Of a stretch of DNA of 64,000 bases, positions 1 through 64,000 are shown piece after piece; positions within the stretch are counted from its first letter, which is position 1; the number at the start of each line of letters is the position of its first letter. Made by a program: the position numbers and the translations under genes. The DNA is from Planctomycetes bacterium syqfu. GTDB taxonomy: Bacteria > Planctomycetota > Phycisphaerae > Phycisphaerales > Phycisphaeraceae. The stretch spans positions 4,836,001 through 4,900,000 of the forward strand of contig CP087563.1 of NCBI GenBank assembly GCA_020974905.1. Reading direction: 5' to 3'. A model generated the notes under the pieces. That model worked only from the letters and a program-made list of their open reading frames with translations, made no database searches and was not told where the DNA came from.

Positions 1-14
1 GTTTGGCCAATACC

Positions 15-590
15 ATGAATGAACAAATACCCGCGAAAAAGTCGTCTACTTCTGTCTTTACGATTCTGGGTCTGAGCCTGCTGATTCTCGGCGGGGGGAT
101 CTGGTTGATGCTCAGCCCGTCCAATGGTGCTGATCCGTCGGATACCGTTGGTGGTCAAGACGCGACTGTTTCGGCTGATCATGGCACGCCAATTCCTTCA
201 CGCCTGGCAACCGTCAAAGGCAATGTCGTGCATCTGACGAAGTGGGGTTACGACGTGGACAAAGCGTTTGCGCTGTCCAAGGAGACCGGTAAGCCGGTGT
301 TGATGATGCTCACTGCCGACTGGTGTGGCCCGTGTCAGGTGCTTAAGAAGGAAGTTCTGAGTTTGCCCGAAGTCGATGAACAGATTCAAGCCAGGTTCAC
401 GCCGGTGGTGTGGGATTTGACTGAGCCTTCAGAGGCGGATCTGAAGCGTGCTGAGAAGTGGCAGGTCGGTGCGGGCATTCCCGAGATGCTGATTTTTGAT
501 GCCCAGGGGGACATGCCTGTGAACCGCATCATGGGTGCTGTGCCTCAGAGTCAGTTTGAGAAGTGGTTGACCAGCGGGACGGCAGGTTGA
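15..590 (+). CDS. membrane-anchored thioredoxin-like protein
   Basis: Thioredoxin-fold protein of 191 residues. A hydrophobic segment at about residues 10-29 follows a short basic N-terminus, so the protein is probably anchored in the inner membrane with its thioredoxin domain outside the cytoplasm. The redox motif WCGPC lies at 103-107 and the expected cis-Pro (GIP) near 156. By family knowledge it would reduce or exchange disulfides in exported proteins, as DsbD/TlpA-type domains do; the partner is unknown. The ATG at 15 is used; an in-frame TTG at 3 exists and the gene could begin before the window. A palindrome with a short T run follows the stop. Confidence 0.8.
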   Translation: MNEQIPAKKSSTSVFTILGLSLLILGGGIWLMLSPSNGADPSDTVGGQDATVSADHGTPIPSRLATVKGNVVHLTKWGYDVDKAFALSKETGKPVLMMLTADWCGPCQVLKKEVLSLPEVDEQIQARFTPVVWDLTEPSEADLKRAEKWQVGAGIPEMLIFDAQGDMPVNRIMGAVPQSQFEKWLTSGTAG

Positions 591-649
591 TCACTGGATT
601 GGTTTGGGTAATCCGATGATCCGTTACTTTAAATTCTGTAGAGCGCGCT

Positions 650-669
650 AAACCGCAAGCGGTTTTGAT
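650..669. terminator. AAACCGCAAGCGGTTT palindrome, possible terminator
   Basis: A 16-nt palindrome at 650-665 lies between two convergent genes, the thioredoxin-like gene and the acylphosphatase gene. The same palindrome recurs at 30446-30461 and, with one change, at about 52025-52039, so it is a small dispersed repeat that may act here as a bidirectional terminator. Confidence 0.45.
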
Positions 670-675
670 TGGACT

Positions 676-963
676 TTAATAACGCACCGTCAGGCCGCCG
701 GGGGTGGGTTTACCGAACTCACCGTTGGTGGCTGTGGACGCATCGACTTTCACGTCGGAGATATTGCGGCTCATGCGTTTTTTGATCGACGTGAGCAGGG
801 CGTCGAGTTCTTCTTTTTCACCTTCAGCAACCAGCTTCACCCGACCATCGGGCAGGTTTGTGACAAAACCTGCGACGGTACAGGTTTCTGCGCATTGACA
901 GGCAGTATAGCGAAAACCGACGCCTTGAACGTGTCCTGAAAAATGAATGGTGTAGCGGTGCAT
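676..963 (-). CDS. acyP: acylphosphatase
   Basis: Small cytoplasmic enzyme of 95 residues that hydrolyses acyl phosphates such as carbamoyl or 1,3-bisphosphoglycerate phosphate. The first signature GHVQGVGFRY (residues 10-19) holds the phosphate-binding Arg18. The second block, GFVTNLPDGRV, holds the catalytic Asn36. Length and motif spacing match the family. The frame is open further upstream, but the ATG at 963 begins the normal MHRYTIHFSG start; the upstream sequence is repetitive intergenic DNA. Confidence 0.9.
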   Translation of the reverse strand: MHRYTIHFSGHVQGVGFRYTACQCAETCTVAGFVTNLPDGRVKLVAEGEKEELDALLTSIKKRMSRNISDVKVDASTATNGEFGKPTPGGLTVRY

Positions 964-1160
964 GGTTTGATTTCGGATTTTTGATTGTGCTTCGCAGTAC
1001 CGACGGTGTCGAATTTCGGATTTTTGCAAGCGAGTTTTCGTGACACCCGCGCTGACGAAGTTCAGTGTAATCTGCAAGCATTCAACTGCATGCCACTGGA
1101 TTCCCACCTGCGCGGGAATGACAGATTATACGCTTGCGAAAATCCGAAATCCGAAATTAA
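964..1160. repeat. composite inverted-repeat element
   Basis: Gap between acyP and yebC. Arms rich in the word TTCGGATTT, ending in CAAGCG, lie at about 1010-1031 and inverted at 1131-1158. The same words build the long inverted repeat at 35620-35800. Between the arms, 1093-1122 is one half of the dispersed CACTGGATTCCC...GGGAATGAC palindrome found complete at 8325, 12050 and 45566. The gap therefore looks like one repeat element nested inside another. Confidence 0.7.
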
Positions 1161-1172
1161 TAAATGCCGATC

Positions 1173-1925
1173 TTATCCTGCTTCGATCTTAGCGAGTTCT
1201 TCGTCATCGATATCAAAGTTGGCATAGGCCTTCTGGACATCGTCGTGGTCTTCGAGGTTGTCCATGAGGTTGTAGACTTTTTCCGCGTCTTTGCCGGTGC
1301 AGGCGACGGTGTTGTCGGGGACCTTGGTCAGTTGTGCCGAGTCCACTTCGATGCCTGCGGTTTCGATGGCTTCGCGGACGGTCATGTAGTCCGCGGTGTC
1401 GGTGACAACGAGCCAGGCTTCCTCTTCATCGACGACATCCTGAGCGCCGGCTTCCAGGGCGATATCCATGAGCTGTTCTTCTTCGACCTTGTCCTTGGCG
1501 ATGTAGATTTGGCCCTGTGATTTGAAGATGTAGGCCACGCAGCCGGACGTGCCGAGGTTGCCACCTGCCCGTTCGAAGATCTTGCGGATTTCGCTGGCGG
1601 TGCGGTTACGGTTATCAGTGAGGATATCGAGCATGACGGCAACACCGTTGGGGCCGTAGCCTTCGTAGACGATTTCTTCGTAGGTTTCGGTGTTGCCTTC
1701 GCCGGAGCCCTTTTTGACCGCATTGGCGATGGTGTCCTTGGGCATGTTCTCGGCTTTGGCTTCGTCGATGGCATAGCGCAGGGTGAGGTTCGTTGCCGGG
1801 TCACCGCCCCCGTTTTTGGCTGCAACGATAATGGCACGGGCGCACTTGCTCCAAATCTTGGATCGCTTGGCATCCTGGCGTGCTTTACGGTGTTTGATGT
1901 TCGCCCATTTACTGTGACCAGCCAT
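1173..1925 (-). CDS. yebC: YebC/PmpR family protein (TACO1-like)
   Basis: Full-length 250-residue YebC/TACO1 family member. The N-terminus MAGHSKWANIKHRKARQD is the family signature, followed by the usual NGGGDP and MPKDTI segments. Family members were long annotated as DNA-binding regulators; YebC and TACO1 are also implicated in helping ribosomes translate difficult (proline-rich) stretches. It acts in the cytoplasm. A GGAG-type ribosome binding site precedes the ATG. No ruvC or other Holliday-junction gene, a common neighbour in other bacteria, is present here. Confidence 0.93.
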   Translation of the reverse strand: MAGHSKWANIKHRKARQDAKRSKIWSKCARAIIVAAKNGGGDPATNLTLRYAIDEAKAENMPKDTIANAVKKGSGEGNTETYEEIVYEGYGPNGVAVMLDILTDNRNRTASEIRKIFERAGGNLGTSGCVAYIFKSQGQIYIAKDKVEEEQLMDIALEAGAQDVVDEEEAWLVVTDTADYMTVREAIETAGIEVDSAQLTKVPDNTVACTGKDAEKVYNLMDNLEDHDDVQKAYANFDIDDEELAKIEAG

Positions 1926-2349
1926 GTGTTATTACTCCGAATTAAAAAGAGACACACATTTTACGGAAAATTTAATAGTTTGCCCGATGATTGTGAAAGA
2001 AATGTTTGGAAACAATTATGTAACCGTTATAAAATCGAACAATCTCTAGATGATTATCGGGCCCTGCTCGTTGGCACGAGACGCCCTGAAACAGAATCTA
2101 TGGCACAAGTTCCTGATATCACAGGGTTAATCTGTTTTAAAACCTCCCGACGTACCGGCCAAACCTCGCTTCAGGGGTGTGATATCGCTTGGGCCAGCAG
2201 GGCGAAGGATTTGCCTGGCCGTTCGGCAGCATCTGCTTTGACCCATTCTCAACAAGTTGTTTGGCATCACGAATGAACGTCAGGTCCTTGTCGGACTTGT
2301 GACACGTTTACGGTTTTGGGCAGAACATACCTTTTCAGGAGAATGGCAA
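1926..2349. other. intergenic region upstream of porin 1
   Basis: A 424-nt gap between the divergent yebC and porin genes. It must hold both promoters. No convincing -35/-10 pair, conserved RNA or coding frame is seen. The only clear signal is the ribosome binding site CAGGAGAATGGCAA just before 2350, identical to that of the second porin. Confidence 0.4.
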
Positions 2350-3720
2350 ATGTTAAAAAACCGCACTTGGCTCATCGCGGCCACCCTCATCGCTGGTTTG
2401 GTCACCGGCGCCATGGCTGGTGACTCGGTTGAGCAACAACTCAAAGCGCTGCAGGCACAACTCAAAGCGGTGCAGCAGACCAATGCACAACTGCAAAGTC
2501 AGGTCGCTGAATTACGCAGCGCCAATGATGCCAATTGGCTCAACGAACGACGCGCTGAAGAAGTCAAATCGCTGGTCAAGGAAGTACTCAATGACGCCGA
2601 CACCCGCGCGAGTCTGCTTGAAGGCGGCATGTCCGCTGGTCATAACGGCAAGAATTTCTTCCTGGCCTCCGAAGACGGCAGCTTCCTGCTGAAAATCGCA
2701 GGACAGATCCAGTTCCGTCATATCTGGGCGCACCAGGACAACGCAGCCGACGAAGATGACACAGGCTTCCAGGCCCGACGTCTGAAACTTAAATTTGGTG
2801 GCCATGTCGGTGATCCCAAGTTCACCTATGCCATCAATCTCGAAGCCAATCGCAATGGCGGTAACGTCGGTGTGTACGAAGCCTATGTCGGCTATGACTT
2901 CGGCAACGGCTTAAGCGCCAAAGCCGGTGCGATCAAAATCCCGTTCCTGCGTCAGGAGCTCATCAGCTCCGCCAAGCAGATTGCGGTCGATCGCTCGCTG
3001 GTCAACGAGTATTTCACGCTCAATTACTCGGATCAGGTTCAGCTCAATTATGCAGCTGACAAATTCAAGCTGGCCTTTAGCTTCAGTGATGGTGCCAATG
3101 GTGGTTTGGATGATATCGGTGTCGATGGTGTGGACTATGCTTTGAGTCTGCGTGGTGAATTGCTTTTGGCGGGTACCTGGAAGCAGTTTGACGACGTGAG
3201 CGCGTGGTCCAAGGATGACACGGGGCTGTTGTTGGGTGCTGCCATCTTCTTCTCCGAAGGTGATGCTGCCAACGGTGGTACCGCTGATTACACGGCATGG
3301 ACGGTTGATGCATCGGCAGAAGTGGGCAGCCTGGGTCTGCTTGTTGCCTACATGGGTGCGGATATCGACCCGGACACAGGCACCAGCGTGAGCCCGTGGG
3401 GCCTGCTTGTTGAAGCCGGTTACCAGCTTGTTCCTGATAAACTTGAACCGTTTGTCCGCTGAGAATTCATTGATCACGATTCAGCTGGCTTTGACGATCT
3501 GGAAGTGTTGACCTTCGGATTGAACTGGTATCTGCGTGGCCACAACGCCAAGTTCACCACGGATGTGCTGTGGGTTTACGAAGGCAACTTTGGTGCCAAC
3601 CCGTTTGGTGCTGATACCTTCAGCGACGGTCTTGGTTTCTCGGAAAGCTACACCTCTGCCAGCGGCGCCGTCACCGACGACATCTTCGTCTGGCGTGCCC
3701 AGTTCCAGCTACTGTTTTAA
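2350..3720 (+). pseudogene. phosphate-selective-porin-like gene interrupted by TGA
   Basis: Outer-membrane porin of the OprP/OprO type, paralogous over its whole length to the gene at 4243. A signal peptide (about residues 1-22, ending AMAG) is followed by a coiled coil (about 25-60), the shared segment NWLNERRAEEVKSLVKEVL, and a beta-barrel ending in FQLLF, the C-terminal Phe needed for barrel insertion. In-frame TGA at 3460-3462 replaces the Trp codon of the RWEF motif present in the paralogue (R-stop-EF here). The reading frame then stays open and homologous to the stop at 3720. Apart from that codon nothing is degraded, so the lesion is recent, is read through, or is a base-call error. 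Truncation at residue 370 would remove the last strands. Confidence 0.8.
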
Positions 3721-3768
3721 TTTGATCATCACTTAAGGACGAGTTGATGATTCTGCCCGACCAACAAA

Positions 3769-3800
3769 GGCGGCCTGATGCAAGTCAGGTCGTCTTTTTT
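3769..3800 (+). terminator. rho-independent terminator of porin 1
   Basis: A 10-bp stem (two G-U pairs) with a 6-nt loop is followed by six T residues, 50 nt after the porin reading frame ends. Confidence 0.75.
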
Positions 3801-3927
3801 GATGCGCGGTTTGAAGACGTTGCAAATCTGATTGAAATAGGTGAACAGATCAAAGCCCTGTTGCTCCTGCGACACGGGTTGTCTTGTATGACGTGTAACT
3901 GGATGGCCCGTTGAACCACGTGAGACA

Positions 3928-4003
3928 TGAGCACCCGATGTCAATCTGGTGCACGACTGAAGGTAGAAAACGCAACCTGCACCGGATTGACATCCGGTGC
4001 TCA
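3928..4003. repeat. inverted repeat of the GAGCACC family
   Basis: The arm beginning TGAGCACC at 3928 and the arm ending GGTGCTCA at 4003 form a long imperfect hairpin. Related elements lie at about 34393-34470 and 57723-57800. The rest of the 522-nt gap between the porins (3721-4242) holds the porin 1 terminator and the putative porin 2 promoter. Confidence 0.7.
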
Positions 4004-4130
4004 GTTTAATCACATCACTTGTGTTTATCGTGGCGTATTGCTCCTAATCCCGCGATGACACCGTTTTGCGTAGTGCCCAATAGGATATGGGTTGCAGCAG
4101 GACATGTTAGCATTGGGTTAATTGTCATTG

Positions 4131-4184
4131 CTAACAGAATGCTCACGCGAGGCTAACAATACCAAACAAAGCCATCTCTATACT
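4131..4184 (+). promoter_or_regulatory. possible activator site and promoter of porin 2
   Basis: CTAACA at 4131, CTCACG at 4142 and CTAACA at 4153 repeat with exact 11-bp spacing, the periodicity of PhoB-type binding sites. TATACT at 4179-4184 matches a -10 box, while no -35 match lies 17 bp upstream, as expected for an activator-dependent promoter. The linked PhoB-like regulator at 5847 makes a Pho site plausible. The sequence is not the E. coli consensus, and the gap to the -10 box is longer than usual. Confidence 0.35.
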
Positions 4185-4242
4185 GCCGATCCGTTGTATG
4201 AATGGATTAATGCAGATTTCCACTTTTTCAGGAGAATGGCAA

Positions 4243-5631
4243 ATGTTTAAATCTCGTACCATGCTTTTTGCTGGTGCCCTGGCCGCTAGCCTCACCGCAG
4301 GCGCGTTCGCCAGTGACAACTCTGTTAACGAACAACTCAAAGCTTTGCGTGCCGAGTTGGATGCCGTGCGTGCAACCAACAACAAGCTGCAGGGCGAAGT
4401 CGCTCAGCTGCGTACCGCTAGCGACGAAAACTGGCTCAACGAACGTCGTGCCGAAGAAGTCAAGTCTTTGGTCAAGGAAGTTCTCGCCGATGCCGACACC
4501 CGCGCCAGCCTCCTCGAAGGTGGCATGACCGCTGGTCATAACGGCAAGGCTTTCTTCATGGCTTCCGAAGACGGCAGCTTCAGCATGACCCTCGGTGGTC
4601 AGATTCAGTTCCGTCATATCTGGACTCACCAGGATGACAATTCCACTTCCGACTCTGACGACACTGGTTTCCAGGTTCGTCGTATGAAGGCCAAGCTTAA
4701 AGGCCACGTCGGCAGCCCCAAGATTTCCTACGAACTGGTTTTCGCCGGTGACCGCGAAGAAGGCGGCGTTGAAATCCAAGACGTCAAGCTGGGTTACAAA
4801 TTCGGCAACGGCGTGAAGCTGGCTTTCGGTAAGTTCAAGATCCCCTTCCTGCGTGAAGAGCTCACCAGCTCCTCCCGTCAGCTTGCTGTGGATCGTTCCA
4901 CCGTCACCGAATTCTTCACCCTGGACCGTTCCGAACAGGTCGAACTGTCCTACGGTACCGACACCTTCAACATCGCCGTTTCCATCAACGATGGTGCTGA
5001 CGAAGAGTTCTCCACCATCGACGAAGATGAAGCCGAATTCGCCATCGCGGCTCGTGCTGACGTTGCTCTGATGGGCAAGCTCAAGCAGACCAAGGACTTC
5101 TCCGCATGGTCCAAGGATGAAACCGGTCTGTTCCTCGGTGCAGCCATTTTCTACCAGGCTGGTGATGCCAACAATGCTGGCAGCGGTTCCAACGACGGCA
5201 GTGGTGACTACACCTCCTGGACCATCGACGGTTCTTTCGAGTCCAACGGTTTTGGTCTCTACGCAGCCTATGTCGGTGCTGACATGGACTACGGCAGCTC
5301 CTCTGACCGCAGCCCCACCGGCGTCCTTGTTCAGGGTGCTTATCAGATCATCCCCGACAAGTTCGAGCCGTTCGTCCGCTGGGAATTCCTCGACGGCGAT
5401 GTCGCTGGCGAAGAAGAACTCCAGTTGCTGACCTTCGGTTTCAACTGGTATCTCAAGGGTCACAACGCCAAGTTCACCACCGACATCGTGTGGGTCTACG
5501 AAGGCGAAGAACCCTCGAGCAACCCCTGGGGTAACAGCGAGTTTTCAAACGGCCTGGGCTTCGGCGATCATGACGATGCCACCCAAGATGACTTCTTCAT
5601 CTGGCGTGCCCAGTTCCAGTTGCTCTTCTAA
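4243..5631 (+). CDS. OprP/OprO-type outer-membrane porin with coiled coil
   Basis: Porin of 462 residues, intact paralogue of the interrupted gene upstream. Signal peptide about 1-22 (ending AFAS), then a coiled coil (about 25-65) that in related planctomycete and cyanobacterial porins reaches toward the peptidoglycan, then a barrel ending FQLLF with the terminal Phe signal. Barrel sequence such as GQIQFRHIW and GFNWYL resembles phosphate-selective porin O/P. By that family it would admit phosphate or other anions; selectivity is inferred only. The ATG at 4243 has the ribosome binding site CAGGAGAATGGCAA, identical to porin 1. A strong terminator follows, and a PhoB/PhoR-like pair lies directly downstream. 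Confidence 0.85.
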   Translation: MFKSRTMLFAGALAASLTAGAFASDNSVNEQLKALRAELDAVRATNNKLQGEVAQLRTASDENWLNERRAEEVKSLVKEVLADADTRASLLEGGMTAGHNGKAFFMASEDGSFSMTLGGQIQFRHIWTHQDDNSTSDSDDTGFQVRRMKAKLKGHVGSPKISYELVFAGDREEGGVEIQDVKLGYKFGNGVKLAFGKFKIPFLREELTSSSRQLAVDRSTVTEFFTLDRSEQVELSYGTDTFNIAVSINDGADEEFSTIDEDEAEFAIAARADVALMGKLKQTKDFSAWSKDETGLFLGAAIFYQAGDANNAGSGSNDGSGDYTSWTIDGSFESNGFGLYAAYVGADMDYGSSSDRSPTGVLVQGAYQIIPDKFEPFVRWEFLDGDVAGEEELQLLTFGFNWYLKGHNAKFTTDIVWVYEGEEPSSNPWGNSEFSNGLGFGDHDDATQDDFFIWRAQFQLLF

Positions 5632-5663
5632 TTTGAGCTAACCACACAATCTGCATAATCCGA

Positions 5664-5698
5664 GACGGCCTGGTGTTTTCACCGGGCCGTCTTCTTTT
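5664..5698 (+). terminator. rho-independent terminator of porin 2
   Basis: A GC-rich stem of about 12 bp (GACGGCC...GGCCGTC) with a TTTT loop is followed by a T-rich tail, 33 nt after the porin stop. Confidence 0.85.
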
Positions 5699-5846
5699 AT
5701 GCGCGGTGTTATTGGGCTTATATCGACCTGCTTTTTCATTGTTTACGGTTTCCTAACCAAAATGGGCTGGCTTGTGAGCCTTTGGCCGGATATAAATTTC
5801 CTAACAATGTTAAGAAAATCTTTGACCCCACAGGAGGGGACCAACT

Positions 5847-6587
5847 ATGTCCCAGCTAACCATGTCATCCAAGTCAATTACCACTGCCTCCGGCGCCAAG
5901 CCTCGTGTTCTGGTGGTGGAAGATGAGCAGGATTTACAGGATCTCTTACGCTACAACCTCTCGCGCGAAGGCATGGATGTGATCTGTGCCGACAGCGGTG
6001 AAAAGGCGTTGGAGATTGCCCGTCAGAAACTGCCGGACCTGATTTTACTGGACCTGATGCTGCCTGGCGTTGACGGTTTGAACGTCTGTCGCACACTCAA
6101 GAACGAGGGTGCCACCGCCAATATCCCGGTGGTGATGCTCACCGCCAAGGGCGAGGAAGCGGACATCGTTGTGGGGTTGGAACTGGGTGCCGATGACTAC
6201 ATCCCCAAGCCCTTCAGCCCCCGCGTGCTCATGGCCCGGATCAAGGCGGTGCTGCGTCGCAGCGGTGATCCCAACGCACCGGAACCTGATGGCGAAGATT
6301 GCATCAACGTCGGCGAAGTGATCATTGACCGTGGTCGTCACGAAGTGCGTATTGAAGATGAACCGATCGACCTCACCGCCACCGAGTTCCGACTGCTCAA
6401 CCTTTTGGCCACCCGTCCCGGCCGCGTCTTCACCCGCCAACAGATCATCGAAGCCATCCACGGCGGACTGGCAGCGGTCACCGATCGCAGCGTGGATGTG
6501 CAGATGGTTGCCCTGCGTCGCAAACTCGGCGATCACGGCAGCAACCTCGAAACCGTCCGCGGCGTCGGGTACCGATTCAAGGAATAG
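5847..6587 (+). CDS. OmpR/PhoB-family response regulator
   Basis: Cytoplasmic DNA-binding response regulator of 246 residues. Receiver domain about 20-135, with acidic pocket E25/D26, phosphoacceptor Asp69 (LILLDLMLPG), Thr99 and Lys121 (KPF). The C-terminal winged helix (about 150-245) carries LTATEFRLL and VRGVGYRFKE. An AGGAGG Shine-Dalgarno lies before the ATG. The kinase gene follows after 51 nt, so the two are probably co-transcribed. The close PhoB resemblance and the porins upstream suggest phosphate control. CTAACA/TTAAG words at 5801-5816 upstream might be an autoregulatory site. Confidence 0.88.
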   Translation: MSQLTMSSKSITTASGAKPRVLVVEDEQDLQDLLRYNLSREGMDVICADSGEKALEIARQKLPDLILLDLMLPGVDGLNVCRTLKNEGATANIPVVMLTAKGEEADIVVGLELGADDYIPKPFSPRVLMARIKAVLRRSGDPNAPEPDGEDCINVGEVIIDRGRHEVRIEDEPIDLTATEFRLLNLLATRPGRVFTRQQIIEAIHGGLAAVTDRSVDVQMVALRRKLGDHGSNLETVRGVGYRFKE

Positions 6588-6638
6588 TGACCGAATCATC
6601 ACACGTTTGATACACCGGGGTTCACCAAATTCCTTACA

Positions 6639-8165
6639 ATGTCAGCAACAGCGGCATGTTCCGTTGCAGTTGTGTCATGCTCGCACGTCGCTGTGTTTCG
6701 TCATGGACCAGGTCCGATGGCCAATTTCTTGACGTTGGCCTTATGCAAGGGGACGCAATTGCTCAGCCTCAATCCGACATCAGCCATCGCGGCATTTGAT
6801 CTGTCTGGTGCAGAGCCGCACATTCTGGCATTGCTCATCGGCTTTGGTCTGTTTGCAACGGTGATGTTCATCATCCTCATGCTCATCAGCCGAGCCCTGC
6901 GGACGCTGCGCACCGGAGCTGAACGCTTTGCAGCAGGTGATCTGACACAGGCCATCGAAGTCGACGGACCCCTGCAGGTGGCCTCGCTGGGTGAGTCATT
7001 GAATAAAATGGCGCAGCAGCTTGGTGATCGCCTGCGAACCGTGATTGAACAGCGTAACGAATTGGAAACCGTCCTCGCGTCGATGGTCGAGGGTGTGATT
7101 GCCTTTGACTTGGATGAACGCATTCTCAACTTCAACCGTGCTGCCGAGTTGTTCCTGCGGATGAGTGTCCGCGATGTGATTGGTCGGAGTATCCACGAGG
7201 TGATCCGTAACCCCGGGTTACAGTCACTGGTTGCCCAGGTGCTCGAAGCTGACGCGCCGGTGGAGGCGGATCTGGTGTTGACGTTACCGGTGTCCGACCC
7301 CAAGGATCGCACGCAGACGATTTACCGTGAACATTACCTTCAAGCGCAGGGCACGGCATTGCGTGACGCACGCGGCAAGCGCGTCGGCGGGTTGATCGTG
7401 CTTCACGATGTCACCGAGATGCGCCGCCTCGAACAGGTCCGCCGCGACTTTGTGGGCAATGTGTCTCATGAAATCAAAACCCCCATCAGCACCATCAAGG
7501 CGTCGGCTGAAACGCTCATTGATAGTGGCATTCTCTCGGAAGAAGAAGGCGTCCCCAACTTCCTGGCCATCATCGCTCGTCAGGCCGACCGACTTCATGC
7601 CATCGTCGAAGACCTGCTGACACTTGCCAGACTCGAACAGGAAGGCGAAGCCAACCACGTTGATCTGACCGTGAGCGCGATTCGCAGTGTGCTCCAGGAT
7701 GCAGCCGAGACCTGTTCTGCCAAAGCCCATGAGAAGAAAATTGATATTCAGGTCGACTGCTCGCCGGACCTCAAAGCCCATATCAATTCACCGTTGCTCG
7801 AACAGGCATTGGTCAACCTGCTGGATAATGCCATCAAGTACAGCCCCGAAGACACACCGGTCGAACTCTCTGCCTCGCAGACCCAGCAGTGGATTGCCAT
7901 CAACATCACCGACCACGGTCCGGGCATTGAAGCCGAACACCTGCCCCGACTCTTTGAACGGTTTTATCGCAGTGACAAAGCCCGCAGTCGTGCGCTGGGC
8001 GGAACCGGTCTTGGCCTTTCCATTGTCAAGCATGTGAGTACCGTACATGGCGGAACCGTCGACGTGGAAAGCAAAATCGGTCATGGCAGCACCTTCACCA
8101 TTCGCTTGCCCATCCCCGGCCAGAACACCGCCCTGGAAGACGACGCCCAATCCGGTGCTGCGTAA
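6639..8165 (+). CDS. PhoR-like sensor histidine kinase
   Basis: Membrane histidine kinase, 508 residues from this ATG. One clear transmembrane helix (about 61-84) leads into HAMP (about 85-135), a PAS domain (about 140-260), HisKA with His277 in NVSHEIKTP, and HATPase with the N box LVNLLDNAIKYS, G1 (DHGPGIE) and G2 (GGTGLGLSIVK). It should phosphorylate the regulator encoded just upstream. The N-terminus is odd: PhoR proteins usually have two helices or a re-entrant hairpin, but only one strong helix is visible. The ATG at 6720 (MANFLTLAL) is an equally possible start. Confidence 0.85.
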   Translation: MSATAACSVAVVSCSHVAVFRHGPGPMANFLTLALCKGTQLLSLNPTSAIAAFDLSGAEPHILALLIGFGLFATVMFIILMLISRALRTLRTGAERFAAGDLTQAIEVDGPLQVASLGESLNKMAQQLGDRLRTVIEQRNELETVLASMVEGVIAFDLDERILNFNRAAELFLRMSVRDVIGRSIHEVIRNPGLQSLVAQVLEADAPVEADLVLTLPVSDPKDRTQTIYREHYLQAQGTALRDARGKRVGGLIVLHDVTEMRRLEQVRRDFVGNVSHEIKTPISTIKASAETLIDSGILSEEEGVPNFLAIIARQADRLHAIVEDLLTLARLEQEGEANHVDLTVSAIRSVLQDAAETCSAKAHEKKIDIQVDCSPDLKAHINSPLLEQALVNLLDNAIKYSPEDTPVELSASQTQQWIAINITDHGPGIEAEHLPRLFERFYRSDKARSRALGGTGLGLSIVKHVSTVHGGTVDVESKIGHGSTFTIRLPIPGQNTALEDDAQSGAA

Positions 8166-8519
8166 GACCATCTTGCTGTTTGTTGCAGTTGGTTGATGAC
8201 GTCGCATCCCTGTCATGATGCCTTAGGCATGTGAATATAGCCGAGTCATCTTGACTCGGTTGGATCGGGCTCAACCAGTCATATCAACTGCTAGAGCAAT
8301 GCAAAAAATTAATCTCCACCCTCCGTCACTCCCGCGCAGGCGGGAGTCCAGTGGAACTTACAAGCGTTAACAGAATGCCACTGGATTCCCGCCTTCGCGG
8401 GAATGACGAAAAAACGACGGGATTGAGATTAATTTTTTGAACTGCAATATCAACCATCAGCCGTTGACAGTTCATTTACCAACGGTTTTCTCGTGGCCTG
8501 ATATGCGTACAATCTGAGT
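8166..8519. other. intergenic gap with hairpin and repeat element
   Basis: This 354-nt gap holds a perfect short hairpin (CCGAGTCA/TGACTCGG, 8241-8259) that may end the two-component operon, and the dispersed element at 8302-8439. No gene is seen. Confidence 0.6.
8302..8439. repeat. dispersed palindromic element, longest copy
   Basis: The core at 8325-8407 is an inverted pair of GC-rich palindromes (GTCACTCCCGCGCAGGCGGG ... inverted CACTGGATTCCC), shared with copies at 12050-12132 and 45566-45648 and a half copy at 1093-1122. Only this copy also has outer 14-bp perfect inverted arms, CAAAAAATTAATCT at 8302-8315 and its complement at 8426-8439. There is no coding capacity. It resembles REP or miniature-element repeats, and the ATTCCC(N8)GGGAAT core resembles the Neisseria dRS3 word. 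Confidence 0.8.
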
Positions 8520-10412
8520 ATGTCCACCAACCATCTGCTCAAGCGTTTTGTCTTGCCCGTTGTTTTGCTATTGATCATGTCTCTGCCGACCAACGCAGTG
8601 AGCGATCTGAATTTCCCCGAGGATGCGGTCGTCAATATCACGCATGAACCCTACAACGTCATCCCCAGTGACGGGGGCGATGACACCGATGCCATCCAGC
8701 GTGCGATCACCGACAACCTCGGGACCGGTCGGTTCATCTATTTCCCCGCAGGTGTCTATGACATCTCCAAACCGCTTGTCGCAAAAGATAAGTCCGGCAA
8801 GTTCCATGCGCGACTGACACTGGTCGGTCAATCCCGTCAACGCACCATTCTCAAACTCGCAGACCATTGCCCGGACTTTGCAGACCCAACCAAACCCAAC
8901 GCCATCATCACCACCGGTTCCATCCAGGAGCAGGGCGATTCACCTGACGGCGGGGGCAACAAGGCCTTTGGCAACTACATCCTCAACATGACGCTCAACA
9001 CCGGTAAGCAAAACCCCGGCGCGATCGGTATCAGCTATGCAGTGAGTAACTGGGGAGCTATCGAGCAGGTCATCATCAAGTCCGGTGACGGCAAAGGTGT
9101 CGCAGGCATCGCAGCAACGCGCAAGATTCCCGGCCCCGGACTGATCCGCCATGTCCGTGTCGACGGCTTTGATGTCGGGATTGATATCGCGGATTGCCAG
9201 TACGGCTTCACCATGGAAAAACTCACCCTGGCCAACCAACGCATCGCAGCCATCCGGACGGACATGAACGTCCTGCATGTCAATCAGCTTCACAGTTTCA
9301 ATAGCGCCCCCGCAGTGCAGATCACCAACCCGCAAGGCATGCTCACCATGCTCGATTCGACGCTGATGAATCTCAAACCCAAAGGCACCGCCATCCAATC
9401 CAAAGGTACGGTGTTGCTCAGTAATGTCATCAAACCTGCTGGTTATGACAAACTCATTAACGATTCACCACGCCATTTGATCAACCCGAGTATGCTCTTG
9501 ACCGGTCGTGATGCGCCGGTGTTTTTCGAAAATGATTTATCGCAATGGATCGCCATCGGCCCGCGTCAGGCTGGTGAATCTGATGACACCCAAGCCATCC
9601 AACGCGCGATCGACTCGGGCAAACCCGTCATCTATTTCCCCAACAATCGCCAGTACTTTGTCAGTAACACCATCGTGATCCGAAACAATGTCCGACACCT
9701 TATCGCAATGGGTTCGGAGATCAGTTTTGGTGCAGCCAGGCAACCTTTCAGTGATATCGCCAACCCGCGTCCCGTCTTTCGCATTGATCCCACAGCGCAT
9801 GACCAACTGCTCATTGAACACATCTTTTTCAACTGTCAGTATCCCGGTGAGGTGCTCTTTGAAAACAATTCACCGGCGACGTTAACCATTCGACATTGTG
9901 GCGGGTGGGTTGGTGCCAACGGTCATCGTCATGCCTATCGCAACACAGCTAACGCCACAGGTGAGTTGTTTCTCGAAGATGTGTTTCTCCCCGGTTGGAC
10001 ATTCAAGAATCAGACTGTGTACGCCCGACAGTTCAACCCGGAGAACCCCGACGGTGATGGCATCGAGCCGCAGGTCATAAACGATGGCTCCAAGTTATGG
10101 ATACTCGGTTTTAAGACTGAAGGACCTGCACCGTTTATCAAGACGGTCAATCGCGGGATCACGCAATTGCTCGGTGGTTACAACTATATCTCCGCGACAC
10201 ACAAGCCAACCGTGCCGGCCAATAGCGTGCCCTACATCATTGACAATGCGCAATCCTCCATCAGCGTGGTGACAGAAAATTTCCGTGACAATGACTACAA
10301 GGTCTACATCAAGGACAACAGCAAGGACATCACGCACGCGGACCTGCCCCCGCGCAATGGTCACAAAGGTGATCGCTCGCTGTCGATTCTCAATGTTACA
10401 GCATCACCGTGA
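8520..10412 (+). CDS. secreted beta-helix protein, pectate-lyase-like
   Basis: Exported protein of 630 residues with an N-terminal signal peptide (about 1-25). It holds two copies of the Pectate_lyase_3 / glycosidase-28-type start motif: GGDDTDAIQRAI followed by RFIYFPAGVYDIS (about 50-83), and ESDDTQAIQRAI followed by VIYFPNNRQYFVS (about 352-385). Each begins a right-handed parallel beta-helix, so the protein is probably a double helix, as in polysaccharide lyases, glucanases and phage-type depolymerases. The substrate is unknown and catalytic residues cannot be assigned. No other carbohydrate genes adjoin it. Confidence 0.75.
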   Translation: MSTNHLLKRFVLPVVLLLIMSLPTNAVSDLNFPEDAVVNITHEPYNVIPSDGGDDTDAIQRAITDNLGTGRFIYFPAGVYDISKPLVAKDKSGKFHARLTLVGQSRQRTILKLADHCPDFADPTKPNAIITTGSIQEQGDSPDGGGNKAFGNYILNMTLNTGKQNPGAIGISYAVSNWGAIEQVIIKSGDGKGVAGIAATRKIPGPGLIRHVRVDGFDVGIDIADCQYGFTMEKLTLANQRIAAIRTDMNVLHVNQLHSFNSAPAVQITNPQGMLTMLDSTLMNLKPKGTAIQSKGTVLLSNVIKPAGYDKLINDSPRHLINPSMLLTGRDAPVFFENDLSQWIAIGPRQAGESDDTQAIQRAIDSGKPVIYFPNNRQYFVSNTIVIRNNVRHLIAMGSEISFGAARQPFSDIANPRPVFRIDPTAHDQLLIEHIFFNCQYPGEVLFENNSPATLTIRHCGGWVGANGHRHAYRNTANATGELFLEDVFLPGWTFKNQTVYARQFNPENPDGDGIEPQVINDGSKLWILGFKTEGPAPFIKTVNRGITQLLGGYNYISATHKPTVPANSVPYIIDNAQSSISVVTENFRDNDYKVYIKDNSKDITHADLPPRNGHKGDRSLSILNVTASP

Positions 10413-10515
10413 CCGATTTTGATGCTGGACATGGCCGTGAATCATGGCAGCCATTTCTGTACGAATTGACAAAAAACTGCAACAATCGCGCATCAGAGTC
10501 GGTACAATTTTTCGC

Positions 10516-12024
10516 ATGAGCTTACTGACTTCAATTCTCGGGCGGGCGATCTCGCAACCTACGCAAACGGCGGTGATCGATGATCGCGGAACCTGGAGCT
10601 ATGGCAAAGTCGCAGCAGGGGCGTTTTACGTTGCGGATTGGCTGGAGGGCACCTGCCCCTCACCCCATGTCGGTGTGTTGCTCCCGACTTCAGCCGCCTG
10701 TCCCATCGCACTGCTCGGTGCCTGGATCGCGGGTAAAGTCGCCGTCCCCGTTAACTATCTGCTTAACGACACCGAACGCACGCACCTGATCAATGACTCA
10801 GGTTTGCAGACGATCATCACCGTCAAGCCGATGTTGGATTACATTGGTGGTCCTGGCGCACTGCCATCGCATGTGCGCGTGCTGCTCATGGAAGACATGC
10901 CCAGGCCGTCGGTCCCCCCGCTGAGTTTCCCGCCACTGCATGACAAGGACGATCTGGCCTTGATCCTTTACACCTCGGGGACCAGTGGCCTGCCCAAGGG
11001 TGTGATGCTCACGCATGGCAATCTCAAATCCGAGATTGATGCGATCAACAAACACATTCACATCAAGCCCGATGATGTCTTCCTGGGCGTGCTCCCGCAG
11101 TTTCACTGTTTTGGACTCACGGCATTGACGATGCTCCCGCTGTGCGTCGGCGTCAAGGTCGTCTACACCGCGCGCTTCGTCCCCGGCAAAGTCGTCGGTT
11201 TGATTCGTGAACACCGACCGACCGTCATCATGGCGGTGCCTTCGATGTATGGTGCATTACTGAGTGTGAAGTCCGGCAAGCCTGAAGACTTTGCCTCCAT
11301 CCGCCTGCCGGTCTCCGGCGGTGAGCCGCTGCCTGAAAGTGTCTACAACAATCTCCGCAAGCGATTCGGCATTCACCTGCTTGAAGGCTACGGTCTCACC
11401 GAAACCTCACCTGCCACCAACTGGTCCCTACCCGAGTTAGCCAAGCGATACTCGGTGGGGACGCCGCTACCGGGCGTGCGCAATCTCATTGTCGATGATC
11501 ATGACAAACCTGTCCCCGTCGGAACCGATGGGCATATTCTCATTGCCGGCCCCATCGTGATGAAGGGCTATTACAAGCGACCGGAGTTGGATAAGGAAGT
11601 CTTCGTCCAGTTGGTTGATCCGAAGGATGGCAAAGAAAAACGCTTCTTCCGCACCGGTGATATCGGCAAGGTCGACGAAGTCGGTCGCCTGTACATCACC
11701 GGTCGCAGCAAAGAGATGATGATCATCGGCGGGGAGAATGTCTTCCCACGCGAGATCGAAGAAGTCATCAACAAAGTCGATGGCGTCAAAGCCTCTGCGG
11801 TACTCGGTAAAGCCGACGATAAACGCGGCGAAGTCGCGGTGGCCTTCATCGAGATGCAAGAAGATGCGACTTACGACGAAGCTGCCATCAAAGCAGCATG
11901 CAAAGCCAATCTCGCCAGCTTCAAGATGCCCCGCAAATTCATTCTCAAAGATGAACTGCCCAAGAACCCGACAGGCAAAATTCAACGCAAAGACCTCGTC
12001 AGCGAAGTCGAAGCGCTGGATTAA
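10516..12024 (+). CDS. AMP-dependent acyl-CoA synthetase/ligase
   Basis: ANL-superfamily enzyme of 502 residues that activates a carboxylic acid with ATP and transfers it, usually to CoA. Visible motifs are the P-loop LYTSGTSGLPKGVMLTHGN (about 155-175), the aromatic/ATP motif EGYGLTETSPATN, the hinge block FRTGDIG...GRLYITGRSKEMMIIGGENVFPREIE, and the C-terminal catalytic Lys in NPTGKIQRKDL. These fit long- or medium-chain fatty acyl-CoA synthetase; the acid is not predictable. An in-frame ATG at 10444 would add 24 non-conserved residues, so MSLLTSILG at 10516 is preferred. Confidence 0.85.
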   Translation: MSLLTSILGRAISQPTQTAVIDDRGTWSYGKVAAGAFYVADWLEGTCPSPHVGVLLPTSAACPIALLGAWIAGKVAVPVNYLLNDTERTHLINDSGLQTIITVKPMLDYIGGPGALPSHVRVLLMEDMPRPSVPPLSFPPLHDKDDLALILYTSGTSGLPKGVMLTHGNLKSEIDAINKHIHIKPDDVFLGVLPQFHCFGLTALTMLPLCVGVKVVYTARFVPGKVVGLIREHRPTVIMAVPSMYGALLSVKSGKPEDFASIRLPVSGGEPLPESVYNNLRKRFGIHLLEGYGLTETSPATNWSLPELAKRYSVGTPLPGVRNLIVDDHDKPVPVGTDGHILIAGPIVMKGYYKRPELDKEVFVQLVDPKDGKEKRFFRTGDIGKVDEVGRLYITGRSKEMMIIGGENVFPREIEEVINKVDGVKASAVLGKADDKRGEVAVAFIEMQEDATYDEAAIKAACKANLASFKMPRKFILKDELPKNPTGKIQRKDLVSEVEALD

Positions 12025-12049
12025 AACTTATTTCATGAATCTACCTTCC

Positions 12050-12132
12050 GTCACTCCCGCGCAGGCGGGAGTCCAGTGGAATTTGCAAGCGTACACTGAA
12101 TGCCACTGGATTCCCGCCTGCGCGGGAATGAC
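12050..12132. repeat. dispersed palindromic element, copy 3
   Basis: An 83-nt inverted pair of GC-rich palindromes, near-identical to 8325-8407 and 45566-45648. It begins 26 nt after the acyl-CoA synthetase stop. The rest of the gap to 12355 shows only a weak hairpin (GCTCATGTGACTATATGAGC at about 12239) and no gene. Confidence 0.8.
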
Positions 12133-12355
12133 GAAATGAGTCTTGCGTTCGCAATTGATATGACGAAAGACTCCAATACTTCGCATACGAATGAACACGG
12201 CGATGAGATTTTCTCACAACCCTTCGGAATAAAATTGATGCTCATGTGACTATATGAGCGTCGTTGTTTTAAACCCGAACGAAAATTCGCAAGCATGACG
12301 CACCCGCGAGTGGTATCGTGTGTGGCGCGATCACTATGCAGACCAGGGGTCAACC

Positions 12356-14638
12356 ATGTCAATCATCTCACGTTATACACATTGGCTGCATACGCAATGG
12401 CCGGCTGGTAAAGTCGAGAAAATGCCCGTAGTCAATGATGATGGCTCAACCAATGTCCCAGGCATTTATGTCGTCGGAGATTTAACGGGGGTGCCACTAC
12501 TCAAATTTTCCGCTGACACCGGCGCGCGGGCGGTCCACACCATCACCAATGATCCGGCCTTTGCCAAACGTGATGTCTCCGACAGCAACGTGCGTGACAT
12601 CGTCATCATTGGTGGCGGGGTTTCAGGTTACGCAGCTGCGATGGAAGCGAAAAAACAGGGCTTGCGCTTTGAACTCATTGAAGCTTCACAACCTTTTGCG
12701 ACCATCGAAAACTTCCCTAAAGCCAAACCGATCTACACCTATCCCACGGACATGACACCTGCTGGTGATCTGCAATTTGGTGAAAAATCCGACATCAAGG
12801 AAGGTTTGCTCGAAGACCTGCATCAGCAGGTTCAGCAGGCAGGTATCGAGCCAATGATCGCCAAAGTTGATGCGGTCAAACGTGTTGGTAAACTGCTCCA
12901 AGTGCAGGTCAAAGACGATGTGATTAAAGCCCATCGCGTGATCATTGCCATCGGTCGCAGTGGCAACTATCGCAAGCTCAATGTCCCCGGCGAGGAGTTG
13001 ACGCATAAGGTCACCAACCGACTGCACGATCCCAAAGCCTATGCCAATCAAAACGTGCTCGTTGTCGGTGGCGGTGACAGTGCCCTGGAAGCAGCGATCG
13101 CGCTGGCTGAGAAAGATGCGCATGTCACCCTCAGTTACCGCAAGCCTGAGTTCTCGCGCCCCAAGCCTGAGAACGTTGATAAACTCAACCAACTCCAATC
13201 ACAAAACAAACTCAAATTGGAGATGGCAAGCAACGTCAAAGCCATCACCGAAAACAGCGTCACCCTCATCAATCAAGACAAGCAGGAGATCACTATCGAC
13301 AACGATGCGGTCTTCACACTCATCGGACGGGAAGCCCCGCTGGACTTCTTCCGCAAGTCCGGCATTCACATCAACGGTGACCGCAATGCCAAATGGTGGG
13401 TGAGTCTGATTGTGGTGTTGGCGGTTTTTACCTTCATTTATCACTGGAAAAAACCGGGTGTCTGGCTTCCCATCGGTGATTGGTTTGCCAAGCATCAATG
13501 GTTCCCATACAAGGTGCCTCAATGGATGACGGGGATCAGTGATGCGTTTGCGGACCCCTCCAATTTACTGGGAACACTGAACAACTCGCTGGCTTCACCG
13601 GGGTTTTACTATTCGACGTTGTACTGCGTGGTGATGTTGATCTTCGGTATCCGTCGGATCAAACGCCGTAAGACACCATACGTGACCATGCAGACGTGGA
13701 CACTTGTCGCGGTGCAATGGTTGCCGCTGTTTATCCTGCCTTACATTCTCCTGCCCTGGATGGGTAACAACGGCATGTTTGATTCAGGTGTGCTGGGTTG
13801 GTTTGCGGATCAGCTTTTCCCGCGTGTGGATTGGGACCCCAACGGTCGGGCGTATTACCATGCGTTTGGTTTTATTCTCGCCTGGCCGCTGTTTGTCTGG
13901 AACGTGTTCACGGAGCAGCCGATGTGGTTGTGGTTGCTGATCAGCTTGATCCAGACGTTCGTGCTTATCCCACTGATGGTTTGGCGATGGGGTAAGGGCG
14001 CGTACTGCGGTTGGATTTGTTCCTGTGGCGGGATGGCGGAGACGCTCGGTGATACGCATCGTCAGAAAATGCCTCACGGTCCATTCTGGAACAAGCTGAA
14101 CATGATCGGTCAGGTGTTCCTTGCGATCTGTCTTTTCCTGCTGGTGACGCGCGTGTTCTCATGGATCTGGCCCGGGAGTTTCGTTGGCACAACCTACAAG
14201 GCGGTCCTCAAAGGCATCCCCGGTTTGAACTATGCCTGGTTCGTTGATCTGCTCTTTGCTGGCATCATCGGTTTTGGTTTGTACTTCCATTTTTCAGGTC
14301 GCGTCTGGTGTCGCTTTGCCTGCCCGTTGGCAGCGCTGATGCACATCTATGCCCGGTTCACTCAGTTTCGAATCATCGCTGAAAAGAGTAAATGCATCAG
14401 TTGCAATGTCTGTACATCGGTCTGCCACCAGGGGATTGATATCATGAACTTTGCCAACAAGGGCAATCATATGGAAGACCCCGAGTGCGTCCGCTGCAGC
14501 GCCTGCGTGCAGAGTTGCCCCACGGGTGTATTGACCTTTGGGCGTGTCGATAAGCAGGGCACGGTCATCGCCACCGACAAACTCGCTGCATCACGCGTGC
14601 AGATGGCTGAGTTAACCGTCGGCGGTCGAGCAATCTGA
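12356..14638 (+). CDS. flavoprotein oxidoreductase fused to NapH-type polyferredoxin
   Basis: Fusion of 760 residues. Residues 20-62 carry a VPGIYVVGDLTG motif, normally the last FAD-binding element of thioredoxin-reductase-like enzymes. A full two-dinucleotide-binding module follows: FAD site IIGGGVSGYAA (about 84-94) and NAD(P) site VVGGGDSALEAA (about 240-250). It lacks the redox CxxC, like YpdA-type reductases. From about 345 come several transmembrane helices with NapH/CcoG-type Cys motifs (CGWICSCGG, CRFACPL), then two 4Fe-4S motifs, CISCNVCTSVCHQ and CVRCSACVQSCP. It probably moves electrons from NAD(P)H through flavin and Fe-S clusters across or into the membrane; the acceptor is unknown. 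The frame is open to a GTG at 12320, but the ATG has an AGGGG site. Confidence 0.82.
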   Translation: MSIISRYTHWLHTQWPAGKVEKMPVVNDDGSTNVPGIYVVGDLTGVPLLKFSADTGARAVHTITNDPAFAKRDVSDSNVRDIVIIGGGVSGYAAAMEAKKQGLRFELIEASQPFATIENFPKAKPIYTYPTDMTPAGDLQFGEKSDIKEGLLEDLHQQVQQAGIEPMIAKVDAVKRVGKLLQVQVKDDVIKAHRVIIAIGRSGNYRKLNVPGEELTHKVTNRLHDPKAYANQNVLVVGGGDSALEAAIALAEKDAHVTLSYRKPEFSRPKPENVDKLNQLQSQNKLKLEMASNVKAITENSVTLINQDKQEITIDNDAVFTLIGREAPLDFFRKSGIHINGDRNAKWWVSLIVVLAVFTFIYHWKKPGVWLPIGDWFAKHQWFPYKVPQWMTGISDAFADPSNLLGTLNNSLASPGFYYSTLYCVVMLIFGIRRIKRRKTPYVTMQTWTLVAVQWLPLFILPYILLPWMGNNGMFDSGVLGWFADQLFPRVDWDPNGRAYYHAFGFILAWPLFVWNVFTEQPMWLWLLISLIQTFVLIPLMVWRWGKGAYCGWICSCGGMAETLGDTHRQKMPHGPFWNKLNMIGQVFLAICLFLLVTRVFSWIWPGSFVGTTYKAVLKGIPGLNYAWFVDLLFAGIIGFGLYFHFSGRVWCRFACPLAALMHIYARFTQFRIIAEKSKCISCNVCTSVCHQGIDIMNFANKGNHMEDPECVRCSACVQSCPTGVLTFGRVDKQGTVIATDKLAASRVQMAELTVGGRAI

Positions 14639-14711
14639 CGTCCGTTTAATAGTTATTTATTGTTGTTTGATATTTATAATTGATACTTTATTGGTTGTTT
14701 GAAAATCCATG

Positions 14712-14815
14712 GTGTTAAGCAATTGAATTGTCTTCACCACAGAGACACAGAGGAGGCAATGAAAAAATCTCTGTCTTGGACTCTGTGCCTCTGTGGTCAA
14801 GACGGTTAAGCAACA
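14712..14815. repeat. CCACAGAGACACAGAGG inverted repeat
   Basis: Arms reading CACCACAGAGACACAGAGG (from about 14735) and CTCTGTGCCTCTGTGG (ending about 14797) form a hairpin just upstream of the glutamate dehydrogenase gene, within its 5' untranslated region if transcription starts further up. Related words occur at about 31268-31300 and 31485-31515. Confidence 0.65.
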
Positions 14816-14855
14816 CCAAACCAAACCTTCACTCCAAGTCCACAGGAGTATTCGC

Positions 14856-16151
14856 ATGTCTGAACATTCACTTTTCGAAGATGCCATTAAACAGTTGGAT
14901 CAAGCAGGTGAACTGGCCAAGGTTGATCCGGAAGTCCTGGCCCGACTGCGTCATCCCAAAGCCATCATGCAGGTGAGTATTCCTGTGCGAATGGATGACG
15001 GGACGCTGCAGGTGTTCGAAGGCTATCGCGTGCAGCATGACAACACGCGTGGTCCGACCAAAGGTGGTATCCGCTATCACCCCGATGTCTCGCTGGATGA
15101 AGTCAAAGCGCTGGCATTCTGGATGACCTGCAAGTGTGCGGTGGTTGACATTCCCTATGGTGGTGCCAAGGGCGGGATCATCGTCAATCCCAAGGATCTA
15201 TCGCGCATGGAGCTTGAAAAACTCTCGCGTGGCTTTGTCGATCGCATGGCAGATTTCATCGGCCCGGACACCGACATTCCCGCGCCCGATGTTTACACCA
15301 ATGCGATGATCATGGGCTGGATGATGAATGAATATTCCAACATTCAGCGTAAAAGCACCCCCGCGGTCATCACCGGCAAGCCCATTGCACTGGGTGGTTC
15401 ACTGGGGCGTGATGATGCAACCGGTCGTGGTGCGTATTATTGCATCAAGGAGCTCGAACGCAAACGCAAATGGGAACCGTCCCAGATCACCGTTGCCGTC
15501 CAGGGCTTTGGTAATGCCGGCCAACATGTCGCCCGACTGCTTCATGCTGATGGCTATCGTATTGTTGCGGTCAGTGACTCACGTGGTGCGATTTATCGCG
15601 AAGAAGGTTTTGATATTCCCAGCCTGATCAAGTTCAAGAATGAGTCGCGTCAGCTTAAAGCTGTTTACTGCGAAGGCTCGGTGTGTGAACTCGTTGAATC
15701 GCAGAACATCACCAATGAAGCGCTGCTTGAGTTGGATGTGGACATCCTGATTCCTGCTGCATTGGAAAACCAGATCACCCTGGAGAATGCCAAGGACATC
15801 AAAGCGCCGGTCATTGTCGAGGTGGCCAACGGCCCGATCAGTAGTGATGCCAACAAAATTCTCATTGAGAAACATAAACTGATCGTCCCCGACATTCTGG
15901 CTAACGCCGGTGGCGTGACGGTGAGTTATTTTGAATGGGTTCAGAACCGTGCAGGTTTCTATTGGACGGTTGATGAAGTGCATCATCGTTTGCAGGCCAT
16001 CATGTCCCGGTCGTTCGGTGAAGTCTATGACATCATGGATGAACATCTCACCGACATGCGCACCGCTGCCTACACGTTAGCCGTCAAACGCATCGGCGAT
16101 GCCATTTCCGCAGGGGGGACGCGCCAGTATTTCAACGGTGATCAAAAGTAG
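14856..16151 (+). CDS. gdhA: glutamate dehydrogenase (Glu/Leu/Phe/Val family)
   Basis: Cytoplasmic NAD(P)-dependent dehydrogenase of 431 residues interconverting glutamate and 2-oxoglutarate plus ammonia. Substrate-site blocks are GPTKGGIRYHP (about 66-76), PYGGAKGG with catalytic Lys105, and DIPAPDVYTN with Asp145. The Rossmann motif is VQGFGNAGQHVA (about 217-228). The C-terminus has the family's NAGGVTVSYFEWVQN. The length fits the hexameric class. The ATG at 14856 has a GGAG site; the frame is open upstream into a repeat element and was not used. Single gene between repeats and a terminator. Confidence 0.92.
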   Translation: MSEHSLFEDAIKQLDQAGELAKVDPEVLARLRHPKAIMQVSIPVRMDDGTLQVFEGYRVQHDNTRGPTKGGIRYHPDVSLDEVKALAFWMTCKCAVVDIPYGGAKGGIIVNPKDLSRMELEKLSRGFVDRMADFIGPDTDIPAPDVYTNAMIMGWMMNEYSNIQRKSTPAVITGKPIALGGSLGRDDATGRGAYYCIKELERKRKWEPSQITVAVQGFGNAGQHVARLLHADGYRIVAVSDSRGAIYREEGFDIPSLIKFKNESRQLKAVYCEGSVCELVESQNITNEALLELDVDILIPAALENQITLENAKDIKAPVIVEVANGPISSDANKILIEKHKLIVPDILANAGGVTVSYFEWVQNRAGFYWTVDEVHHRLQAIMSRSFGEVYDIMDEHLTDMRTAAYTLAVKRIGDAISAGGTRQYFNGDQK

Positions 16152-16558
16152 ATCGTTTCACGAATATGAAGTATTCGTGATATGAACACAATATTTAGCC
16201 GCATCGCTTGCGATGCGCTTCAACCAACCAACGCACGTGATGGCTTGCATGCTGATCACGTGTGTTGATCTTTTTTAATTGAACCGTAATTTTTTATGTA
16301 GGATCACGCACATTGCAGATATAATGGTTAACAGCGACGCATCAGAAAGAGAGAGCTGATACGCTAGCTGATATTCCAACTTCCACGGGATCGCAATGAT
16401 CCACAGGGGGACATTCATTCATGCCCGCAATCGCAGCGGGAATCCATTTGATTCATATCGAGACAGATGTGGCCATGCAGCAGACGCGTTGTCTGTGTGT
16501 TGATTGGGAAGATCAACGATTGCAGTGTTCACATCGCATGGAAGAGAGAGGAAATCCC
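16152..16558. other. intergenic gap between gdhA and pseudopilin cluster 1
   Basis: This 407-nt gap holds three hairpins near its left end: CACGAATA/TATTCGTG at about 16158, CGCATCG/CGATGCG at about 16199, and the terminator at 16230. Further right are a direct repeat of AGCTGATA (16354 and 16366, 12 nt apart) and a small hairpin GGATC-GCAAT-GATCC (16388-16402), which may be leader structure of the next operon. An in-frame extension of the next gene back to 16421 is unlikely to be translated. Confidence 0.5.
16230..16277 (+). terminator. rho-independent terminator of gdhA
   Basis: A 12-bp stem (AACGCACGTGAT / ATCACGTGTGTT with G-U pairs) and 13-nt loop is followed by CTTTTTT. Confidence 0.75.
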
Positions 16559-17290
16559 ATGTCTCAACATTCTTATTGTCGTCTAGGTTACGCTTGCAAT
16601 CCGCGCGCTTTTACTCTGGTTGATTTACTGGTGGTGATGGTGATTTTGATGGGGTTGCTTTTGCTGGCAGTGGCTTTGCCGGAGTTAGGTGGCAGGCGCC
16701 GACCTGCAAGACAAATGCAAAACTCCACACAGATCCGTGGCATCCATTCTGCTTTGGTCCTATTTTCACAGGGGAATAACACCTACTATCCCGGCTTTGA
16801 TGAATACGGCAAACCACTGGAAGATTCGTCCATCGAGTTCCGCTTCAAGGAACTGCTTGATGACAACTACTTCACTGGCGAGTACATGATCGCTCCCAGT
16901 GAAACCAAGACCGTCTTAACACAAACGGGCGTCATGCCAACAGCCGAAAATTTTTCCTACGCGATGCTCAATCTCAGTGTGAACGATTCACAACGCATTA
17001 ACGAATGGCGGGACACGTCCAATTCCGAAGCCATCGTGCTCTCAGATCGCGCGATTGCCAACGGCAAAGACGGTGCGATCAAATCCGTCCACACCCACCC
17101 ATCCAAAGATACCACCGAGTGGCGTGGCAGTATGGGCTTTAACGACAACCACGTCACCTTCGAAGCCACACACGATCAAATCGACACGCAGTACGGTGAT
17201 GATACGTTTGAGAATGACAACCTTTTCGACACCCAGGGCGCATCGCTCATCTACTCCGGCAATGACAAAATCATCGACCCGGGCAAGTGA
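16559..17290 (+). CDS. pseudopilin-like protein, cluster 1 member A
   Basis: First of four tandem paralogues, 243 residues. The N-terminus RAFTLVDLLVVMVILMG is a type IV pilin-like helix with Ala at -1 and Asp at +5, where Gly and Glu are usual. Downstream, ARQMQNSTQIRGIHSALVLFSQGNNTYYPG, PSETKT, EWRDTSNSEA, SVHT, EWRGSMGFNDNHVTFEATHD and FENDNLFD are shared with the other seven paralogues in the window. The GFNDNHV block sits where planctomycete H-X9-DG pseudopilins have F-x-DGHV. Probably a membrane or periplasmic pseudopilin-like protein; function unknown. The ATG at 16559 has an AGAGAGGAAA ribosome binding site. Confidence 0.78.
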   Translation: MSQHSYCRLGYACNPRAFTLVDLLVVMVILMGLLLLAVALPELGGRRRPARQMQNSTQIRGIHSALVLFSQGNNTYYPGFDEYGKPLEDSSIEFRFKELLDDNYFTGEYMIAPSETKTVLTQTGVMPTAENFSYAMLNLSVNDSQRINEWRDTSNSEAIVLSDRAIANGKDGAIKSVHTHPSKDTTEWRGSMGFNDNHVTFEATHDQIDTQYGDDTFENDNLFDTQGASLIYSGNDKIIDPGK

Positions 17291-17358
17291 TTGATGTCGT
17301 ATCAGTCTCGTTCGATTCATTTCTGTTCATATCAAAAACCCATGAAATGAGGTTAAAA

Positions 17359-18060
17359 ATGTCATATCGCATACGTGGTTTTACGTTAGTAGACAGCCTG
17401 GTTGTTTTGGTGGTTGTGATGATAGGGATCGCATTGTCGATGGTGATGATGAAACATCAACGCCGAGGACACCGACATCCTCATCAAAGCTCCCAACTCC
17501 GTGGTATTCATTCTGCTCTGGTATTATTCTCTCAAGGTAACAATACATACTATCCCGGCTTTAATACGCTGGGTAGGCCTGATGGTGATGTCTTCGTGGA
17601 AGGACGATTCAAGGCTTTACTGGATGACAATTATTTCACAGGCGAGTACATCATCAGCCCCAGTGAAACCAAGACGGCTTTGACGCAAATGGGCGTCATG
17701 CCGACCACTGCCAATTACTCTTATGCCATGCTCAACCTGGCTGACGAATCGTCCCCACGCATGGCAGAGTGGCGCGATACCTCCAACTCCGAAGCAGCGG
17801 TCGTCTCCGATCGTGCCATTACCAATGGCAAGGATGGTGCAATTCGATCCGTCCACACCAAGCCCCGCAAAGACAAAACCCAATGGCGTGGCGAAGTAGC
17901 ATTCAACGATAACCACGTCACCTTCGAGGCCACACATGACCGGCTGGATACACAGTATGGTGATCAGTCGTTTGAGAATGACAACCTCTTCGATACTGTC
18001 GGTGCGTCGATGGTGTACAGTGGTAAGGACCGTATCGTGGATACCGGAGGTCAGCCATGA
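17359..18060 (+). CDS. pseudopilin-like protein, cluster 1 member B
   Basis: Paralogue of 233 residues. RGFTLVDSLVVLVVVMIG has the cleavage Gly at -1 but Asp at +5. The body repeats the family blocks (GIHSALVLFSQGNNTYYPG, ISPSETKT, EWRDTSNSEA, FNDNHVTFEATHDRLDTQYGD). The tail ends with a short VDTGGQP. GAGG upstream supports the ATG at 17359; ATG 17347 is an alternative. Its stop overlaps the next start (ATGA, 18057-18060), so translation is probably coupled. Confidence 0.78.
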   Translation: MSYRIRGFTLVDSLVVLVVVMIGIALSMVMMKHQRRGHRHPHQSSQLRGIHSALVLFSQGNNTYYPGFNTLGRPDGDVFVEGRFKALLDDNYFTGEYIISPSETKTALTQMGVMPTTANYSYAMLNLADESSPRMAEWRDTSNSEAAVVSDRAITNGKDGAIRSVHTKPRKDKTQWRGEVAFNDNHVTFEATHDRLDTQYGDQSFENDNLFDTVGASMVYSGKDRIVDTGGQP

Positions 18061-18773
18061 AAATAAGAAAGCAATCTTATCCGTGTCATGCTTCGTGCGC
18101 ATTCACACTTGTAGAAGCTTTGGCTGTGATTGTTGTGGTTCTGCTCCTCGTGTTTTTGTTCATGCCAAGATTGTCTCATGATCATGGACGCTCAGCTCGT
18201 ATGATGCAGGATGTGTCGCAAGTCCGCGGTCTTCATCGTGTGATGCTGATGTTTTCAGAGACGAATAACGGTTACTTCCCGGGGATGAATGCCAGGGGTG
18301 AGTTGCTTGATGATGACACTGTCGCGAATCGTTACATGCTGATGCTCAAGGACAATTACGTTGTCCCGGCGTATCTGATCAGCCCGATTGATAAACGCAA
18401 AAAGCCATGGGAGCAAGGGCCGTTGACGACTGCAAATTATTCCTTTGCACTGCTGAATCTGTCGGTCAACGATTCACCACGACTTGATGAATGGAAGGAC
18501 ACGCAAAACGCCAATGCGATTGCCATCTCAGGCCGAATGTATGGCAAAGACAGCAAAGGGAAAATGCTTTGCCCATGGCCCAGATCCAATGGTGAATGGA
18601 TAGGTAGTGTCGGTTGGAATGATAACCACGTCACCTTCGAAGCAACACATGACCGGCTGGATACACAGTACGGTGATCAGTCGTTTGAGAATGACAATCT
18701 CTTTGACACCGTCGGTGCATCAATGGTGTATCAGGGAATGGACGGCATCATTGACTCGGAGAGTGGGCAATGA
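18057..18773 (+). CDS. pseudopilin-like protein, cluster 1 member C
   Basis: Most divergent in its middle, 238 residues. CAFTLVEALAVIVVVLLLVF keeps Glu at +5 but has Ala at -1. It has MLMFSETNNGYFPGMN in place of the LVLFSQGNNTYYPG block and DTQNANAIAISGR in place of DTSNSEAVVISDR. The C-terminal 37 residues (WNDNHVTFEATHDRLDTQYG onward) are nearly identical to member B, at DNA level too. Overlaps both neighbours by ATGA. Confidence 0.78.
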   Translation: MKIRKQSYPCHASCAFTLVEALAVIVVVLLLVFLFMPRLSHDHGRSARMMQDVSQVRGLHRVMLMFSETNNGYFPGMNARGELLDDDTVANRYMLMLKDNYVVPAYLISPIDKRKKPWEQGPLTTANYSFALLNLSVNDSPRLDEWKDTQNANAIAISGRMYGKDSKGKMLCPWPRSNGEWIGSVGWNDNHVTFEATHDRLDTQYGDQSFENDNLFDTVGASMVYQGMDGIIDSESGQ

Positions 18774-19465
18774 AGCGAAGGTATCTTGCATTTACGTTTG
18801 TTGAGTTTGTTTGTGTCTGCTGCTGCCTTATTGTGATGATGGCGCTCATACTCATTGCAAATCAGAAACGTTCGCCCAGTAGAAGTCAGATGCTTAACTC
18901 TGTTATTCTACGTTCGGTGCACACAGCTTTGGTTTTATATTCTCAAGGCAATGCAGGTTATTTCCCGGGGATGGATTACCGTGGGAATATACTTCCGGAT
19001 AGCAGTGTGGCACATCGCTATCAGATTATTCTCGAGAACGAGTATATAACTCCTAAAGATTTAATCAGTCCTGATGAGACAGTGGATAAATATCTGTGGA
19101 AAGCGGGTCGTGTTACATCTGACATGTATTCATTTTCGTTATTAAATTTATCAGATAAAAAGTCATCTCGCCTCAATGAATGGCGGGATACGTCTAACTC
19201 TGAAGCGGCTGTGGCATGCAATCGAGGTATTGCCAATGGAGCAAATCATGCGATCCGAGCAATTCACACCCAGCCAGAACTTGGACTGACAGAATGGCGT
19301 GGGAGTATTGCGTTTAATGATAATCACGTCACCTTCGAGGCTACACATGATCAACTGGATACCAACTATGGTGACGAATCATTTGAGAATGACAATCTCT
19401 TTGACACCGTCGGTGCATCAATGGTGTATGAAGGGGTTGATCAAATCGTCGATTCGGATGAGTGA
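18770..19465 (+). CDS. pseudopilin-like protein, cluster 1 member D
   Basis: Last gene of the cluster, 231 residues. The N-terminal helix LAFTFVEFVCVCCCLIVMMA is Cys-rich and far from the pseudopilin consensus; Glu remains at +5 and the residue before Phe is Ala. More AT-rich than its neighbours in the 5' two thirds, whereas the 3' 110 bp is again nearly identical to members B and C. The start overlaps the previous stop (ATGA). A bidirectional terminator follows. Confidence 0.76.
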   Translation: MKRRYLAFTFVEFVCVCCCLIVMMALILIANQKRSPSRSQMLNSVILRSVHTALVLYSQGNAGYFPGMDYRGNILPDSSVAHRYQIILENEYITPKDLISPDETVDKYLWKAGRVTSDMYSFSLLNLSDKKSSRLNEWRDTSNSEAAVACNRGIANGANHAIRAIHTQPELGLTEWRGSIAFNDNHVTFEATHDQLDTNYGDESFENDNLFDTVGASMVYEGVDQIVDSDE

Positions 19466-19480
19466 TGTATAAATACGAAA

Positions 19481-19512
19481 ACAGGCGCGTGATCATTGTG
19501 TCACGCGCCTGT
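19481..19512. terminator. bidirectional terminator between pseudopilin cluster 1 and valS
   Basis: Perfect stem ACAGGCGCGTGA / TCACGCGCCTGT with an 8-nt loop, with A-rich sequence on the left and T-rich on the right. It lies between convergent genes. Confidence 0.85.
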
Positions 19513-19573
19513 TAATATTGATATTCGGCTCACATGCGGCCTTGCATAGATGTTTCTGTGAGACTTCCGGGGT

Positions 19574-22500
19574 TTACAAACTCGCTAACTGCTGCTTGAG
19601 TGATTCGAGTTCGGCTTGTTTGGCTGTGAGTTGGTCGCGGGTCTGTTGCACCAGGTGTGCAGGTGCTTTTTCCGCATAACTCGGATTGGCTAAACGACCT
19701 TCCAGACCCTTGGCCTGTTTTTCGGCATCGGCAATCAACTTCGTCAAGCGTTCCTTTTCTTCGTCCGCGTTGACCAGATCATGCAAGTAAACTTCCATGT
19801 CACCGAGTACCGCGCTGGCGGCGTTCTGCGGTTTAGCGATGTCCGCAGCAACGCTCAACTCACTGATCGCAGCGAACGTTTTGAGCAAGCCCCCGGAAGT
19901 GGTCAACCGGCTTGCATTGTCACCACTGGCTTTGATCGAACAGACCACCTGCTGGCGGGGCGGAATCTTGTAGGCTGTCCGCACCTGACGCACTGCGGTT
20001 ACCACGTCGACGAGCAGGTCAAACTCCTTAAGCGATCCCGTGTCGATGATTGATTTATCAGCAATCGGCCAGGCAGCTTTCACCAGTAAATCACTTGCAG
20101 GTAACTCTAAACCTTCCACACCACGCTGTGGCACGACATCGTTCAAACGCTCCCACAACTTCTCGGTGATGTAGGGCATCGCGGGATGCAGCAAACGCAA
20201 AATGGTGTCGAGCACCGTTGCCAACACGTTGGCCTGCGCGGGATTGGTTTTGATCGTCGGCTTGACGGCTTCAATGTACCAGTCGCAGAAGTCACGCCAG
20301 ATGAAGTCATACAGACCATCGGCATACGGCTTGAACTCGTAGCCCTTGATCGCCTTGGTGGTCGAGGCAATGGTCTGAGCTAAACGCGAGAGAATCCACT
20401 TGTCTGCAAGCGTCAGCTCGCCACTACCGGCTTCGCCTTGAAGTTCTTCAATGTTCGACAGGCTGAAGCGCACCGCGTTCCAAAGCTTGTTGGCGAAGTT
20501 TCGGCCAAGGTCGAATTTTTCACTGGTGTTGCGGGCGGCGGGCATGTCATCCGTCGGAGCCTGTTTGCCCGAAGCCACGCCGTAGCTGGAGACCATCTTT
20601 TTGCCCTTGGCCGATGGACTGTCCTGCACCGGTGCAGCGACCTTGTGGCCACGTCCATCACCGACATACTTGGGCGTAAAGCTCTCGCCGGTGTGCGGGC
20701 AAACCATATCCACCGGCAAGCGAACGTCCTGCGTCTGCGTGGTCATGCTTGCCAACGTGAAGCGCATCGCATCACTGCCATGCGAGTGAATGATGTCGAA
20801 CGGGTCGACGCCATTACCCAGTGATTTACTCATCTTCTGGCCGTGTCCGTCCTGAATCATCGCGTGGATGAAGACGTCCTTAAACGGCAGATCACCGCCC
20901 CGGAAGTATTTATTGAACATGACCATTCGCGAAACCCACAACGTGATGATCTCACGCGCGGTACACAGCACCGTCGACGGGTTCCACGTCTTGAGCACTT
21001 CGGTTTCTTCCGGCCAACCCATCGTCGACATCGGCCAGAGTCCGGAGCTGAACCAGGTATCGAGGACGTCGGGGTCTTGGGTTGGTCTTCCGTGTAACAT
21101 TTTGGCTACTGCTTGGGCTGCAGCACAGATGTCTTCTTTGTCGTTGATAATCTCGGGAACTGATTCACCTTCCAATGGTGTTCCGGGTGTATGCATAGTT
21201 GCATCTTCGGTTATCAGTAAACACATTTTCTCAAAGTATTCACGTGCGTCATGATCATCACGAACACAGATGTAGACTTTAAAATCACTGCTTTCCCATT
21301 GACCAGTTGCGCAGTAATGATGAGGCTTGTTAATACTCAATGCGAACTTGTCGAGACGTTCTTGCAGTGTTTTAAGGTAACTCTCACCATTGTCATCTTC
21401 TGAACAAGAGGGGAATGGGTCTGATGGATCATTCGAGACTTCAGCAAGTGTACTCCACACCGGTATCCGGTGCCCCCACCACAGTTGGCGGCTGATACAC
21501 CAATCACGAATGTTCTCATGCCATGATTGGAAATTCTTGGCATAGCGCGGGGGATAGAACGTCAACTCGCCGGTGTCTTCGGTGAAGCTTTCGCCCTCTT
21601 TCCAGACGCAGCCTTCGGACTTCTGGCGTTGGGAGGGGGACATGGCATTGAGTGCTGCACCTGCAAGGCGATCATCGGTGACCTTCACATACCACTGGTC
21701 GGACAGGTAGGGTTCGACGGGAACGTGGGAGCGATAGCTGTGGCCGACGCTGTGTTTGTAGGGTTTCTTTTCGACGAACAGATCGTTGGCTTCGAACCAT
21801 TTGATGATCATTTTGCGAGCTTCATCGCGTGACTTGCCAACAAATTGCTGGAGTTCTTCAATTTCTTCGGGCTTCTCCGACTCGGGCCAACCGTGGGTGA
21901 TGCTGATGCTGCCGTCCAATGCCATGACGTTGATGATGGGTAGATCGTGACGCTGACCGATCATGTAGTCGTTTGGATCGTGGGCAGGCGTCACCTTCAA
22001 AAAGCCGGAGGCGAATTTTGCTTTTTCGTCGGAGGATTCGGGATCACCGATCACGACGTAGTCATCACCGATGATGGGGATGATGCGGTCAACGATGGGC
22101 AGCTTCACGTATTGGCCGATGGTGTGTTTGTTTTTCGGATCGTCGGGGTTCACTGCGACGGCCGTATCGCCGAGCATGGTTTCGGGGCGCGTGGTGGCAA
22201 CGGTGGCAAACTCGCCGGTGAGATTGCCATCTTGATCACAGATCGGATACTTCATGTAATAGAAGAAGCCGTCGATGTCGCGCATTTCGACTTCGTCGTC
22301 GGCCAATGCGGTTTGGGTGGCGGGGTCCCAGTTGACCAAGCGTTTGCCACGATAGATCAGGCCGTCTTTGAAGAGTTTGAAGAACGCTTCACGCACGGCC
22401 TTGGCACAGGTTTCGTCCATGGTGAATCGCTGGCGATCCCAGTCACACGAACAACCCATCGCTTTGAGTTGGTCGGTGATGCGGCCTTCGTATTCGTCTT

Positions 22501-22891
22501 TCCAATCCTGCACCAGCGCGATGAACTTGTCGCGGCCACCTTTGCCTTCAAGTTCCATCTGCTTGTGTTCTTTGAGGGCGGGCTTGCCTTCAGCTTGCAG
22601 ACGTTTGTCGACGACGGTTTGGGTTGCGATGCCTGCGTGGTCCGTGCCCGGCATCCACATGGCATTAAAACCAGCCATACGGTGATAGCGAGTGAGGATG
22701 TCCTGCAAGGTGTTGTTGAGCGCGTGACCCATGTGCAATGCAGCGGTGACATTCGGCGGCGGGATGACGATGGAATAGGGAACACCCTTATCTTCAGGCG
22801 TTGCATGGAAGGCATTAGCGTCATTCCAAAGTTTGGTGATATCCGGCTCGACATCGGCCGGGACATACATGGAGGCAAGTTCGCTGCTCAT
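19574..22891 (-). CDS. valS: valyl-tRNA synthetase
   Basis: Class I synthetase of 1105 residues charging tRNA-Val. The HIGH-type motif is PPPNVTAALHMGHALNNTLQD (about 45-65) and the KMSKS motif is QKMSKSLGNG. The editing (CP1) region, DTWFSSGLWP and the C-terminal coiled-coil arm are all present. It is longer than typical bacterial ValRS (about 950). One extra segment lies between GHRIPVW (about 472) and DPDVLDTWFSSGLW (about 603), another between DVRLP and GRNFANKLWNA. The first insert is AT-rich (about 21100-21440) relative to the rest. Start ATG at 22891; 16 upstream in-frame codons look non-coding. Confidence 0.95.
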   Translation of the reverse strand: MSSELASMYVPADVEPDITKLWNDANAFHATPEDKGVPYSIVIPPPNVTAALHMGHALNNTLQDILTRYHRMAGFNAMWMPGTDHAGIATQTVVDKRLQAEGKPALKEHKQMELEGKGGRDKFIALVQDWKDEYEGRITDQLKAMGCSCDWDRQRFTMDETCAKAVREAFFKLFKDGLIYRGKRLVNWDPATQTALADDEVEMRDIDGFFYYMKYPICDQDGNLTGEFATVATTRPETMLGDTAVAVNPDDPKNKHTIGQYVKLPIVDRIIPIIGDDYVVIGDPESSDEKAKFASGFLKVTPAHDPNDYMIGQRHDLPIINVMALDGSISITHGWPESEKPEEIEELQQFVGKSRDEARKMIIKWFEANDLFVEKKPYKHSVGHSYRSHVPVEPYLSDQWYVKVTDDRLAGAALNAMSPSQRQKSEGCVWKEGESFTEDTGELTFYPPRYAKNFQSWHENIRDWCISRQLWWGHRIPVWSTLAEVSNDPSDPFPSCSEDDNGESYLKTLQERLDKFALSINKPHHYCATGQWESSDFKVYICVRDDHDAREYFEKMCLLITEDATMHTPGTPLEGESVPEIINDKEDICAAAQAVAKMLHGRPTQDPDVLDTWFSSGLWPMSTMGWPEETEVLKTWNPSTVLCTAREIITLWVSRMVMFNKYFRGGDLPFKDVFIHAMIQDGHGQKMSKSLGNGVDPFDIIHSHGSDAMRFTLASMTTQTQDVRLPVDMVCPHTGESFTPKYVGDGRGHKVAAPVQDSPSAKGKKMVSSYGVASGKQAPTDDMPAARNTSEKFDLGRNFANKLWNAVRFSLSNIEELQGEAGSGELTLADKWILSRLAQTIASTTKAIKGYEFKPYADGLYDFIWRDFCDWYIEAVKPTIKTNPAQANVLATVLDTILRLLHPAMPYITEKLWERLNDVVPQRGVEGLELPASDLLVKAAWPIADKSIIDTGSLKEFDLLVDVVTAVRQVRTAYKIPPRQQVVCSIKASGDNASRLTTSGGLLKTFAAISELSVAADIAKPQNAASAVLGDMEVYLHDLVNADEEKERLTKLIADAEKQAKGLEGRLANPSYAEKAPAHLVQQTRDQLTAKQAELESLKQQLASL

Positions 22892-22924
22892 GGCGTGAGT
22901 CTTTCGTGCGTTGTGAGTCTTCAA

Positions 22925-22963
22925 AAAAAATAGGGGCACGATCGTGGTGTGATCAGTGCCCCT
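22925..22963 (-). terminator. rho-independent terminator of the leuC-like gene
   Basis: Read on the minus strand, AGGGGCAC...GTGCCCCT forms an 8-bp stem followed by about eight T residues, 37 nt after the leuC-like stop and before valS. Confidence 0.88.
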
Positions 22964-22999
22964 GAGATTGTAAGTGAAATTAAGTCAGGTTACCGGGGC

Positions 23000-24415
23000 T
23001 TAACAGACACCAGCGGTGCCGGTTTGGATCGGCTCGCTGACGTATTCGCGGGGGTCGGTGACTTTGCCGGTGAGTGCGGATGCGGCAGCGGTCAGCGGGC
23101 TTGCGAGATACACGCCTGCTTCCTTGTGACCCATGCGGCCGGGGAAGTTGCGGTTGGTGGTGCTGATGCAGTTCATCGGCTCGTTGAGACGACCAAAGGT
23201 ATCCTGCGGGCCGCCAAGACATGCGGCACAGCTTGCGGCGCCGAGCATGCAACCGGCATCGACAAGAATCTGTTCGATACACTTGTCACCGGGGCCGACC
23301 GGTTCGCCATTGAGTCCCAGACGTTTCATGTCTGAGTGCACTTCGGTTGAGCCGGGGACAACGAAGGTCGGAATTTTGACCTGGTTACCATTGAGGATGT
23401 TGGCTGCGAAGATCATGTCGGTGATCTTGCCACCGGTGCAGGAACCGATGTACGCACGGTCGAGTTTCACGTCGGAGCATTCGCGGGCGGTCTTGGTGTT
23501 GTCCGGCGAATGCGGTGCAGCGACGAGTGGCTCGAAGCTGCCAAGGTCCCATTCGGCTTCGAAGTCATACTCCGCGCCTTCGTCTTCGGTGTAGACGGTC
23601 CAGTCGGGACGATTGGAACGTGCACGAACGTATTCGAGTGTCTTTTCGTCGACGTCGCAGATACCGTTTTTGCCACCGGCTTCGATCGCCATGTTGGTCA
23701 GGGTCATGCGGTCTTCGAGGGTCAGCGAGCTGATGCCGCTGCCGGTGAAGTACATGGCTTTGTAGGTTGCGCCGGAGAAGCCGATGCGACCGATGACAGC
23801 GAGGATCAAGTCCTTGGCGGTGAGGTAGGCAGGGATATCACCATGGAAGGTGAACTTCATGGTCGGCGGGACCTTGAGCCAGGTCTTGCCGGTGCCCATG
23901 GCAAATGCTGCATCGGTGTTACCCACGCCGGTGGAGAACTGACCGAAAGCGCCTGCGGTGCAGGTGTGGCTATCGGTGCCGAGCATGATTTCGCCGGGAC
24001 GACAGTGACCTTCTTCAGGCAGGGCCTTGTGGCAAACACCCTTGTAGGAGGTCTTGTTCGGATCGCGGTACGGGTTGGGCATGCCGCTACCCGCTTCGGT
24101 GTTCAGGAAGTCAGGGTCGTAGTAGTATTTGATGCCCTGTTCCTTCACGAAGTCGCGGAGGATTTGAATATTGCGGTGACACTTGTCTTCAGCCGTGAAG
24201 ATGTAATGATCGGGGATGATGGGGATGCGGGTGTTGTCCCAGACCTTGGCATCTTTGCCGAATTTTTCCTTGAAGATACCGATGGTTCCCGGGCCACAGA
24301 CGTCATGGGTCATCAGGATATCGACATCGACCCACACGTTTTCACCAGGGGTCACTTCGGTCTTACCGGCATGGGCGGCAAGGATCTTTTCGGTCATCGT
24401 CATCGGACGGGCCAT
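23000..24415 (-). CDS. leuC: 3-isopropylmalate dehydratase large subunit (aconitase superfamily)
   Basis: Fe-S hydro-lyase of 471 residues. In leucine synthesis LeuC with LeuD isomerises 2-isopropylmalate to 3-isopropylmalate. Visible are DIGxD-type segment VDILMTHDVCGPG, LGTDSHTCTAGAFGQFSTGVGNTDAA, the 4Fe-4S ligand Cys in IGSCTGGK and the pair in SCAACLGG, and TTNRNFPGRMGH. The CAACLGG loop suits the LeuC/homoaconitase group, so homoaconitase or methylthioalkylmalate-type isomerase cannot be excluded. No leuD is adjacent. The ATG at 24415 has an AGGAG site; the frame is open upstream. Confidence 0.85.
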   Translation of the reverse strand: MARPMTMTEKILAAHAGKTEVTPGENVWVDVDILMTHDVCGPGTIGIFKEKFGKDAKVWDNTRIPIIPDHYIFTAEDKCHRNIQILRDFVKEQGIKYYYDPDFLNTEAGSGMPNPYRDPNKTSYKGVCHKALPEEGHCRPGEIMLGTDSHTCTAGAFGQFSTGVGNTDAAFAMGTGKTWLKVPPTMKFTFHGDIPAYLTAKDLILAVIGRIGFSGATYKAMYFTGSGISSLTLEDRMTLTNMAIEAGGKNGICDVDEKTLEYVRARSNRPDWTVYTEDEGAEYDFEAEWDLGSFEPLVAAPHSPDNTKTARECSDVKLDRAYIGSCTGGKITDMIFAANILNGNQVKIPTFVVPGSTEVHSDMKRLGLNGEPVGPGDKCIEQILVDAGCMLGAASCAACLGGPQDTFGRLNEPMNCISTTNRNFPGRMGHKEAGVYLASPLTAAASALTGKVTDPREYVSEPIQTGTAGVC

Positions 24416-24831
24416 CGGCTCATCTCCTGCACATCGCAGTTGAGGGTTAACGAATACATTTCCACCAATTCGACGCCCTGCAACGGTTCGGAGTCGAGCA
24501 AAGCGAGCCATATATGGTAGCAGCACCCCTGGAAATTGGGAAGTGGGGGGATCGGAATTAAACCTGTTGCAGTGTGATTTGCACGATTCAGGCGAGCCGC
24601 GGTGTGTCACCGCGGGGTTGAGCGAAGCTCAAAATTGCGTGTGTGATGTGACATTGACAGTCATTTCTTGACCTGCGGTCAATCCCGCCGCGACACGCGC
24701 CGGCTCGCCTGAATCCTGATGTTGTACATTGTTAGAAACCCAATCAAACTTGATGAGTATATATTTATTGTTATTTGTCGGATAAAATGTTACGTGTGTT
24801 TGTTTTTGATTTTTGATCACTTGTTCAGTCG
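24416..24831. other. intergenic gap with an inverted-repeat element
   Basis: This 416-nt divergent gap must hold the leuC promoter. Most of it is the inverted repeat at 24585-24715, followed by an AT-rich stretch to the CHAD gene. No gene or consensus promoter is recognised. Confidence 0.5.
24585..24715. repeat. GATTCAGGCGAGCCG inverted-repeat element, copy 1
   Basis: Outer arms GATTCAGGCGAGCCG (24585-24599) and CGGCTCGCCTGAATC (24701-24715) are perfect complements. Inner GC-rich hairpins include GGTGTGTCACC and GAGCGAAGCTC. A related copy lies at 31336-31459, sharing the GAGCGAAGCTCAAA core. Confidence 0.85.
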
Positions 24832-25736
24832 ATGCCCATGCCCAGAATCCCGCTGACATTTGAGCAAATCCGCCAGCGTGTGTTGTCCGCCATCACCGAC
24901 TGTCAGGCGATGGCCAGTGACCCCACGCGAAACGACCCCGCGGTGATCCACGACCTGCGGACCACCGGCAAGCGACTGCGTGCCTGGGGTAGACTCATGC
25001 GCGAAGTCTGGGGCGATGAGACCTGGCGCACGACCGACCACTGGGTGCGCGCATGTGTCGCCTGCTGGCTGGCCCCCGTGATCAGCATGTCCATCAGCAA
25101 ACCCTCAACCAACTCGCCCAGGCCAGCCAGGACCGCCAGAAGACCAAGACCATGGGCAGTGTCGCCATCCTTCAGGAACACTGGACCACTTTGGGAACGC
25201 AAGACGATCAACCTGCTGATGCTCAACTCGATTGGCAGCGCATCGCCGACCTGTTGAGCTTTGCCTACGAGCATTGGCTCAATCACCCCATGGATGACCT
25301 CACCCTCAAGCAGCAGCAACGCTGCCTCGCTACCCGTTTCCAACACACCTACGCCAAAGCAAGACGCTTGGGTAAACAAGTCCAGGCTGATGCCCTCAAC
25401 AGTGACCCGGTGTTATGCCACCGCTTCCGCAAATGGGTCAAGCATCTGCTCTATCAATTGGAACTATTAGCCGAGTACAACCCCGACCTCAAAAAGCTCA
25501 ACAAACTCCGCAGCAAACTCAAAACCATCGCAGACGATCTGGGCGATCATCACGACCTTTCAGAACTATCCGATCAAATCCACGAACGTACCAATGAGCT
25601 GGATGACAAAGCCGTCAAACGCGTCATCAAACTCATGCGCCAAGAGCAGTCGGATTTACTCACCCACGCGATGAAAAAATTCCGACAAGTATTCGAAGAG
25701 AAGTCGGAGACGTGGGTGAAGGGGTTGAGTAAGTGA
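24832..25736 (+). pseudogene. CHAD-domain protein, frameshifted
   Basis: CHAD domains are conserved-His helical bundles that bind polyphosphate or associate with its granules. The first frame (24832 to about 25050) gives the N-terminal helices with HDLRTTGKRLRAWGRLM. The second frame, usable from about 25050 to 25736, resumes with RLLAGPRDQHVHQQTLNQL, the next expected CHAD block, and ends with HRFRKWVKHLLYQLELL and DDLGDHHDLSEL. The two parts join only if one nucleotide is gained near 25040-25055. Both halves are otherwise well preserved, so this is a recent frameshift or sequencing error. Start at ATG 24832 or 24838. Confidence 0.75.
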
Positions 25737-25759
25737 TGAAAAACGCAATGCGGTTTCAG

Positions 25760-25776
25760 CGACACGTGGTGTCGCA
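25760..25776. terminator. hairpin after the CHAD gene
   Basis: GCGACAC-GTG-GTGTCGC is a perfect 7-bp stem with a 3-nt loop, followed a few bases later by ATTTTC. It may end the CHAD transcript, though the T run is weak. Confidence 0.4.
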
Positions 25777-25897
25777 GCTATTTTCAAAAACGAACATACG
25801 TCGCATCTTAACGCATCAACAATAGCTGCATCACTGTGTAATGCTGTTGCATCGAAGATGCAAAAGATCAGGATGAGTAAAATGAGTGATAAAATCA

Positions 25898-26227
25898 CTA
25901 AAGAAGACTCATGAAAATGTACATACTGGTTGCTAGCCAGATAATCAATGTGGCAAAAAAGATACCGGCTTTATGCTTGCTTGTAATGAAAAAATAAATC
26001 AACGGGCAGTAGAGGCAACTCATAAACATTAAAGCATCAAACCAAATACTTCGGCTGAGATATATTATTCCAAAGGGGCCAAGAATAAATAATGGAATCT
26101 CTGTAAATAAATTGATATGCAGGTTGCTGTGTAGAAATTTAAAGCACACATTTAAGACTATAAATATTGCGGTAATGAGCAGCAGTATTGGTAAACTATG
26201 CTTTCTTGTAGCTTTTTCTGGATTCAT
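25898..26227 (-). CDS. small membrane protein of unknown function
   Basis: Protein of 109 residues with three or four hydrophobic segments (about 14-33, 43-60, 65-83 and 88-107) and no recognised domain. AT-rich, unlike leuC or lpxB. The start at 26227 is chosen for its GGGGGA site within TTATTCGGGGGA, also found before the membrane-protein gene near 37622; the frame is open 29 codons further upstream into a decayed lpxB-like sequence. No function is proposed. Confidence 0.6.
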   Translation of the reverse strand: MNPEKATRKHSLPILLLITAIFIVLNVCFKFLHSNLHINLFTEIPLFILGPFGIIYLSRSIWFDALMFMSCLYCPLIYFFITSKHKAGIFFATLIIWLATSMYIFMSLL

Positions 26228-26259
26228 TATTCCCCCGAATAAAATTCTTATATCAAAGT

Positions 26260-26330
26260 CGTTGTAATAATTGATCCGCGGCTTCGACTGAAAAGACTTT
26301 CTCATCAAACGCACTGGTCACCTTGCCTAA
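26260..26330 (-). pseudogene. decayed duplicate of the lpxB 3' end
   Basis: Read on the minus strand, about 26265-26325 translates to LGKVTSAFDEKVFSVEAADQLL, closely matching the lpxB C-terminus LAKVISAFEGKVFSTEAADKLL encoded at about 29190-29260. The nucleotide match is roughly three quarters or more over about 65 bases. It has no intact gene of its own. The intervening 2.9 kb carries the 911-residue AT-rich gene, so this segment looks inserted next to, or duplicated with, the lpxB end. Confidence 0.7.
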
Positions 26331-26358
26331 CTACGATTCTCAGTGCTGGTAAGTCGCA

Positions 26359-29094
26359 TTACGGTCCAATTTGTCTTGGGCGTTCAGGTTTAGGCACGAA
26401 ATCTTTCATCAAGGCGTCAAGGTCCGGGAGTTGCGGTTGCTCGCCAGCACGCAATTGGTTCTCTGCTTCAGTCAGAAGCTTAACGCGTAATTGTTTGTGT
26501 AGTCTCTGTTTTTCTTCCAGACTTTTATTGCCATAGGGATTGGCCATAGTCCTGATGTCAACCACCACTCCCCAGTCATCCGTGTTGGTATAGGCATGAG
26601 TTTCGATTTTCAGTCGGCTGTAGACCTGCTGGTTTCGTGATGAGACATAAAGATAAAACTCTTTCTTCTTATTCGAAAACTCAAGCTCTACCTGATGGGT
26701 TTGCTTCACAGGTTCATCCGGGAATCGGTAGTACTTGTTCTCCGAAGTGATGAGGCCACAACCTTGAGTTGCTGTGAAACTGAGAATAGCGCCGGTGTTC
26801 TGGGCGTTGGGTTGAGCACTCACCGTCAAGTCTTTGACATAGGGTGGATCGGTTGCCTTGTTCTCATCCCATCGCTTGGCATGGTTCTCCCAGCTAAGTG
26901 GTGTCATCATTTGTGGTCGAATCACGTCAATGAAATAAGTGGGACGATTAGCACGCAGGTACTTTTCATAGAGATGTCCCTGACTTAAACACATCGGTTC
27001 TTGTGGCTGACGCAATGTGAATATTTGGACTTTCTTCTGGTATGTTTTGTAGCTGGTTGAGCTGTAATAATCCCAGTATGAACGGTCCCACCTTTTGTTT
27101 GTTTGTATGTAACCATCTTTTTGTATGTCTTGAAGATCGATTCTGCTGCCTTTGATATCTTTGATTTCAAAGTAACCGTCTGCGTTAGTTTTGATATGTT
27201 TGGTTTGAGAATTGATATTCTTTTTCTGATCTTTCGAGTAATGCTTGATGCTGTAGATGACTGTCGCGTCAGTGATGGGTTTGTCGTGATTGTCAATAAC
27301 CTGGCCTCGCAGATAGATGGGGACGTCTTTGTTTTTCTCCGCCTTGTTGCTTTGGCGTTGCTTTACTTCTGCAATTTCTTGTTTGGCTGCTTCGATGTCC
27401 GGTAACGCCGGTTTTATGCCTGCATGGATGTTGCTAATGGCTTTGGCGGTGATGAACTGCTGGACTTTCCAGTCTACTTCTTCTCTTGTCATCTTTTCAA
27501 GATAGGGTTGGCCAAAGAGATTGGATTGCGTTGTGACTTGAAGGGATGCATACCATTTATTTGTTTTGCTATCGACGGAGCAGTTGATGGTGGTTTGCAG
27601 GAGCGAGTAAACCTGTTTGTTGCGAGAGTGCAAAACCAATCGTTTTTCAATTCGTTCTCTAGAATTGATAGAGATGGACCACTCATTTTGGTATCCATTA
27701 TCAGGAGCTGTAAAGCATGTTGAATCAACTTCGGTAATGCCACCTGTGTCGTCAGCTTTAAGCTTGATAATGACCGCTTGTTTTTCAGTGTCATAGGTGG
27801 TTTGCGTATAAAGGTCCGCATGGAAATATTCCCGGTCACGTCCATATTGATCTTCACCTTTTGGGAGACGAGAACGTTTGTTATCAACCAGATTCCAATA
27901 GTAGACCGAGTTGGATTTGGTCCGTACATTAATGGAACCGGTGATTAAGCACGCAGACTTTGCTTTTTTCCTCATGCGGAAAATGACGGGTTTTTCTGTG
28001 TCAGGCTGATGCCCCTTATCGTCTTTGGGACTGTAGTTAAATGAGCGATCGGGGTTGGCTTTGAATTCGTATTCGTAACCATCTTTGACGATTTTTTCCA
28101 GATAGAGCAGATGTCCTTTGAGATCCTTGACGGTGTACTGGCCGTTTGCGTCTGTTTGAAATGAAAAATGCGTGATATTCATGTTGTAGATGCCTTTGGG
28201 GTCGGCATGACGTGTGTTCATGACGACTGTGGCGTCGGGCACGGGATCGTTATTTTGATCCAGGACTTTGCCATAGAAAACAATGTCTGCATCCTGTGCT
28301 TGCATGAGGGTATTTATTTGCTCACTGTAAAGCATGGCTTGGGCATACTCTTTGAGTACAGCTGATAATGATGCGTATTGTTGATAGGCTTGCTTAGCTT
28401 GATCAGTCGCTTGCTTGAGTTTTTCCGGCATGGGATGTTGATCGAGATAGGCTTGAGCCATGGGGTAATAGAGTTGGTCACCGGCCTGAGAATATAAAGC
28501 ACCTTGGAGTTCTCTTGGTATGTTGGCGTCTTTGAAACTGGATTCGATATTGATCTTGGCTTGCTGGAATTGATCTTTATGAAGTACGACATATTCAGCA
28601 GCAACTTCCGAATCGGTTTTCCCTTCGAGTGTCAGCCCAACGGCATGAGGATTGTCAGGTTGCTTCAGATACCAGCCAATAATTGCTGCACTGTCTCGAT
28701 ATTGCACAGCGCGTGATATCGTGCTTAGTTCGATACGTTTTTTGATTTCCTCGACAAGTTGCTGAGCACGTTTGCGATCCGGTTGTTTGTCGAGATAGTC
28801 ATTGAGAAATTTCTCGTAACGCTCTTGTGATTTTTTGCGATTGGGTGGATTGTCGAAACGGTTTTTGTGATAGGCGATGTAGTACGTCCAGTCTGATTGT
28901 TTGAGTTCTTCTTCAGTCTTTCTGAGATTTTGCTGTGCAAGCCGATACGTTTTGGAAATTTCAACAGCTTGTTGCATCTCCTCTTTGGTATGTGCGTATG
29001 CTGCGTAATTGGTTTGCGCCGATATCAAGGAGCAAAGTGGAAACGTGAATAGTGAAATGATGATGAAGCAATGCAGTTGCAAGTGACGTGTCAT
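26359..29094 (-). CDS. secreted protein with two carboxypeptidase-regulatory-like domains
   Basis: Exported protein of 911 residues with a signal peptide (about 1-26, ending ISAQ). The N-terminal 250 residues are helical and charged (possible coiled coil). Then comes an Ig-like CarboxypepD_reg-type domain (about 270-345; YGKVLDQNNDPVPDATV, TDANGQYTVKDLKG, KDGYEYE), a beta-rich region, a second copy (about 592-670; RGQVIDNHDKPITDATV, TNADGYFEIKDIKG, KDGYIQT), and a matching beta-rich region. It is therefore an internal duplication of a domain-plus-strand unit. AT-rich against its surroundings. A GGGAGG site precedes the ATG. Probably cell-surface or periplasmic; function unknown. Confidence 0.8.
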   Translation of the reverse strand: MTRHLQLHCFIIISLFTFPLCSLISAQTNYAAYAHTKEEMQQAVEISKTYRLAQQNLRKTEEELKQSDWTYYIAYHKNRFDNPPNRKKSQERYEKFLNDYLDKQPDRKRAQQLVEEIKKRIELSTISRAVQYRDSAAIIGWYLKQPDNPHAVGLTLEGKTDSEVAAEYVVLHKDQFQQAKINIESSFKDANIPRELQGALYSQAGDQLYYPMAQAYLDQHPMPEKLKQATDQAKQAYQQYASLSAVLKEYAQAMLYSEQINTLMQAQDADIVFYGKVLDQNNDPVPDATVVMNTRHADPKGIYNMNITHFSFQTDANGQYTVKDLKGHLLYLEKIVKDGYEYEFKANPDRSFNYSPKDDKGHQPDTEKPVIFRMRKKAKSACLITGSINVRTKSNSVYYWNLVDNKRSRLPKGEDQYGRDREYFHADLYTQTTYDTEKQAVIIKLKADDTGGITEVDSTCFTAPDNGYQNEWSISINSRERIEKRLVLHSRNKQVYSLLQTTINCSVDSKTNKWYASLQVTTQSNLFGQPYLEKMTREEVDWKVQQFITAKAISNIHAGIKPALPDIEAAKQEIAEVKQRQSNKAEKNKDVPIYLRGQVIDNHDKPITDATVIYSIKHYSKDQKKNINSQTKHIKTNADGYFEIKDIKGSRIDLQDIQKDGYIQTNKRWDRSYWDYYSSTSYKTYQKKVQIFTLRQPQEPMCLSQGHLYEKYLRANRPTYFIDVIRPQMMTPLSWENHAKRWDENKATDPPYVKDLTVSAQPNAQNTGAILSFTATQGCGLITSENKYYRFPDEPVKQTHQVELEFSNKKKEFYLYVSSRNQQVYSRLKIETHAYTNTDDWGVVVDIRTMANPYGNKSLEEKQRLHKQLRVKLLTEAENQLRAGEQPQLPDLDALMKDFVPKPERPRQIGP

Positions 29095-29183
29095 ATGTCC
29101 TCCCGAAAGACTGTTAGACGGATCAACAGATAAGAATATACGGATACATCCTAGTTGATCTTTTGCGCATTGGCTATGAAAAC

Positions 29184-30365
29184 TCAGGCTAAATGAGTCA
29201 GCAGTTTGTCGGCTGCTTCGGTTGAAAAGACTTTGCCCTCAAAAGCACTGATGACCTTGGCTAACTCGGCTTGTTGGTGTTGTCGGGTTGCTTCACTGGC
29301 TAAAAGCTTGTCGACTTCTTCGATGACGGGGGCGACTTTGCCGAAGTGGGGGACGAGTTCGGTGATGACGCGGGTACCAGACTGCCACTCGCTGATGAGA
29401 TTGGGCAAGGTGAAGGTATGTTGGGTGACGAGCCAGCGGCCAAGGGCGTGGTAGAGGAAGCGGGAGGCGTTGAACATGGCGACCATGGGTTTGCCGTGGG
29501 CGGCGATTTGGAGGGTCACCGTGCCGGAGGTTGCTAACGCGACGTTGGACCAGCGGAGGACGGATTCGGTTTGGCCGATGGTCAGTTGAAGGCGATCTTG
29601 CCAGAGATCATCACAGCCTTGCTCGGTGGTGATGGTTTTGATCATGTCTGCCAAACGTTGATCCAATGCCGCGACGACAACTTGTAACTTGTCTTCACCG
29701 GGATGACGCTTAAGCAGTTCACGACAGGCCTGCACCATGGTCGGCCAATTCTTTGCAATCTCGCCACGACGCGAACCGGGGAGCATGATCAGGCGGAGCT
29801 CACTTTGCGGTAAATCGTGGGCTTCGTCATCGCTGCCGGGTGCGTGACAATTGGGGTCAAATACCGGATGCCCAATGAACGTGGCAGGGACGTTGTGCTT
29901 TGCAAACCAATCCGGTTCAAACGGCAGTAAACACAAAATGCCATCCGACCATTTCTGTAAACGACGCACACGCCATGCCGCCCATGCCCAGACTTGCGGG
30001 GCGACTAAGTGAATCACCTTTGCCCCCGGAACACTCGTTTTGACCAACTTACAGATCGACCAGTTGGCAGCGGGAGAATCAACAGGGATGAGCATGTCGA
30101 TGGGATTCTCTGCTAACCAACCTTTGAGCGTTTTGAGACGCTGTTGATGCGTCTTGTATTGGCTTAACGCGCTGAGTCCCATGGCTGCGTGATCGGTGGT
30201 GTGTTCAAGTAAATCAGCACCCGCGTCTTTGAGTTTGTTGCCACCCAGTGCATGGATTTGCAGGGCCGGATCGCGGGTGAGCAGTTCACGGACCACACCT
30301 GCTGCCAGGGCATCGCCACTGGGCTCAAAGGCGGTGATCAAAATTCGTTTGGGATTCGTCGTCAT
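29184..30365 (-). CDS. lpxB: lipid-A-disaccharide synthase
   Basis: Family 19 glycosyltransferase of 393 residues. It joins UDP-2,3-diacylglucosamine and lipid X at the inner face of the membrane, so the organism makes lipid A. Motifs include EPSGDALAAGVVRELL (about 10-25), HLVAPQVWAWAAWRVRRL, LLPFEPDWF, FIGHPVFD, MLPGSRRGEI and SGTVTLQIAAHGKPMV. The start at 30365 (MTTNPKRILITAFEPSGD) places the first motif normally; 13 in-frame codons upstream are not conserved in character. Its last codons are duplicated in decayed form near 26265-26325. Confidence 0.94.
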   Translation of the reverse strand: MTTNPKRILITAFEPSGDALAAGVVRELLTRDPALQIHALGGNKLKDAGADLLEHTTDHAAMGLSALSQYKTHQQRLKTLKGWLAENPIDMLIPVDSPAANWSICKLVKTSVPGAKVIHLVAPQVWAWAAWRVRRLQKWSDGILCLLPFEPDWFAKHNVPATFIGHPVFDPNCHAPGSDDEAHDLPQSELRLIMLPGSRRGEIAKNWPTMVQACRELLKRHPGEDKLQVVVAALDQRLADMIKTITTEQGCDDLWQDRLQLTIGQTESVLRWSNVALATSGTVTLQIAAHGKPMVAMFNASRFLYHALGRWLVTQHTFTLPNLISEWQSGTRVITELVPHFGKVAPVIEEVDKLLASEATRQHQQAELAKVISAFEGKVFSTEAADKLLTHLA

Positions 30366-30445
30366 CAGGTTAATTACAGTACCATGATTAAATGTGTGAT
30401 GCATGTGTCACATGTGATGGATCGGTAAAACTTCGCAGGAGCGCA

Positions 30446-30461
30446 AAACCGCAAGCGGTTT
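30446..30461. repeat. AAACCGCAAGCGGTTT palindrome in an SDR leader
   Basis: Copy of the small palindrome also found at 650-665. It lies between a possible Shine-Dalgarno (GCAGGAG, 30436-30442) and the ATG at 30469. Folding of the palindrome would bring the two to normal spacing. Confidence 0.55.
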
Positions 30462-30468
30462 AAAAGAC

Positions 30469-31248
30469 ATGTCACCCAAACAACCCATCATCTGGATCAC
30501 CGGCGCCAGCAGTGGCATTGGTGCGGAATTGGCCAAGCAACTTTCCCCGCGCGCCAATCGCGTGGTGTTATTCGCGCGTCGCAAGGATCGACTCGATGCG
30601 CTGGCGGAGTTGTTACCCAACGTGGAACCGGTGGCATTGGATTTGTCGGACGCTGCAGCGATTTCGCAGATCATCCCGCAGGTGATGGACGAATTTGGTC
30701 ATCCCGATGTGCTGTTTAACAACGCGGGGTTTGGGGACTATCGCCCGGTGGCCCAAATCACTGAAATCGAGCATCAACAGATCATGCAGGTGAACTACCA
30801 CGCGCCTGCGTCGTTGATTCATCATGTCTTGCCGGGCATGCTCAAAGCCAATCATGGTCATGTGATCAACATCGCTTCCATCGCTGCGAAGTTCGGCCCC
30901 TGGGGGCATGGCCCGTACGCGGCTGCCAAAGCAGGGCTCATCGCACTGACGCAGAGTCTGGCAATTGAGCACCAGGGCATTGACGTGCATTTTTCCTATG
31001 TCTGCCCCGGCATTATCAAGACGGAGTTTTTCGACACACATGGCTATGACACACCACACATGCAAAAGCAGGTTGCCAAGCATGGGATCGCCGTGGAGAA
31101 GGCGGTAAAGAAAATCGTGAAGCTGCTGGACAAACCCAGGCTGGAGTTATGCGTGCCCGGACATTACCGCATGCTCGATTGGGTCAAGGCCATCAGTCCG
31201 TCATTGGCGATGAAGTTGGTTGCTGGTGGCAGTCGACCGGGTGAATAG
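30469..31248 (+). CDS. short-chain dehydrogenase/reductase
   Basis: Classical SDR oxidoreductase of 259 residues using NAD(P). Cofactor motif TGASSGIGAELA (about 11-22), ARRKDR after strand 2 (suggesting NADP preference), NNAG (about 84-87), and catalytic Ser in NIASIAAK with Tyr-x-x-x-Lys in YAAAKAG. The C-terminal CPGIIKTEFF is typical. The substrate is not predictable. Divergent from lpxB. The start is fixed by the Rossmann strand beginning at residue 6. Confidence 0.88.
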   Translation: MSPKQPIIWITGASSGIGAELAKQLSPRANRVVLFARRKDRLDALAELLPNVEPVALDLSDAAAISQIIPQVMDEFGHPDVLFNNAGFGDYRPVAQITEIEHQQIMQVNYHAPASLIHHVLPGMLKANHGHVINIASIAAKFGPWGHGPYAAAKAGLIALTQSLAIEHQGIDVHFSYVCPGIIKTEFFDTHGYDTPHMQKQVAKHGIAVEKAVKKIVKLLDKPRLELCVPGHYRMLDWVKAISPSLAMKLVAGGSRPGE

Positions 31249-31591
31249 TTGATCGCCGTGTTCAAGGCAATTTTTGCCACAGATACACACAGATCAACAC
31301 AGATAAAAAGGTAGAAACGATTTGTCACGTCATTGCAGGCGAGCCGCGTCGTGTCGACGCGGGATTGAGCGAAGCTCAAATGTGATTGATTAGATGAGGT
31401 CATACAAAAACTAATTTCGACTACGTCGCATCCCGCGGTGACACACCGCGGCTCACCTGAGGGGCTATCAAAAAACTTCTCTCTTAACTCTGCGTTCTCT
31501 GCGCCTCTGCGGTAAAAAATGTCTTGAAAAAAATCCCACGAACGCAGGGGCATTCATGGGATTGAATTGATTTGAGTTGTCGCTTGAAGCG
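31249..31591. other. intergenic gap built from nested repeats
   Basis: This 343-nt gap between convergent genes holds the inverted repeat at 31336-31459, flanked by host-wide words GCCACAGATACACACAGATC (about 31276) and CTCTGCGCCTCTGCGG (about 31498), which are partly complementary and form a weak outer pair. No gene is seen. Confidence 0.6.
31336..31459. repeat. CAGGCGAGCCGCG inverted-repeat element, copy 2
   Basis: Left arm CAGGCGAGCCGCG and right arm CGCGGCTCACCTG are near-perfect complements. The left half continues GGGATTGAGCGAAGCTCAAA, as in the copy at 24585-24715. The loop sequence differs between copies. Confidence 0.8.
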
Positions 31592-32200
31592 TTATCGCAT
31601 GATCCAGGTGTCGGCCTTGCGTTTGATGGCCTGGTATTGGGGGTGGGTGCCCGTGCCGGGGACGTCGTAGATGAGCATGCGGGTCTTACGCAGCAGGACA
31701 GGTTCCTTTTGGTCCTTGACCTTGAGCTTGGCGGTTTCGCCACTGAGACCTGCAATGAAGATGCGCATCTCCTTGACGTCTTTACCAAAGTGAGGCCAGA
31801 TCGCCACGGAGGTCTTGGCAAAGTCTTTACCCTGGAGCAACTCACCGACGACTTGCAGCGGGCTGAGCATCAGCGGGTTGCGTTCTTTTTGCTGGATCGC
31901 CTTGAACACCGACGCGGGGATGTCCGCACCAGCCTGGACGATTTCGCCATTGTCATAGGAGACGGTGACATCGGGGATGTACAGGTGATCGTCACCGGTG
32001 TGGTTGGTCACGGTGTAGGCCAGATACCAGTACCACTGGATATTGCCCTTGGGGCTGCGGATGGCAATGGGCTGAGGCGCAGCATATTCGAAGTCCAACT
32101 GGTAGTCGGAGGGGACGATCTGCGGCTGGGGGGCAGCCTGGCTGGACGCAGTGATGATGAACAAAGTCAGCATCGCAACGCAAAGTCGCGTGATTTTCAT
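31592..32200 (-). CDS. secreted protein of unknown function
   Basis: Protein of 202 residues with a signal peptide (about 1-23, ending SQAA). The mature part is beta-rich, with YQLDFEYAAPQPIAIRSPKG, WYWYLAYTVTNHTGDDHLYIPDV and a C-terminal RIFIAGLSGETAK segment. It suggests an immunoglobulin-like or carbohydrate-binding fold but matches no family that can be named here. An AGGAAG site supports the ATG at 32200; 23 upstream in-frame codons are rejected because they precede the signal peptide. Confidence 0.7.
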   Translation of the reverse strand: MKITRLCVAMLTLFIITASSQAAPQPQIVPSDYQLDFEYAAPQPIAIRSPKGNIQWYWYLAYTVTNHTGDDHLYIPDVTVSYDNGEIVQAGADIPASVFKAIQQKERNPLMLSPLQVVGELLQGKDFAKTSVAIWPHFGKDVKEMRIFIAGLSGETAKLKVKDQKEPVLLRKTRMLIYDVPGTGTHPQYQAIKRKADTWIMR

Positions 32201-32317
32201 GTTTTGCTTCCTATACTGACAGTGGTTGCGGTCGGGTATGATATTGTAAAGCCGTCCGTGACGACTCACAACTGTTATCAGAGTCTTCTGACTTGTAAGT
32301 TTTTGACGGGATGCCCC

Positions 32318-33313
32318 ATGGCAACGTTGGATTCAACCATGCTCGATTACGAAAAGCCTGATGCGATGCGATATATCCGTGTCCACGGGCCGATGCATCG
32401 TGCTGCCCTGGGGATGCTGCTGACCGGTAAGCCCGACAGCACGGACCCGGCGGTCAAGCAGTTCGTCAACTTTGCTAAGCAGCAGGACATGAACATCGAC
32501 GAATGCTGGGCCGCGTGCCACTTGGATCTGATTCAGGCCTCGCTGCTGCTGGTCCCCTCGGCAGGTAAAACGAGCATGGCGTTTATGAGCAGTGTCCCAG
32601 CACGCAAATATGTCCAGACCATGGGCAAGCTCATTGCCAATGCCTGCCAGGTGCAGGACGGCAAGCAAACCCGCATCATCCAGGCTTTGCTCGAATCCAA
32701 TCAACGCTTTGAGTTACTGGCTTTGGAAGAGGCCGGCTTCAAGCATCTGGCTCACCTGATTTACATGCAGCGTTACGTCACCGCTTCGGATCGTACGTCT
32801 GAGAAGTTGAATCTCGGGGACAACATTACCGTGTACAACTGGTCGGAAGATAACCGCCAACTGTTTGCAGATGCGATTTTGGCAAGCTATGTCGACACGC
32901 TGGATTGTCCTGCGTTGCTTGGTGTTCGTGATATCAACGATGTCATTGCTGGACACATGGCAGCTGGTGAGTTTGATCCGTCCCGCTGGTTTGCGTTGTA
33001 TGACGGTGAAACACCATTGGGGGTGATGCTGCTCAATCGCATTGCTCACCGCAGTGCGCTGGAGTTGGTTTACCTTGGCTTGGCACCGGTGGCACGCGGG
33101 CGCGGGTTGGCCAAACAACTCATGCAACATGCCATGAACATCACCGCCCAGCACAACGCCTGTCAGATTCTCATGGCAGTGGATCAGGAAAATCAACCCG
33201 CCCGCAAACTCTACCAACGCATGGGCTTTGCACGCGGTGAGAAGAAGACCGCGATGATCTACATTCTCGATGAGAATAAGAACGCACCCGCGTCATGCGA
33301 TGTGTCCGCGTGA
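32318..33313 (+). CDS. GNAT-family N-acetyltransferase
   Basis: Protein of 331 residues. The C-terminal half (about 190-315) is a GNAT acetyltransferase: LVYLGLAPVARGRGLAKQLMQHA holds the acetyl-CoA R/Q-x-x-G-x-A loop, and MAVDQENQPARKLYQRMGF is the usual last motif. The N-terminal half (about 1-150) resembles a degenerate GNAT domain (LLLVPSAGKTSMAFMSS, LEEAGFKHLAHLIYMQR), so it is probably a tandem-GNAT protein like mycothiol synthase or plant GCN5-like pairs. The acceptor is unknown. The ATG at 32318 is used; the frame runs open far upstream antisense to the neighbouring gene. Confidence 0.8.
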   Translation: MATLDSTMLDYEKPDAMRYIRVHGPMHRAALGMLLTGKPDSTDPAVKQFVNFAKQQDMNIDECWAACHLDLIQASLLLVPSAGKTSMAFMSSVPARKYVQTMGKLIANACQVQDGKQTRIIQALLESNQRFELLALEEAGFKHLAHLIYMQRYVTASDRTSEKLNLGDNITVYNWSEDNRQLFADAILASYVDTLDCPALLGVRDINDVIAGHMAAGEFDPSRWFALYDGETPLGVMLLNRIAHRSALELVYLGLAPVARGRGLAKQLMQHAMNITAQHNACQILMAVDQENQPARKLYQRMGFARGEKKTAMIYILDENKNAPASCDVSA

Positions 33314-33514
33314 GTGTTTTTGAGCATTTGATCAACATGATTTGTTTTAAATCATCTTTTATCACATTCAATAGCTGCAACATGACATGTTGCTGAAACT
33401 GCGCAGCAGTTTATCGTCTTGCTTTGGTGCGTTCGTGCGTTGTGTTATCTACGTTGCGTTAACAAGGCAACCCGTGCCGCGGGAGTGACACGGCTTTGGG
33501 CGCGTGATGTCATG

Positions 33515-34369
33515 TTATTGATTGGCTTCAATCACCATGTTATCAATCAGGCGGACGTTCCCGACTTTGCCTGCCACGAGGGCGACGATGCTCCCACTCA
33601 GAGAGATGTCGATGTTGTCCAACTCGCGCAGCGTGTGGGCATGTCGGATCACCGCATAGTCCACTGCAACGTGATGGGCTTGCATGACCTGCTTCATCAC
33701 CTGTTCAATGATCATGGGGTCCGACTCACCAGCATGGACCATTTGCACCGCTTCCTTCAGTGCTTTGGATAAGCCCAATGCATGCTGACGCTGATCACCT
33801 TCCAGATACACATTGCGGGAAGACATCGCCAAACCATCATCTTCACGGATCGTCGGGCAGGCTTCAATCTGGATATCAAATGCCAGGTCTTGGACCATCG
33901 CACGGAGAATGGTCAGTTGCTGATAATCTTTCATCCCAAAGCAGGCTGCATGCGGTTTGACCATGTTAAAAAACTTGGCCACCACGCGACACACACCTGC
34001 AAAATGCGTCGGCCGAGACGCGCCTTCCAATACCTGCGCAAGCTCGGGAATGTTCACATCACAGCCAACAACCTCCGGCGGGTACATCGCATCCACCGTC
34101 GGCGCAAAGAGTCCGTCAACCCCTGAATCCAGGCATTTTTTGACATCCGCTTCAAACGGGCGCGGGTATTTCTCCAGGTCTTCATGCGGTGCAAATTGCG
34201 TTGGGTTAACGAACAGACTCACGATGACGGTGTGCCCGATTTCGTGGGCACGTTTGATCAGTGAGACATGCCCATCATGCAGCGCCCCCATGGTCGGCAC
34301 CAATGCCACACGCCCATGTGCCTTGGCACGATATTCGCGTAAACTCGCAACGTCTTTTGCAATCCACAT
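33515..34369 (-). CDS. panC: pantoate--beta-alanine ligase
   Basis: Pantothenate (vitamin B5 and CoA) synthesis enzyme of 284 residues joining pantoate and beta-alanine with ATP. The HIGH-like motif is PTMGALHDGHVSLI (about 25-38), followed by VSLFVNPTQFAPHEDLEKYPR, GVCRVVAKFFNMVKPHAACFGMKDYQQL and the KMSKS-like MSSRNVYL. Length and order are canonical. No panB or panD is adjacent. Confidence 0.95.
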   Translation of the reverse strand: MWIAKDVASLREYRAKAHGRVALVPTMGALHDGHVSLIKRAHEIGHTVIVSLFVNPTQFAPHEDLEKYPRPFEADVKKCLDSGVDGLFAPTVDAMYPPEVVGCDVNIPELAQVLEGASRPTHFAGVCRVVAKFFNMVKPHAACFGMKDYQQLTILRAMVQDLAFDIQIEACPTIREDDGLAMSSRNVYLEGDQRQHALGLSKALKEAVQMVHAGESDPMIIEQVMKQVMQAHHVAVDYAVIRHAHTLRELDNIDISLSGSIVALVAGKVGNVRLIDNMVIEANQ

Positions 34370-34392
34370 GATGATGCACTTTCAAATCTATG

Positions 34393-34470
34393 CTGAGCAC
34401 CAGATGTTAATCTGGTGCAGGGGTTTTCCATTCCGCGTGACCTGCACCGCCTTGACATATTCTGGGGGGC
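34393..34470. repeat. GAGCACC inverted repeat
   Basis: TGAGCACCAGATGTTAATCT is followed by GGTGCA, then after a spacer by TGCACC...TGTGCTC, an imperfect partner. It is related to 3928-4003 and 57723-57800 and separates panC from the glycosyltransferase gene. Confidence 0.65.
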
Positions 34471-34480
34471 TGTGCTCGGG

Positions 34481-35602
34481 CTACGATGCGATCTCCGCAT
34501 TAAACGGGATCGCTTCGCCACTGATTTGTCGGTAGACGCTGATGGTTTCGAGCACCTGTTGAGCAGGCACATGATACTCATCAATCCATTCGCGACTCCG
34601 GCGACTGATGAATTGTAATTGGTCCCGATCTGCCAGTAATTCACAGAGCACGCGCTGCCAACGTTCCGCATCAGGTTGATCCAGCAGCCGCGCGGTTTGC
34701 CCATCGACCAGGTAATCCAGCCACGGGTCGATTTGCGCGATCACCGGGATGCCCTGTGCCATGGCCTGCAACGTCAATGACCGCGCATCCCCCAAAGCCT
34801 GGGGCGCGATGAGCATGTCCGCGTGAAGCATCAGGTCCCGATGCCCGGTGCGGTGAGGCACGAAGCTGAGATTGGGAAGCAGACCGCGCTTCCTGGCGGC
34901 ATGCCAGAACTTGTGCTGATCATGTCCCTGAATATCCAGGAAAACCTGCAGGTAATGATGCTTGGCGATGACATGGGTCAGCCCCATGAACAGTTGTTCG
35001 TAGGCGCTGTCGAACGTGCCGTTGCCGGTGACGATCAGGCAGGGGATCGGGTCCTGATCTTGTTCCGACTGCGCGTCTGCAGACAAAACCGGCGATTGGA
35101 AATTGGGTTTCTCCGGCAGGTGAACACCAATGCGCACCGTCTGAATCGATGCTTCGGTACCCAGGCGATCACGCAAGCCACGGGAGAGGGGCTCGGTTGC
35201 AGCAAGCCATGCAACACGCGCTTGACGGTATGACTTGTGCAATTTGGCAGCCAACTCCAGATCACGGCCACTGGACAGACTCAGTACCACAGGTAAGTCC
35301 ATCTTCACCGCCAACTCCAACGTCCCACGCCAGCAGCGACTTTCCAACGCATGGAGCACTGAGACATTCATCTCATTGAGTTTGTCTGCAATACGCTTCA
35401 AAAACCAACGTCGGAGTTTAAGCTTACCCAGATGGCCGTAGTGCAGCTTCTGTCCAAAGCTGGTGAGGTATTCATCGTCGGTCCCCTCGGGCACCACCTG
35501 CACCACGCGGACGTTCTCATCAAGCAATCCAACAATCAGATGCTTGAACTGTCCAGGCTCCTCGTCAAGCCAAATGTCATCAGTGATCAGCGCAACCTGC
35601 AT
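34481..35602 (-). CDS. glycosyltransferase, GT4-like
   Basis: GT-B-fold glycosyltransferase of 373 residues. The N-terminal domain starts MQVALITDDIW and contains VSVLHALESRCWRG and VLSLSSGRDLELA. The C-terminal domain has VRIGVHLPEKP, a strand/helix set with LIVTGNGTFDSAYEQL, HADMLIAPQALGDARSLTLQAMAQGIPVIA (the donor-binding E/G-x-x-x-L-x-x-x-E region in altered form) and GQTARLLDQPDAERW. It may act in glycan or envelope synthesis; donor and acceptor are unknown. The ATG at 35602 is chosen over the one at 35611. Confidence 0.78.
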   Translation of the reverse strand: MQVALITDDIWLDEEPGQFKHLIVGLLDENVRVVQVVPEGTDDEYLTSFGQKLHYGHLGKLKLRRWFLKRIADKLNEMNVSVLHALESRCWRGTLELAVKMDLPVVLSLSSGRDLELAAKLHKSYRQARVAWLAATEPLSRGLRDRLGTEASIQTVRIGVHLPEKPNFQSPVLSADAQSEQDQDPIPCLIVTGNGTFDSAYEQLFMGLTHVIAKHHYLQVFLDIQGHDQHKFWHAARKRGLLPNLSFVPHRTGHRDLMLHADMLIAPQALGDARSLTLQAMAQGIPVIAQIDPWLDYLVDGQTARLLDQPDAERWQRVLCELLADRDQLQFISRRSREWIDEYHVPAQQVLETISVYRQISGEAIPFNAEIAS

Positions 35603-35619
35603 ACAGACCATTGTAAGAC

Positions 35620-35800
35620 AATTTCGGATTTTGGATTTCGAATTTCGGATTTGCGCAAGCGAAAATTGTTCACGCCTGTATTACACATGACAACTGGAAT
35701 GTCCAAAGGGGAGCAGTATGACCTCAAAGGGTACTTGTTTTCATGTGTCGACAAAAAACGCTTGCGCACATCCGAAATTCGAAATCCAAAATCCGAAATT
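35620..35800. repeat. long inverted repeat with 42-bp arms
   Basis: Arms at 35620-35661 and 35759-35800 are complementary over 42 bp with one mismatch, enclosing a 97-nt loop. The arms are built from TTCGGATTT/TTCGAATTTCGG words and end in GCGCAAGCG. A degenerate relative surrounds 1010-1158. It fills the gap between the divergent glycosyltransferase and prmC genes, ending 17 nt before the prmC start codon. Confidence 0.9.
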
Positions 35801-35817
35801 CACATACAATACGCGCT

Positions 35818-36687
35818 ATGAAACCTGCCCAAGTCTGGACAACACGGCGACTGCTCAACTGGACCACCGAGCATTTTGAAAAACGCAACATGGAGCATGC
35901 ACGTCTCTGTGCGGAGATGCTCCTGGCCCACGTACTGGGCGTGCAACGCATCAAGCTTTACATGGATCAGGATCGTCCTGCAACAGAACTTGAACGGGCT
36001 GCGTTTCGTGAACTCGTCGAACGTGCATCCAAAGACGAACCGGTGGACTACCTTGTCGGACATGCGCCGTTTTACGGGCTCACGTTCAAAGTCACACCCG
36101 CAACACTCATCCCCCGACCCAGCACCGAGACGATCATCGACCACGTGATCCGACACTGCCGCAACACGCCAGGCTTTGCTTCGCCGGTCATCGCGGACAT
36201 CGGCACGGGTAGCGGCATCATCGCAGTGACCTTAGCCAAGAACCTGCCCAAAGCCCATGTCGTCGCAACCGACATCAGCAGCGATGCATTAGCCGTTGCC
36301 AAAGAGAATGCGCAGAAAATTGGCGTTGCTGATCGCATTGAGTTTCATCAAGGTGATTTACTTTCGCCGGTCCTCAAGCATCGATTTGAGTATGTGATTT
36401 CCAACCCGCCTTACATCCCCGATCACGAATGGGATGATGTCGCGCCCAACGTCAAAGACTACGAACCGGTCACCGCGCTGCGCGGGGGCAAAGACGGTCT
36501 GCAATTTGTCCGTCCGCTGATCGAGCAAGCCAAACAGGTCTTAAACACCCCTGGCCAACTGCTCATCGAAATCGCCAGTTGCACCAAACTCGATGTCATG
36601 GATTTAGCCACCCAACACGGCTACAAAAACGTACAGGTGTTGGCGGACCACGAAAAGCTGCCACGGATTCTTGTGGCAGATGGGTGA
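35818..36687 (+). CDS. prmC: release-factor glutamine methyltransferase
   Basis: Methyltransferase of 289 residues that methylates the GGQ glutamine of peptide release factors RF1 and RF2. N-terminal helical domain 1-85 with YLVGHAPFYGLTF. SAM site DIGTGSGII at 127-135 and TDIS at 151-154. Catalytic NPPY at 196-199 in ISNPPYIPDHEW. C-terminal LIEIAS and PRILVADG are as expected. The ATG at 35818 follows directly on the long inverted repeat. No prfA is adjacent. Confidence 0.93.
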   Translation: MKPAQVWTTRRLLNWTTEHFEKRNMEHARLCAEMLLAHVLGVQRIKLYMDQDRPATELERAAFRELVERASKDEPVDYLVGHAPFYGLTFKVTPATLIPRPSTETIIDHVIRHCRNTPGFASPVIADIGTGSGIIAVTLAKNLPKAHVVATDISSDALAVAKENAQKIGVADRIEFHQGDLLSPVLKHRFEYVISNPPYIPDHEWDDVAPNVKDYEPVTALRGGKDGLQFVRPLIEQAKQVLNTPGQLLIEIASCTKLDVMDLATQHGYKNVQVLADHEKLPRILVADG

Positions 36688-36721
36688 GTGATTTGATGTT
36701 CGAATGGGGGGATTGATCTTG

Positions 36722-37051
36722 ATGGAATCAATCGATGAATTTTTAGCTTGGATATGTCGATTTGGCCCCATAGGTTTTGCTTGGCTGAGTTTTTCGATGA
36801 TCCATGACAAACACCATGAGGGATTGAACAAAATCTTATTCATACTATTTGCGTTGATTGGAATATGCTTGATCGCAAACCCCTATTGCTGGTTGGTGAT
36901 TCCTGATTTTCGAGTTTTTAATGTGAATTTTGAGACATGGATAATATGCCGTGCCTTGGTATATGTGATCTGTTTTGTTGTTGGTATTTTGGGTGTTGTG
37001 CTTGTTGATTTGGGATTCAGCCTAATTGGTGGTCGTTATTATGGCCCATGA
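36722..37051 (+). CDS. small membrane protein, PDF/GP family, member 1
   Basis: Protein of 109 residues with three hydrophobic segments. Between the second and third lies WLVIPDFRVF; the C-terminus is GGRYYGP. Both features recur in the two genes downstream, defining a local paralogue family with no recognised domain. AT-rich relative to prmC. The ATG at 36722 is preceded by GGGGGA; an ATG at 36704 would add six residues. Confidence 0.65.
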   Translation: MESIDEFLAWICRFGPIGFAWLSFSMIHDKHHEGLNKILFILFALIGICLIANPYCWLVIPDFRVFNVNFETWIICRALVYVICFVVGILGVVLVDLGFSLIGGRYYGP

Positions 37052-37096
37052 TGAATTGGAATGCTTGCCAAGTGAGATATATGACGGGGGATGATA

Positions 37097-37477
37097 ATGA
37101 GTACTTATGACTTATTGGTACGAATGACAATATTTCAAACTGCTACAGCAACTGCAGTAGTTTTGTTGTGTCTGTTTTTCCTCTTCAAGAGGCAATATCT
37201 GATTTTGCATGGTGTTCTACTTTTCTCAGCGTTATATCACAGCGTTGTTATGTGTCGCTACACATACGCTATTGTGCCGGATTTCAATTTTCTTAGCGGC
37301 AGGTATTATCTTTGGTATCTGATTAGATCGCTTCTCTATTGTGCTTGTTTAATCTCTGGCGGTTTATTGCTCAGAAGCAGTAAAAGTGTTGTGGTTAAAA
37401 TTCATTATGTATGCGCAGGCCTTGTGATTTTTGAATTGGCTTTGACACTTTTTATTGGGAAGTATATTGGCCCATAA
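37097..37477 (+). CDS. small membrane protein, PDF/GP family, member 2
   Basis: Protein of 126 residues, four hydrophobic segments. AIVPDFNFLSGRYY lies between segments 2 and 3 and the C-terminus is IGKYIGP. The start at 37097 has a GGGGGA site. It lies 45 nt after member 1 on the same strand. Function unknown; membrane location is inferred from hydrophobicity. Confidence 0.65.
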   Translation: MSTYDLLVRMTIFQTATATAVVLLCLFFLFKRQYLILHGVLLFSALYHSVVMCRYTYAIVPDFNFLSGRYYLWYLIRSLLYCACLISGGLLLRSSKSVVVKIHYVCAGLVIFELALTLFIGKYIGP

Positions 37478-37621
37478 ATAAAAAGAAACCGAGCTGTGCT
37501 CGGACTGGACTGACACAGACCAGCTCGCTGATGGCGTGGGGCGTGTTCAATTGATACAACAAGCGAGTCAAGCGTAACGTCACGGTTTTATCGAAAATAG
37601 ATGAGAGATATTATTCGGGGG

Positions 37622-37996
37622 ATGATGATGGGAATCTTGCACATTTATGGAATCGTTGTGGGGTTATTCCCGTGGTTGATGTGCGGTTTGGCGCTGATCT
37701 ATTTTGTAGTAAAAGTTGATGTTGCTCTCCATTTGTTTTTGCTCCCATTTTTTATCTTGTTGGGAGTGTATCCATTATTCAGTTTTTTTATTGTGCCGGA
37801 TTTTGAATTCGTGAGATACCACTCCGGTTTCTTCCTGATACTCAGAATGGTGAGCCGACTGATGTGTTTAGGATTCTGTGTTCTAAATGTGATGTTCAAA
37901 TCGCGGTGGCTCAAATACGGGTATTCGATTTTGCTCGGTGTGATTCTAACTGACTGTTTTCTGTCACTATTGTTTGGCCGATATATTGGGCCGTAA
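37622..37996 (+). CDS. small membrane protein, PDF/GP family, member 3
   Basis: About 122-124 residues, four hydrophobic segments. FFIVPDFEFVRY lies between segments 2 and 3, and the C-terminus is FGRYIGP. Three consecutive ATGs (37622, 37625, 37628) follow TTATTCGGGGGA; any could be the start. The gap before it (37478-37621) contains a small hairpin CCGAGCTGTGCTCGG and no gene. Function unknown. Confidence 0.62.
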   Translation: MMMGILHIYGIVVGLFPWLMCGLALIYFVVKVDVALHLFLLPFFILLGVYPLFSFFIVPDFEFVRYHSGFFLILRMVSRLMCLGFCVLNVMFKSRWLKYGYSILLGVILTDCFLSLLFGRYIGP

Positions 37997-38433
37997 AAAT
38001 TTTGTGACCCTTGTCAGGGGTGCTGTGCTACTCGCAGACTATGTCTGCTGCGTTGCTCTCACCCCTCACCCACCCCCCGGACCCCGCAAAGACATTTAAG
38101 ACAGTTGTATTGAATTTTGTGCTGTTTGAGTCGCCAGCCCCCCAAACCCCCGCCCGACCCCTGGAAGGGCAGGGCCTTGCTGCAAGACCGTAAATTTCGG
38201 GTTGATTTTGTACCATTTTGGGTAAATCGCATCATGTCGACTTTGTCTTGACTTCGTGTCCTTCGTGCTCTTCGTGACTTCGTGTTAAAAATCAAACCGA
38301 TCAATGATCGTAGGTGTTTTAAGTTTGGTGTTGGCGATTGTGACAAATATTAATTTTTCAAGGCACCCCTGGGGTTGAAACCCCAAGGCTTTAATGTGCA
38401 GTCGGGGCCAACCGGCGGTATGGGGGATGGACA
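37997..38433. other. intergenic gap with dispersed repeat words
   Basis: Starting near 38055, this gap contains CCCCCCGGACCCCGC and, near 38160, GGAAGGGCAGGGCCTTGCTG, both resembling parts of the large inverted repeat at 55617-56064. CTTCGTGTCCTTCGTGCTCT words lie near 38250, and a hairpin GGGGTTGAAACCCC near 38369. It looks like an accumulation of repeat fragments without a gene. Confidence 0.55.
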
Positions 38434-38473
38434 TAAAAAAACAACGCCGCCGAGTTATTGCCTCGGCGGCGTG
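38434..38473 (-). terminator. rho-independent terminator of dnaA
   Basis: On the minus strand the 10-bp stem CGCCGCCGAG/CTCGGCGGCG is followed by TTGTTTTTTT. It lies about 175 nt after the dnaA stop. Confidence 0.85.
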
Positions 38474-38648
38474 TTCACCTCCCTGTGATTCGTTACTCCA
38501 AACTCAGTCTCTCAACCCGTCTCGTGCCTCACAGGTGTTGGATGTTCAACCGGCGTTTTAACCTGGACCCAACGCCGGTCACATCCAGTGGTGCTAACGG
38601 TGCGACTCTCCCCATGCTTTGGTATTCACTGGGGAAAGGTTCCGGGGG

Positions 38649-40142
38649 TTAGCCGACGCGGTAAATGGCTTGTCGGCAGCGTTCAATCATCTCCGACAAA
38701 GGCATCAATGTGCCTGCTGCGGGATGGATCAGGGATTCGTCTTTTTTGAGTTGTTCAGCCAATCGCTTGGCAGCAGCAACGACACTGGAATGACTCGAAC
38801 GCTTGATCGCACGAGCGATTTCAGGAAAACTCATCGAGGTCATCTCACGGGCCAAATGCACCATGATGTTGCGGCCTAAGACGATGTCGCGATGACGACC
38901 CGGGCCGTTGACCTGCACGCGGTCGATGGCCAATTGCTCGCAGACCACATCCGCAATGCTGTCAAAGTGAACAATGCGATTGACACGGGTTTGACGCTCG
39001 GATGCAAAGGTCTGATTGACCACTGCTGGGCCGATGGCAACAGGGCCGGATTGGCCGTTACGGTGAATCAATGTTGCCATGGCATGCACGCGGGTGAGTG
39101 CGCCTTCAATCTCACGCACCGAGCCAATACAACGGGCAGCAATGAGTTGGATGGCCGCTTCGTTGAGCAGCATGTTCCGACGTTGCGCCAAAGCGACAAT
39201 GATCTTGGATCGCGTTGCCAGGTCCGGTTCGTGAACCTGCACCACCATGCCTTTGACACAACGGCTGGTCAGTGATTCGGAGAACTGCTCGATGAACTTG
39301 GGATGACTGTCGGAAGCGAGCACGACTTTTGAGCCCGCCAATTCCAGTGCATCAAAGCAGTGTAAAAACTCCTGCTGGGTTGCCTGCTTGTTGGCAATGA
39401 AGTCGATGTCATCAATGCAGAGCATTTCAAGGCGACGCATCTTACGACGGAAGCCATCGACCTTGTTGGTGCGGACCGCGGTGAGAAATTCGTTGGTGAA
39501 CGCTTCGCCGGTGACATACATCACGCGAGCGTCTTTGTCCTGATCGAGCATTTGATTGCAGATGCCTTGGAGTAAGTGCGTCTTACCCAGGCCACATCCG
39601 CCGAAGACGAAGAGCGGACCAGCGTGTTGTTCCTGGGTGGGATCGGTCATGCCTTTGGCTGCTGCGTAGGCCAGTTCGTTACTCGGGCCGACGACGAAGT
39701 CATCAAGCTTGTAACGCAGGTTCCACGGGCGACGTGACGGGCGTGAGATGGATGAGGGCACTGCACGGCTGATGAGAGGCACCTTGGTGTCCAAGGCTTG
39801 CTGGGCCTGTGTGACAGCCTGTTGTGCGGGACTGGTGCGCGGTGATGCGTCAAACAACTCCGGGCGAATTTGGATATCCAGTTCGACGCTGCTTCCCAGT
39901 TCACCTTCTGCTGCCAATTGGATTTGGCCCATGAACTGTTTACCGATGCGTCGTGCGACAAACTCGCTGGGCACTGCCAGGTTGAGCTTGTCGGTGTTTT
40001 CGTCATATTGAAGTTTTGCTGCCTTGGGGAACCATAAGTCCACCTTCCATTGTCCCAGTTGGTGTGCCAGTCGCTCGGCAATGCGAGCGCAAACGGATTG
40101 CGCCGTCGTGGTAGCTGTCACGAATCCCTCTATTCCGTGCAT
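38649..40142 (-). CDS. dnaA: chromosomal replication initiator DnaA
   Basis: AAA+ initiator of 497 residues. Domain I is about 1-90; linker 95-140; AAA+ domain with FGGCGLGKTHLLQ (about 180-192, Walker A), LCIDDIDFI (Walker B) and the sensor ASDSHP; domain IV from about 395. The DNA-binding signature, usually GRDHTTV, reads RSSHSSV at about 448-454, with Ser where the base-contacting Thr residues normally lie. The preceding block is GRNIMVHLAREMTSMSFPEIARA. Variant DnaA boxes lie upstream at 40510-40640. No dnaN, recF or gyrB is linked. Confidence 0.93.
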   Translation of the reverse strand: MHGIEGFVTATTTAQSVCARIAERLAHQLGQWKVDLWFPKAAKLQYDENTDKLNLAVPSEFVARRIGKQFMGQIQLAAEGELGSSVELDIQIRPELFDASPRTSPAQQAVTQAQQALDTKVPLISRAVPSSISRPSRRPWNLRYKLDDFVVGPSNELAYAAAKGMTDPTQEQHAGPLFVFGGCGLGKTHLLQGICNQMLDQDKDARVMYVTGEAFTNEFLTAVRTNKVDGFRRKMRRLEMLCIDDIDFIANKQATQQEFLHCFDALELAGSKVVLASDSHPKFIEQFSESLTSRCVKGMVVQVHEPDLATRSKIIVALAQRRNMLLNEAAIQLIAARCIGSVREIEGALTRVHAMATLIHRNGQSGPVAIGPAVVNQTFASERQTRVNRIVHFDSIADVVCEQLAIDRVQVNGPGRHRDIVLGRNIMVHLAREMTSMSFPEIARAIKRSSHSSVVAAAKRLAEQLKKDESLIHPAAGTLMPLSEMIERCRQAIYRVG

Positions 40143-40669
40143 GACGCCGCAGGCCTCATGCCTGTGACGTGTTTATACGTGTGAACTGTTGGGGTGGCAG
40201 TGGCCAAGGTTCCCAACACCGATAGGATCCGTCCAACCCCTACTGGCCAGAAAGACCAGGCAGGAGCAACACATTGCAAGTTGTTTGATGCACTTGCTCA
40301 GACTGGCAATGACACCCCGGGAATCCCCGAATCGAAAAAAAATATGATCAATTGCCTTGTGCTTACCAGTTGTGTTATGCAGCATTCCTTTGCCACTGGT
40401 TGCAAGATAAATCTCCGGGGCGTGTGATTCAACTACCTCGGAAGGTGGGTTTGGGCCTTGACATTGTTTAGCCATTGTTAAACACGAGGTTTGCGCGCCC
40501 AAGGAAAATTTATCCACGAGTTATTGGGGATAACTGTGTGGAATGTGGAAAAAAAGAAGTGCGATTTTAAGTCGTGAATTGACGGTGTGATGAAGGTATT
40601 CCACAAGGCGTGGGGATAAGTTTGAGTGCGTTGGGGATAAGTGGATTAAAGTCGGTACACTGATGTGCG
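40143..40669. other. candidate replication origin (oriC) upstream of dnaA
   Basis: This 527-nt divergent gap contains TTATCCACG at 40510-40518 and three copies of TGGGGATAA (complement TTATCCCCA) at 40525-40533, 40611-40619 and 40632-40640. Each differs from the bacterial consensus TTATCCACA by one base. A purine-rich run (GTGGAAAAAAAGAAG, about 40545-40559) and short AT-rich sequence lie among them. Cluster plus dnaA linkage makes an origin likely; part may serve dnaA autoregulation instead. Confidence 0.65.
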
Positions 40670-41383
40670 ATGGCAAACCGGGATCACATTCTGCTTTGGG
40701 CAAAGTACCCGCGGACTCACCTGCTATTCACAACACCATTCATTTTGCCAGTTGTGATTGGGTTTGTGGTATGTGTCGTGGGTCTGATGGATCACACACT
40801 TGGTACGGGGTATTTCAATCTGGCGATCTGTGGCAAAATATGGCTTGGTTCAATCCCCTTTGTACTGATTTGGTTGGTTCTCTACTTTGTCTTGATCGTG
40901 CCGGTGATTCGTAAGCGTTTTATCTCCAGTCGACATTCTGTGCCTGATTATGATTTTCAATCAGCTATCGAGACGTATCAGTTGCGCACGACCCGGAACG
41001 AATCGAACAGTGTGATGACAGGGGGACAAGATGCTGCTGGTCAGAGAATTCAGTATATCCCCGGTCATGTGGCACTTATCCCACCTGATTTTATCTTAGC
41101 GGGGCGTATCGCATTGGCAGAATTGCTTTCCATCGATCCGATGCTGATTCATGCTGAAGATGACTGTCGCACACTTGATGGTTTAGCTCATTTCCCGGAT
41201 GCCAACTCATTCGTTGAAAAGCTGCTGTTTCATCTGGGTATGACTGACAAAATATTGATCAAACAATACCAACAGCAATTTGCACAACACATCGCTCGTC
41301 AAGTCCAAACCGTGCCTGATTTGCTCATTGAATCGTGGTATCTGTTCAATCAACAGTTCCCTGGAATGTTTGCTGGGCGGTAA
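40670..41383 (+). CDS. membrane protein of unknown function next to dnaA
   Basis: Protein of 237 residues. Two transmembrane helices lie at about 20-42 and 58-80, with little in between. The C-terminal 150 residues are probably cytoplasmic, with helical content (LLSIDPMLIHAEDD, FVEKLLFHLGMTDK, QYQQQFAQHIARQVQTVPDLLIESW). The arrangement resembles small two-helix anchors, but no family is recognised. It is transcribed away from dnaA across the candidate origin. The ATG at 40670 lies close to the last DnaA box. Confidence 0.65.
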   Translation: MANRDHILLWAKYPRTHLLFTTPFILPVVIGFVVCVVGLMDHTLGTGYFNLAICGKIWLGSIPFVLIWLVLYFVLIVPVIRKRFISSRHSVPDYDFQSAIETYQLRTTRNESNSVMTGGQDAAGQRIQYIPGHVALIPPDFILAGRIALAELLSIDPMLIHAEDDCRTLDGLAHFPDANSFVEKLLFHLGMTDKILIKQYQQQFAQHIARQVQTVPDLLIESWYLFNQQFPGMFAGR

Positions 41384-41417
41384 ATGAATCGGCAATCTTT
41401 GAGATAATAAATCGTGA

Positions 41418-41446
41418 TGTAAACAATTAACCAAATTTTGTTTACA
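41418..41446. promoter_or_regulatory. palindromic operator upstream of GntR/LacI regulator
   Basis: TGTAAACAA at 41418-41426 and TTGTTTACA at 41438-41446 are perfect inverted arms with an 11-nt spacer, about 105 nt before the regulator start. A second inverted repeat, AAAAACC-AAC-GGTTTTT (41518-41534), lies 17 nt before the start. Either could bind the regulator itself; this is position-based inference. Confidence 0.5.
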
Positions 41447-41551
41447 AGTTTCTATGGTCGATTGTCTGCGTCATCTGATTGACTCTGTGGTTCTAAATGA
41501 ATACCATTTTAAAACCAAAAAACCAACGGTTTTTATGAATGGAATGCAGCT

Positions 41552-42688
41552 TTGACCACGATTTCAAACACCACCGAATATGCCTTGTCCAAGCTCCAGG
41601 AGATGCTCAAACAGGGGCATTGGCCGGCGGGGGAGTTGCTGCCTTCGGAACGGCGGATTGCTTCGGATCTGAATGTTTCACGCACGCCGCTGCGCGCTGC
41701 TTTGATCGAGCTGACCCGGCGGGGCCAACTCAAGCGCAATGAGCCGCGCGGCTATCTTGTGGTCGGCGATGAAACCCAGGCACTCACGCCCATGTCTCAG
41801 ACCATCGGCATTCTTACTTACAAAGATGCTGCCAACTGGGAGCCCAACGCCTCAGCAGACCGCATTGAATACAGCGTCCGCAAGCAAGTGGTCGAGCAAG
41901 GTTCGCACTTGATTCAGTTCAATCCTGATAATGTCGACGAGGCCACCATTCAGTGGATCAAACAGCAGAAACTCTCGGGCATTATCGCAACGCATGAACT
42001 GGCGCAGAGTGATGCCGGTAAAGCCATCCTCAATCAACTCAAGCAACGTCATGTTCCTGTCGTGGTGCATGGTAATTCGCCTTGTCTGGCATCCTTTGAT
42101 CGTGTGTTCGTCGATCAGCAGCAGGGGATGTACGCGATGACAAACTGGTTGCTTGAACAAGGGTGTCAGAAAATCCTCCGACTGTGGGGGAACATGGCCC
42201 CTGATGTCTACTGGCTGAAAATGCGTAACGCCGGTTTCGAGCAGGCATGCAAAGAGCACAACATCACACCAACGCCCGTTCTGCATTGGCCTAAGCAACC
42301 AGTGATGAACGAGGAGCATCCTGCATCACTGCGCGAGATGCTTGGACGCTGGATTGCAAGCTATTTGGCGGAGCGTTTGAAGAATGGTGAGACATTTGAT
42401 GCCATCGTCTGTATCTCCGACGCCATCCTGCAGGCCACGGCACGTGCGTGTGAGATTCTGGGCATTGACCCGAATTCGGATCTGAAAATATGCGGCTTTG
42501 ACAACGTCTGGCATCGTCGCTGGCCGAGTCATGGACCATTGAAACATCCCGTTGCCGACGTTGATACACAACCCGATGCCACCGGCCAGGCCATGGTTGA
42601 ATTGCTCCTGGAGCGCATCAGTGGTGCGCTGCCTGCTGAGCCACAACTGGTCATGGTCCAACCCAAGCTCGTGATTACAGGACAGTGA
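41552..42688 (+). CDS. GntR-type regulator with LacI-like sensor domain
   Basis: Transcription regulator of 378 residues. The winged-helix GntR DNA-binding domain is about 5-72 (LPSERRIASDLNVSRTPLRAALIELTRRGQL, PRGYLV). The rest (about 82-375) is a periplasmic-binding-protein-like sugar sensor as in LacI and AraR, with IGILTY, GIIATHEL, VPVVVHGN, VDQQQGMYAMTNWLLEQG, DAIVCISDAILQATARACEILGI and LKICGFDN. It starts at TTG 41552; the nearest upstream ATGs are out of frame, and the next in-frame ATG would cut the helix-turn-helix. Linked pseudopilin and glycosidase genes suggest control of polysaccharide use. Confidence 0.85.
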   Translation: MTTISNTTEYALSKLQEMLKQGHWPAGELLPSERRIASDLNVSRTPLRAALIELTRRGQLKRNEPRGYLVVGDETQALTPMSQTIGILTYKDAANWEPNASADRIEYSVRKQVVEQGSHLIQFNPDNVDEATIQWIKQQKLSGIIATHELAQSDAGKAILNQLKQRHVPVVVHGNSPCLASFDRVFVDQQQGMYAMTNWLLEQGCQKILRLWGNMAPDVYWLKMRNAGFEQACKEHNITPTPVLHWPKQPVMNEEHPASLREMLGRWIASYLAERLKNGETFDAIVCISDAILQATARACEILGIDPNSDLKICGFDNVWHRRWPSHGPLKHPVADVDTQPDATGQAMVELLLERISGALPAEPQLVMVQPKLVITGQ

Positions 42689-42690
42689 AC

Positions 42691-43512
42691 ATGCAGCACA
42701 AACCCAACTCTCAATCGCGCGGTTTTACCTTGATCGAATTGTTGGTGGTGATCTCGATCATCGCGCTACTGATTTCGATTTTACTTCCCGCATTGCGTGC
42801 CGCCCGTGATGTTTCGCGGAACATGGCCTGCATGAGTCAGCTTAAGCAGATTCAACTTGCTGCCACCATGTATATCTCTGATTTCAAGGGTGTTTTGCCC
42901 GGTTGGAATCTGAACAACCCAACTCAGTCCAACTGGCATCACAGCATCGCGTCGTATCTCAATGCCCATGTTGATATCAACACCGAGGCAGGCCGTAACG
43001 TCCCGATTTACCAATGCCCGCAAGGGACATCGGAGTTTGGTTTACCCAACCAGAACGCGTCATGGTGGGCCAATCGCATGCAGACCAACTACACCATTGC
43101 GTATCTCTCCAGTTGTTCCAAGGCAAGCATAACCGCAAACTCCAATGATGATCACTTTGGCAGTTACCAGTATCTGAATCAGAACCGCTTGCCATCTCCG
43201 TCGGAGTTTGTTTTGTTTGCTGATGCGTTACCCGGTGGCGTGCTTGGGCCGGACAACAGTACCTATGGTTATCACTGGTATTTTGAACGCACGCTGATTT
43301 CCAAGTCTGCCAGCGAGCAATTGTCGCGCATGCGGATGTTGGCGTTCCGACATATGTCTACGAGTATTTTTGTGGGTGAAGATCCCAATGCCAATCTCAA
43401 TGGTGCATTTCTTGATGGCCATGTCAAAACCATGAACATGGACAGCTTTGCCAAGACCAATGCAACCGAGAAAAACTACATCGCGCTGGGGTACAGTGCT
43501 TCATTTTATTGA
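42691..43512 (+). CDS. pseudopilin-like protein with canonical DGH motif
   Basis: Protein of 273 residues. RGFTLIELLVVISIIALLIS is a standard type II secretion/type IV pilin N-terminus with Gly at -1 and Glu at +5. The later region has LPALRAARDVSRNMACMSQLKQIQLAATMY, LPSPSEFVLFADA, and GAFLDGHVKTM near the C-terminus, the DGH block of H-X9-DG planctomycete pseudopilins. Unlike the eight-member local family it is canonical. It starts two nucleotides after the regulator stop (ATG 42691), so the two are probably co-transcribed. The role is unknown; such proteins often adjoin glycosidases in this phylum. Confidence 0.82.
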   Translation: MQHKPNSQSRGFTLIELLVVISIIALLISILLPALRAARDVSRNMACMSQLKQIQLAATMYISDFKGVLPGWNLNNPTQSNWHHSIASYLNAHVDINTEAGRNVPIYQCPQGTSEFGLPNQNASWWANRMQTNYTIAYLSSCSKASITANSNDDHFGSYQYLNQNRLPSPSEFVLFADALPGGVLGPDNSTYGYHWYFERTLISKSASEQLSRMRMLAFRHMSTSIFVGEDPNANLNGAFLDGHVKTMNMDSFAKTNATEKNYIALGYSASFY

Positions 43513-43608
43513 TCGCTTCATGACACGAATGCTTCGAGCAATGTCACAGAGCATTTCGCAAACTTTCATCATCACCATTGACCATCAAGCCGTATGACAG
43601 GACACACC

Positions 43609-45501
43609 ATGAAAACGTGTTGGGCCGTTATCGTATCGACCTTTTTATCACTGACCGCTTTGCCATCACAAGCCATGGAACCGGCTGTGCGTGCCGATGA
43701 CATGATGGAGTCCATCGGTGTGTGTACGCATTGGCTGTATCACGACACGCCTTATGGCAAAGAGTTCCCCAAAGCCAAGAAGCTTCTCAAGGAGTTGGGG
43801 GTGCGTTATATCCGTGATCGTTTTTCGATGCGAAATGTCGAGATTTATAACGAGCTTGGCATCAAGACCACCGCCATTGTCATGCCGGAGATGGAAGAAT
43901 ATTTATCGCTGATGCGAAAGCATCCAGATGCGGTGGCAGCCATCGAAGGCCCCAATGAAAGCAATCTCTGGCAAATCAATTACAAGGATAAAAAAGGTTT
44001 CCCCGAAGCGACGCGACTGTTTCAGAATGATCTGTATCAGACCGTCAAGAATGATCCGATCCTCAAGAACATTCCCGTCATCGCCACTTCCACAGCATAC
44101 ATGGGTAACAACACGCCCCTGAGCCCGCTAAACAGTTTTGACTATGCAGTCATCCATTCCTATCCCAATGGGCGCAGTCCATCGAATCTGCAGCGCAAAC
44201 TGGATAATGCGCAAAAACTCCTTGAAATCGGCCAGATTGCCAGGCCCATCATCGCCACCGAAGCCGGTTATCACACCGCCTACGGCATGGGCTCACGCGA
44301 GTCCCAGGGCATCACCGATTGGGCCAAAGCCAAACTCATCCCGCGATTGATCGCTGAGTATTACAAACAAGGTGTTGTCCGCACGCATATCTACGAATTC
44401 ATCTGCACCCATGAACATCAAAATGCCAGTGGCAAGCGTGCAGAAGCTAAGTTCGGTTTACTCACGTATTACATGGCACCCACCGCTGCCTACACCGCCA
44501 TGAAGAACTACATCGCGATTCTCAATGACGCCGATGCTGATTTTTCTCCCCAAGCATTGGATCTGTCCATCGAAATGTCAGTTGCTACGCTGCATCACAT
44601 GCTCATTCAAAAAGGTGATGGCACGTATTACCTGCTGCTTTGGAATGATCTGGAAGTTTACAATCAGGATGTCCACCATCCCGAGTATGGCAAGAATATC
44701 TACAACCCCGATATTGCTGTGACAGTCAACCTGCCTAATGTGCCTTTGCAACCGGTTAAGCTTTATCGCCCGATCCATTCAGATGAACCTTTGGCTCGCA
44801 TACAGCCATCAAAGCAACTGCATCTGCATGTCCCTGATGACATGCTCATCGTCAGCTTTAAATTGCCTGATGTCAAGACGCAGACGATTGATTCACCCCG
44901 GAATCTCACTGCGACCACCACCACCCATGACGTATCTCTGTCATGGGACGCACCTGCGAAAAACCCTGCAATTAAAGGCTATTTCGTCACGCGCATGGGA
45001 CAGGTCATCGACTATACAACTCAGAACAGCTATCAGGACACCATCACGCTCCCAGGACTTGGCTACACCTACACCGTCACCGCTGTCGATGAACAGGGCA
45101 ATACCTCCGAACCCGCCAAACACGTGGCCATGACCAAGGCAGCGTTCCCGGATATCGTGGTGACCAACGTGACCATGATCCCCGAACACCCCAAAGCCGG
45201 CGAACCAGTCACTTTCAAAGCCACCATCAAAAACATCGGTAAGTATGACTCCCCAGCCATCACCCACGGTATTGCGTTTCGGATTGATAAACGGATCGCC
45301 TGCTGGGCGGACACCTACAAATCACCATTGGAACCCGGCCAGGAAATCACCCTCACTGCCAACGCCGGCCCCGGTGGGAAAAAACATTGGATCGCAACCC
45401 AAGGCAAACATACCCTCACCGCCCACGTCGATGATCAGGATCGCTTTCGCGAAGACGATGAAAGCAATAACAAATTATCGATCCCGATTGTGATTGAATG
45501 A
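43609..45501 (+). CDS. secreted GH-A-clan-like glycosidase with FN3 and CARDB domains
   Basis: Exported protein of 630 residues. Signal peptide about 1-22 (LPSQAMEP). A (beta/alpha)8 glycosidase-like domain (about 30-410): IEGPNESN with Glu117 as candidate acid/base, and IIATEAGYHT with Glu218 as candidate nucleophile, the clan GH-A pattern. A fibronectin III domain follows (about 425-515; PRNLTATTTTHDVSLSWDAP, YTYTVTAVDEQGNTSEPA), then a CARDB-like adhesion domain (about 518-629; NVTMIPEHPKAGEPVTFKATIKN ... DRFREDDESNNK). Probably cleaves a beta-linked polysaccharide; the exact GH family is not assigned. ATG 43609 has an ACAGGA site. Confidence 0.78.
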   Translation: MKTCWAVIVSTFLSLTALPSQAMEPAVRADDMMESIGVCTHWLYHDTPYGKEFPKAKKLLKELGVRYIRDRFSMRNVEIYNELGIKTTAIVMPEMEEYLSLMRKHPDAVAAIEGPNESNLWQINYKDKKGFPEATRLFQNDLYQTVKNDPILKNIPVIATSTAYMGNNTPLSPLNSFDYAVIHSYPNGRSPSNLQRKLDNAQKLLEIGQIARPIIATEAGYHTAYGMGSRESQGITDWAKAKLIPRLIAEYYKQGVVRTHIYEFICTHEHQNASGKRAEAKFGLLTYYMAPTAAYTAMKNYIAILNDADADFSPQALDLSIEMSVATLHHMLIQKGDGTYYLLLWNDLEVYNQDVHHPEYGKNIYNPDIAVTVNLPNVPLQPVKLYRPIHSDEPLARIQPSKQLHLHVPDDMLIVSFKLPDVKTQTIDSPRNLTATTTTHDVSLSWDAPAKNPAIKGYFVTRMGQVIDYTTQNSYQDTITLPGLGYTYTVTAVDEQGNTSEPAKHVAMTKAAFPDIVVTNVTMIPEHPKAGEPVTFKATIKNIGKYDSPAITHGIAFRIDKRIACWADTYKSPLEPGQEITLTANAGPGGKKHWIATQGKHTLTAHVDDQDRFREDDESNNKLSIPIVIE

Positions 45502-45565
45502 AAATTGAAGTGAATCTTCAACCTTTCCTTTTCTGCTTCTTGGAGAGATAAAAAAGATATTCCCC

Positions 45566-45648
45566 GTCACTCCCGCGCAGGCGGGAGTCCAGTGGAACTT
45601 GCAAGCGTCAACAGAATGCCACTGGATTCCAGCCTGTGCGGGAATGAC
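45566..45648. repeat. dispersed palindromic element, copy 4
   Basis: An 83-nt inverted pair near-identical to 8325-8407 and 12050-12132, between the convergent glycosidase and hrpA genes. Confidence 0.8.
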
Positions 45649-45728
45649 GAAATCAATGCATGATGGAGATTGATACGTTCTACGGCTTGATTGCACCATC
45701 ATTTGAAGACACAATTGCAAGTGATTAT

Positions 45729-48700
45729 TTAAGCAAACGGATCGCCGAACTTTTTCACCAGATCATCAATCGCGTCTTTGACCTGTGGCGTGTTACTCAC
45801 TTCGGCTTTGACGGTGACCTGCTCGGATTTACGCTGTGCTTTGGCCAATTGCTTATCCAACCGCTTGGCAGAGATGGTCTGGCCGGTACCTAAATGTTGA
45901 GCAAATAACGCAACGTAAAACTCCTGGAGCATCCAGAAGAATTTGATCCCCGCTGGTGATTCCTGCTGCTCATGAGTCAGGCTTGACCATGCCTGTTCGT
46001 AAGGTTCAAGTTGGCTGTAGAGTTCTTCATCTCGGCTGTATCGACGCTCAGCGAGTTTACTCAAGCGGTCTGCCATAGCCTGTAAATACCGGGGTAAATG
46101 CGTGATCCACGGATCAGGGACCTGCGTGATAAAGTCGTTGGGGACCAGCTTGTCACGCTGCCAACGGATCATTTCAATGGTGTCGATGCTGCTTGCTGGC
46201 CAATCATGTTCAAGCCAGACATCCACCTGTCTGCGCGATTCAAGAATCTGCCCGACAAGCGTTGCCAGTTTTTTGACGTTGCTCGCAAGGTTGCCCCAAG
46301 TCTCATCAAACCGTTTGGCAAAGGCAGCCTTGCTGCGAATGTCCGCGTCATCAATCAGGAACGTCATCATCGCTGCGCGTTCACTTAGCTGACGCATCAA
46401 TAGCTTCTTATCACCGAGTGTTGCAAAGTCGATCGCCAGTTGATTGAGATTGCCAAGCTGCTGAACGTGTTGCTTGAGTTGATCGCCAATTTGTAAGACG
46501 AAAAGGCGAAGCAGACCTTTGCGATGCGCTTGTCTTGCGGCATCTTCCGACTCCATGAGTTCCAGACTCACCGCGTTGCCACAGTCCACCAATGCCGGGT
46601 ATCCGGGCAGACTCATGCCTTTGCTTTTGGTCATCACCTGCACCGGCAAGTCGCCAAAATCCCAGCGTTTTAAGCCTGTTTTGGTGAACTTGGGGTGATG
46701 TGCCTTGGCTAAACGCTCACCGATTTGTGAACCAACCTTCTGGCGGACTTTAGCAAGATCACGTCCCTTGGCCAACGTCTTGCCCCGCGCGTCGACGACG
46801 CGGATGTTGGTTTGCAGATGCTCAGGCAAAATGGATAAGTCCAGCGATTTGGGATTGGGCGCAAAGCCTGCGACTTGTTGCAACGCTTCACAGATTGCAT
46901 CGGCCAATGGCATGCCCGAGAGCGCAACAATGGGCGTACAGCTTTTGGCGGTCTGGGCGATGGGAATGTAATGTCGGCGGACTTCCTTGGGTAGCGCGCG
47001 AAGCAACGCGTCGATTTTCTGTTCAAGTAAACCGGGGACGAGTTTGTGCAGTTGGTCTTCATCCAGCTGCCCGACAACGTCGACGGGGACGGAAGCGGTA
47101 ACGCCATCATCCACATGCCCGAAGTCCGCACGGTAGGACAGCTTGAGTTTGGTGCCGAAGACTTCGGCTTTGTCGGGGAAGTACTTGCTGTCGATTTTTT
47201 CAGCTTTGGGTGCGAGAAAATCATCAAGTTTCATGCACAGTAACTTGGGCTGTTTTTGTTCCACCTGCCGACGCCATTTTTCAAAGCGTGGCTCGTTGGT
47301 GATGTCCGCTGGGAGCTTGGTGTCGAAGAAGTCGAAGCGTTGTTGTTGCGATCCAAGCAAATCATGTCGGCGGACTTTGGCCTGCATTTGCTGGACTTTT
47401 TTAAGTAGTCGCTGGTTGTGGAGCATGAACGGTGCTTTGGATTCAAGGTCCATTTCGACCAGGCCATGATGGATGAACATCTCACGTGCTTTGGCTTTGT
47501 CGTAACGATCCATCGGGCAGCGACGTGAGGCAACGATGGTCAGCCCGAGCAGCGTGATTTTTTCATTGACCAATGCACGTCCGGATTTGCGGTCCCATCT
47601 TGGATCGTTGTAAGACTTTTTGACAAGGTGCCCAGCAAGGGGCTCAAGCCAGTTGGGATCGATGGGCGCCAGGGTACGTGCATAGAGCTTGCCGGTCTCC
47701 ACGAGTTCAGCAGCCATGAACCATTGTGGTTTTTTCTTGAAAAGCACGGAGCCGGGGAAGATGAAGAGTTTATTGCCACCGGTCCCACGGTAGGTGTAAC
47801 CATCATCGACTGCTGCAACGTGTGCAAGCAAGCCGGTGAGCAGCGCGCGGTGTATGCGATCCGGCTGCGCGGGTTTGTGGTTCTTGTGAAGCTTTTGTTC
47901 ACGCGCCAGTTCGGTGAGTTGCTGGGTGACATCCATCCATTCACGAATACGCGTGTGGGAAAGGAAATTCTGTTTACAGCATTTGCGGAACTGGTTACGC
48001 GAGAGTTTGTGATGCTGCTGACGGATGAATTTCCAGAGTTTGAGTAATGAAAGAAAGTCGGAGCTTTCGTCTTTGAACGGTTCATGCGCAGCGTCGGCAG
48101 CATCCTTCTTCTCCGCTGGTCTTTCGCGCGGGTCCTGCACGCTCATCGCTGCAGCAAGCACCAACACTTCATCCAGCGCGTCCTCGGTGTGACCTGCAAT
48201 GAGCATGCGCGCCACGCGTGGGTCGACGGGGAAGGTTGCCAACTGCCAACCGATTTTTGAGAGCACGCCATCTTCATCCACTGCGCCCAACTCATGCAGT
48301 GTCTTGAAACCCTGCTTGATCATCGTCGGCTTGGGCGGATCAAGGAACGGGAACATCTGCACCGGACCAAGTCGCAGGGACTTCATCTGCAAAATGACCG
48401 CGCTCAAGTTGGTGCGCAGAATTTCAGGCGTGGTGTAACGGTCACGCTGTTGGTAGTCTTCCTCGGAATAAAGGCGAATACACACACCCTCTGCAACACG
48501 GCCGCAGCGTCCTTTGCGTTGATCGGCGGATGCCTGGCTGATCGCTTCGATGGGTAACCGCTGAACACCTGCCCGCGCAGAGTAACGACTCATACGCGCC
48601 AAGCCTGAATCAATCACATACCGAATGCCCGGCACGGTGATGGAGGTTTCGGCGACGTTGGTTGCCAGGACAACTCTGCGTTGCTTGCCTGACGGGTTAA

Positions 48701-49685
48701 ACACCTTCATCTGATCCGCGGAACTCAACCGTGCAAAGAGTGGCAAGATATCCACGCCCTGATTCTGCAGATACCCAAGCTCCTTGGCACACTCGCGAAT
48801 GTCCCGCTCGGTTGGCAGGAACACCAGCACGTCACCATGACCGATACGCATCAGCTCATTGAGCGCCTCACGCACACTATCCGACAGTGATGTGTCCTCT
48901 TCCTGTGGTCGATAGAGCACTTCGACGGGATACATCCGCCCCGACACTTCGATCACCGGTGCATCATCAAAGTGTTCGCTGAATCGCTTGGGATCAATCG
49001 TGGCAGACGTGATGATAAACTTCAGATCCGGTCGACGGGGCAGCAGTTGTTTGATGTAACCCAGCAGGAAGTCGACGTTGAGCGATCGCTCGTGCGCTTC
49101 GTCGATGATGATCGTGTCGTACTGCTCAAGCATCGGGTCCTGCTGCGTCTCAGCAAGGAGGATACCGTCGGTCATGACCTTGATGAGCGTGTTGTCAGAC
49201 GTCACATCGCCAAAGCGGATTTTGTAACCGACCGTTTGGCCCAGTGAGGTTTTGGTCTCCGATGCGATGCGTGTTGCAATGGACCTTGCTGCCAAACGCC
49301 GCGGTTGGGTGTGACCGATATAGCCCTGCACACCACGTCCAATCTCCATACATATTTGCGGCAGTTGTGTGGATTTACCGCTACCGGTTTCGCCACAGAT
49401 CACAACGACCTGGTTGTCGCGAATCGCCTCTGCAATTTCCTGACGACGTTGGTTAATCGGCAGGGATTCATCGATCGTGAGTTTGGGGATGGAGGCGGTG
49501 CGTTTTTCAAGCCGCTGCACGGATTGGACGTAGAGTCTGACAAACCGATCCTGCAAACGGTCAACAGGTTGTTTTTCCGACTCCCGGCGTTTGATGTTCT
49601 TCCAAAGCCGGCGCAGCTTGGGTACATCCGCATGCACACATGCAGACAGATCAGGCAACTGAGATGGAAAAGCTTCCGGTGGCAT
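45729..49685 (-). CDS. hrpA: ATP-dependent RNA helicase HrpA
   Basis: DEAH-box RNA helicase of 1318 residues, the usual HrpA length. Motif I GETGSGKSTQ (about 97-106), TQPRRLAA (Ia), DEAHERS (II), SATID (III), VLVFLPTERDI (IV), TNVAETSITVPGIRYVID (V), QRKGRCGR (VI). HA2 and OB-type regions and the long HrpA C-terminal domain follow. HrpA rescues stalled or collided ribosomes in E. coli and is involved in mRNA handling. It starts at ATG 49685. Monocistronic or last gene of the minus-strand group. Confidence 0.94.
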   Translation of the reverse strand: MPPEAFPSQLPDLSACVHADVPKLRRLWKNIKRRESEKQPVDRLQDRFVRLYVQSVQRLEKRTASIPKLTIDESLPINQRRQEIAEAIRDNQVVVICGETGSGKSTQLPQICMEIGRGVQGYIGHTQPRRLAARSIATRIASETKTSLGQTVGYKIRFGDVTSDNTLIKVMTDGILLAETQQDPMLEQYDTIIIDEAHERSLNVDFLLGYIKQLLPRRPDLKFIITSATIDPKRFSEHFDDAPVIEVSGRMYPVEVLYRPQEEDTSLSDSVREALNELMRIGHGDVLVFLPTERDIRECAKELGYLQNQGVDILPLFARLSSADQMKVFNPSGKQRRVVLATNVAETSITVPGIRYVIDSGLARMSRYSARAGVQRLPIEAISQASADQRKGRCGRVAEGVCIRLYSEEDYQQRDRYTTPEILRTNLSAVILQMKSLRLGPVQMFPFLDPPKPTMIKQGFKTLHELGAVDEDGVLSKIGWQLATFPVDPRVARMLIAGHTEDALDEVLVLAAAMSVQDPRERPAEKKDAADAAHEPFKDESSDFLSLLKLWKFIRQQHHKLSRNQFRKCCKQNFLSHTRIREWMDVTQQLTELAREQKLHKNHKPAQPDRIHRALLTGLLAHVAAVDDGYTYRGTGGNKLFIFPGSVLFKKKPQWFMAAELVETGKLYARTLAPIDPNWLEPLAGHLVKKSYNDPRWDRKSGRALVNEKITLLGLTIVASRRCPMDRYDKAKAREMFIHHGLVEMDLESKAPFMLHNQRLLKKVQQMQAKVRRHDLLGSQQQRFDFFDTKLPADITNEPRFEKWRRQVEQKQPKLLCMKLDDFLAPKAEKIDSKYFPDKAEVFGTKLKLSYRADFGHVDDGVTASVPVDVVGQLDEDQLHKLVPGLLEQKIDALLRALPKEVRRHYIPIAQTAKSCTPIVALSGMPLADAICEALQQVAGFAPNPKSLDLSILPEHLQTNIRVVDARGKTLAKGRDLAKVRQKVGSQIGERLAKAHHPKFTKTGLKRWDFGDLPVQVMTKSKGMSLPGYPALVDCGNAVSLELMESEDAARQAHRKGLLRLFVLQIGDQLKQHVQQLGNLNQLAIDFATLGDKKLLMRQLSERAAMMTFLIDDADIRSKAAFAKRFDETWGNLASNVKKLATLVGQILESRRQVDVWLEHDWPASSIDTIEMIRWQRDKLVPNDFITQVPDPWITHLPRYLQAMADRLSKLAERRYSRDEELYSQLEPYEQAWSSLTHEQQESPAGIKFFWMLQEFYVALFAQHLGTGQTISAKRLDKQLAKAQRKSEQVTVKAEVSNTPQVKDAIDDLVKKFGDPFA

Positions 49686-49738
49686 CGAACCGGACAGTAT
49701 AAACGATGCAGCGTGAATTGCCTTGTGAAACAGCTTGT

Positions 49739-51109
49739 TTAGGTTGCATCGATTTTAATTTCGATGGTTTGGGTGTTGAGTTGTTTACGCGGGTCAGGTT
49801 GCTTACCTATGAACAGGGAGTGGTTCCAGGTGAAGAACCAGCTTTGAGCGGAGGGGGCGACGGCCCATTGGATTAACAGCGTACCCAGTATGCTCAGGTA
49901 CAAAAAGCATCTTGGGCTGATGAGTTGTAAATTGGCTAGCCAGAATAATGTCAAACATAAACCGGAACTCAGGATCGGTGTGAGTAAGATTGCGTCGAAT
50001 TTTCTGATATGCCAGTGGAAATTAAACGGACGGGCGTAAATGTGAATCGGTCCAGTTACCAGAAACCTTGCCATGTACCAACTGGCAAGGGCGACGTTCA
50101 GAATAAACACAGGAACAACTGTGATGTGAAAACTGATGGTCCAGAGCATGTTCTCTGCAACAAGCGGGTCACGCGCAGCAGGAAGGAAGTTTGCACTGAA
50201 GTTGTCCTCTGCCGAGTAGGTCGCCGCAGCTTTGTACATGTATTCAAGAATGCCGATCAACCCATCACACCACCAACAGACCAGTAAAGCGACAAGTAGT
50301 TTTATGCCCAGCGATGTCGGTTTGCGGGTCATGCGTGGTGCAAGACGTTTGAAATGCGCCAGGATCAATTTGGACTTGGCAGCTTCATCACGCAAACGCT
50401 TGACCGGGTTGACATCGTAATAAGGTTTTTCCCACACGAAATGTTTGAGGTTGTTTTGGATAACCCAGCGACTTGTAAGATGAATCAACACGAATGCCAT
50501 TAGACTCAGGGATGGCAGGAAGTGTGGGTAAACAATCAGGACGGGTAATGTCAGAAGTAACAGTATGTGAACGACTCTGCGCCTTGCTGCCAGGATCGCA
50601 GTCATCCATTGGAAAAAAGTCATCGCAATGATACAGCTAAGCAACGAAAGCCAAAGGATGATATCCGGTGCTGTGCCGAATAAATGGGTATAAGCATCCG
50701 TGATGGTTTGATTATTCTGGATATCAATTCGTGCGTATAGCAATGCAAATAATCCGCTGATCGCAATGACATCAGTGAATGTAAAAAAGCACGTACCAAA
50801 CGGGAGGGGTTTGTCTGCATGCCAACCCATGCGAATCAGTAAATCGCGATGCTCCTGTTTGACCAATGGGTTTTTGTTGATGCGAAAAGTCAAGAACGTC
50901 AGGATGCCAATGAACAGAATCAGGGATTGTGATGGGACGAGAAGTTCACGGGCCGAATTGAATTCACTTTCACCGGTCCATTGATCCAGTCCAATCAATC
51001 CCCATGCAAACGGCCAGGTTAATGCGAGTAAAACCGCCAAGCCCAGCAGGAATTTCCAGTACAGGTGATGATTGATCCACCAACGCGTTGTTCTGAGTTT
51101 ATTAATCAT
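49739..51109 (-). CDS. ABC exporter membrane subunit
   Basis: Integral membrane protein of 456 residues with around ten hydrophobic segments and short loops. No named domain is recognised, but its start overlaps the stop of the ATP-binding gene by ATGA (51106-51109), so the two are almost certainly partners in one transporter. Unusually large and divergent for an ABC-2-type permease. The substrate is unknown. Confidence 0.72.
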   Translation of the reverse strand: MINKLRTTRWWINHHLYWKFLLGLAVLLALTWPFAWGLIGLDQWTGESEFNSARELLVPSQSLILFIGILTFLTFRINKNPLVKQEHRDLLIRMGWHADKPLPFGTCFFTFTDVIAISGLFALLYARIDIQNNQTITDAYTHLFGTAPDIILWLSLLSCIIAMTFFQWMTAILAARRRVVHILLLLTLPVLIVYPHFLPSLSLMAFVLIHLTSRWVIQNNLKHFVWEKPYYDVNPVKRLRDEAAKSKLILAHFKRLAPRMTRKPTSLGIKLLVALLVCWWCDGLIGILEYMYKAAATYSAEDNFSANFLPAARDPLVAENMLWTISFHITVVPVFILNVALASWYMARFLVTGPIHIYARPFNFHWHIRKFDAILLTPILSSGLCLTLFWLANLQLISPRCFLYLSILGTLLIQWAVAPSAQSWFFTWNHSLFIGKQPDPRKQLNTQTIEIKIDAT

Positions 51110-51879
51110 GCGTTGGCCTCGAAATAGCGGTCAATGTGATGACGGCCTTGCGGGTTGATCAGCGTTTCCAATGCCAGACTCAGCGATTGGGTCTGCGTTT
51201 GCTGCATGAGATTGGCTGAACTGTCACAGGCAAGGATTCGCCCGTCCTGAATGATGGCGATGCGGTCTGCAAAATCTTCGACCAGTTCAGGCACGGGGAC
51301 AGCAACGAGAATGGTCGTGTCGTCTCGCTGAGCAAAGTGCTTGAGAATTTGCTGTAAGGCAAGTAACGCAGAGGAATCCAGACCGCCGGAGAACGGTTCA
51401 TCCAGAATCATGATCGGGGCATCGGTGATCAACGCTGAGCAGATACCGATCTTTTTTTTCTGACCTGTGGAGTAACTGCTCATGGGTGAGTCAGCTTTGC
51501 CGGCCAGATCAAAAACATCAAGCAGGCGATCGGCGTGATCGAACAGCCGATCTTCGTCGACTTCGTAGAGCCTGCCGACGGCAAAGAGAAATTCCCGGCC
51601 GGTGTGTGATGAAGGTAACCACGGCGAGTCGGGAAGGTAGACCACTTTTTTGCGGATGGCTTTTTCAGTTTCGATGCTCGAACGACGCACCATGCCATCG
51701 ATGACGACCTGTCCCTTGATGGGCGCGAACAATCCGGCTGCGACGGAGAGCAGGGTGCTTTTACCCATGCCGTTGGGGCCCATGACGCAGAGCAGTTCGC
51801 CGGTGGGGATGGTCAGATTGATATCCCGGAGGGTGGGTTTCACACTGTAGTGGTGATGAATGTCGATCAGCTCGATCAT
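51106..51879 (-). CDS. ABC transporter ATP-binding protein
   Basis: ABC ATPase of 257 residues, cytoplasmic. Walker [11 protein letters not shown] (about 34-43), Q-loop region [12 protein letters not shown], signature [12 protein letters not shown] (about 134-145, LSGGQ replaced by YSTGQ), Walker [14 protein letters not shown] (about 156-168) and a switch segment VAVPVPEL without the usual His. The YSTGQ form and the missing H-loop His are typical of ABC-2 exporter ATPases of the CcmA group only in part, so activity should be seen as probable. Translationally coupled to the membrane subunit. Confidence 0.85.
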
Positions 51880-52023
51880 GATAGGTGTCCCCGTGTGGAA
51901 AGGTGTCGGGATTCATTTTATAGAGTTGACGTTGCGAATGCCGGGAAATTTCATCGCAATGGTGGCGGAAATGGGAATGAAGGTTGGGCGGAGGGATGTG
52001 GGATAAATGCGAATGTTGTCGTG

Positions 52024-52785
52024 CTAAACCGTAAGCGGTTGGGAGTCGGGCAGGGTTGGATCATCCATGGATCGGATGGGTGTGATCTGGATCGCAGCCG
52101 GTGTTGTGGGGCAGACCCATTCGCAGACGCCGCAGCCGGTGCAGCCTTCTTCGTGGACTTCGATTTCGCCATCATCATTGATACTTAATGCCTTGTCGCC
52201 CACGGGGCATTGGCTGACACAGGCTTGACAGTCACGCTGACAATCGCTGATCTCATCCGCCCCCTCATCGACCTTGGCGGTGCGGAAACAGACGGCATGG
52301 TCGACCACCGCAAGGCCCATCTTGATGTCGTTGAGCGATGCAAGAAGATCCAACGCGCCACTTGGACAGCTCTGCATGCAGGCCATGTCTTCACACATGA
52401 CACAGGGCAGGCGACGGGGCTCGATGTAGGGCTTACCGTCTGCGATGGGGTTATCGGAACTCGAATCGATCAAAATGCAGTTTGCAGGACAAACTTTGGC
52501 ACATTCGCCGCACGTTTCACAAGTTTGTAAAAATTTTTTTTCGGGCAAAGCTCCCGGGGGTCGCAACCAGTTATCCGGACGTGAAAGGGTTGGTTTTGGC
52601 TTGGATTCGGCAATATTTGCGCGGTTTTGGGGTGTCGGGTCGTCCGGTTTGATGAATTGGGTAGCACGAAAGGCCATCGCTTTGCCCGCGGACTCTGCGT
52701 GATCGAGACCTTTTAGCAAAACTTTTCGAAAAAAATCACGCCGGTTGGCCGATAACAATTCTTGTTCGGTCTTTTTCTTTTTCAT
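52024..52785 (-). CDS. NapG/MauM-like ferredoxin with twin-arginine signal
   Basis: Protein of 253 residues with Cys spacing for four 4Fe-4S clusters: CETCGECAKVCP, CVMCEDMACMQSCP, CQRDCQACVSQCP and CTGCGVCEWVCP. The N-terminus NRRDFFRKVLL is a twin-arginine (Tat) motif, though the following hydrophobic region is weak, so export is uncertain. NapG/MauM proteins pass electrons from quinol oxidases to periplasmic reductases. The NapH-type fusion at 12356 might be a partner, but it is 38 kb away. The stop codon overlaps a copy of the AAACCG(C/T)AAGCGGTT palindrome. Confidence 0.83.
   Translation of the reverse strand: MKKKKTEQELLSANRRDFFRKVLLKGLDHAESAGKAMAFRATQFIKPDDPTPQNRANIAESKPKPTLSRPDNWLRPPGALPEKKFLQTCETCGECAKVCPANCILIDSSSDNPIADGKPYIEPRRLPCVMCEDMACMQSCPSGALDLLASLNDIKMGLAVVDHAVCFRTAKVDEGADEISDCQRDCQACVSQCPVGDKALSINDDGEIEVHEEGCTGCGVCEWVCPTTPAAIQITPIRSMDDPTLPDSQPLTV
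52025..52040. repeat. AAACCGTAAGCGGTT palindrome overlapping a stop codon
   Basis: Third copy of the small palindrome (one base different from 650 and 30446). It spans the last codons and stop of the NapG-like gene, so those C-terminal residues (QPLTV) are encoded by the hairpin, which may act as its terminator. Confidence 0.5.
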
Positions 52786-52868
52786 ACCGGACTTTCCGCC
52801 TGCTTGCCGATGTTACAGCATGTGGGTACAGGACTATATGCTAAGCCTTAGGGAAAGGATTCACAACG

Positions 52869-53516
52869 ATGGCCAGGCTGAACTTAATCATTGCTTTGAT
52901 GGGTGTGATGTTCTTAACAGGATGTTGGGAGGATGTGAGTATTGATCGTCACACCTTCCGCAGCACCCCGCACCTTCCGGCAACGGTGGTGCTCATGGAC
53001 ACGACCACACACGAGGAGTTCTGGAAGATGGACGTGCCGGTGTGCATGCGTCTTCGTTTGGACTTTTCACGCGATCCGGAGATTGAAGGTTTCGTGTACA
53101 ACGGCAACCCGGCTTCGGAGTTGACGTGGACACTGATGCCTGATGACAAGGACGAAGTGGTCGATCAAGGCCAGTGCTTCTTTGACGGTTGTCGCCCGTT
53201 CCTGATGAAGGTGCGTTATCGCGATGCCCCGGAGACGCGTGACGGCAATGCTTCGATTGTCCGCAGTGCACCGGGTGCCAAGCCTGCAGGCATGACCTCG
53301 CAGACCATGCCGATGAGCCAGGCTGCCCCGCAGCAGCGTCAGTCGGTTCAGACTGCCGCCGCACCACAGCCGGCCAACAACGGGACTGCAACACAACAGG
53401 TCTATCAGGCCTACAGCAGCTCCGGCCAAACCTATACACAACCTGCAAGCCAGCAACAGGCCCAGCAGACCAAAGAGATCATCGTGCGTCCCGAGCCCCA
53501 GGCTTACGCTTATTGA
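52869..53516 (+). CDS. lipoprotein with Gln-rich tail
   Basis: Protein of 215 residues. The lipobox LTGC ends at about residue 19, so Cys19 is probably lipidated and the protein anchored to a membrane. The folded part (about 20-125) is beta-rich with DTTTHEEFWKMDVPVCMRLRLDF and QGQCFFDGCRPF (possible disulfide). The tail (about 130-215) is low-complexity, Gln/Ala/Ser/Pro-rich (QQRQSVQTAAAPQ, QTYTQPASQQQAQQT), a likely flexible or wall-spanning segment. No family recognised. Followed by a strong terminator. Confidence 0.78.
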   Translation: MARLNLIIALMGVMFLTGCWEDVSIDRHTFRSTPHLPATVVLMDTTTHEEFWKMDVPVCMRLRLDFSRDPEIEGFVYNGNPASELTWTLMPDDKDEVVDQGQCFFDGCRPFLMKVRYRDAPETRDGNASIVRSAPGAKPAGMTSQTMPMSQAAPQQRQSVQTAAAPQPANNGTATQQVYQAYSSSGQTYTQPASQQQAQQTKEIIVRPEPQAYAY

Positions 53517-53552
53517 TCTGAACATGTGAACGACCTAGTAAAACGCAAGGAG

Positions 53553-53587
53553 ACCGCAGGCCGCCATCAGCCTGCGGTTTTCTTTTG
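53553..53587 (+). terminator. rho-independent terminator of the lipoprotein gene
   Basis: ACCGCAGGC / GCCTGCGGT stem with a short loop, then TTTCTTTT. Confidence 0.88.
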
Positions 53588-53629
53588 TCTGGAGTGTGTG
53601 AGGTTTGATGCTGATGTTTCGCAACAGAG

Positions 53630-54619
53630 TTAACCAGTCCGTGACATCACATCATCAATGATCTGGCTTTCCGTCACGTGATCAGCAGAGGCTGCGAAGT
53701 TCAGAACCAGGCGATGACAGAGTACGGCAGAGGCGACATGTTGGAGATCATCTTGCGATGCGGTCGGTCGACCTTGCATGGCTGCCCGGGCACTTGCTGC
53801 AAGCAGTAGATGCTGCGATGCACGCGGGCCGGCACCCCATTGCACATACGCACGGACTTTTTCGGGTGCATCATCACTGTCCGGCCGCGTTGCGCGAACC
53901 CATGCGATGGCTTGCTGTGCGATCACATCACTGATGGGCATTTGCCGGATGAGTTTGGCCCATGTGGCAACCTGCTGCTGTGTTGCAACGGGTTGGATTT
54001 GATCCAGCAGGGTCTCATCTCGCAGTTGCGCAATCGCCAATTCGTCTGCAGCGGTGGGGTAACGCATCACATAGCTGAACATGAACCGATCGAGTTGCGC
54101 TTCAGGAAGCAGATACGTTCCTTCCTGTTCAATCGGATTCTGGGTGGCAATGACCATGAACGGATCCGTTAACGTATGCGTGTGACCAGCAAGGGTGACC
54201 TGCCGTTCTGCCATGGCTTGAAGCAAGGCTGCCTGGGTCCGCGGTGAGGCGCGGTTGATTTCATCAGCAAGTAAAAGACTGGTAAAAACAGGGCCTTTGA
54301 CGAACTCGATGCGTCGGCTTGATTGATGGTCGCCTTGGATCAACTCCGTGCCCAGGATGTCACCGGGCATGAGGTCTGCGGTGAACTGCACACGCGCGGA
54401 CGGCAAATCAAGGCTGTGTCCCAACGCACGCACCAAACGTGTCTTGGCCAACCCCGGCACGCCAATGAGTAGCACATGCCCATGACAAAGCAATGCCGTG
54501 AGCAGCAGGTCCAGCGTTTGTTGTTGACCGATGATCGCCTTGCCGACCTGTTGGCGGAGTGCTTCACATGCTGGTGCGATGGCATCAAATTGTTGGATGT
54601 CCGTGGGGCTGTCGTTCAT
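53630..54619 (-). CDS. MoxR-family AAA+ ATPase
   Basis: ATPase of 329 residues. Walker A GVPGLAKTRLVRAL (about 53-66), Walker B in SLLLADEINRASPRTQAALLQAM, sensor 1 VIATQNPIEQEGTYLLPEAQLDRF and C-terminal lid with GPRASQHLLLAASARAAM. MoxR proteins act as chaperones for assembly of metalloenzymes or von Willebrand A-domain proteins. The usual partner genes (DUF58, VWA, BatA) are not adjacent. The ATG at 54619 is used; 32 upstream in-frame codons run into a repeat. Confidence 0.9.
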   Translation of the reverse strand: MNDSPTDIQQFDAIAPACEALRQQVGKAIIGQQQTLDLLLTALLCHGHVLLIGVPGLAKTRLVRALGHSLDLPSARVQFTADLMPGDILGTELIQGDHQSSRRIEFVKGPVFTSLLLADEINRASPRTQAALLQAMAERQVTLAGHTHTLTDPFMVIATQNPIEQEGTYLLPEAQLDRFMFSYVMRYPTAADELAIAQLRDETLLDQIQPVATQQQVATWAKLIRQMPISDVIAQQAIAWVRATRPDSDDAPEKVRAYVQWGAGPRASQHLLLAASARAAMQGRPTASQDDLQHVASAVLCHRLVLNFAASADHVTESQIIDDVMSRTG

Positions 54620-54667
54620 GTGTTGACCAGCATACTGCAATTGGTGATGCGTTGGAACAGAGGAACA

Positions 54668-54746
54668 CCAAGAGCCGCGCACGAAGTAAGCGGTTGTCTT
54701 GGACCGTACATGCAACGCACTCGCTTACTGCGTGCGCGGCTCTTGG
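54668..54746. repeat. inverted repeat with 25-bp arms (AGAGCCGCGCACG family)
   Basis: Arms CCAAGAGCCGCGCACGAAGT... and its complement at the right end match over 25 bp with one mismatch, with a 29-nt loop including CGGTTGTCTTGGACC. A single half copy recurs at 57633-57666. It lies between the divergent moxR-like gene and the next secreted protein. Confidence 0.88.
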
Positions 54747-54853
54747 ATGTCGATGCGTGACACGATTGTTATTCGAACCGCGCACACCGCTAAAAAAATG
54801 TAAAAACAAGCAGTAAATTCACGTTTTATACCGTCATGCCCGATAAATATGGT

Positions 54854-55534
54854 ATGAAAACCGCCATTTGCTTGATTACCGTTTTGATGTGCAGCAGCCT
54901 GCTTAACGCTCAAACCACACAGCAGCCTCAACAGGTTCAACGCGTGGATCAGGCGGTGGCTGACCTTGATGGGCTGAGTCGTTCGATTCGTCAGCAAGGT
55001 ACAGGCCTGCGATATGATGGCGAACACACGTCGCTGTACTCCATCCCCGAAGAAAAACTCCAGGAGTTCCAGGTCTTCGGTCAAGCTGCCCAGACCACCG
55101 GCGTGCAACGCAAGAGTGCTTACCTGCGTGTTGCCCCCGGCATCACTTCTCAGAGTGATCAAAGCTACTATGTCGTCCGCAGCAACACCAAGGAGAGTGG
55201 CGTCGACAGCAACGTTGCCTCGTCGCAGGATGGCGCGTTCATCGAAGTCATCCCTGCCAACACCGTCTTTATTCTCAGCCCGCAGATCACCGACATGGCC
55301 CGTGGTGCGGACACTTCTCCTCAAGCAGCTTCAGCGGATGCCTATCAGGGTAATGCACTGAGGCCCCAACGCGTGGACAATCGGGTGACCGCCCAGATGG
55401 TCAGCCGCCGAGTGGATAACCGCTACGAAGCTCAACGGATTGATAACCGTGTCAGTAGCATGCCTAATCAGTCTCTGCGATACAAGGTGAATGAACCCAT
55501 GCGTAAGCCACGCCCCAAAACCAGTGGTGAATAA
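54854..55534 (+). CDS. secreted protein with RVDNR repeats
   Basis: Protein of 226 residues with a signal peptide (about 1-20, ending LNAQ). The central region (about 45-145) contains LYSIPEEKLQEFQVF, SAYLRVAPGITSQSDQSYYVVRS and FIEVIPANTVFILSP. Near the C-terminus is a short tandem repeat, RVDNRVTAQMVSR, RVDNRYEAQ, RIDNRVSS. The end is basic (RKPRPKTSGE). Possibly periplasmic; the basic repeats could bind an acidic partner. Family not recognised. ATG 54854 places the signal peptide at the start. Confidence 0.7.
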   Translation: MKTAICLITVLMCSSLLNAQTTQQPQQVQRVDQAVADLDGLSRSIRQQGTGLRYDGEHTSLYSIPEEKLQEFQVFGQAAQTTGVQRKSAYLRVAPGITSQSDQSYYVVRSNTKESGVDSNVASSQDGAFIEVIPANTVFILSPQITDMARGADTSPQAASADAYQGNALRPQRVDNRVTAQMVSRRVDNRYEAQRIDNRVSSMPNQSLRYKVNEPMRKPRPKTSGE

Positions 55535-56127
55535 GCCTGTTTGATGGCCTTGTCCTATCTCAGAATGGATCAAGACGTTGTTGTTGTGCGCGTGTTGATG
55601 TGAAATTCTTTTCATTGCCAGGGAGCTTCGCCCCCGGACCCCCTTTCGAGGTCGGGATGTTAGGGCAAGTGATGTTGCTGTCTTGCATTCAAATGATTGA
55701 AGACAGACATGAGATGGGGCTCTGCCCCGAACCCCGCCAGCGTTCCGCCGCTGGATCACGTCCCCCAGAAGGGCAGGCCTTTGCTGTTTGGTGTTCGTGA
55801 ATTGAACCGGATAAGCGGATATCTGTCTGAACGCCAACACGCTTGGCATGTTCATCGTCCGAATATCGTAGTGTGATCTGATGTTCTGAACCACACGAAT
55901 AACCCCACTTCCGGGGGCAGGGATCCAACGGCTGCCCGTTGGCGGGGTTTGGGGTGGAACCCCATCACAAAATGGTCTTCAATCATTTAGATGCAAGACG
56001 GATTTTAATCTTGCCATTGTGTTACAAACTCGACAGGGGGTCCGGGGGAAGAAGCTCCCTGGCATGAGAACAAATCAATCAAAAAACGCACAAACGCTTT
56101 GCAGGTCAAATGAATCGTGAGGGAAGA
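55535..56127. repeat. 450-bp imperfect inverted repeat between two genes
   Basis: Outer arms at 55617-55645 (TGCCAGGGAGCTTCGCCCCC...) and 56036-56064 are complementary with few mismatches. Inner arms at about 55680-55710 (CTTGCATTCAAATGATTGAAGAC) and about 55975-55999 are also complementary, as are GC-rich hairpins between them (GGGGCTCTGCCCC, CCAGCGTTCCGCCGCTGG). Only the loop, about 55780-55900, differs. The whole could extrude as a large cruciform. It carries no recognisable gene or transposase. Words from it recur at 38055-38185. Confidence 0.75.
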
Positions 56128-57087
56128 TCATGCAAACAGCGAGTCGATATCCAGTGAACCGGTGTCCGACAGGGCGGAGCCGGGGATGATGCTGTCTTCG
56201 GGGACGATGGGTTTGGGCTGTTGCTTGGCTGCACCGCCGCCTTGTTCGCTCTTGATTTGGCCGATTGCCATCTCCAGGCGTTCGTAGACACGGGTCATGG
56301 ATTCAGGGCGTTCACGCGGTTCCTGTTCCAGGCAGTTCATGATCAGGCCACTCAGTGCCGGCGGGACCTTGGCGTTGAGTTCCATTGGTGAGGGGCACTT
56401 GGTCGGCCCGCGGTCTACGAGGTTCATGCCTGCACCACCCTTGGGGATGAGTGTCGGCACGTGCTGCTGAGTCAGGACAAAATACATCGTCGCGGCCAGG
56501 TTAAACACATCGGTCTTGGGTGTGATGTGTTCACGCTTGACCTGCTCGGGGGCAATATAGTCTGGCGTGCCTTGAATGCGTTCCTTACGCGTGTTGTTGG
56601 GACAGGATTGGCCAAAGTCGATGATCTTCACCATGTCCTGCTGCGTCACCAGAATGTTGTTGGGCTTGATGTCGGCATGCACATAGCCGGCACGGTGCAT
56701 CACACCCAACGCAATGGCCGTATCCTGGAAGATGCGACATACCTCAAGCATGTCCGTCGGCCGACGCTGCTCGAGCGTCAACCCATCGACTGCTTCCATG
56801 AGCACGTAGACTTCTTTGATACGGAAGAGCTTTTTGATCTTGAAAGTGCGATGCGATTTACGAAGCGAAGGGTGATTGAATTGCTGAGCAACTTCATGCT
56901 CCAGAATCGCCTGCTCAATGAAGCGTTGATCAGCTGAGGAGTTGCGGATCACACGTTTGAGGGCATAGCGCGAGGCGGTGGACTTCTCCCTCACCAGGTA
57001 AATCGTACTCCTGGCCCCGTGACCCAATGTTTCAAGGATCTCAAAACCCAGGTTGGCTGGAATGGCAGCGTTTCCCGCTAAAGCCAT
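56128..57087 (-). CDS. eukaryote-like Ser/Thr protein kinase
   Basis: Kinase of 319 residues from ATG 57087. Gly loop LGHGARSTIYLV (about 21-32), Lys44 in YALKRV, Glu in the C-helix (ILEHEVAQ), catalytic loop HADIKPNN (137-144), DFG (157-159), GTPDYIAPEQ (APE). The catalytic loop has HAD where most kinases have HRD, so it is a non-RD kinase not requiring activation-loop phosphorylation; the Asp base remains. The C-terminal tail after about 275 is low-complexity (GGGAAKQQPKPIVPEDS). No transmembrane helix is present with this start. The GTG at 57162 would add 25 residues including a hydrophobic run. Confidence 0.82.
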   Translation of the reverse strand: MALAGNAAIPANLGFEILETLGHGARSTIYLVREKSTASRYALKRVIRNSSADQRFIEQAILEHEVAQQFNHPSLRKSHRTFKIKKLFRIKEVYVLMEAVDGLTLEQRRPTDMLEVCRIFQDTAIALGVMHRAGYVHADIKPNNILVTQQDMVKIIDFGQSCPNNTRKERIQGTPDYIAPEQVKREHITPKTDVFNLAATMYFVLTQQHVPTLIPKGGAGMNLVDRGPTKCPSPMELNAKVPPALSGLIMNCLEQEPRERPESMTRVYERLEMAIGQIKSEQGGGAAKQQPKPIVPEDSIIPGSALSDTGSLDIDSLFA

Positions 57088-57424
57088 GATGCTCCACAAT
57101 CCGTTGACTGCATAAATCCAGAGAGTGACCAACAGAATCGCCCGTGATTCGGCGGTCAACACTCTCTTCCCTTAGTCGCTTGCCAGATAACACTTTAGCC
57201 AAGAGTTGGGCAAATGACAAGCACATAGCCGTCCACATTTTGCCATCAAACGATTTATCACGTTGCCCCACTAGCAGTTAGCAACGCATCAACCTTCAAG
57301 CCAGCGATCAAATATCAACCTGATTCATCATGGCAATCCCGGAACGGCACCGGCACCCCCGGTCACACTCAAACTCGCCCGGGATTGCCATGACACACCA
57401 AAGCAATATGTGATGAATTAAAAA

Positions 57425-57459
57425 ACCATCGTCGGCCAGTACTCCGACGATGGTCTTTT
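57425..57459. terminator. terminator-like hairpin, possibly bidirectional
   Basis: ACCATCGTCGG / CCGACGATGGT is a perfect 11-bp stem with an 8-nt loop, with A residues on the left and CTTTTC on the right. Confidence 0.6.
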
Positions 57460-57632
57460 CTATGAAAAAGCGCGCGGTTGGCACACTTTCAGTCATACCT
57501 TACAACAATGTCCTCTCATGCCTATTCCCCCACATAGGGGAGTTTTTGAACTTGTTTTCGCAACCCATTTCTCACCCCGTCCCAACGCATCTTGGCCTGG
57601 AGCAGTTCGCGTTATGAATTGCCTGCCTCGTA

Positions 57633-57666
57633 CCAGGAGCCGCGCACGCAGTAAGCGGTTGTCTTG
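57633..57666. repeat. half copy of the AGAGCCGCGCACG repeat
   Basis: CCAGGAGCCGCGCACGCAGT followed by AAGCGGTTGTCTTG matches the left arm plus loop of 54668-54746 over about 34 bp; the right arm is absent. Confidence 0.7.
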
Positions 57667-57767
57667 AACCCATCGGGACATTGCCCTGCTAACTGAGTTT
57701 GATGCGCGTTGTTTTCAGAGTTGAGCACGGGGTGCTAACCCGGTGCCCGTTGTCCATACATTTATCC

Positions 57768-57800
57768 AATTGAGCACCGGGTTTACACCCGGTGCTCAAT
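57768..57800. repeat. GAGCACCGGGT palindrome
   Basis: AATTGAGCACCGGGT-TTAC-ACCCGGTGCTCAATT is a near-perfect 15-bp-arm palindrome. A related half, GAGCACGGGGTGCTAACCCG, lies at 57723. Same family as 3928-4003 and 34393-34470. Confidence 0.75.
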
Positions 57801-57871
57801 TGATCGAGAGCTGTGTCTAAAACATCACCCCTCTGAATTCACACAACCCCCGCCTGCACCATCCCCCATCT

Positions 57872-57903
57872 AAAAACACAACCCGCCATGGAGACGGGTT
57901 GTG
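57872..57903 (-). terminator. rho-independent terminator of pseudopilin cluster 2
   Basis: Minus-strand stem CACAACCCG / CGGGTTGTG, 9-nt loop, followed by TTTTTA; 31 nt after the last gene of the cluster. Confidence 0.85.
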
Positions 57904-57933
57904 AGTGGGTTATTGAGTTGTGGGTGTCAGTGA

Positions 57934-58695
57934 TTATGGTGCAAAGATATTGACGTTGGCAGCTCCAGCAGCATTACCAGTGTGAAGCATGACAGCGTCT
58001 TGGTCGGTTGTGTCAGCAGCAAATAAGGCATCGTTGGTGTTTGCTTTGTCGTAATACTGAGTGGATGCCATGGTGGATGTGGCTTCGAAAGTCACATGGT
58101 TGTCATTCCAACCCACACTGCCACGCCATTCTGTTGAACCCGATGTTGGATTGGTATGGACACTTTTCCAGTTTGCGGACGTTGCATTAACTTTTGCACG
58201 GTCTGAGAGAATGACAGCTTTGCTGTTTGATGTGTCACGCCATTCTTCACGAGCATCGGTTTGAATAGCAGGAACGAGCATCATTGCATACGAGTAAGTG
58301 ATCGCATTATCAACAGTATTAATTGTGACAGTAACACCAGTGTCTCCGCCAATAGCTGTTGCTTTGGTTTCAGATGGACTGATCAAATATTCAGCGGTGA
58401 AGTAGTTGTCATCAAGAAGTGCAAAGAAACGATCTGCAACATCCAGTGGCTCTGTATCATTGGTATCAGCTTTTGTGGCATCTTGTCCTTTGGTATTTGA
58501 TCCAGGATAGTAGGTGTTGTTCCCTTGGCTAAAGAGAACCAATCCTGAGTGAATACCACGGACCTGCGTGGAGTTCTGCATCTGACGAGCGGTACGACGA
58601 GCCGCACCCAGAGCAGGTAACAGAATACCAATCAGCAACGCGATGATGGAAATCACAACAAGGAGTTCGATGAGTGTGAATGCTTTATTTTTCAT
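57934..58695 (-). CDS. pseudopilin-like protein, cluster 2 member 4
   Basis: Last gene of the minus-strand cluster, 253 residues. KAFTLIELLVVISIIALLIG has Glu at +5 and Ala, not Gly, at -1. Family blocks: RTARQMQNSTQVRGIHSGLVLFSQGNNTYYPG, AEYLISPSETK, EWRDTSNSKAVILSDRAK, SVHTNPTSGSTEWRGSVGWNDNHVTFEAT. The C-terminus is truncated relative to others after ATSTMASTQYYDKAN. ATG 58695 follows an untranslated leader. Confidence 0.8.
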   Translation of the reverse strand: MKNKAFTLIELLVVISIIALLIGILLPALGAARRTARQMQNSTQVRGIHSGLVLFSQGNNTYYPGSNTKGQDATKADTNDTEPLDVADRFFALLDDNYFTAEYLISPSETKATAIGGDTGVTVTINTVDNAITYSYAMMLVPAIQTDAREEWRDTSNSKAVILSDRAKVNATSANWKSVHTNPTSGSTEWRGSVGWNDNHVTFEATSTMASTQYYDKANTNDALFAADTTDQDAVMLHTGNAAGAANVNIFAP

Positions 58696-58749
58696 AATTG
58701 TACTTTTCGTATTAATGTTTTTTTTTAAGAGAATCATTTTGTCATTACA

Positions 58750-59556
58750 TTAGTTAGCAGGAGCGCCGTCAGTGGCACCGTTGTCATAGACTTCGGCTTC
58801 ACCTTCATAAACCATGAAAGCCGTATCACCTGTTTGATAGGTTGCTGGATCATCATCTTCGTCGGCAAAAAGATCATCATCTGTTTTTGAAACGTCGCCA
58901 AACTGTGTGTCAAGTTGGTCGTGTGTGGCTTCAAATGAAACATGGTTGTCGTTGAAACCAACGCTACCACGCCATTCTTCGTCTGATGCACCAGATGGAT
59001 TGGTATGAACAGATTTAAGACCAGTACTGCCACTGGAATACTTGGCCCGATCTGAAATCACAACAGATTCACTATTACTGGTGTCACGCCATTCGTTTCG
59101 ACGAGCGCTACCCGCAGCTGCTGTAATTGCCACTCGGAGTTCAAGCATTGAATAGGAGTAATTGTTTGCAGACAAATTTTCTGCCTCATCGTATTGCGTT
59201 TTTGTTTCCGATGGACTGATCATGTATTCGGAAGTGAAGTAGTTATCAGCGTGCAAAATTTTAAATCGATTTTCAGTTTCGATTGCTGAGGCAGAAGCGT
59301 ATCCTGCGGTTGTTCCACCCGTGTTTTCAATAGTGGTTGAAACGCCACCTGTTGTTGTCATGCCAGGATAGTAAGTATTGTTACCTTGGCTAAAAAGAAC
59401 CAAAGCGGTGTGAATGCCACGGACCTGTGTGGAGTTTTGCATTTGGCGAGCGGTACGACGAGCCGCACCGAGAGCCGGTAACAGAATACCAATGAGTAAG
59501 GCGATGATTGAAATCACAACCAGAAGTTCGATCAGTGTGAATGCTTTATGTTTCAT
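58750..59556 (-). CDS. pseudopilin-like protein, cluster 2 member 3
   Basis: Paralogue of 268 residues starting MKHKAFTLIELLVVISIIAL. The body has GIHTALVLFSQGNNTYYPG, EYMISPSETKT, EWRDTSNSESVVISDRAK, EWRGSVGFNDNHVSFEATHDQLDTQFGD and an acidic tail DDLFADEDDDPATY. An AAGGA site precedes the ATG. It lies 54 nt from the next gene and 32 nt after the previous. Confidence 0.8.
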   Translation of the reverse strand: MKHKAFTLIELLVVISIIALLIGILLPALGAARRTARQMQNSTQVRGIHTALVLFSQGNNTYYPGMTTTGGVSTTIENTGGTTAGYASASAIETENRFKILHADNYFTSEYMISPSETKTQYDEAENLSANNYSYSMLELRVAITAAAGSARRNEWRDTSNSESVVISDRAKYSSGSTGLKSVHTNPSGASDEEWRGSVGFNDNHVSFEATHDQLDTQFGDVSKTDDDLFADEDDDPATYQTGDTAFMVYEGEAEVYDNGATDGAPAN

Positions 59557-59588
59557 TTGATTAAATCCTTGGAGATACTAATTTGAGA

Positions 59589-60350
59589 TTAGGGTTGGCC
59601 ACCGGCATCACCTGTTGTGCCTGAATCAACAGCTTCGTCATTACCTTCAAAAATCAAGAAACCAGTTGCGTTAGCAGTACCCTCGTTAGCAAACAGGTTG
59701 TCGTCGGAAGTGGATGTGTCGCCATATTGCAGATCCAACTGATTGTGGGTGGCTTCAAAAGTGACATGGTTGTCATTGAAGCCTACACTGCCGCGCCATT
59801 CGTCGGTGTTTAAAGAGGGATTAGTATGGACACTTTTGATATTCGTCGTGCCACTGGTTGCACCGTTGTCTTTTGCACGGTCTGAGATAACACATGCTTC
59901 ACTGTTGCTGGTGTCACGCCATTCATTTTTGCGTTGTCCTCCACTGGTGATTTCAATCAGTGAATATGAATAACTGTCAGCAGTCAACAAATTGGTTGTA
60001 GCACTGTTGTCAAATTGTGTCTTGGTTTCAGAAGGACTGATCATATATTCGGGCGTAAAGTAGTTGTCGAAAATCAATACTTTGAAACGATTCTCGGTGG
60101 TATCGCTTGCATAGCCAGTGTTTTCAGTCGTTGCTGAACCACCGGTTGTGGTCAGGCCGGGATAGTAGGTGTTATTGCCTTGGCTGAAGAGAACGATGCC
60201 GGTATGAATACCACGAACTTGCGTGGAGTTCTGCATCTGACGAGCGGTACGACGTGCTGCACCCAGAGCAGGTAAAAGAATGCCAATGAGTAAGGCGATG
60301 ATAGAAATCACAACCAGAAGTTCGATCAGAGTGAATGCTTTGTATTTCAT
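59589..60350 (-). CDS. pseudopilin-like protein, cluster 2 member 2
   Basis: Paralogue of 253 residues, MKYKAFTLIELLVVISIIAL start. Same blocks, with GIHTGIVLFSQGNNTYYPG, EYMISPSETKTQ, EWRDTSNSEACVISDRAK and FNDNHVTFEATHNQLDLQYGD. The C-terminus ends GTTGDAGGQP. Confidence 0.8.
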   Translation of the reverse strand: MKYKAFTLIELLVVISIIALLIGILLPALGAARRTARQMQNSTQVRGIHTGIVLFSQGNNTYYPGLTTTGGSATTENTGYASDTTENRFKVLIFDNYFTPEYMISPSETKTQFDNSATTNLLTADSYSYSLIEITSGGQRKNEWRDTSNSEACVISDRAKDNGATSGTTNIKSVHTNPSLNTDEWRGSVGFNDNHVTFEATHNQLDLQYGDTSTSDDNLFANEGTANATGFLIFEGNDEAVDSGTTGDAGGQP

Positions 60351-60383
60351 AATTCAAGTTTCCATTTCGTATGTAAGTGAAAT

Positions 60384-61184
60384 TTAGTCGCCATCAATAA
60401 GATCTGAATCTAAACTGAATGCCAATGCTCCATTGTCCGCTGGTGCAACAGCAGTATCGGCTGCCAAGGCATCGTCGTAGTCACTGACGCCATCTGCACC
60501 TGTGGTTTCGAAAAGATTGTCATTTGTGACAGATTGGTCTCCGAATTGTGTTTTGAGCTTGTCATGTGTAGCTTCAAAGGTGACATGGTTGTCATTGAAT
60601 CCGACGCTACCTCGCCATTCGTTACTTCCTGTAGAAGGATTCGTATGAACACTTTTTACTTCATCACCTTCACTACCTGATGCACCATTTGCTTTTGCAC
60701 GGTCACCAATAACAACTGCTTCTGAATTACTGGTTTCCCGCCATTCGTTACGGCGTTGGCCAGCTGTGCTTGCATCTGCCATCGCATAGGAGAATGCGGC
60801 GGTGGTGATTGTGCCAGTGCCATCAACATATTCTGTTTTAGTTTCAGAAGGACTGATGATGTATTCGGCGGTGAAGTAGTTATCATCCAATAGGACAAGG
60901 AATCGGTTTTCAACGGTTAATGCAGTGTGTGTTGCAGCAGTATCTTCTTTGGTGCCGTCACCACCAATGGTTGTCAAACCCGGATAGTACGTATTGTTTC
61001 CCTGGGCGAAGAGGACGAGGCCCGAGTGGATGCCGCGGACCTGGGTGGAGTTCTGCATTTGGCGAGCGGTCCGACGGGCTGCGCCTAATGCCGGCAGAAG
61101 GATGCCGATGAGCAATGCGATGATGGAGATGACCACCAACAGTTCGATGAGCGTGAACGCTCGCTTCTTGAGACTGGAGTTCAT
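60384..61184 (-). CDS. pseudopilin-like protein, cluster 2 member 1
   Basis: First gene of cluster 2, 266 residues, MNSSLKKRAFTLIELLVVIS start with a longer basic leader than the others. Blocks: GIHSGLVLFAQGNNTYYPG, EYIISPSETKTE, EWRETSNSEAVVIGDRAK, FNDNHVTFEATHDKLKTQFGD. An AAGGAGGT Shine-Dalgarno, the strongest of the four, lies before the ATG. It faces the LuxR-type gene across 613 nt. Confidence 0.8.
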   Translation of the reverse strand: MNSSLKKRAFTLIELLVVISIIALLIGILLPALGAARRTARQMQNSTQVRGIHSGLVLFAQGNNTYYPGLTTIGGDGTKEDTAATHTALTVENRFLVLLDDNYFTAEYIISPSETKTEYVDGTGTITTAAFSYAMADASTAGQRRNEWRETSNSEAVVIGDRAKANGASGSEGDEVKSVHTNPSTGSNEWRGSVGFNDNHVTFEATHDKLKTQFGDQSVTNDNLFETTGADGVSDYDDALAADTAVAPADNGALAFSLDSDLIDGD

Positions 61185-61797
61185 AATTGAACCTCCTTGG
61201 AGTAAGAAGAAAAATGGGATGAAATAGAACGTGAACTAACGGTTCTGCCGGTGCGTATCAAAGGAATGGTTAAATGATTCAAACCGGCTTTGACGATAAA
61301 ATTGTTATTCAGTAAACAGGTTTGGATACCAAACATTTCTGATTTAGATACATGACCCGTGACAAGGCGTGTCGTATTTGTCTTAAATAGCTTTTTGAGA
61401 CTCGTTAATAGAGTCGTAATACAGGTGGGTGGCATCGCCTTTGCGGCCATGCCGTGGTTGTTGTATCTGGCTATTAACATTCTCTCTCCCACAAGGTGGG
61501 GGTACGGCTAGTTTCTTCCGACTTTATTATTGGATATGGGCAGCCCCATACAATTCGCCGCTTTTTATGGAAAATCACTCACCTGAATAGGTGAGTGCAA
61601 TAAGATCTGAGCAGGTCAGTGTGAAAAGAGTGTTAGTGCATTATGTTATGAAGTGATGGGCGAAAACTTAAAAAAGTGAGGCAATTTTGATTGTATCTCG
61701 CTGGCCTGAAGAATGTGTCTTGGTATACTAAATTTAACTTTGTCCGGTTATTTTTGTATTTGAATCGAGTATTCTTAATTTGTTTCGGGGGATTATC
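61185..61797. other. divergent intergenic region between pseudopilin cluster 2 and a LuxR-type gene
   Basis: This 613-nt region holds the promoters of both units. Structures seen are a small hairpin CCCACAAGGTGGG (61488-61500) and a perfect hairpin CACTCACCT-GAAT-AGGTGAGTG (61576-61597). The final TTTCGGGGGATTATC before 61798 is the ribosome binding site of the regulator. No known riboswitch could be matched. Confidence 0.5.
61576..61597. promoter_or_regulatory. perfect hairpin/possible operator
   Basis: CACTCACCT at 61576-61584 and its complement at 61589-61597, spaced by GAAT. It could be an operator of the adjacent LuxR-type regulator or a weak minus-strand terminator. Confidence 0.4.
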
Positions 61798-62670
61798 ATG
61801 AAAGTTAGACTGCGGGATTCGCATTTGCGCAAGATGCGCCATATCTATTCTATGTTGCATCGGGTGCAACTTAACGGTTTTGATGAAATGATGTGGCGGA
61901 AAGTTCTACTGCAAGGACTCAAAGCCTATTTGGGTTTGCACCACATCTGGTCGGGCATCATCTCTGAAAACAAGGTTGGCTGTATTCAGGACAACTTTGA
62001 CACGTTGGCTATCTCAGCAAGTTCACATCCGTTGATTCAGATGTGCGACCAGTTTGAACAACGCTGGGGCCGAACGGTGGATCACAACCTTTTCGATGTC
62101 CAACAGGTCATAGACTGGGTTGGACTGATGCTTGAAGACAGCAGCGAGGTATGGTTTCGGCGAAATGACTTTCGCTTAGAAAAAGTTGCGCTTAAAGATC
62201 AGCAGGTGATCATGGTGACCTACCGCATAAACCTGCGTCAACTGCGGTGTATCATGATGCAGATCGGTGAACCTGTCAGAGCGCGACGGGCCTTGCCGTT
62301 GGATGACTATCATCTGCGTCGGTTCATGCGACTGATTGTACTTGAGCTGATTCGCATGCTCAATGATTCGCGTTTGTCGCGTGACAGCTTTCTCTCAGCC
62401 CCTTTGTCTCCGCGCGAAGCACAGACGGCGCGTTACCTGCTTAATGGTTATACCGAAAAGCAGATCGCCAAGCTGATGTATCTGAGTCCACATACGGTGC
62501 ACACCTACATCAAAGCGGTGTATCGCCTGTTTGGTGTCTCCAGCCGCGCGGAGTTCACTGCGTTGTTTATCAGTCATATGCCCATGGAACATTATTTCAA
62601 ACTTGGGCCGTTTGCTTCGATGAGTGAGAAGGACAACGAAGACCTGTTTGTTGAATCAATGTTTCATTGA
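61798..62670 (+). CDS. LuxR-type transcriptional regulator
   Basis: Protein of 290 residues with a C-terminal LuxR helix-turn-helix (about 208-265): LSPREAQTARYLLNGYTEKQIAKLMYLSPHTVHTYIKAVYRLFGVSSRAEF. The N-terminal 190 residues (Trp-rich, MMWRKVLLQGLKAYLGLHHIWSGIIS) match neither a receiver nor an obvious autoinducer domain. Divergent from pseudopilin cluster 2, so it may control it, which is positional inference. The ATG at 61798 follows GGGGGA. Confidence 0.8.
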   Translation: MKVRLRDSHLRKMRHIYSMLHRVQLNGFDEMMWRKVLLQGLKAYLGLHHIWSGIISENKVGCIQDNFDTLAISASSHPLIQMCDQFEQRWGRTVDHNLFDVQQVIDWVGLMLEDSSEVWFRRNDFRLEKVALKDQQVIMVTYRINLRQLRCIMMQIGEPVRARRALPLDDYHLRRFMRLIVLELIRMLNDSRLSRDSFLSAPLSPREAQTARYLLNGYTEKQIAKLMYLSPHTVHTYIKAVYRLFGVSSRAEFTALFISHMPMEHYFKLGPFASMSEKDNEDLFVESMFH

Positions 62671-62760
62671 TGCTGATCTGACGGGGTACCTTTTCTTTGT
62701 GGGTTTCTTTCAATGGATCACCTTGCAGTGCTAGCGGTCAAGTGGATACACTGATCAACC

Positions 62761-63804
62761 ATGAAACTACTCGAAAAACTCTGCGTCACGCCGGGCGTGC
62801 CGGGTCGCGAAGACCGGGTCGCAAAACTCATCCAATCCGAGGCCAAGGGCTTGTTCGACAAGTTCACCACCGATGCCATGGGCACGCTCATTGCGTATCG
62901 CAAGGCGCGGCCTGCCAAGGGCAAGAAAGGGCCAAAGAATCGCAAGAAGATCATGCTTTCCTGTCACATGGACCAGATAGGTTTTCTGGTGCGTCATATT
63001 GATGAGAAGGGATTCCTTCGTGTTAACGCAGTTGGTGGATTTGATACACGAAACCTCTTCGCCCGTTTGGTGACCGTCTGCACGAAACACGGCGACCTGC
63101 CGGGCGTGATGAATCCCGGTGGCAAGCCGGTGCACATCGCATCGCCTGAAGACCGCAAGAAGGTGCCGGAAATTGAAGAGCTCATCATCGACTTGGGCAT
63201 GACGGCAGACGAAGTCAATGACAAAGTCCAGATCGGCGATATGGTCGTGATCAAAGCACCGTTCACCGAAGTGGGCAACATGATCGTCAGCCAATGCCTG
63301 GACAACCGCATTGCCTGCTGGCTTGGGATTCGCTCAATCGAAAATCTCAAGCATCATGACTGTGATATTTATGTTGCCTTCACCGTGCAGGAAGAAGTCG
63401 GATGTCGCGGTGCGGGTCCGGCAGCAGCACAGATCAAGCCCGACATTGCAATCACACTCGACACCACGCTTTGCTGCGATACCCCCGGCGTCCCCGGTGA
63501 TCTGGCCATCACCAAAGCAGGCGACGGCGCAGGCTTGATGGTCATGGACTCAGGCAGCATCACTGACCTCAAACTTCTTGAAGAGTTCGAAGCAGTGGGC
63601 AAGAAAAAGAAGATCAAGACCCAGCGCACCATTCTTCCCCGTGGTGGTACGGATTCCCTTGCCATCCAACGCAAGGGCGAAGGCTATCGTGTGATGACGT
63701 TGGTCTGCGGTACCCGCTACATCCACACCGTCACCGAGACGATCAACAAGGACGACCTCTTTGCATGTCGCGATCTGTTGACGGCGTATTTGGCGCAAGC
63801 GTGA
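62761..63804 (+). CDS. M42-family aminopeptidase
   Basis: Co-catalytic zinc metallopeptidase of 347 residues, forming dodecameric shells in the glutamyl/leucyl aminopeptidase and former endoglucanase M group. Metal ligands and base: His69 and Asp71 in LSCHMDQIG, Asp in CLDNR, Glu pair in VQEEVGCRGA, Asp in LDTTLCCD, and His in YIHTVTET. GGTDSLAIQ completes the active-site region. A short-loop form inserts KARPAKGKKGPKNRKK in strand 4. A terminator follows the stop. Confidence 0.9.
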   Translation: MKLLEKLCVTPGVPGREDRVAKLIQSEAKGLFDKFTTDAMGTLIAYRKARPAKGKKGPKNRKKIMLSCHMDQIGFLVRHIDEKGFLRVNAVGGFDTRNLFARLVTVCTKHGDLPGVMNPGGKPVHIASPEDRKKVPEIEELIIDLGMTADEVNDKVQIGDMVVIKAPFTEVGNMIVSQCLDNRIACWLGIRSIENLKHHDCDIYVAFTVQEEVGCRGAGPAAAQIKPDIAITLDTTLCCDTPGVPGDLAITKAGDGAGLMVMDSGSITDLKLLEEFEAVGKKKKIKTQRTILPRGGTDSLAIQRKGEGYRVMTLVCGTRYIHTVTETINKDDLFACRDLLTAYLAQA

Positions 63805-63828
63805 CCAACACCATGAATTGAAAATATG

Positions 63829-63866
63829 ACAACCGCCTATCGTTGATGATGGGCGGTTGTTTTTTG
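63829..63866 (+). terminator. rho-independent terminator of the M42 peptidase gene
   Basis: ACAACCGCC / GGGCGGTTGT stem (9 bp) with a 13-nt loop, then TTTTTTG. Confidence 0.85.
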
Positions 63867-63886
63867 TATTTATAAACAGCCTTGGA

Positions 63887-64000
63887 TTAAGGCTGATCTT
63901 GGAAGAAGGAACTTGGTTTGGGTGAATTGCCGACACACGCCATACCTGCATTATCGAATGCGCTGTCGCCGTTACTACCATCCAAAGGGTTAAACAGATG
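63887..64000 (-). CDS. 3' end of a minus-strand gene cut by the window edge
   Basis: Only the last 37 codons are visible. Read leftward they give HLFNPLDGSNGDSAFDNAGM and then ACVGNSPKPSSFFQDQP before TAA. No stop occurs in frame up to the edge. The family is not recognised; HLFNP...DGSNG and a serine/phenylalanine-rich tail fit a secreted protein, but this is not evidence of function. Confidence 0.45.
   Translation of the reverse strand, partial: HLFNPLDGSNGDSAFDNAGMACVGNSPKPSSFFQDQP

Follow-up and report, generated by a model that had tools for sequence, protein, structure and literature searches.

In Pseudomonas, PmiA proteins confer immunity to colicin M-like bacteriocins (PMC5277000). 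They are about 137 amino acids long, have four predicted transmembrane helices and, apart from a short motif, D[T/S]XGXP, in which an aspartate is exposed to the periplasm, have little sequence in common (PMC5277000). Their genes usually lie downstream of the bacteriocin gene, and orphan copies without a bacteriocin gene also occur; the C-terminus was inferred to be cytoplasmic, and the first helix is a candidate signal sequence (PMC5277000). Mutation of the motif aspartate did not abolish immunity (PMC5277000), so the precedent lends the motif no proven role. Three tandem open reading frames (ORFs) of Planctomycetes bacterium syqfu, hereafter copies 1 to 3, and an ortholog of copy 2 in the same-genus genome UBA7800 can be likened to PmiA by description: the products are 109-126 amino acids long, with four predicted helices in copies 2 and 3 and in the ortholog. 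They differ from PmiA in that D[T/S]XGXP is not seen before the second helix of copies 1-3, in that their C-terminus is predicted to lie outside the cytoplasm whereas that of PmiA was inferred to be cytoplasmic, and in that no toxin was recognised beside the copies whereas PmiA is usually bacteriocin-linked.

Leukotriene C4 synthase and human PS-1, which we take to be MAPEG enzymes, are likewise small four-helix membrane proteins. Comparison with VIA-align gave Z 5.3-6.1, with an rmsd of 3.9-5.5 over 92-106 residues, for leukotriene C4 synthase, and Z 4.7 for PS-1 (4al0), both in a range unspecific for helical bundles, and no MAPEG profile was found in a Pfam scan up to E 10. With orphan small membrane proteins the copies share the lack of an accepted family model, the narrow range and the turnover; they differ from them in having tandem paralogs, two common motifs and an ortholog under measured selection.

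The window is the whole stretch of DNA that was analysed (64,000 nucleotides; contig CP087563.1, positions 4,836,001 to 4,900,000), and the coordinates of the locus are given within it:

35818-36687, plus strand: prmC, upstream border of the variable site (Pfam PrmC_N and MTS)
36706-36712, plus strand: GGGGGGA before copy 1, Shine-Dalgarno-like (letters read directly, putative role from the spacing)
36722-37051, plus strand: copy 1, 109 aa, ATG at 36722, tail GGRYYGP
37086-37091, plus strand: GGGGGA before copy 2, Shine-Dalgarno-like (letters read directly, putative role from the spacing)
37097-37477, plus strand: copy 2, 126 aa, ATG at 37097, four predicted helices, IVPDF, GKYIGP
37617-37622, plus strand: GGGGGA before copy 3, Shine-Dalgarno-like (letters read directly, putative role from the spacing)
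37628-37996, plus strand: copy 3, 122 aa, ATG at 37628, four hydrophobic segments, IVPDF, GRYIGP
38649-40142, minus strand: dnaA, downstream border of the variable site (Pfam Bac_DnaA 1.8e-49 and Bac_DnaA_C)

The three ORFs lie on the plus strand between prmC, the product of which is presumably the release-factor methyltransferase, and dnaA. As the initial annotation had described, their products are hydrophobic, carry [IV]PDF and end in G[RK]Y[IY]GP directly before the stop codon. The motif before helix 3 reads VIPDF in copy 1 and IVPDF in copies 2 and 3. The size range first given, 109-124 residues, was close; copy 2 has 126 residues from the start that it has in common with the ortholog (N-termini MSTYDLL in copy 2 and MSGYDLL in UBA7800), which backs this start. 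The GGGGGA leader had been claimed for two copies and was found before all three. Since GGGGG(G)A stands 5-9 nt before each start (9, 5 and 5 nt from the A of the G run to the ATG of copies 1, 2 and 3), the most plausible role of the leader is that of a ribosome-binding site. In the alignment, copy 1 has a gap of 17 columns relative to copy 2 in the region that joins helix 3 to helix 4; it may be degenerate or differently built. An Rfam search of 36000-39000 returned nothing at gathering score; one promoter-like site, on the minus strand, was found against 3.4 expected, and six terminator-like sites against 2.6 expected.

The kinship of the copies was analysed by BLASTP and by shuffling. Single pairwise comparisons gave E-values of 4e-8 (copies 1-2), 4e-5 (copies 2-3) and 9e-5 (copies 1-3), and none of 2000 shuffles matched the full-length score of any of the three pairs; the similarity among the copies exceeds chance. 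When the last 12 residues were removed, the score was reached by 0 (1-2), 24 (1-3) and 164 (2-3) of 2000 shuffles, and when the PDF core was masked as well, by 8, 950 and 1202, respectively. Against the UBA7800 ortholog at full length, copy 1 was matched by 0/2000 shuffles and copy 3, weakly related, by 45/2000. Judged by these alignments, the homology of copies 1 and 2 is firm. The kinship of copy 3 appears to come mostly from the PDF and tail motifs, because their removal or masking lets shuffles reach the score, with a common size, layout and position in addition.

Phycisphaerales bacterium UBA7800 (G003; contig DLCK01000086.1, reached by a collection scan) carries the ortholog of copy 2 at the same prmC/dnaA site; this ortholog is 126 aa long and 62% identical to copy 2 over the full length. 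From this single ortholog we could calculate a dN of 0.27 and a dS of 1.28 (near saturation at ∼1.3), and thus a dN/dS of 0.21, with fewer changes at the nonsynonymous sites of copy 2 (Fisher p 2e-10). For prmC over the same split, dN was 0.083, dS 1.26 and dN/dS 0.07, and the difference in constraint between the two genes was significant at nonsynonymous sites (Fisher p 1e-9). Copy 2 is a real gene under purifying selection, more weakly constrained than prmC. Because its dS equals that of prmC, copy 2 must have the same age as the flanking DNA, and it has been inherited vertically since the split from UBA7800. The two outcomes named beforehand as fatal to a gene family, namely no homologues anywhere and no purifying selection on the frames, did not occur: there is a syntenic ortholog, and for copy 2 selection is measurable at a dN/dS of about 0.21.

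The site between prmC and dnaA varies in gene content within the genus, as seen across four genomes. Our genome holds three copies there; UBA7800 holds one copy and a decayed one, G001 an unrelated gene and G002 no insert. In UBA7800 the DNA directly after prmC reads, in one frame, GLLGAVLVEILFSMLGGRYFGT-stop, with the tail GGRYFGT, and the remainder of that copy is gone. Of the three copies, copy 1 aligns best with this remnant (score 77, shuffle mean 22, 0/2000), followed by copy 3 (53, 0/2000) and copy 2 (36, 13/2000). G001 is the closest relative, with a PrmC 98% identical to that of our genome, and no accepted relative of the family was found at its site or elsewhere in the assembly. Its site is occupied by a 268-aa TIR/nucleoside-deoxyribosyltransferase-like gene on the strand opposite to prmC (L047:3194-4000, minus), with matches to a PADLOC TIR effector (4.6e-13) and to Pfam Nuc_deoxyrib_tr (1.6e-8); this gene was found in one of the four same-genus genomes, with partial matches in two genomes of the order. 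G002 has only a short spacer between prmC and dnaA, without a family ORF. The absence at the site is firm for G001 and G002, as both assemblies contain it, and holds for the assembled portions of genomes that are 88% and 78% complete, respectively. Since site content differs between the four genomes, the site is variable and the family looks dispensable. A prmC relative was found in 39/41 genomes. dnaA adjoins prmC in the four same-genus genomes; among 29 prmC loci of relatives, inspected with 1.5 kb or less per side, dnaA lies beside prmC in three, all of the same genus.

An element at 38440-38640 (minus strand, 3′ of dnaA) separates the dnaA stop codon from the terminator hairpin of that gene. 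A 29-base stretch of the element occurs once in the genome. Among the four same-genus genomes it is matched nearly whole in G001, over 69-201 in UBA7800 and over 140-201 in G002; 5/61 relatives were matched, one of them, outside these four, over 32 nt. The predicted fold of a 241-nt piece is more stable than those of its shuffles (z -3.6). Near 38548-38580, inspection by eye indicated a hairpin in which both arms change in UBA7800 around a constant loop; RNAalifold with three sequences gave a different pairing there, with 2/62 pairs changed on both sides. No Rfam family matched this element above gathering score.

The range of the family is narrow. It was accepted in two of 61 related genomes (our genome, G000, and UBA7800), with 7/61 listed at E up to 1, and in one of 392 genomes sampled across the phylum, our own; UBA7800 is absent from the matches of this second search and evidently lies outside that sample. 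The 392-genome search, in which the first pass scored at most 11 candidates per genome, listed 20/392 genomes at E up to 0.1, where about 39 are expected by chance, and the best E-value other than that of our genome was 0.0037. The wide spread in planctomycetes that had been anticipated was not borne out by these counts. Weak matches were rejected, among them the following: one in our genome at 5384604 reads as another protein, presumably a sugar-ABC permease; one in G048 also reads as another protein, which we take to be a desaturase; and one in G001 (E 0.0025) lies in a 348-aa frame and involves the same query stretch as the permease match. Weak minus-strand matches in related genomes were judged by E-value and span only. 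Scans of genome contigs gave 22 candidate stretches with the three-row alignment, none confirmed, and 85 stretches with the pair of copy 2 and ortholog, where UBA7800 was the one relative confirmed. Two scans of viral contigs confirmed 0/91 and 0/62 stretches, and copy 2, the only query used there, matched nothing in phage and plasmid records up to E 10.

Profile searches were also negative. The three copies had no match in Pfam and NCBIfam, and the ortholog none in Pfam, at curated cut-offs; the best sub-threshold match was NCBIfam TuaB, which scored 17.2 bits (E 0.002) where the cut-off is 580. With the copies and the ortholog, PADLOC gave no match up to E 10 and PHROGs no significant one (best E 0.65), and a sequence search of the PDB gave none up to E 10. 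A literature search turned up no description of the family, which is no proof of its absence from print. The lack of an accepted family match, together with the syntenic ortholog of copy 2 under purifying selection, upholds the proposal of a new small membrane protein family, apparently restricted to the genus.

The structure of the products was then considered by modelling. The model of copy 2, built from a four-row alignment, had a mean pLDDT of 76.5, with helices at residues 3-30, 35-55, 70-93 and 97-120; pLDDT fell to 52-56 at residues 51-70 and to 58 at the tail. Only two strands are present, at 58-61 (AIVP) and 121-124 (GKYI), and they probably pair, because the model has no others. In this model the PDF segment and the tail would thus form a strand pair, which would bring both motifs to the same end of the helical bundle. 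The model of copy 1 had a pLDDT of 58, no strands, and short helices 3 and 4, so its tail may be placed elsewhere; as far as predictions go, this poor model is the main result against one structural role common to all copies. Hydropathy analysis gave four segments in copies 2 and 3 and in the ortholog, and only two strong ones in copy 1. Basic residues occur in loops 1 and 3 of copy 2 and of the ortholog, and in loop 3 of copy 3. Basic loops of membrane proteins are, by the positive-inside rule, cytoplasmic. Because loops 1 and 3 are basic, this rule would place the PDF/tail end outside the cytoplasm; the argument is weak, given R54 and R69 in loop 2 of copy 2 and the one K or R in each tail of our genome. 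Foldseek gave no match at E 0.001 or better against the PDB and viral models. The sole chain of 271 with a VIA-align Z of at least 8 (7tcd, Z 9.0) is an engineered fusion and was rejected as an unspecific helical-bundle match.

We propose that the copies are tandemly duplicated small inner-membrane proteins, encoded in the variable accessory region that prmC and dnaA enclose. Four helices would span the membrane, loops 1 and 3, which are basic, would face the cytoplasm, and the PDF loop would be exposed on the same face as the G[RK]Y[IY]GP tail, probably the extracytoplasmic one. There the loop and the tail would pair as short strands and close the bundle, so that the tail would act as a structural cap and not as an address. 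To the whole of this reading, a genus-restricted tandem four-helix family at a variable site with the tail as a cap, we give about an even chance of being correct. A further step would assign the proteins a membrane-embedded role in immunity or as a defence accessory, where duplication, divergence and loss are expected. This guess, the best of the specific ones, is made because of the small size, the four helices, the tandem divergence, the loss and the TIR-like gene in a relative; by analogy with known systems, such a role is conceivable and rather unlikely.

An orphan membrane gene without a role in conflict is more likely than immunity or defence. Such genes, whose products might regulate or stabilise some other membrane complex, would have the same anatomy as the family proposed above and differ from it only in function, and we regard this as a serious possibility, if somewhat short of even. 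The constraint on copy 2, below that of PrmC, the lack of the family at the site in G001 and G002, and the lack of a partner gene among the neighbours all agree with it; only the TIR-like gene at the G001 site, a hint at defence cargo, speaks against it. A Pfam scan of genes near the cassette revealed no recognisable toxin or defence gene; four of these neighbours code for DnaA, a glycosyltransferase, a pantoate ligase and a GntR/LacI-type regulator. In UBA7800 no toxin gene was recognised by eye beside the ortholog; toxin linkage was thereby checked in two genomes, the only accepted carriers of the family. Beyond dnaA, an ORF of 237 aa at 40670-41383 (plus strand) has a hydrophobic N-terminal part and no Pfam match up to E 0.01. 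The products could themselves be toxins that act on the membrane, either holin-like or as cell-killing effectors of a defence system, as they are small multi-helix proteins and the site of a sister genome holds a TIR-like gene. This is quite improbable, given that three copies lie side by side, that no antitoxin, sensor or signal synthase was recognised with them, and that PADLOC gave no match.

The initial annotation had called the C-terminal motif invariant and had suggested that the tail may be a sorting or processing signal. Invariance is seen within our genome but is lost in UBA7800: the tails read GGRYYGP, GKYIGP and GRYIGP in copies 1 to 3, GIYTGE in the ortholog and GGRYFGT in the decayed copy, so that across the five only GxYxG is constant. 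Three of six residues differ between copy 2 and its ortholog, which has PNF in place of PDF and has lost the aspartate of PDF and the K and P of the tail. A search of the 7.38-Mb genome with the back-translated tail followed by TAA, TAG, TGA or TGG gave four exact matches, the three copies and one followed by TGG and therefore without a stop; the tail stands before a stop codon exactly three times, each at this locus. It is very unlikely that a dedicated machine recognises the C-terminal hexapeptide as a sorting or processing signal, even though tail and PDF are the best-conserved stretches among the three paralogs and the tail directly follows the last helix. If a general machine read the tail, other proteins should carry it too, and the tail precedes the stop on no other protein of the genome; half of its residues differ in the ortholog, which retains GxYxG only, and in one model the tail probably pairs with the PDF segment.

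Fourfold-site GC is 0.31, 0.33 and 0.57 in copies 1, 2 and 3, 0.35 in the ortholog and 0.33 in the TIR-like gene of G001; among 49 other window ORFs listed (100 aa or more), 34 exceed 0.6, and a few have values as low as those of the cassette. For copy 2 the low GC is by itself no sign of recent import, because both lineages have it. Recent import by a mobile element, for which the low GC of copies 1 and 2 might speak, is hardly credible, since the ortholog is equally AT-rich and as old as its flanks by dS, copy 2 is unmatched in phage and plasmid records, and the viral-contig scans confirmed no relative. Other AT-rich ORFs of the window are four in tandem at 57934-61184 (minus strand), apparently paralogs with prepilin-like N-termini, each with AFTLIELLVVISIIALLIGILLPAL or a close variant, and a small hydrophobic one at 25898-26314 (minus strand; 138 aa, mean hydropathy 0.80), which had no Pfam match and was unmatched in the family search of the genome.

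The preferred reading, that of a genus-restricted tandem family with a structural cap, thus describes a narrow-range membrane gene family on which selection can be measured, yet which is missing from close relatives. The site that carries it is flanked by two housekeeping genes, and its content is different in each of the four genomes compared. It is improbable that the copies represent a new immunity or anti-phage family of membrane-embedded proteins, in which an extracytoplasmic PDF/GxYxG face would recognise an attacker and a diversifying tandem array would be maintained at the prmC-dnaA site, where another species of the genus has a TIR-like effector gene. If the immunity role were true, the family would offer a small, testable protein for the conflict biology of planctomycetes; otherwise, it would be one more orphan family.
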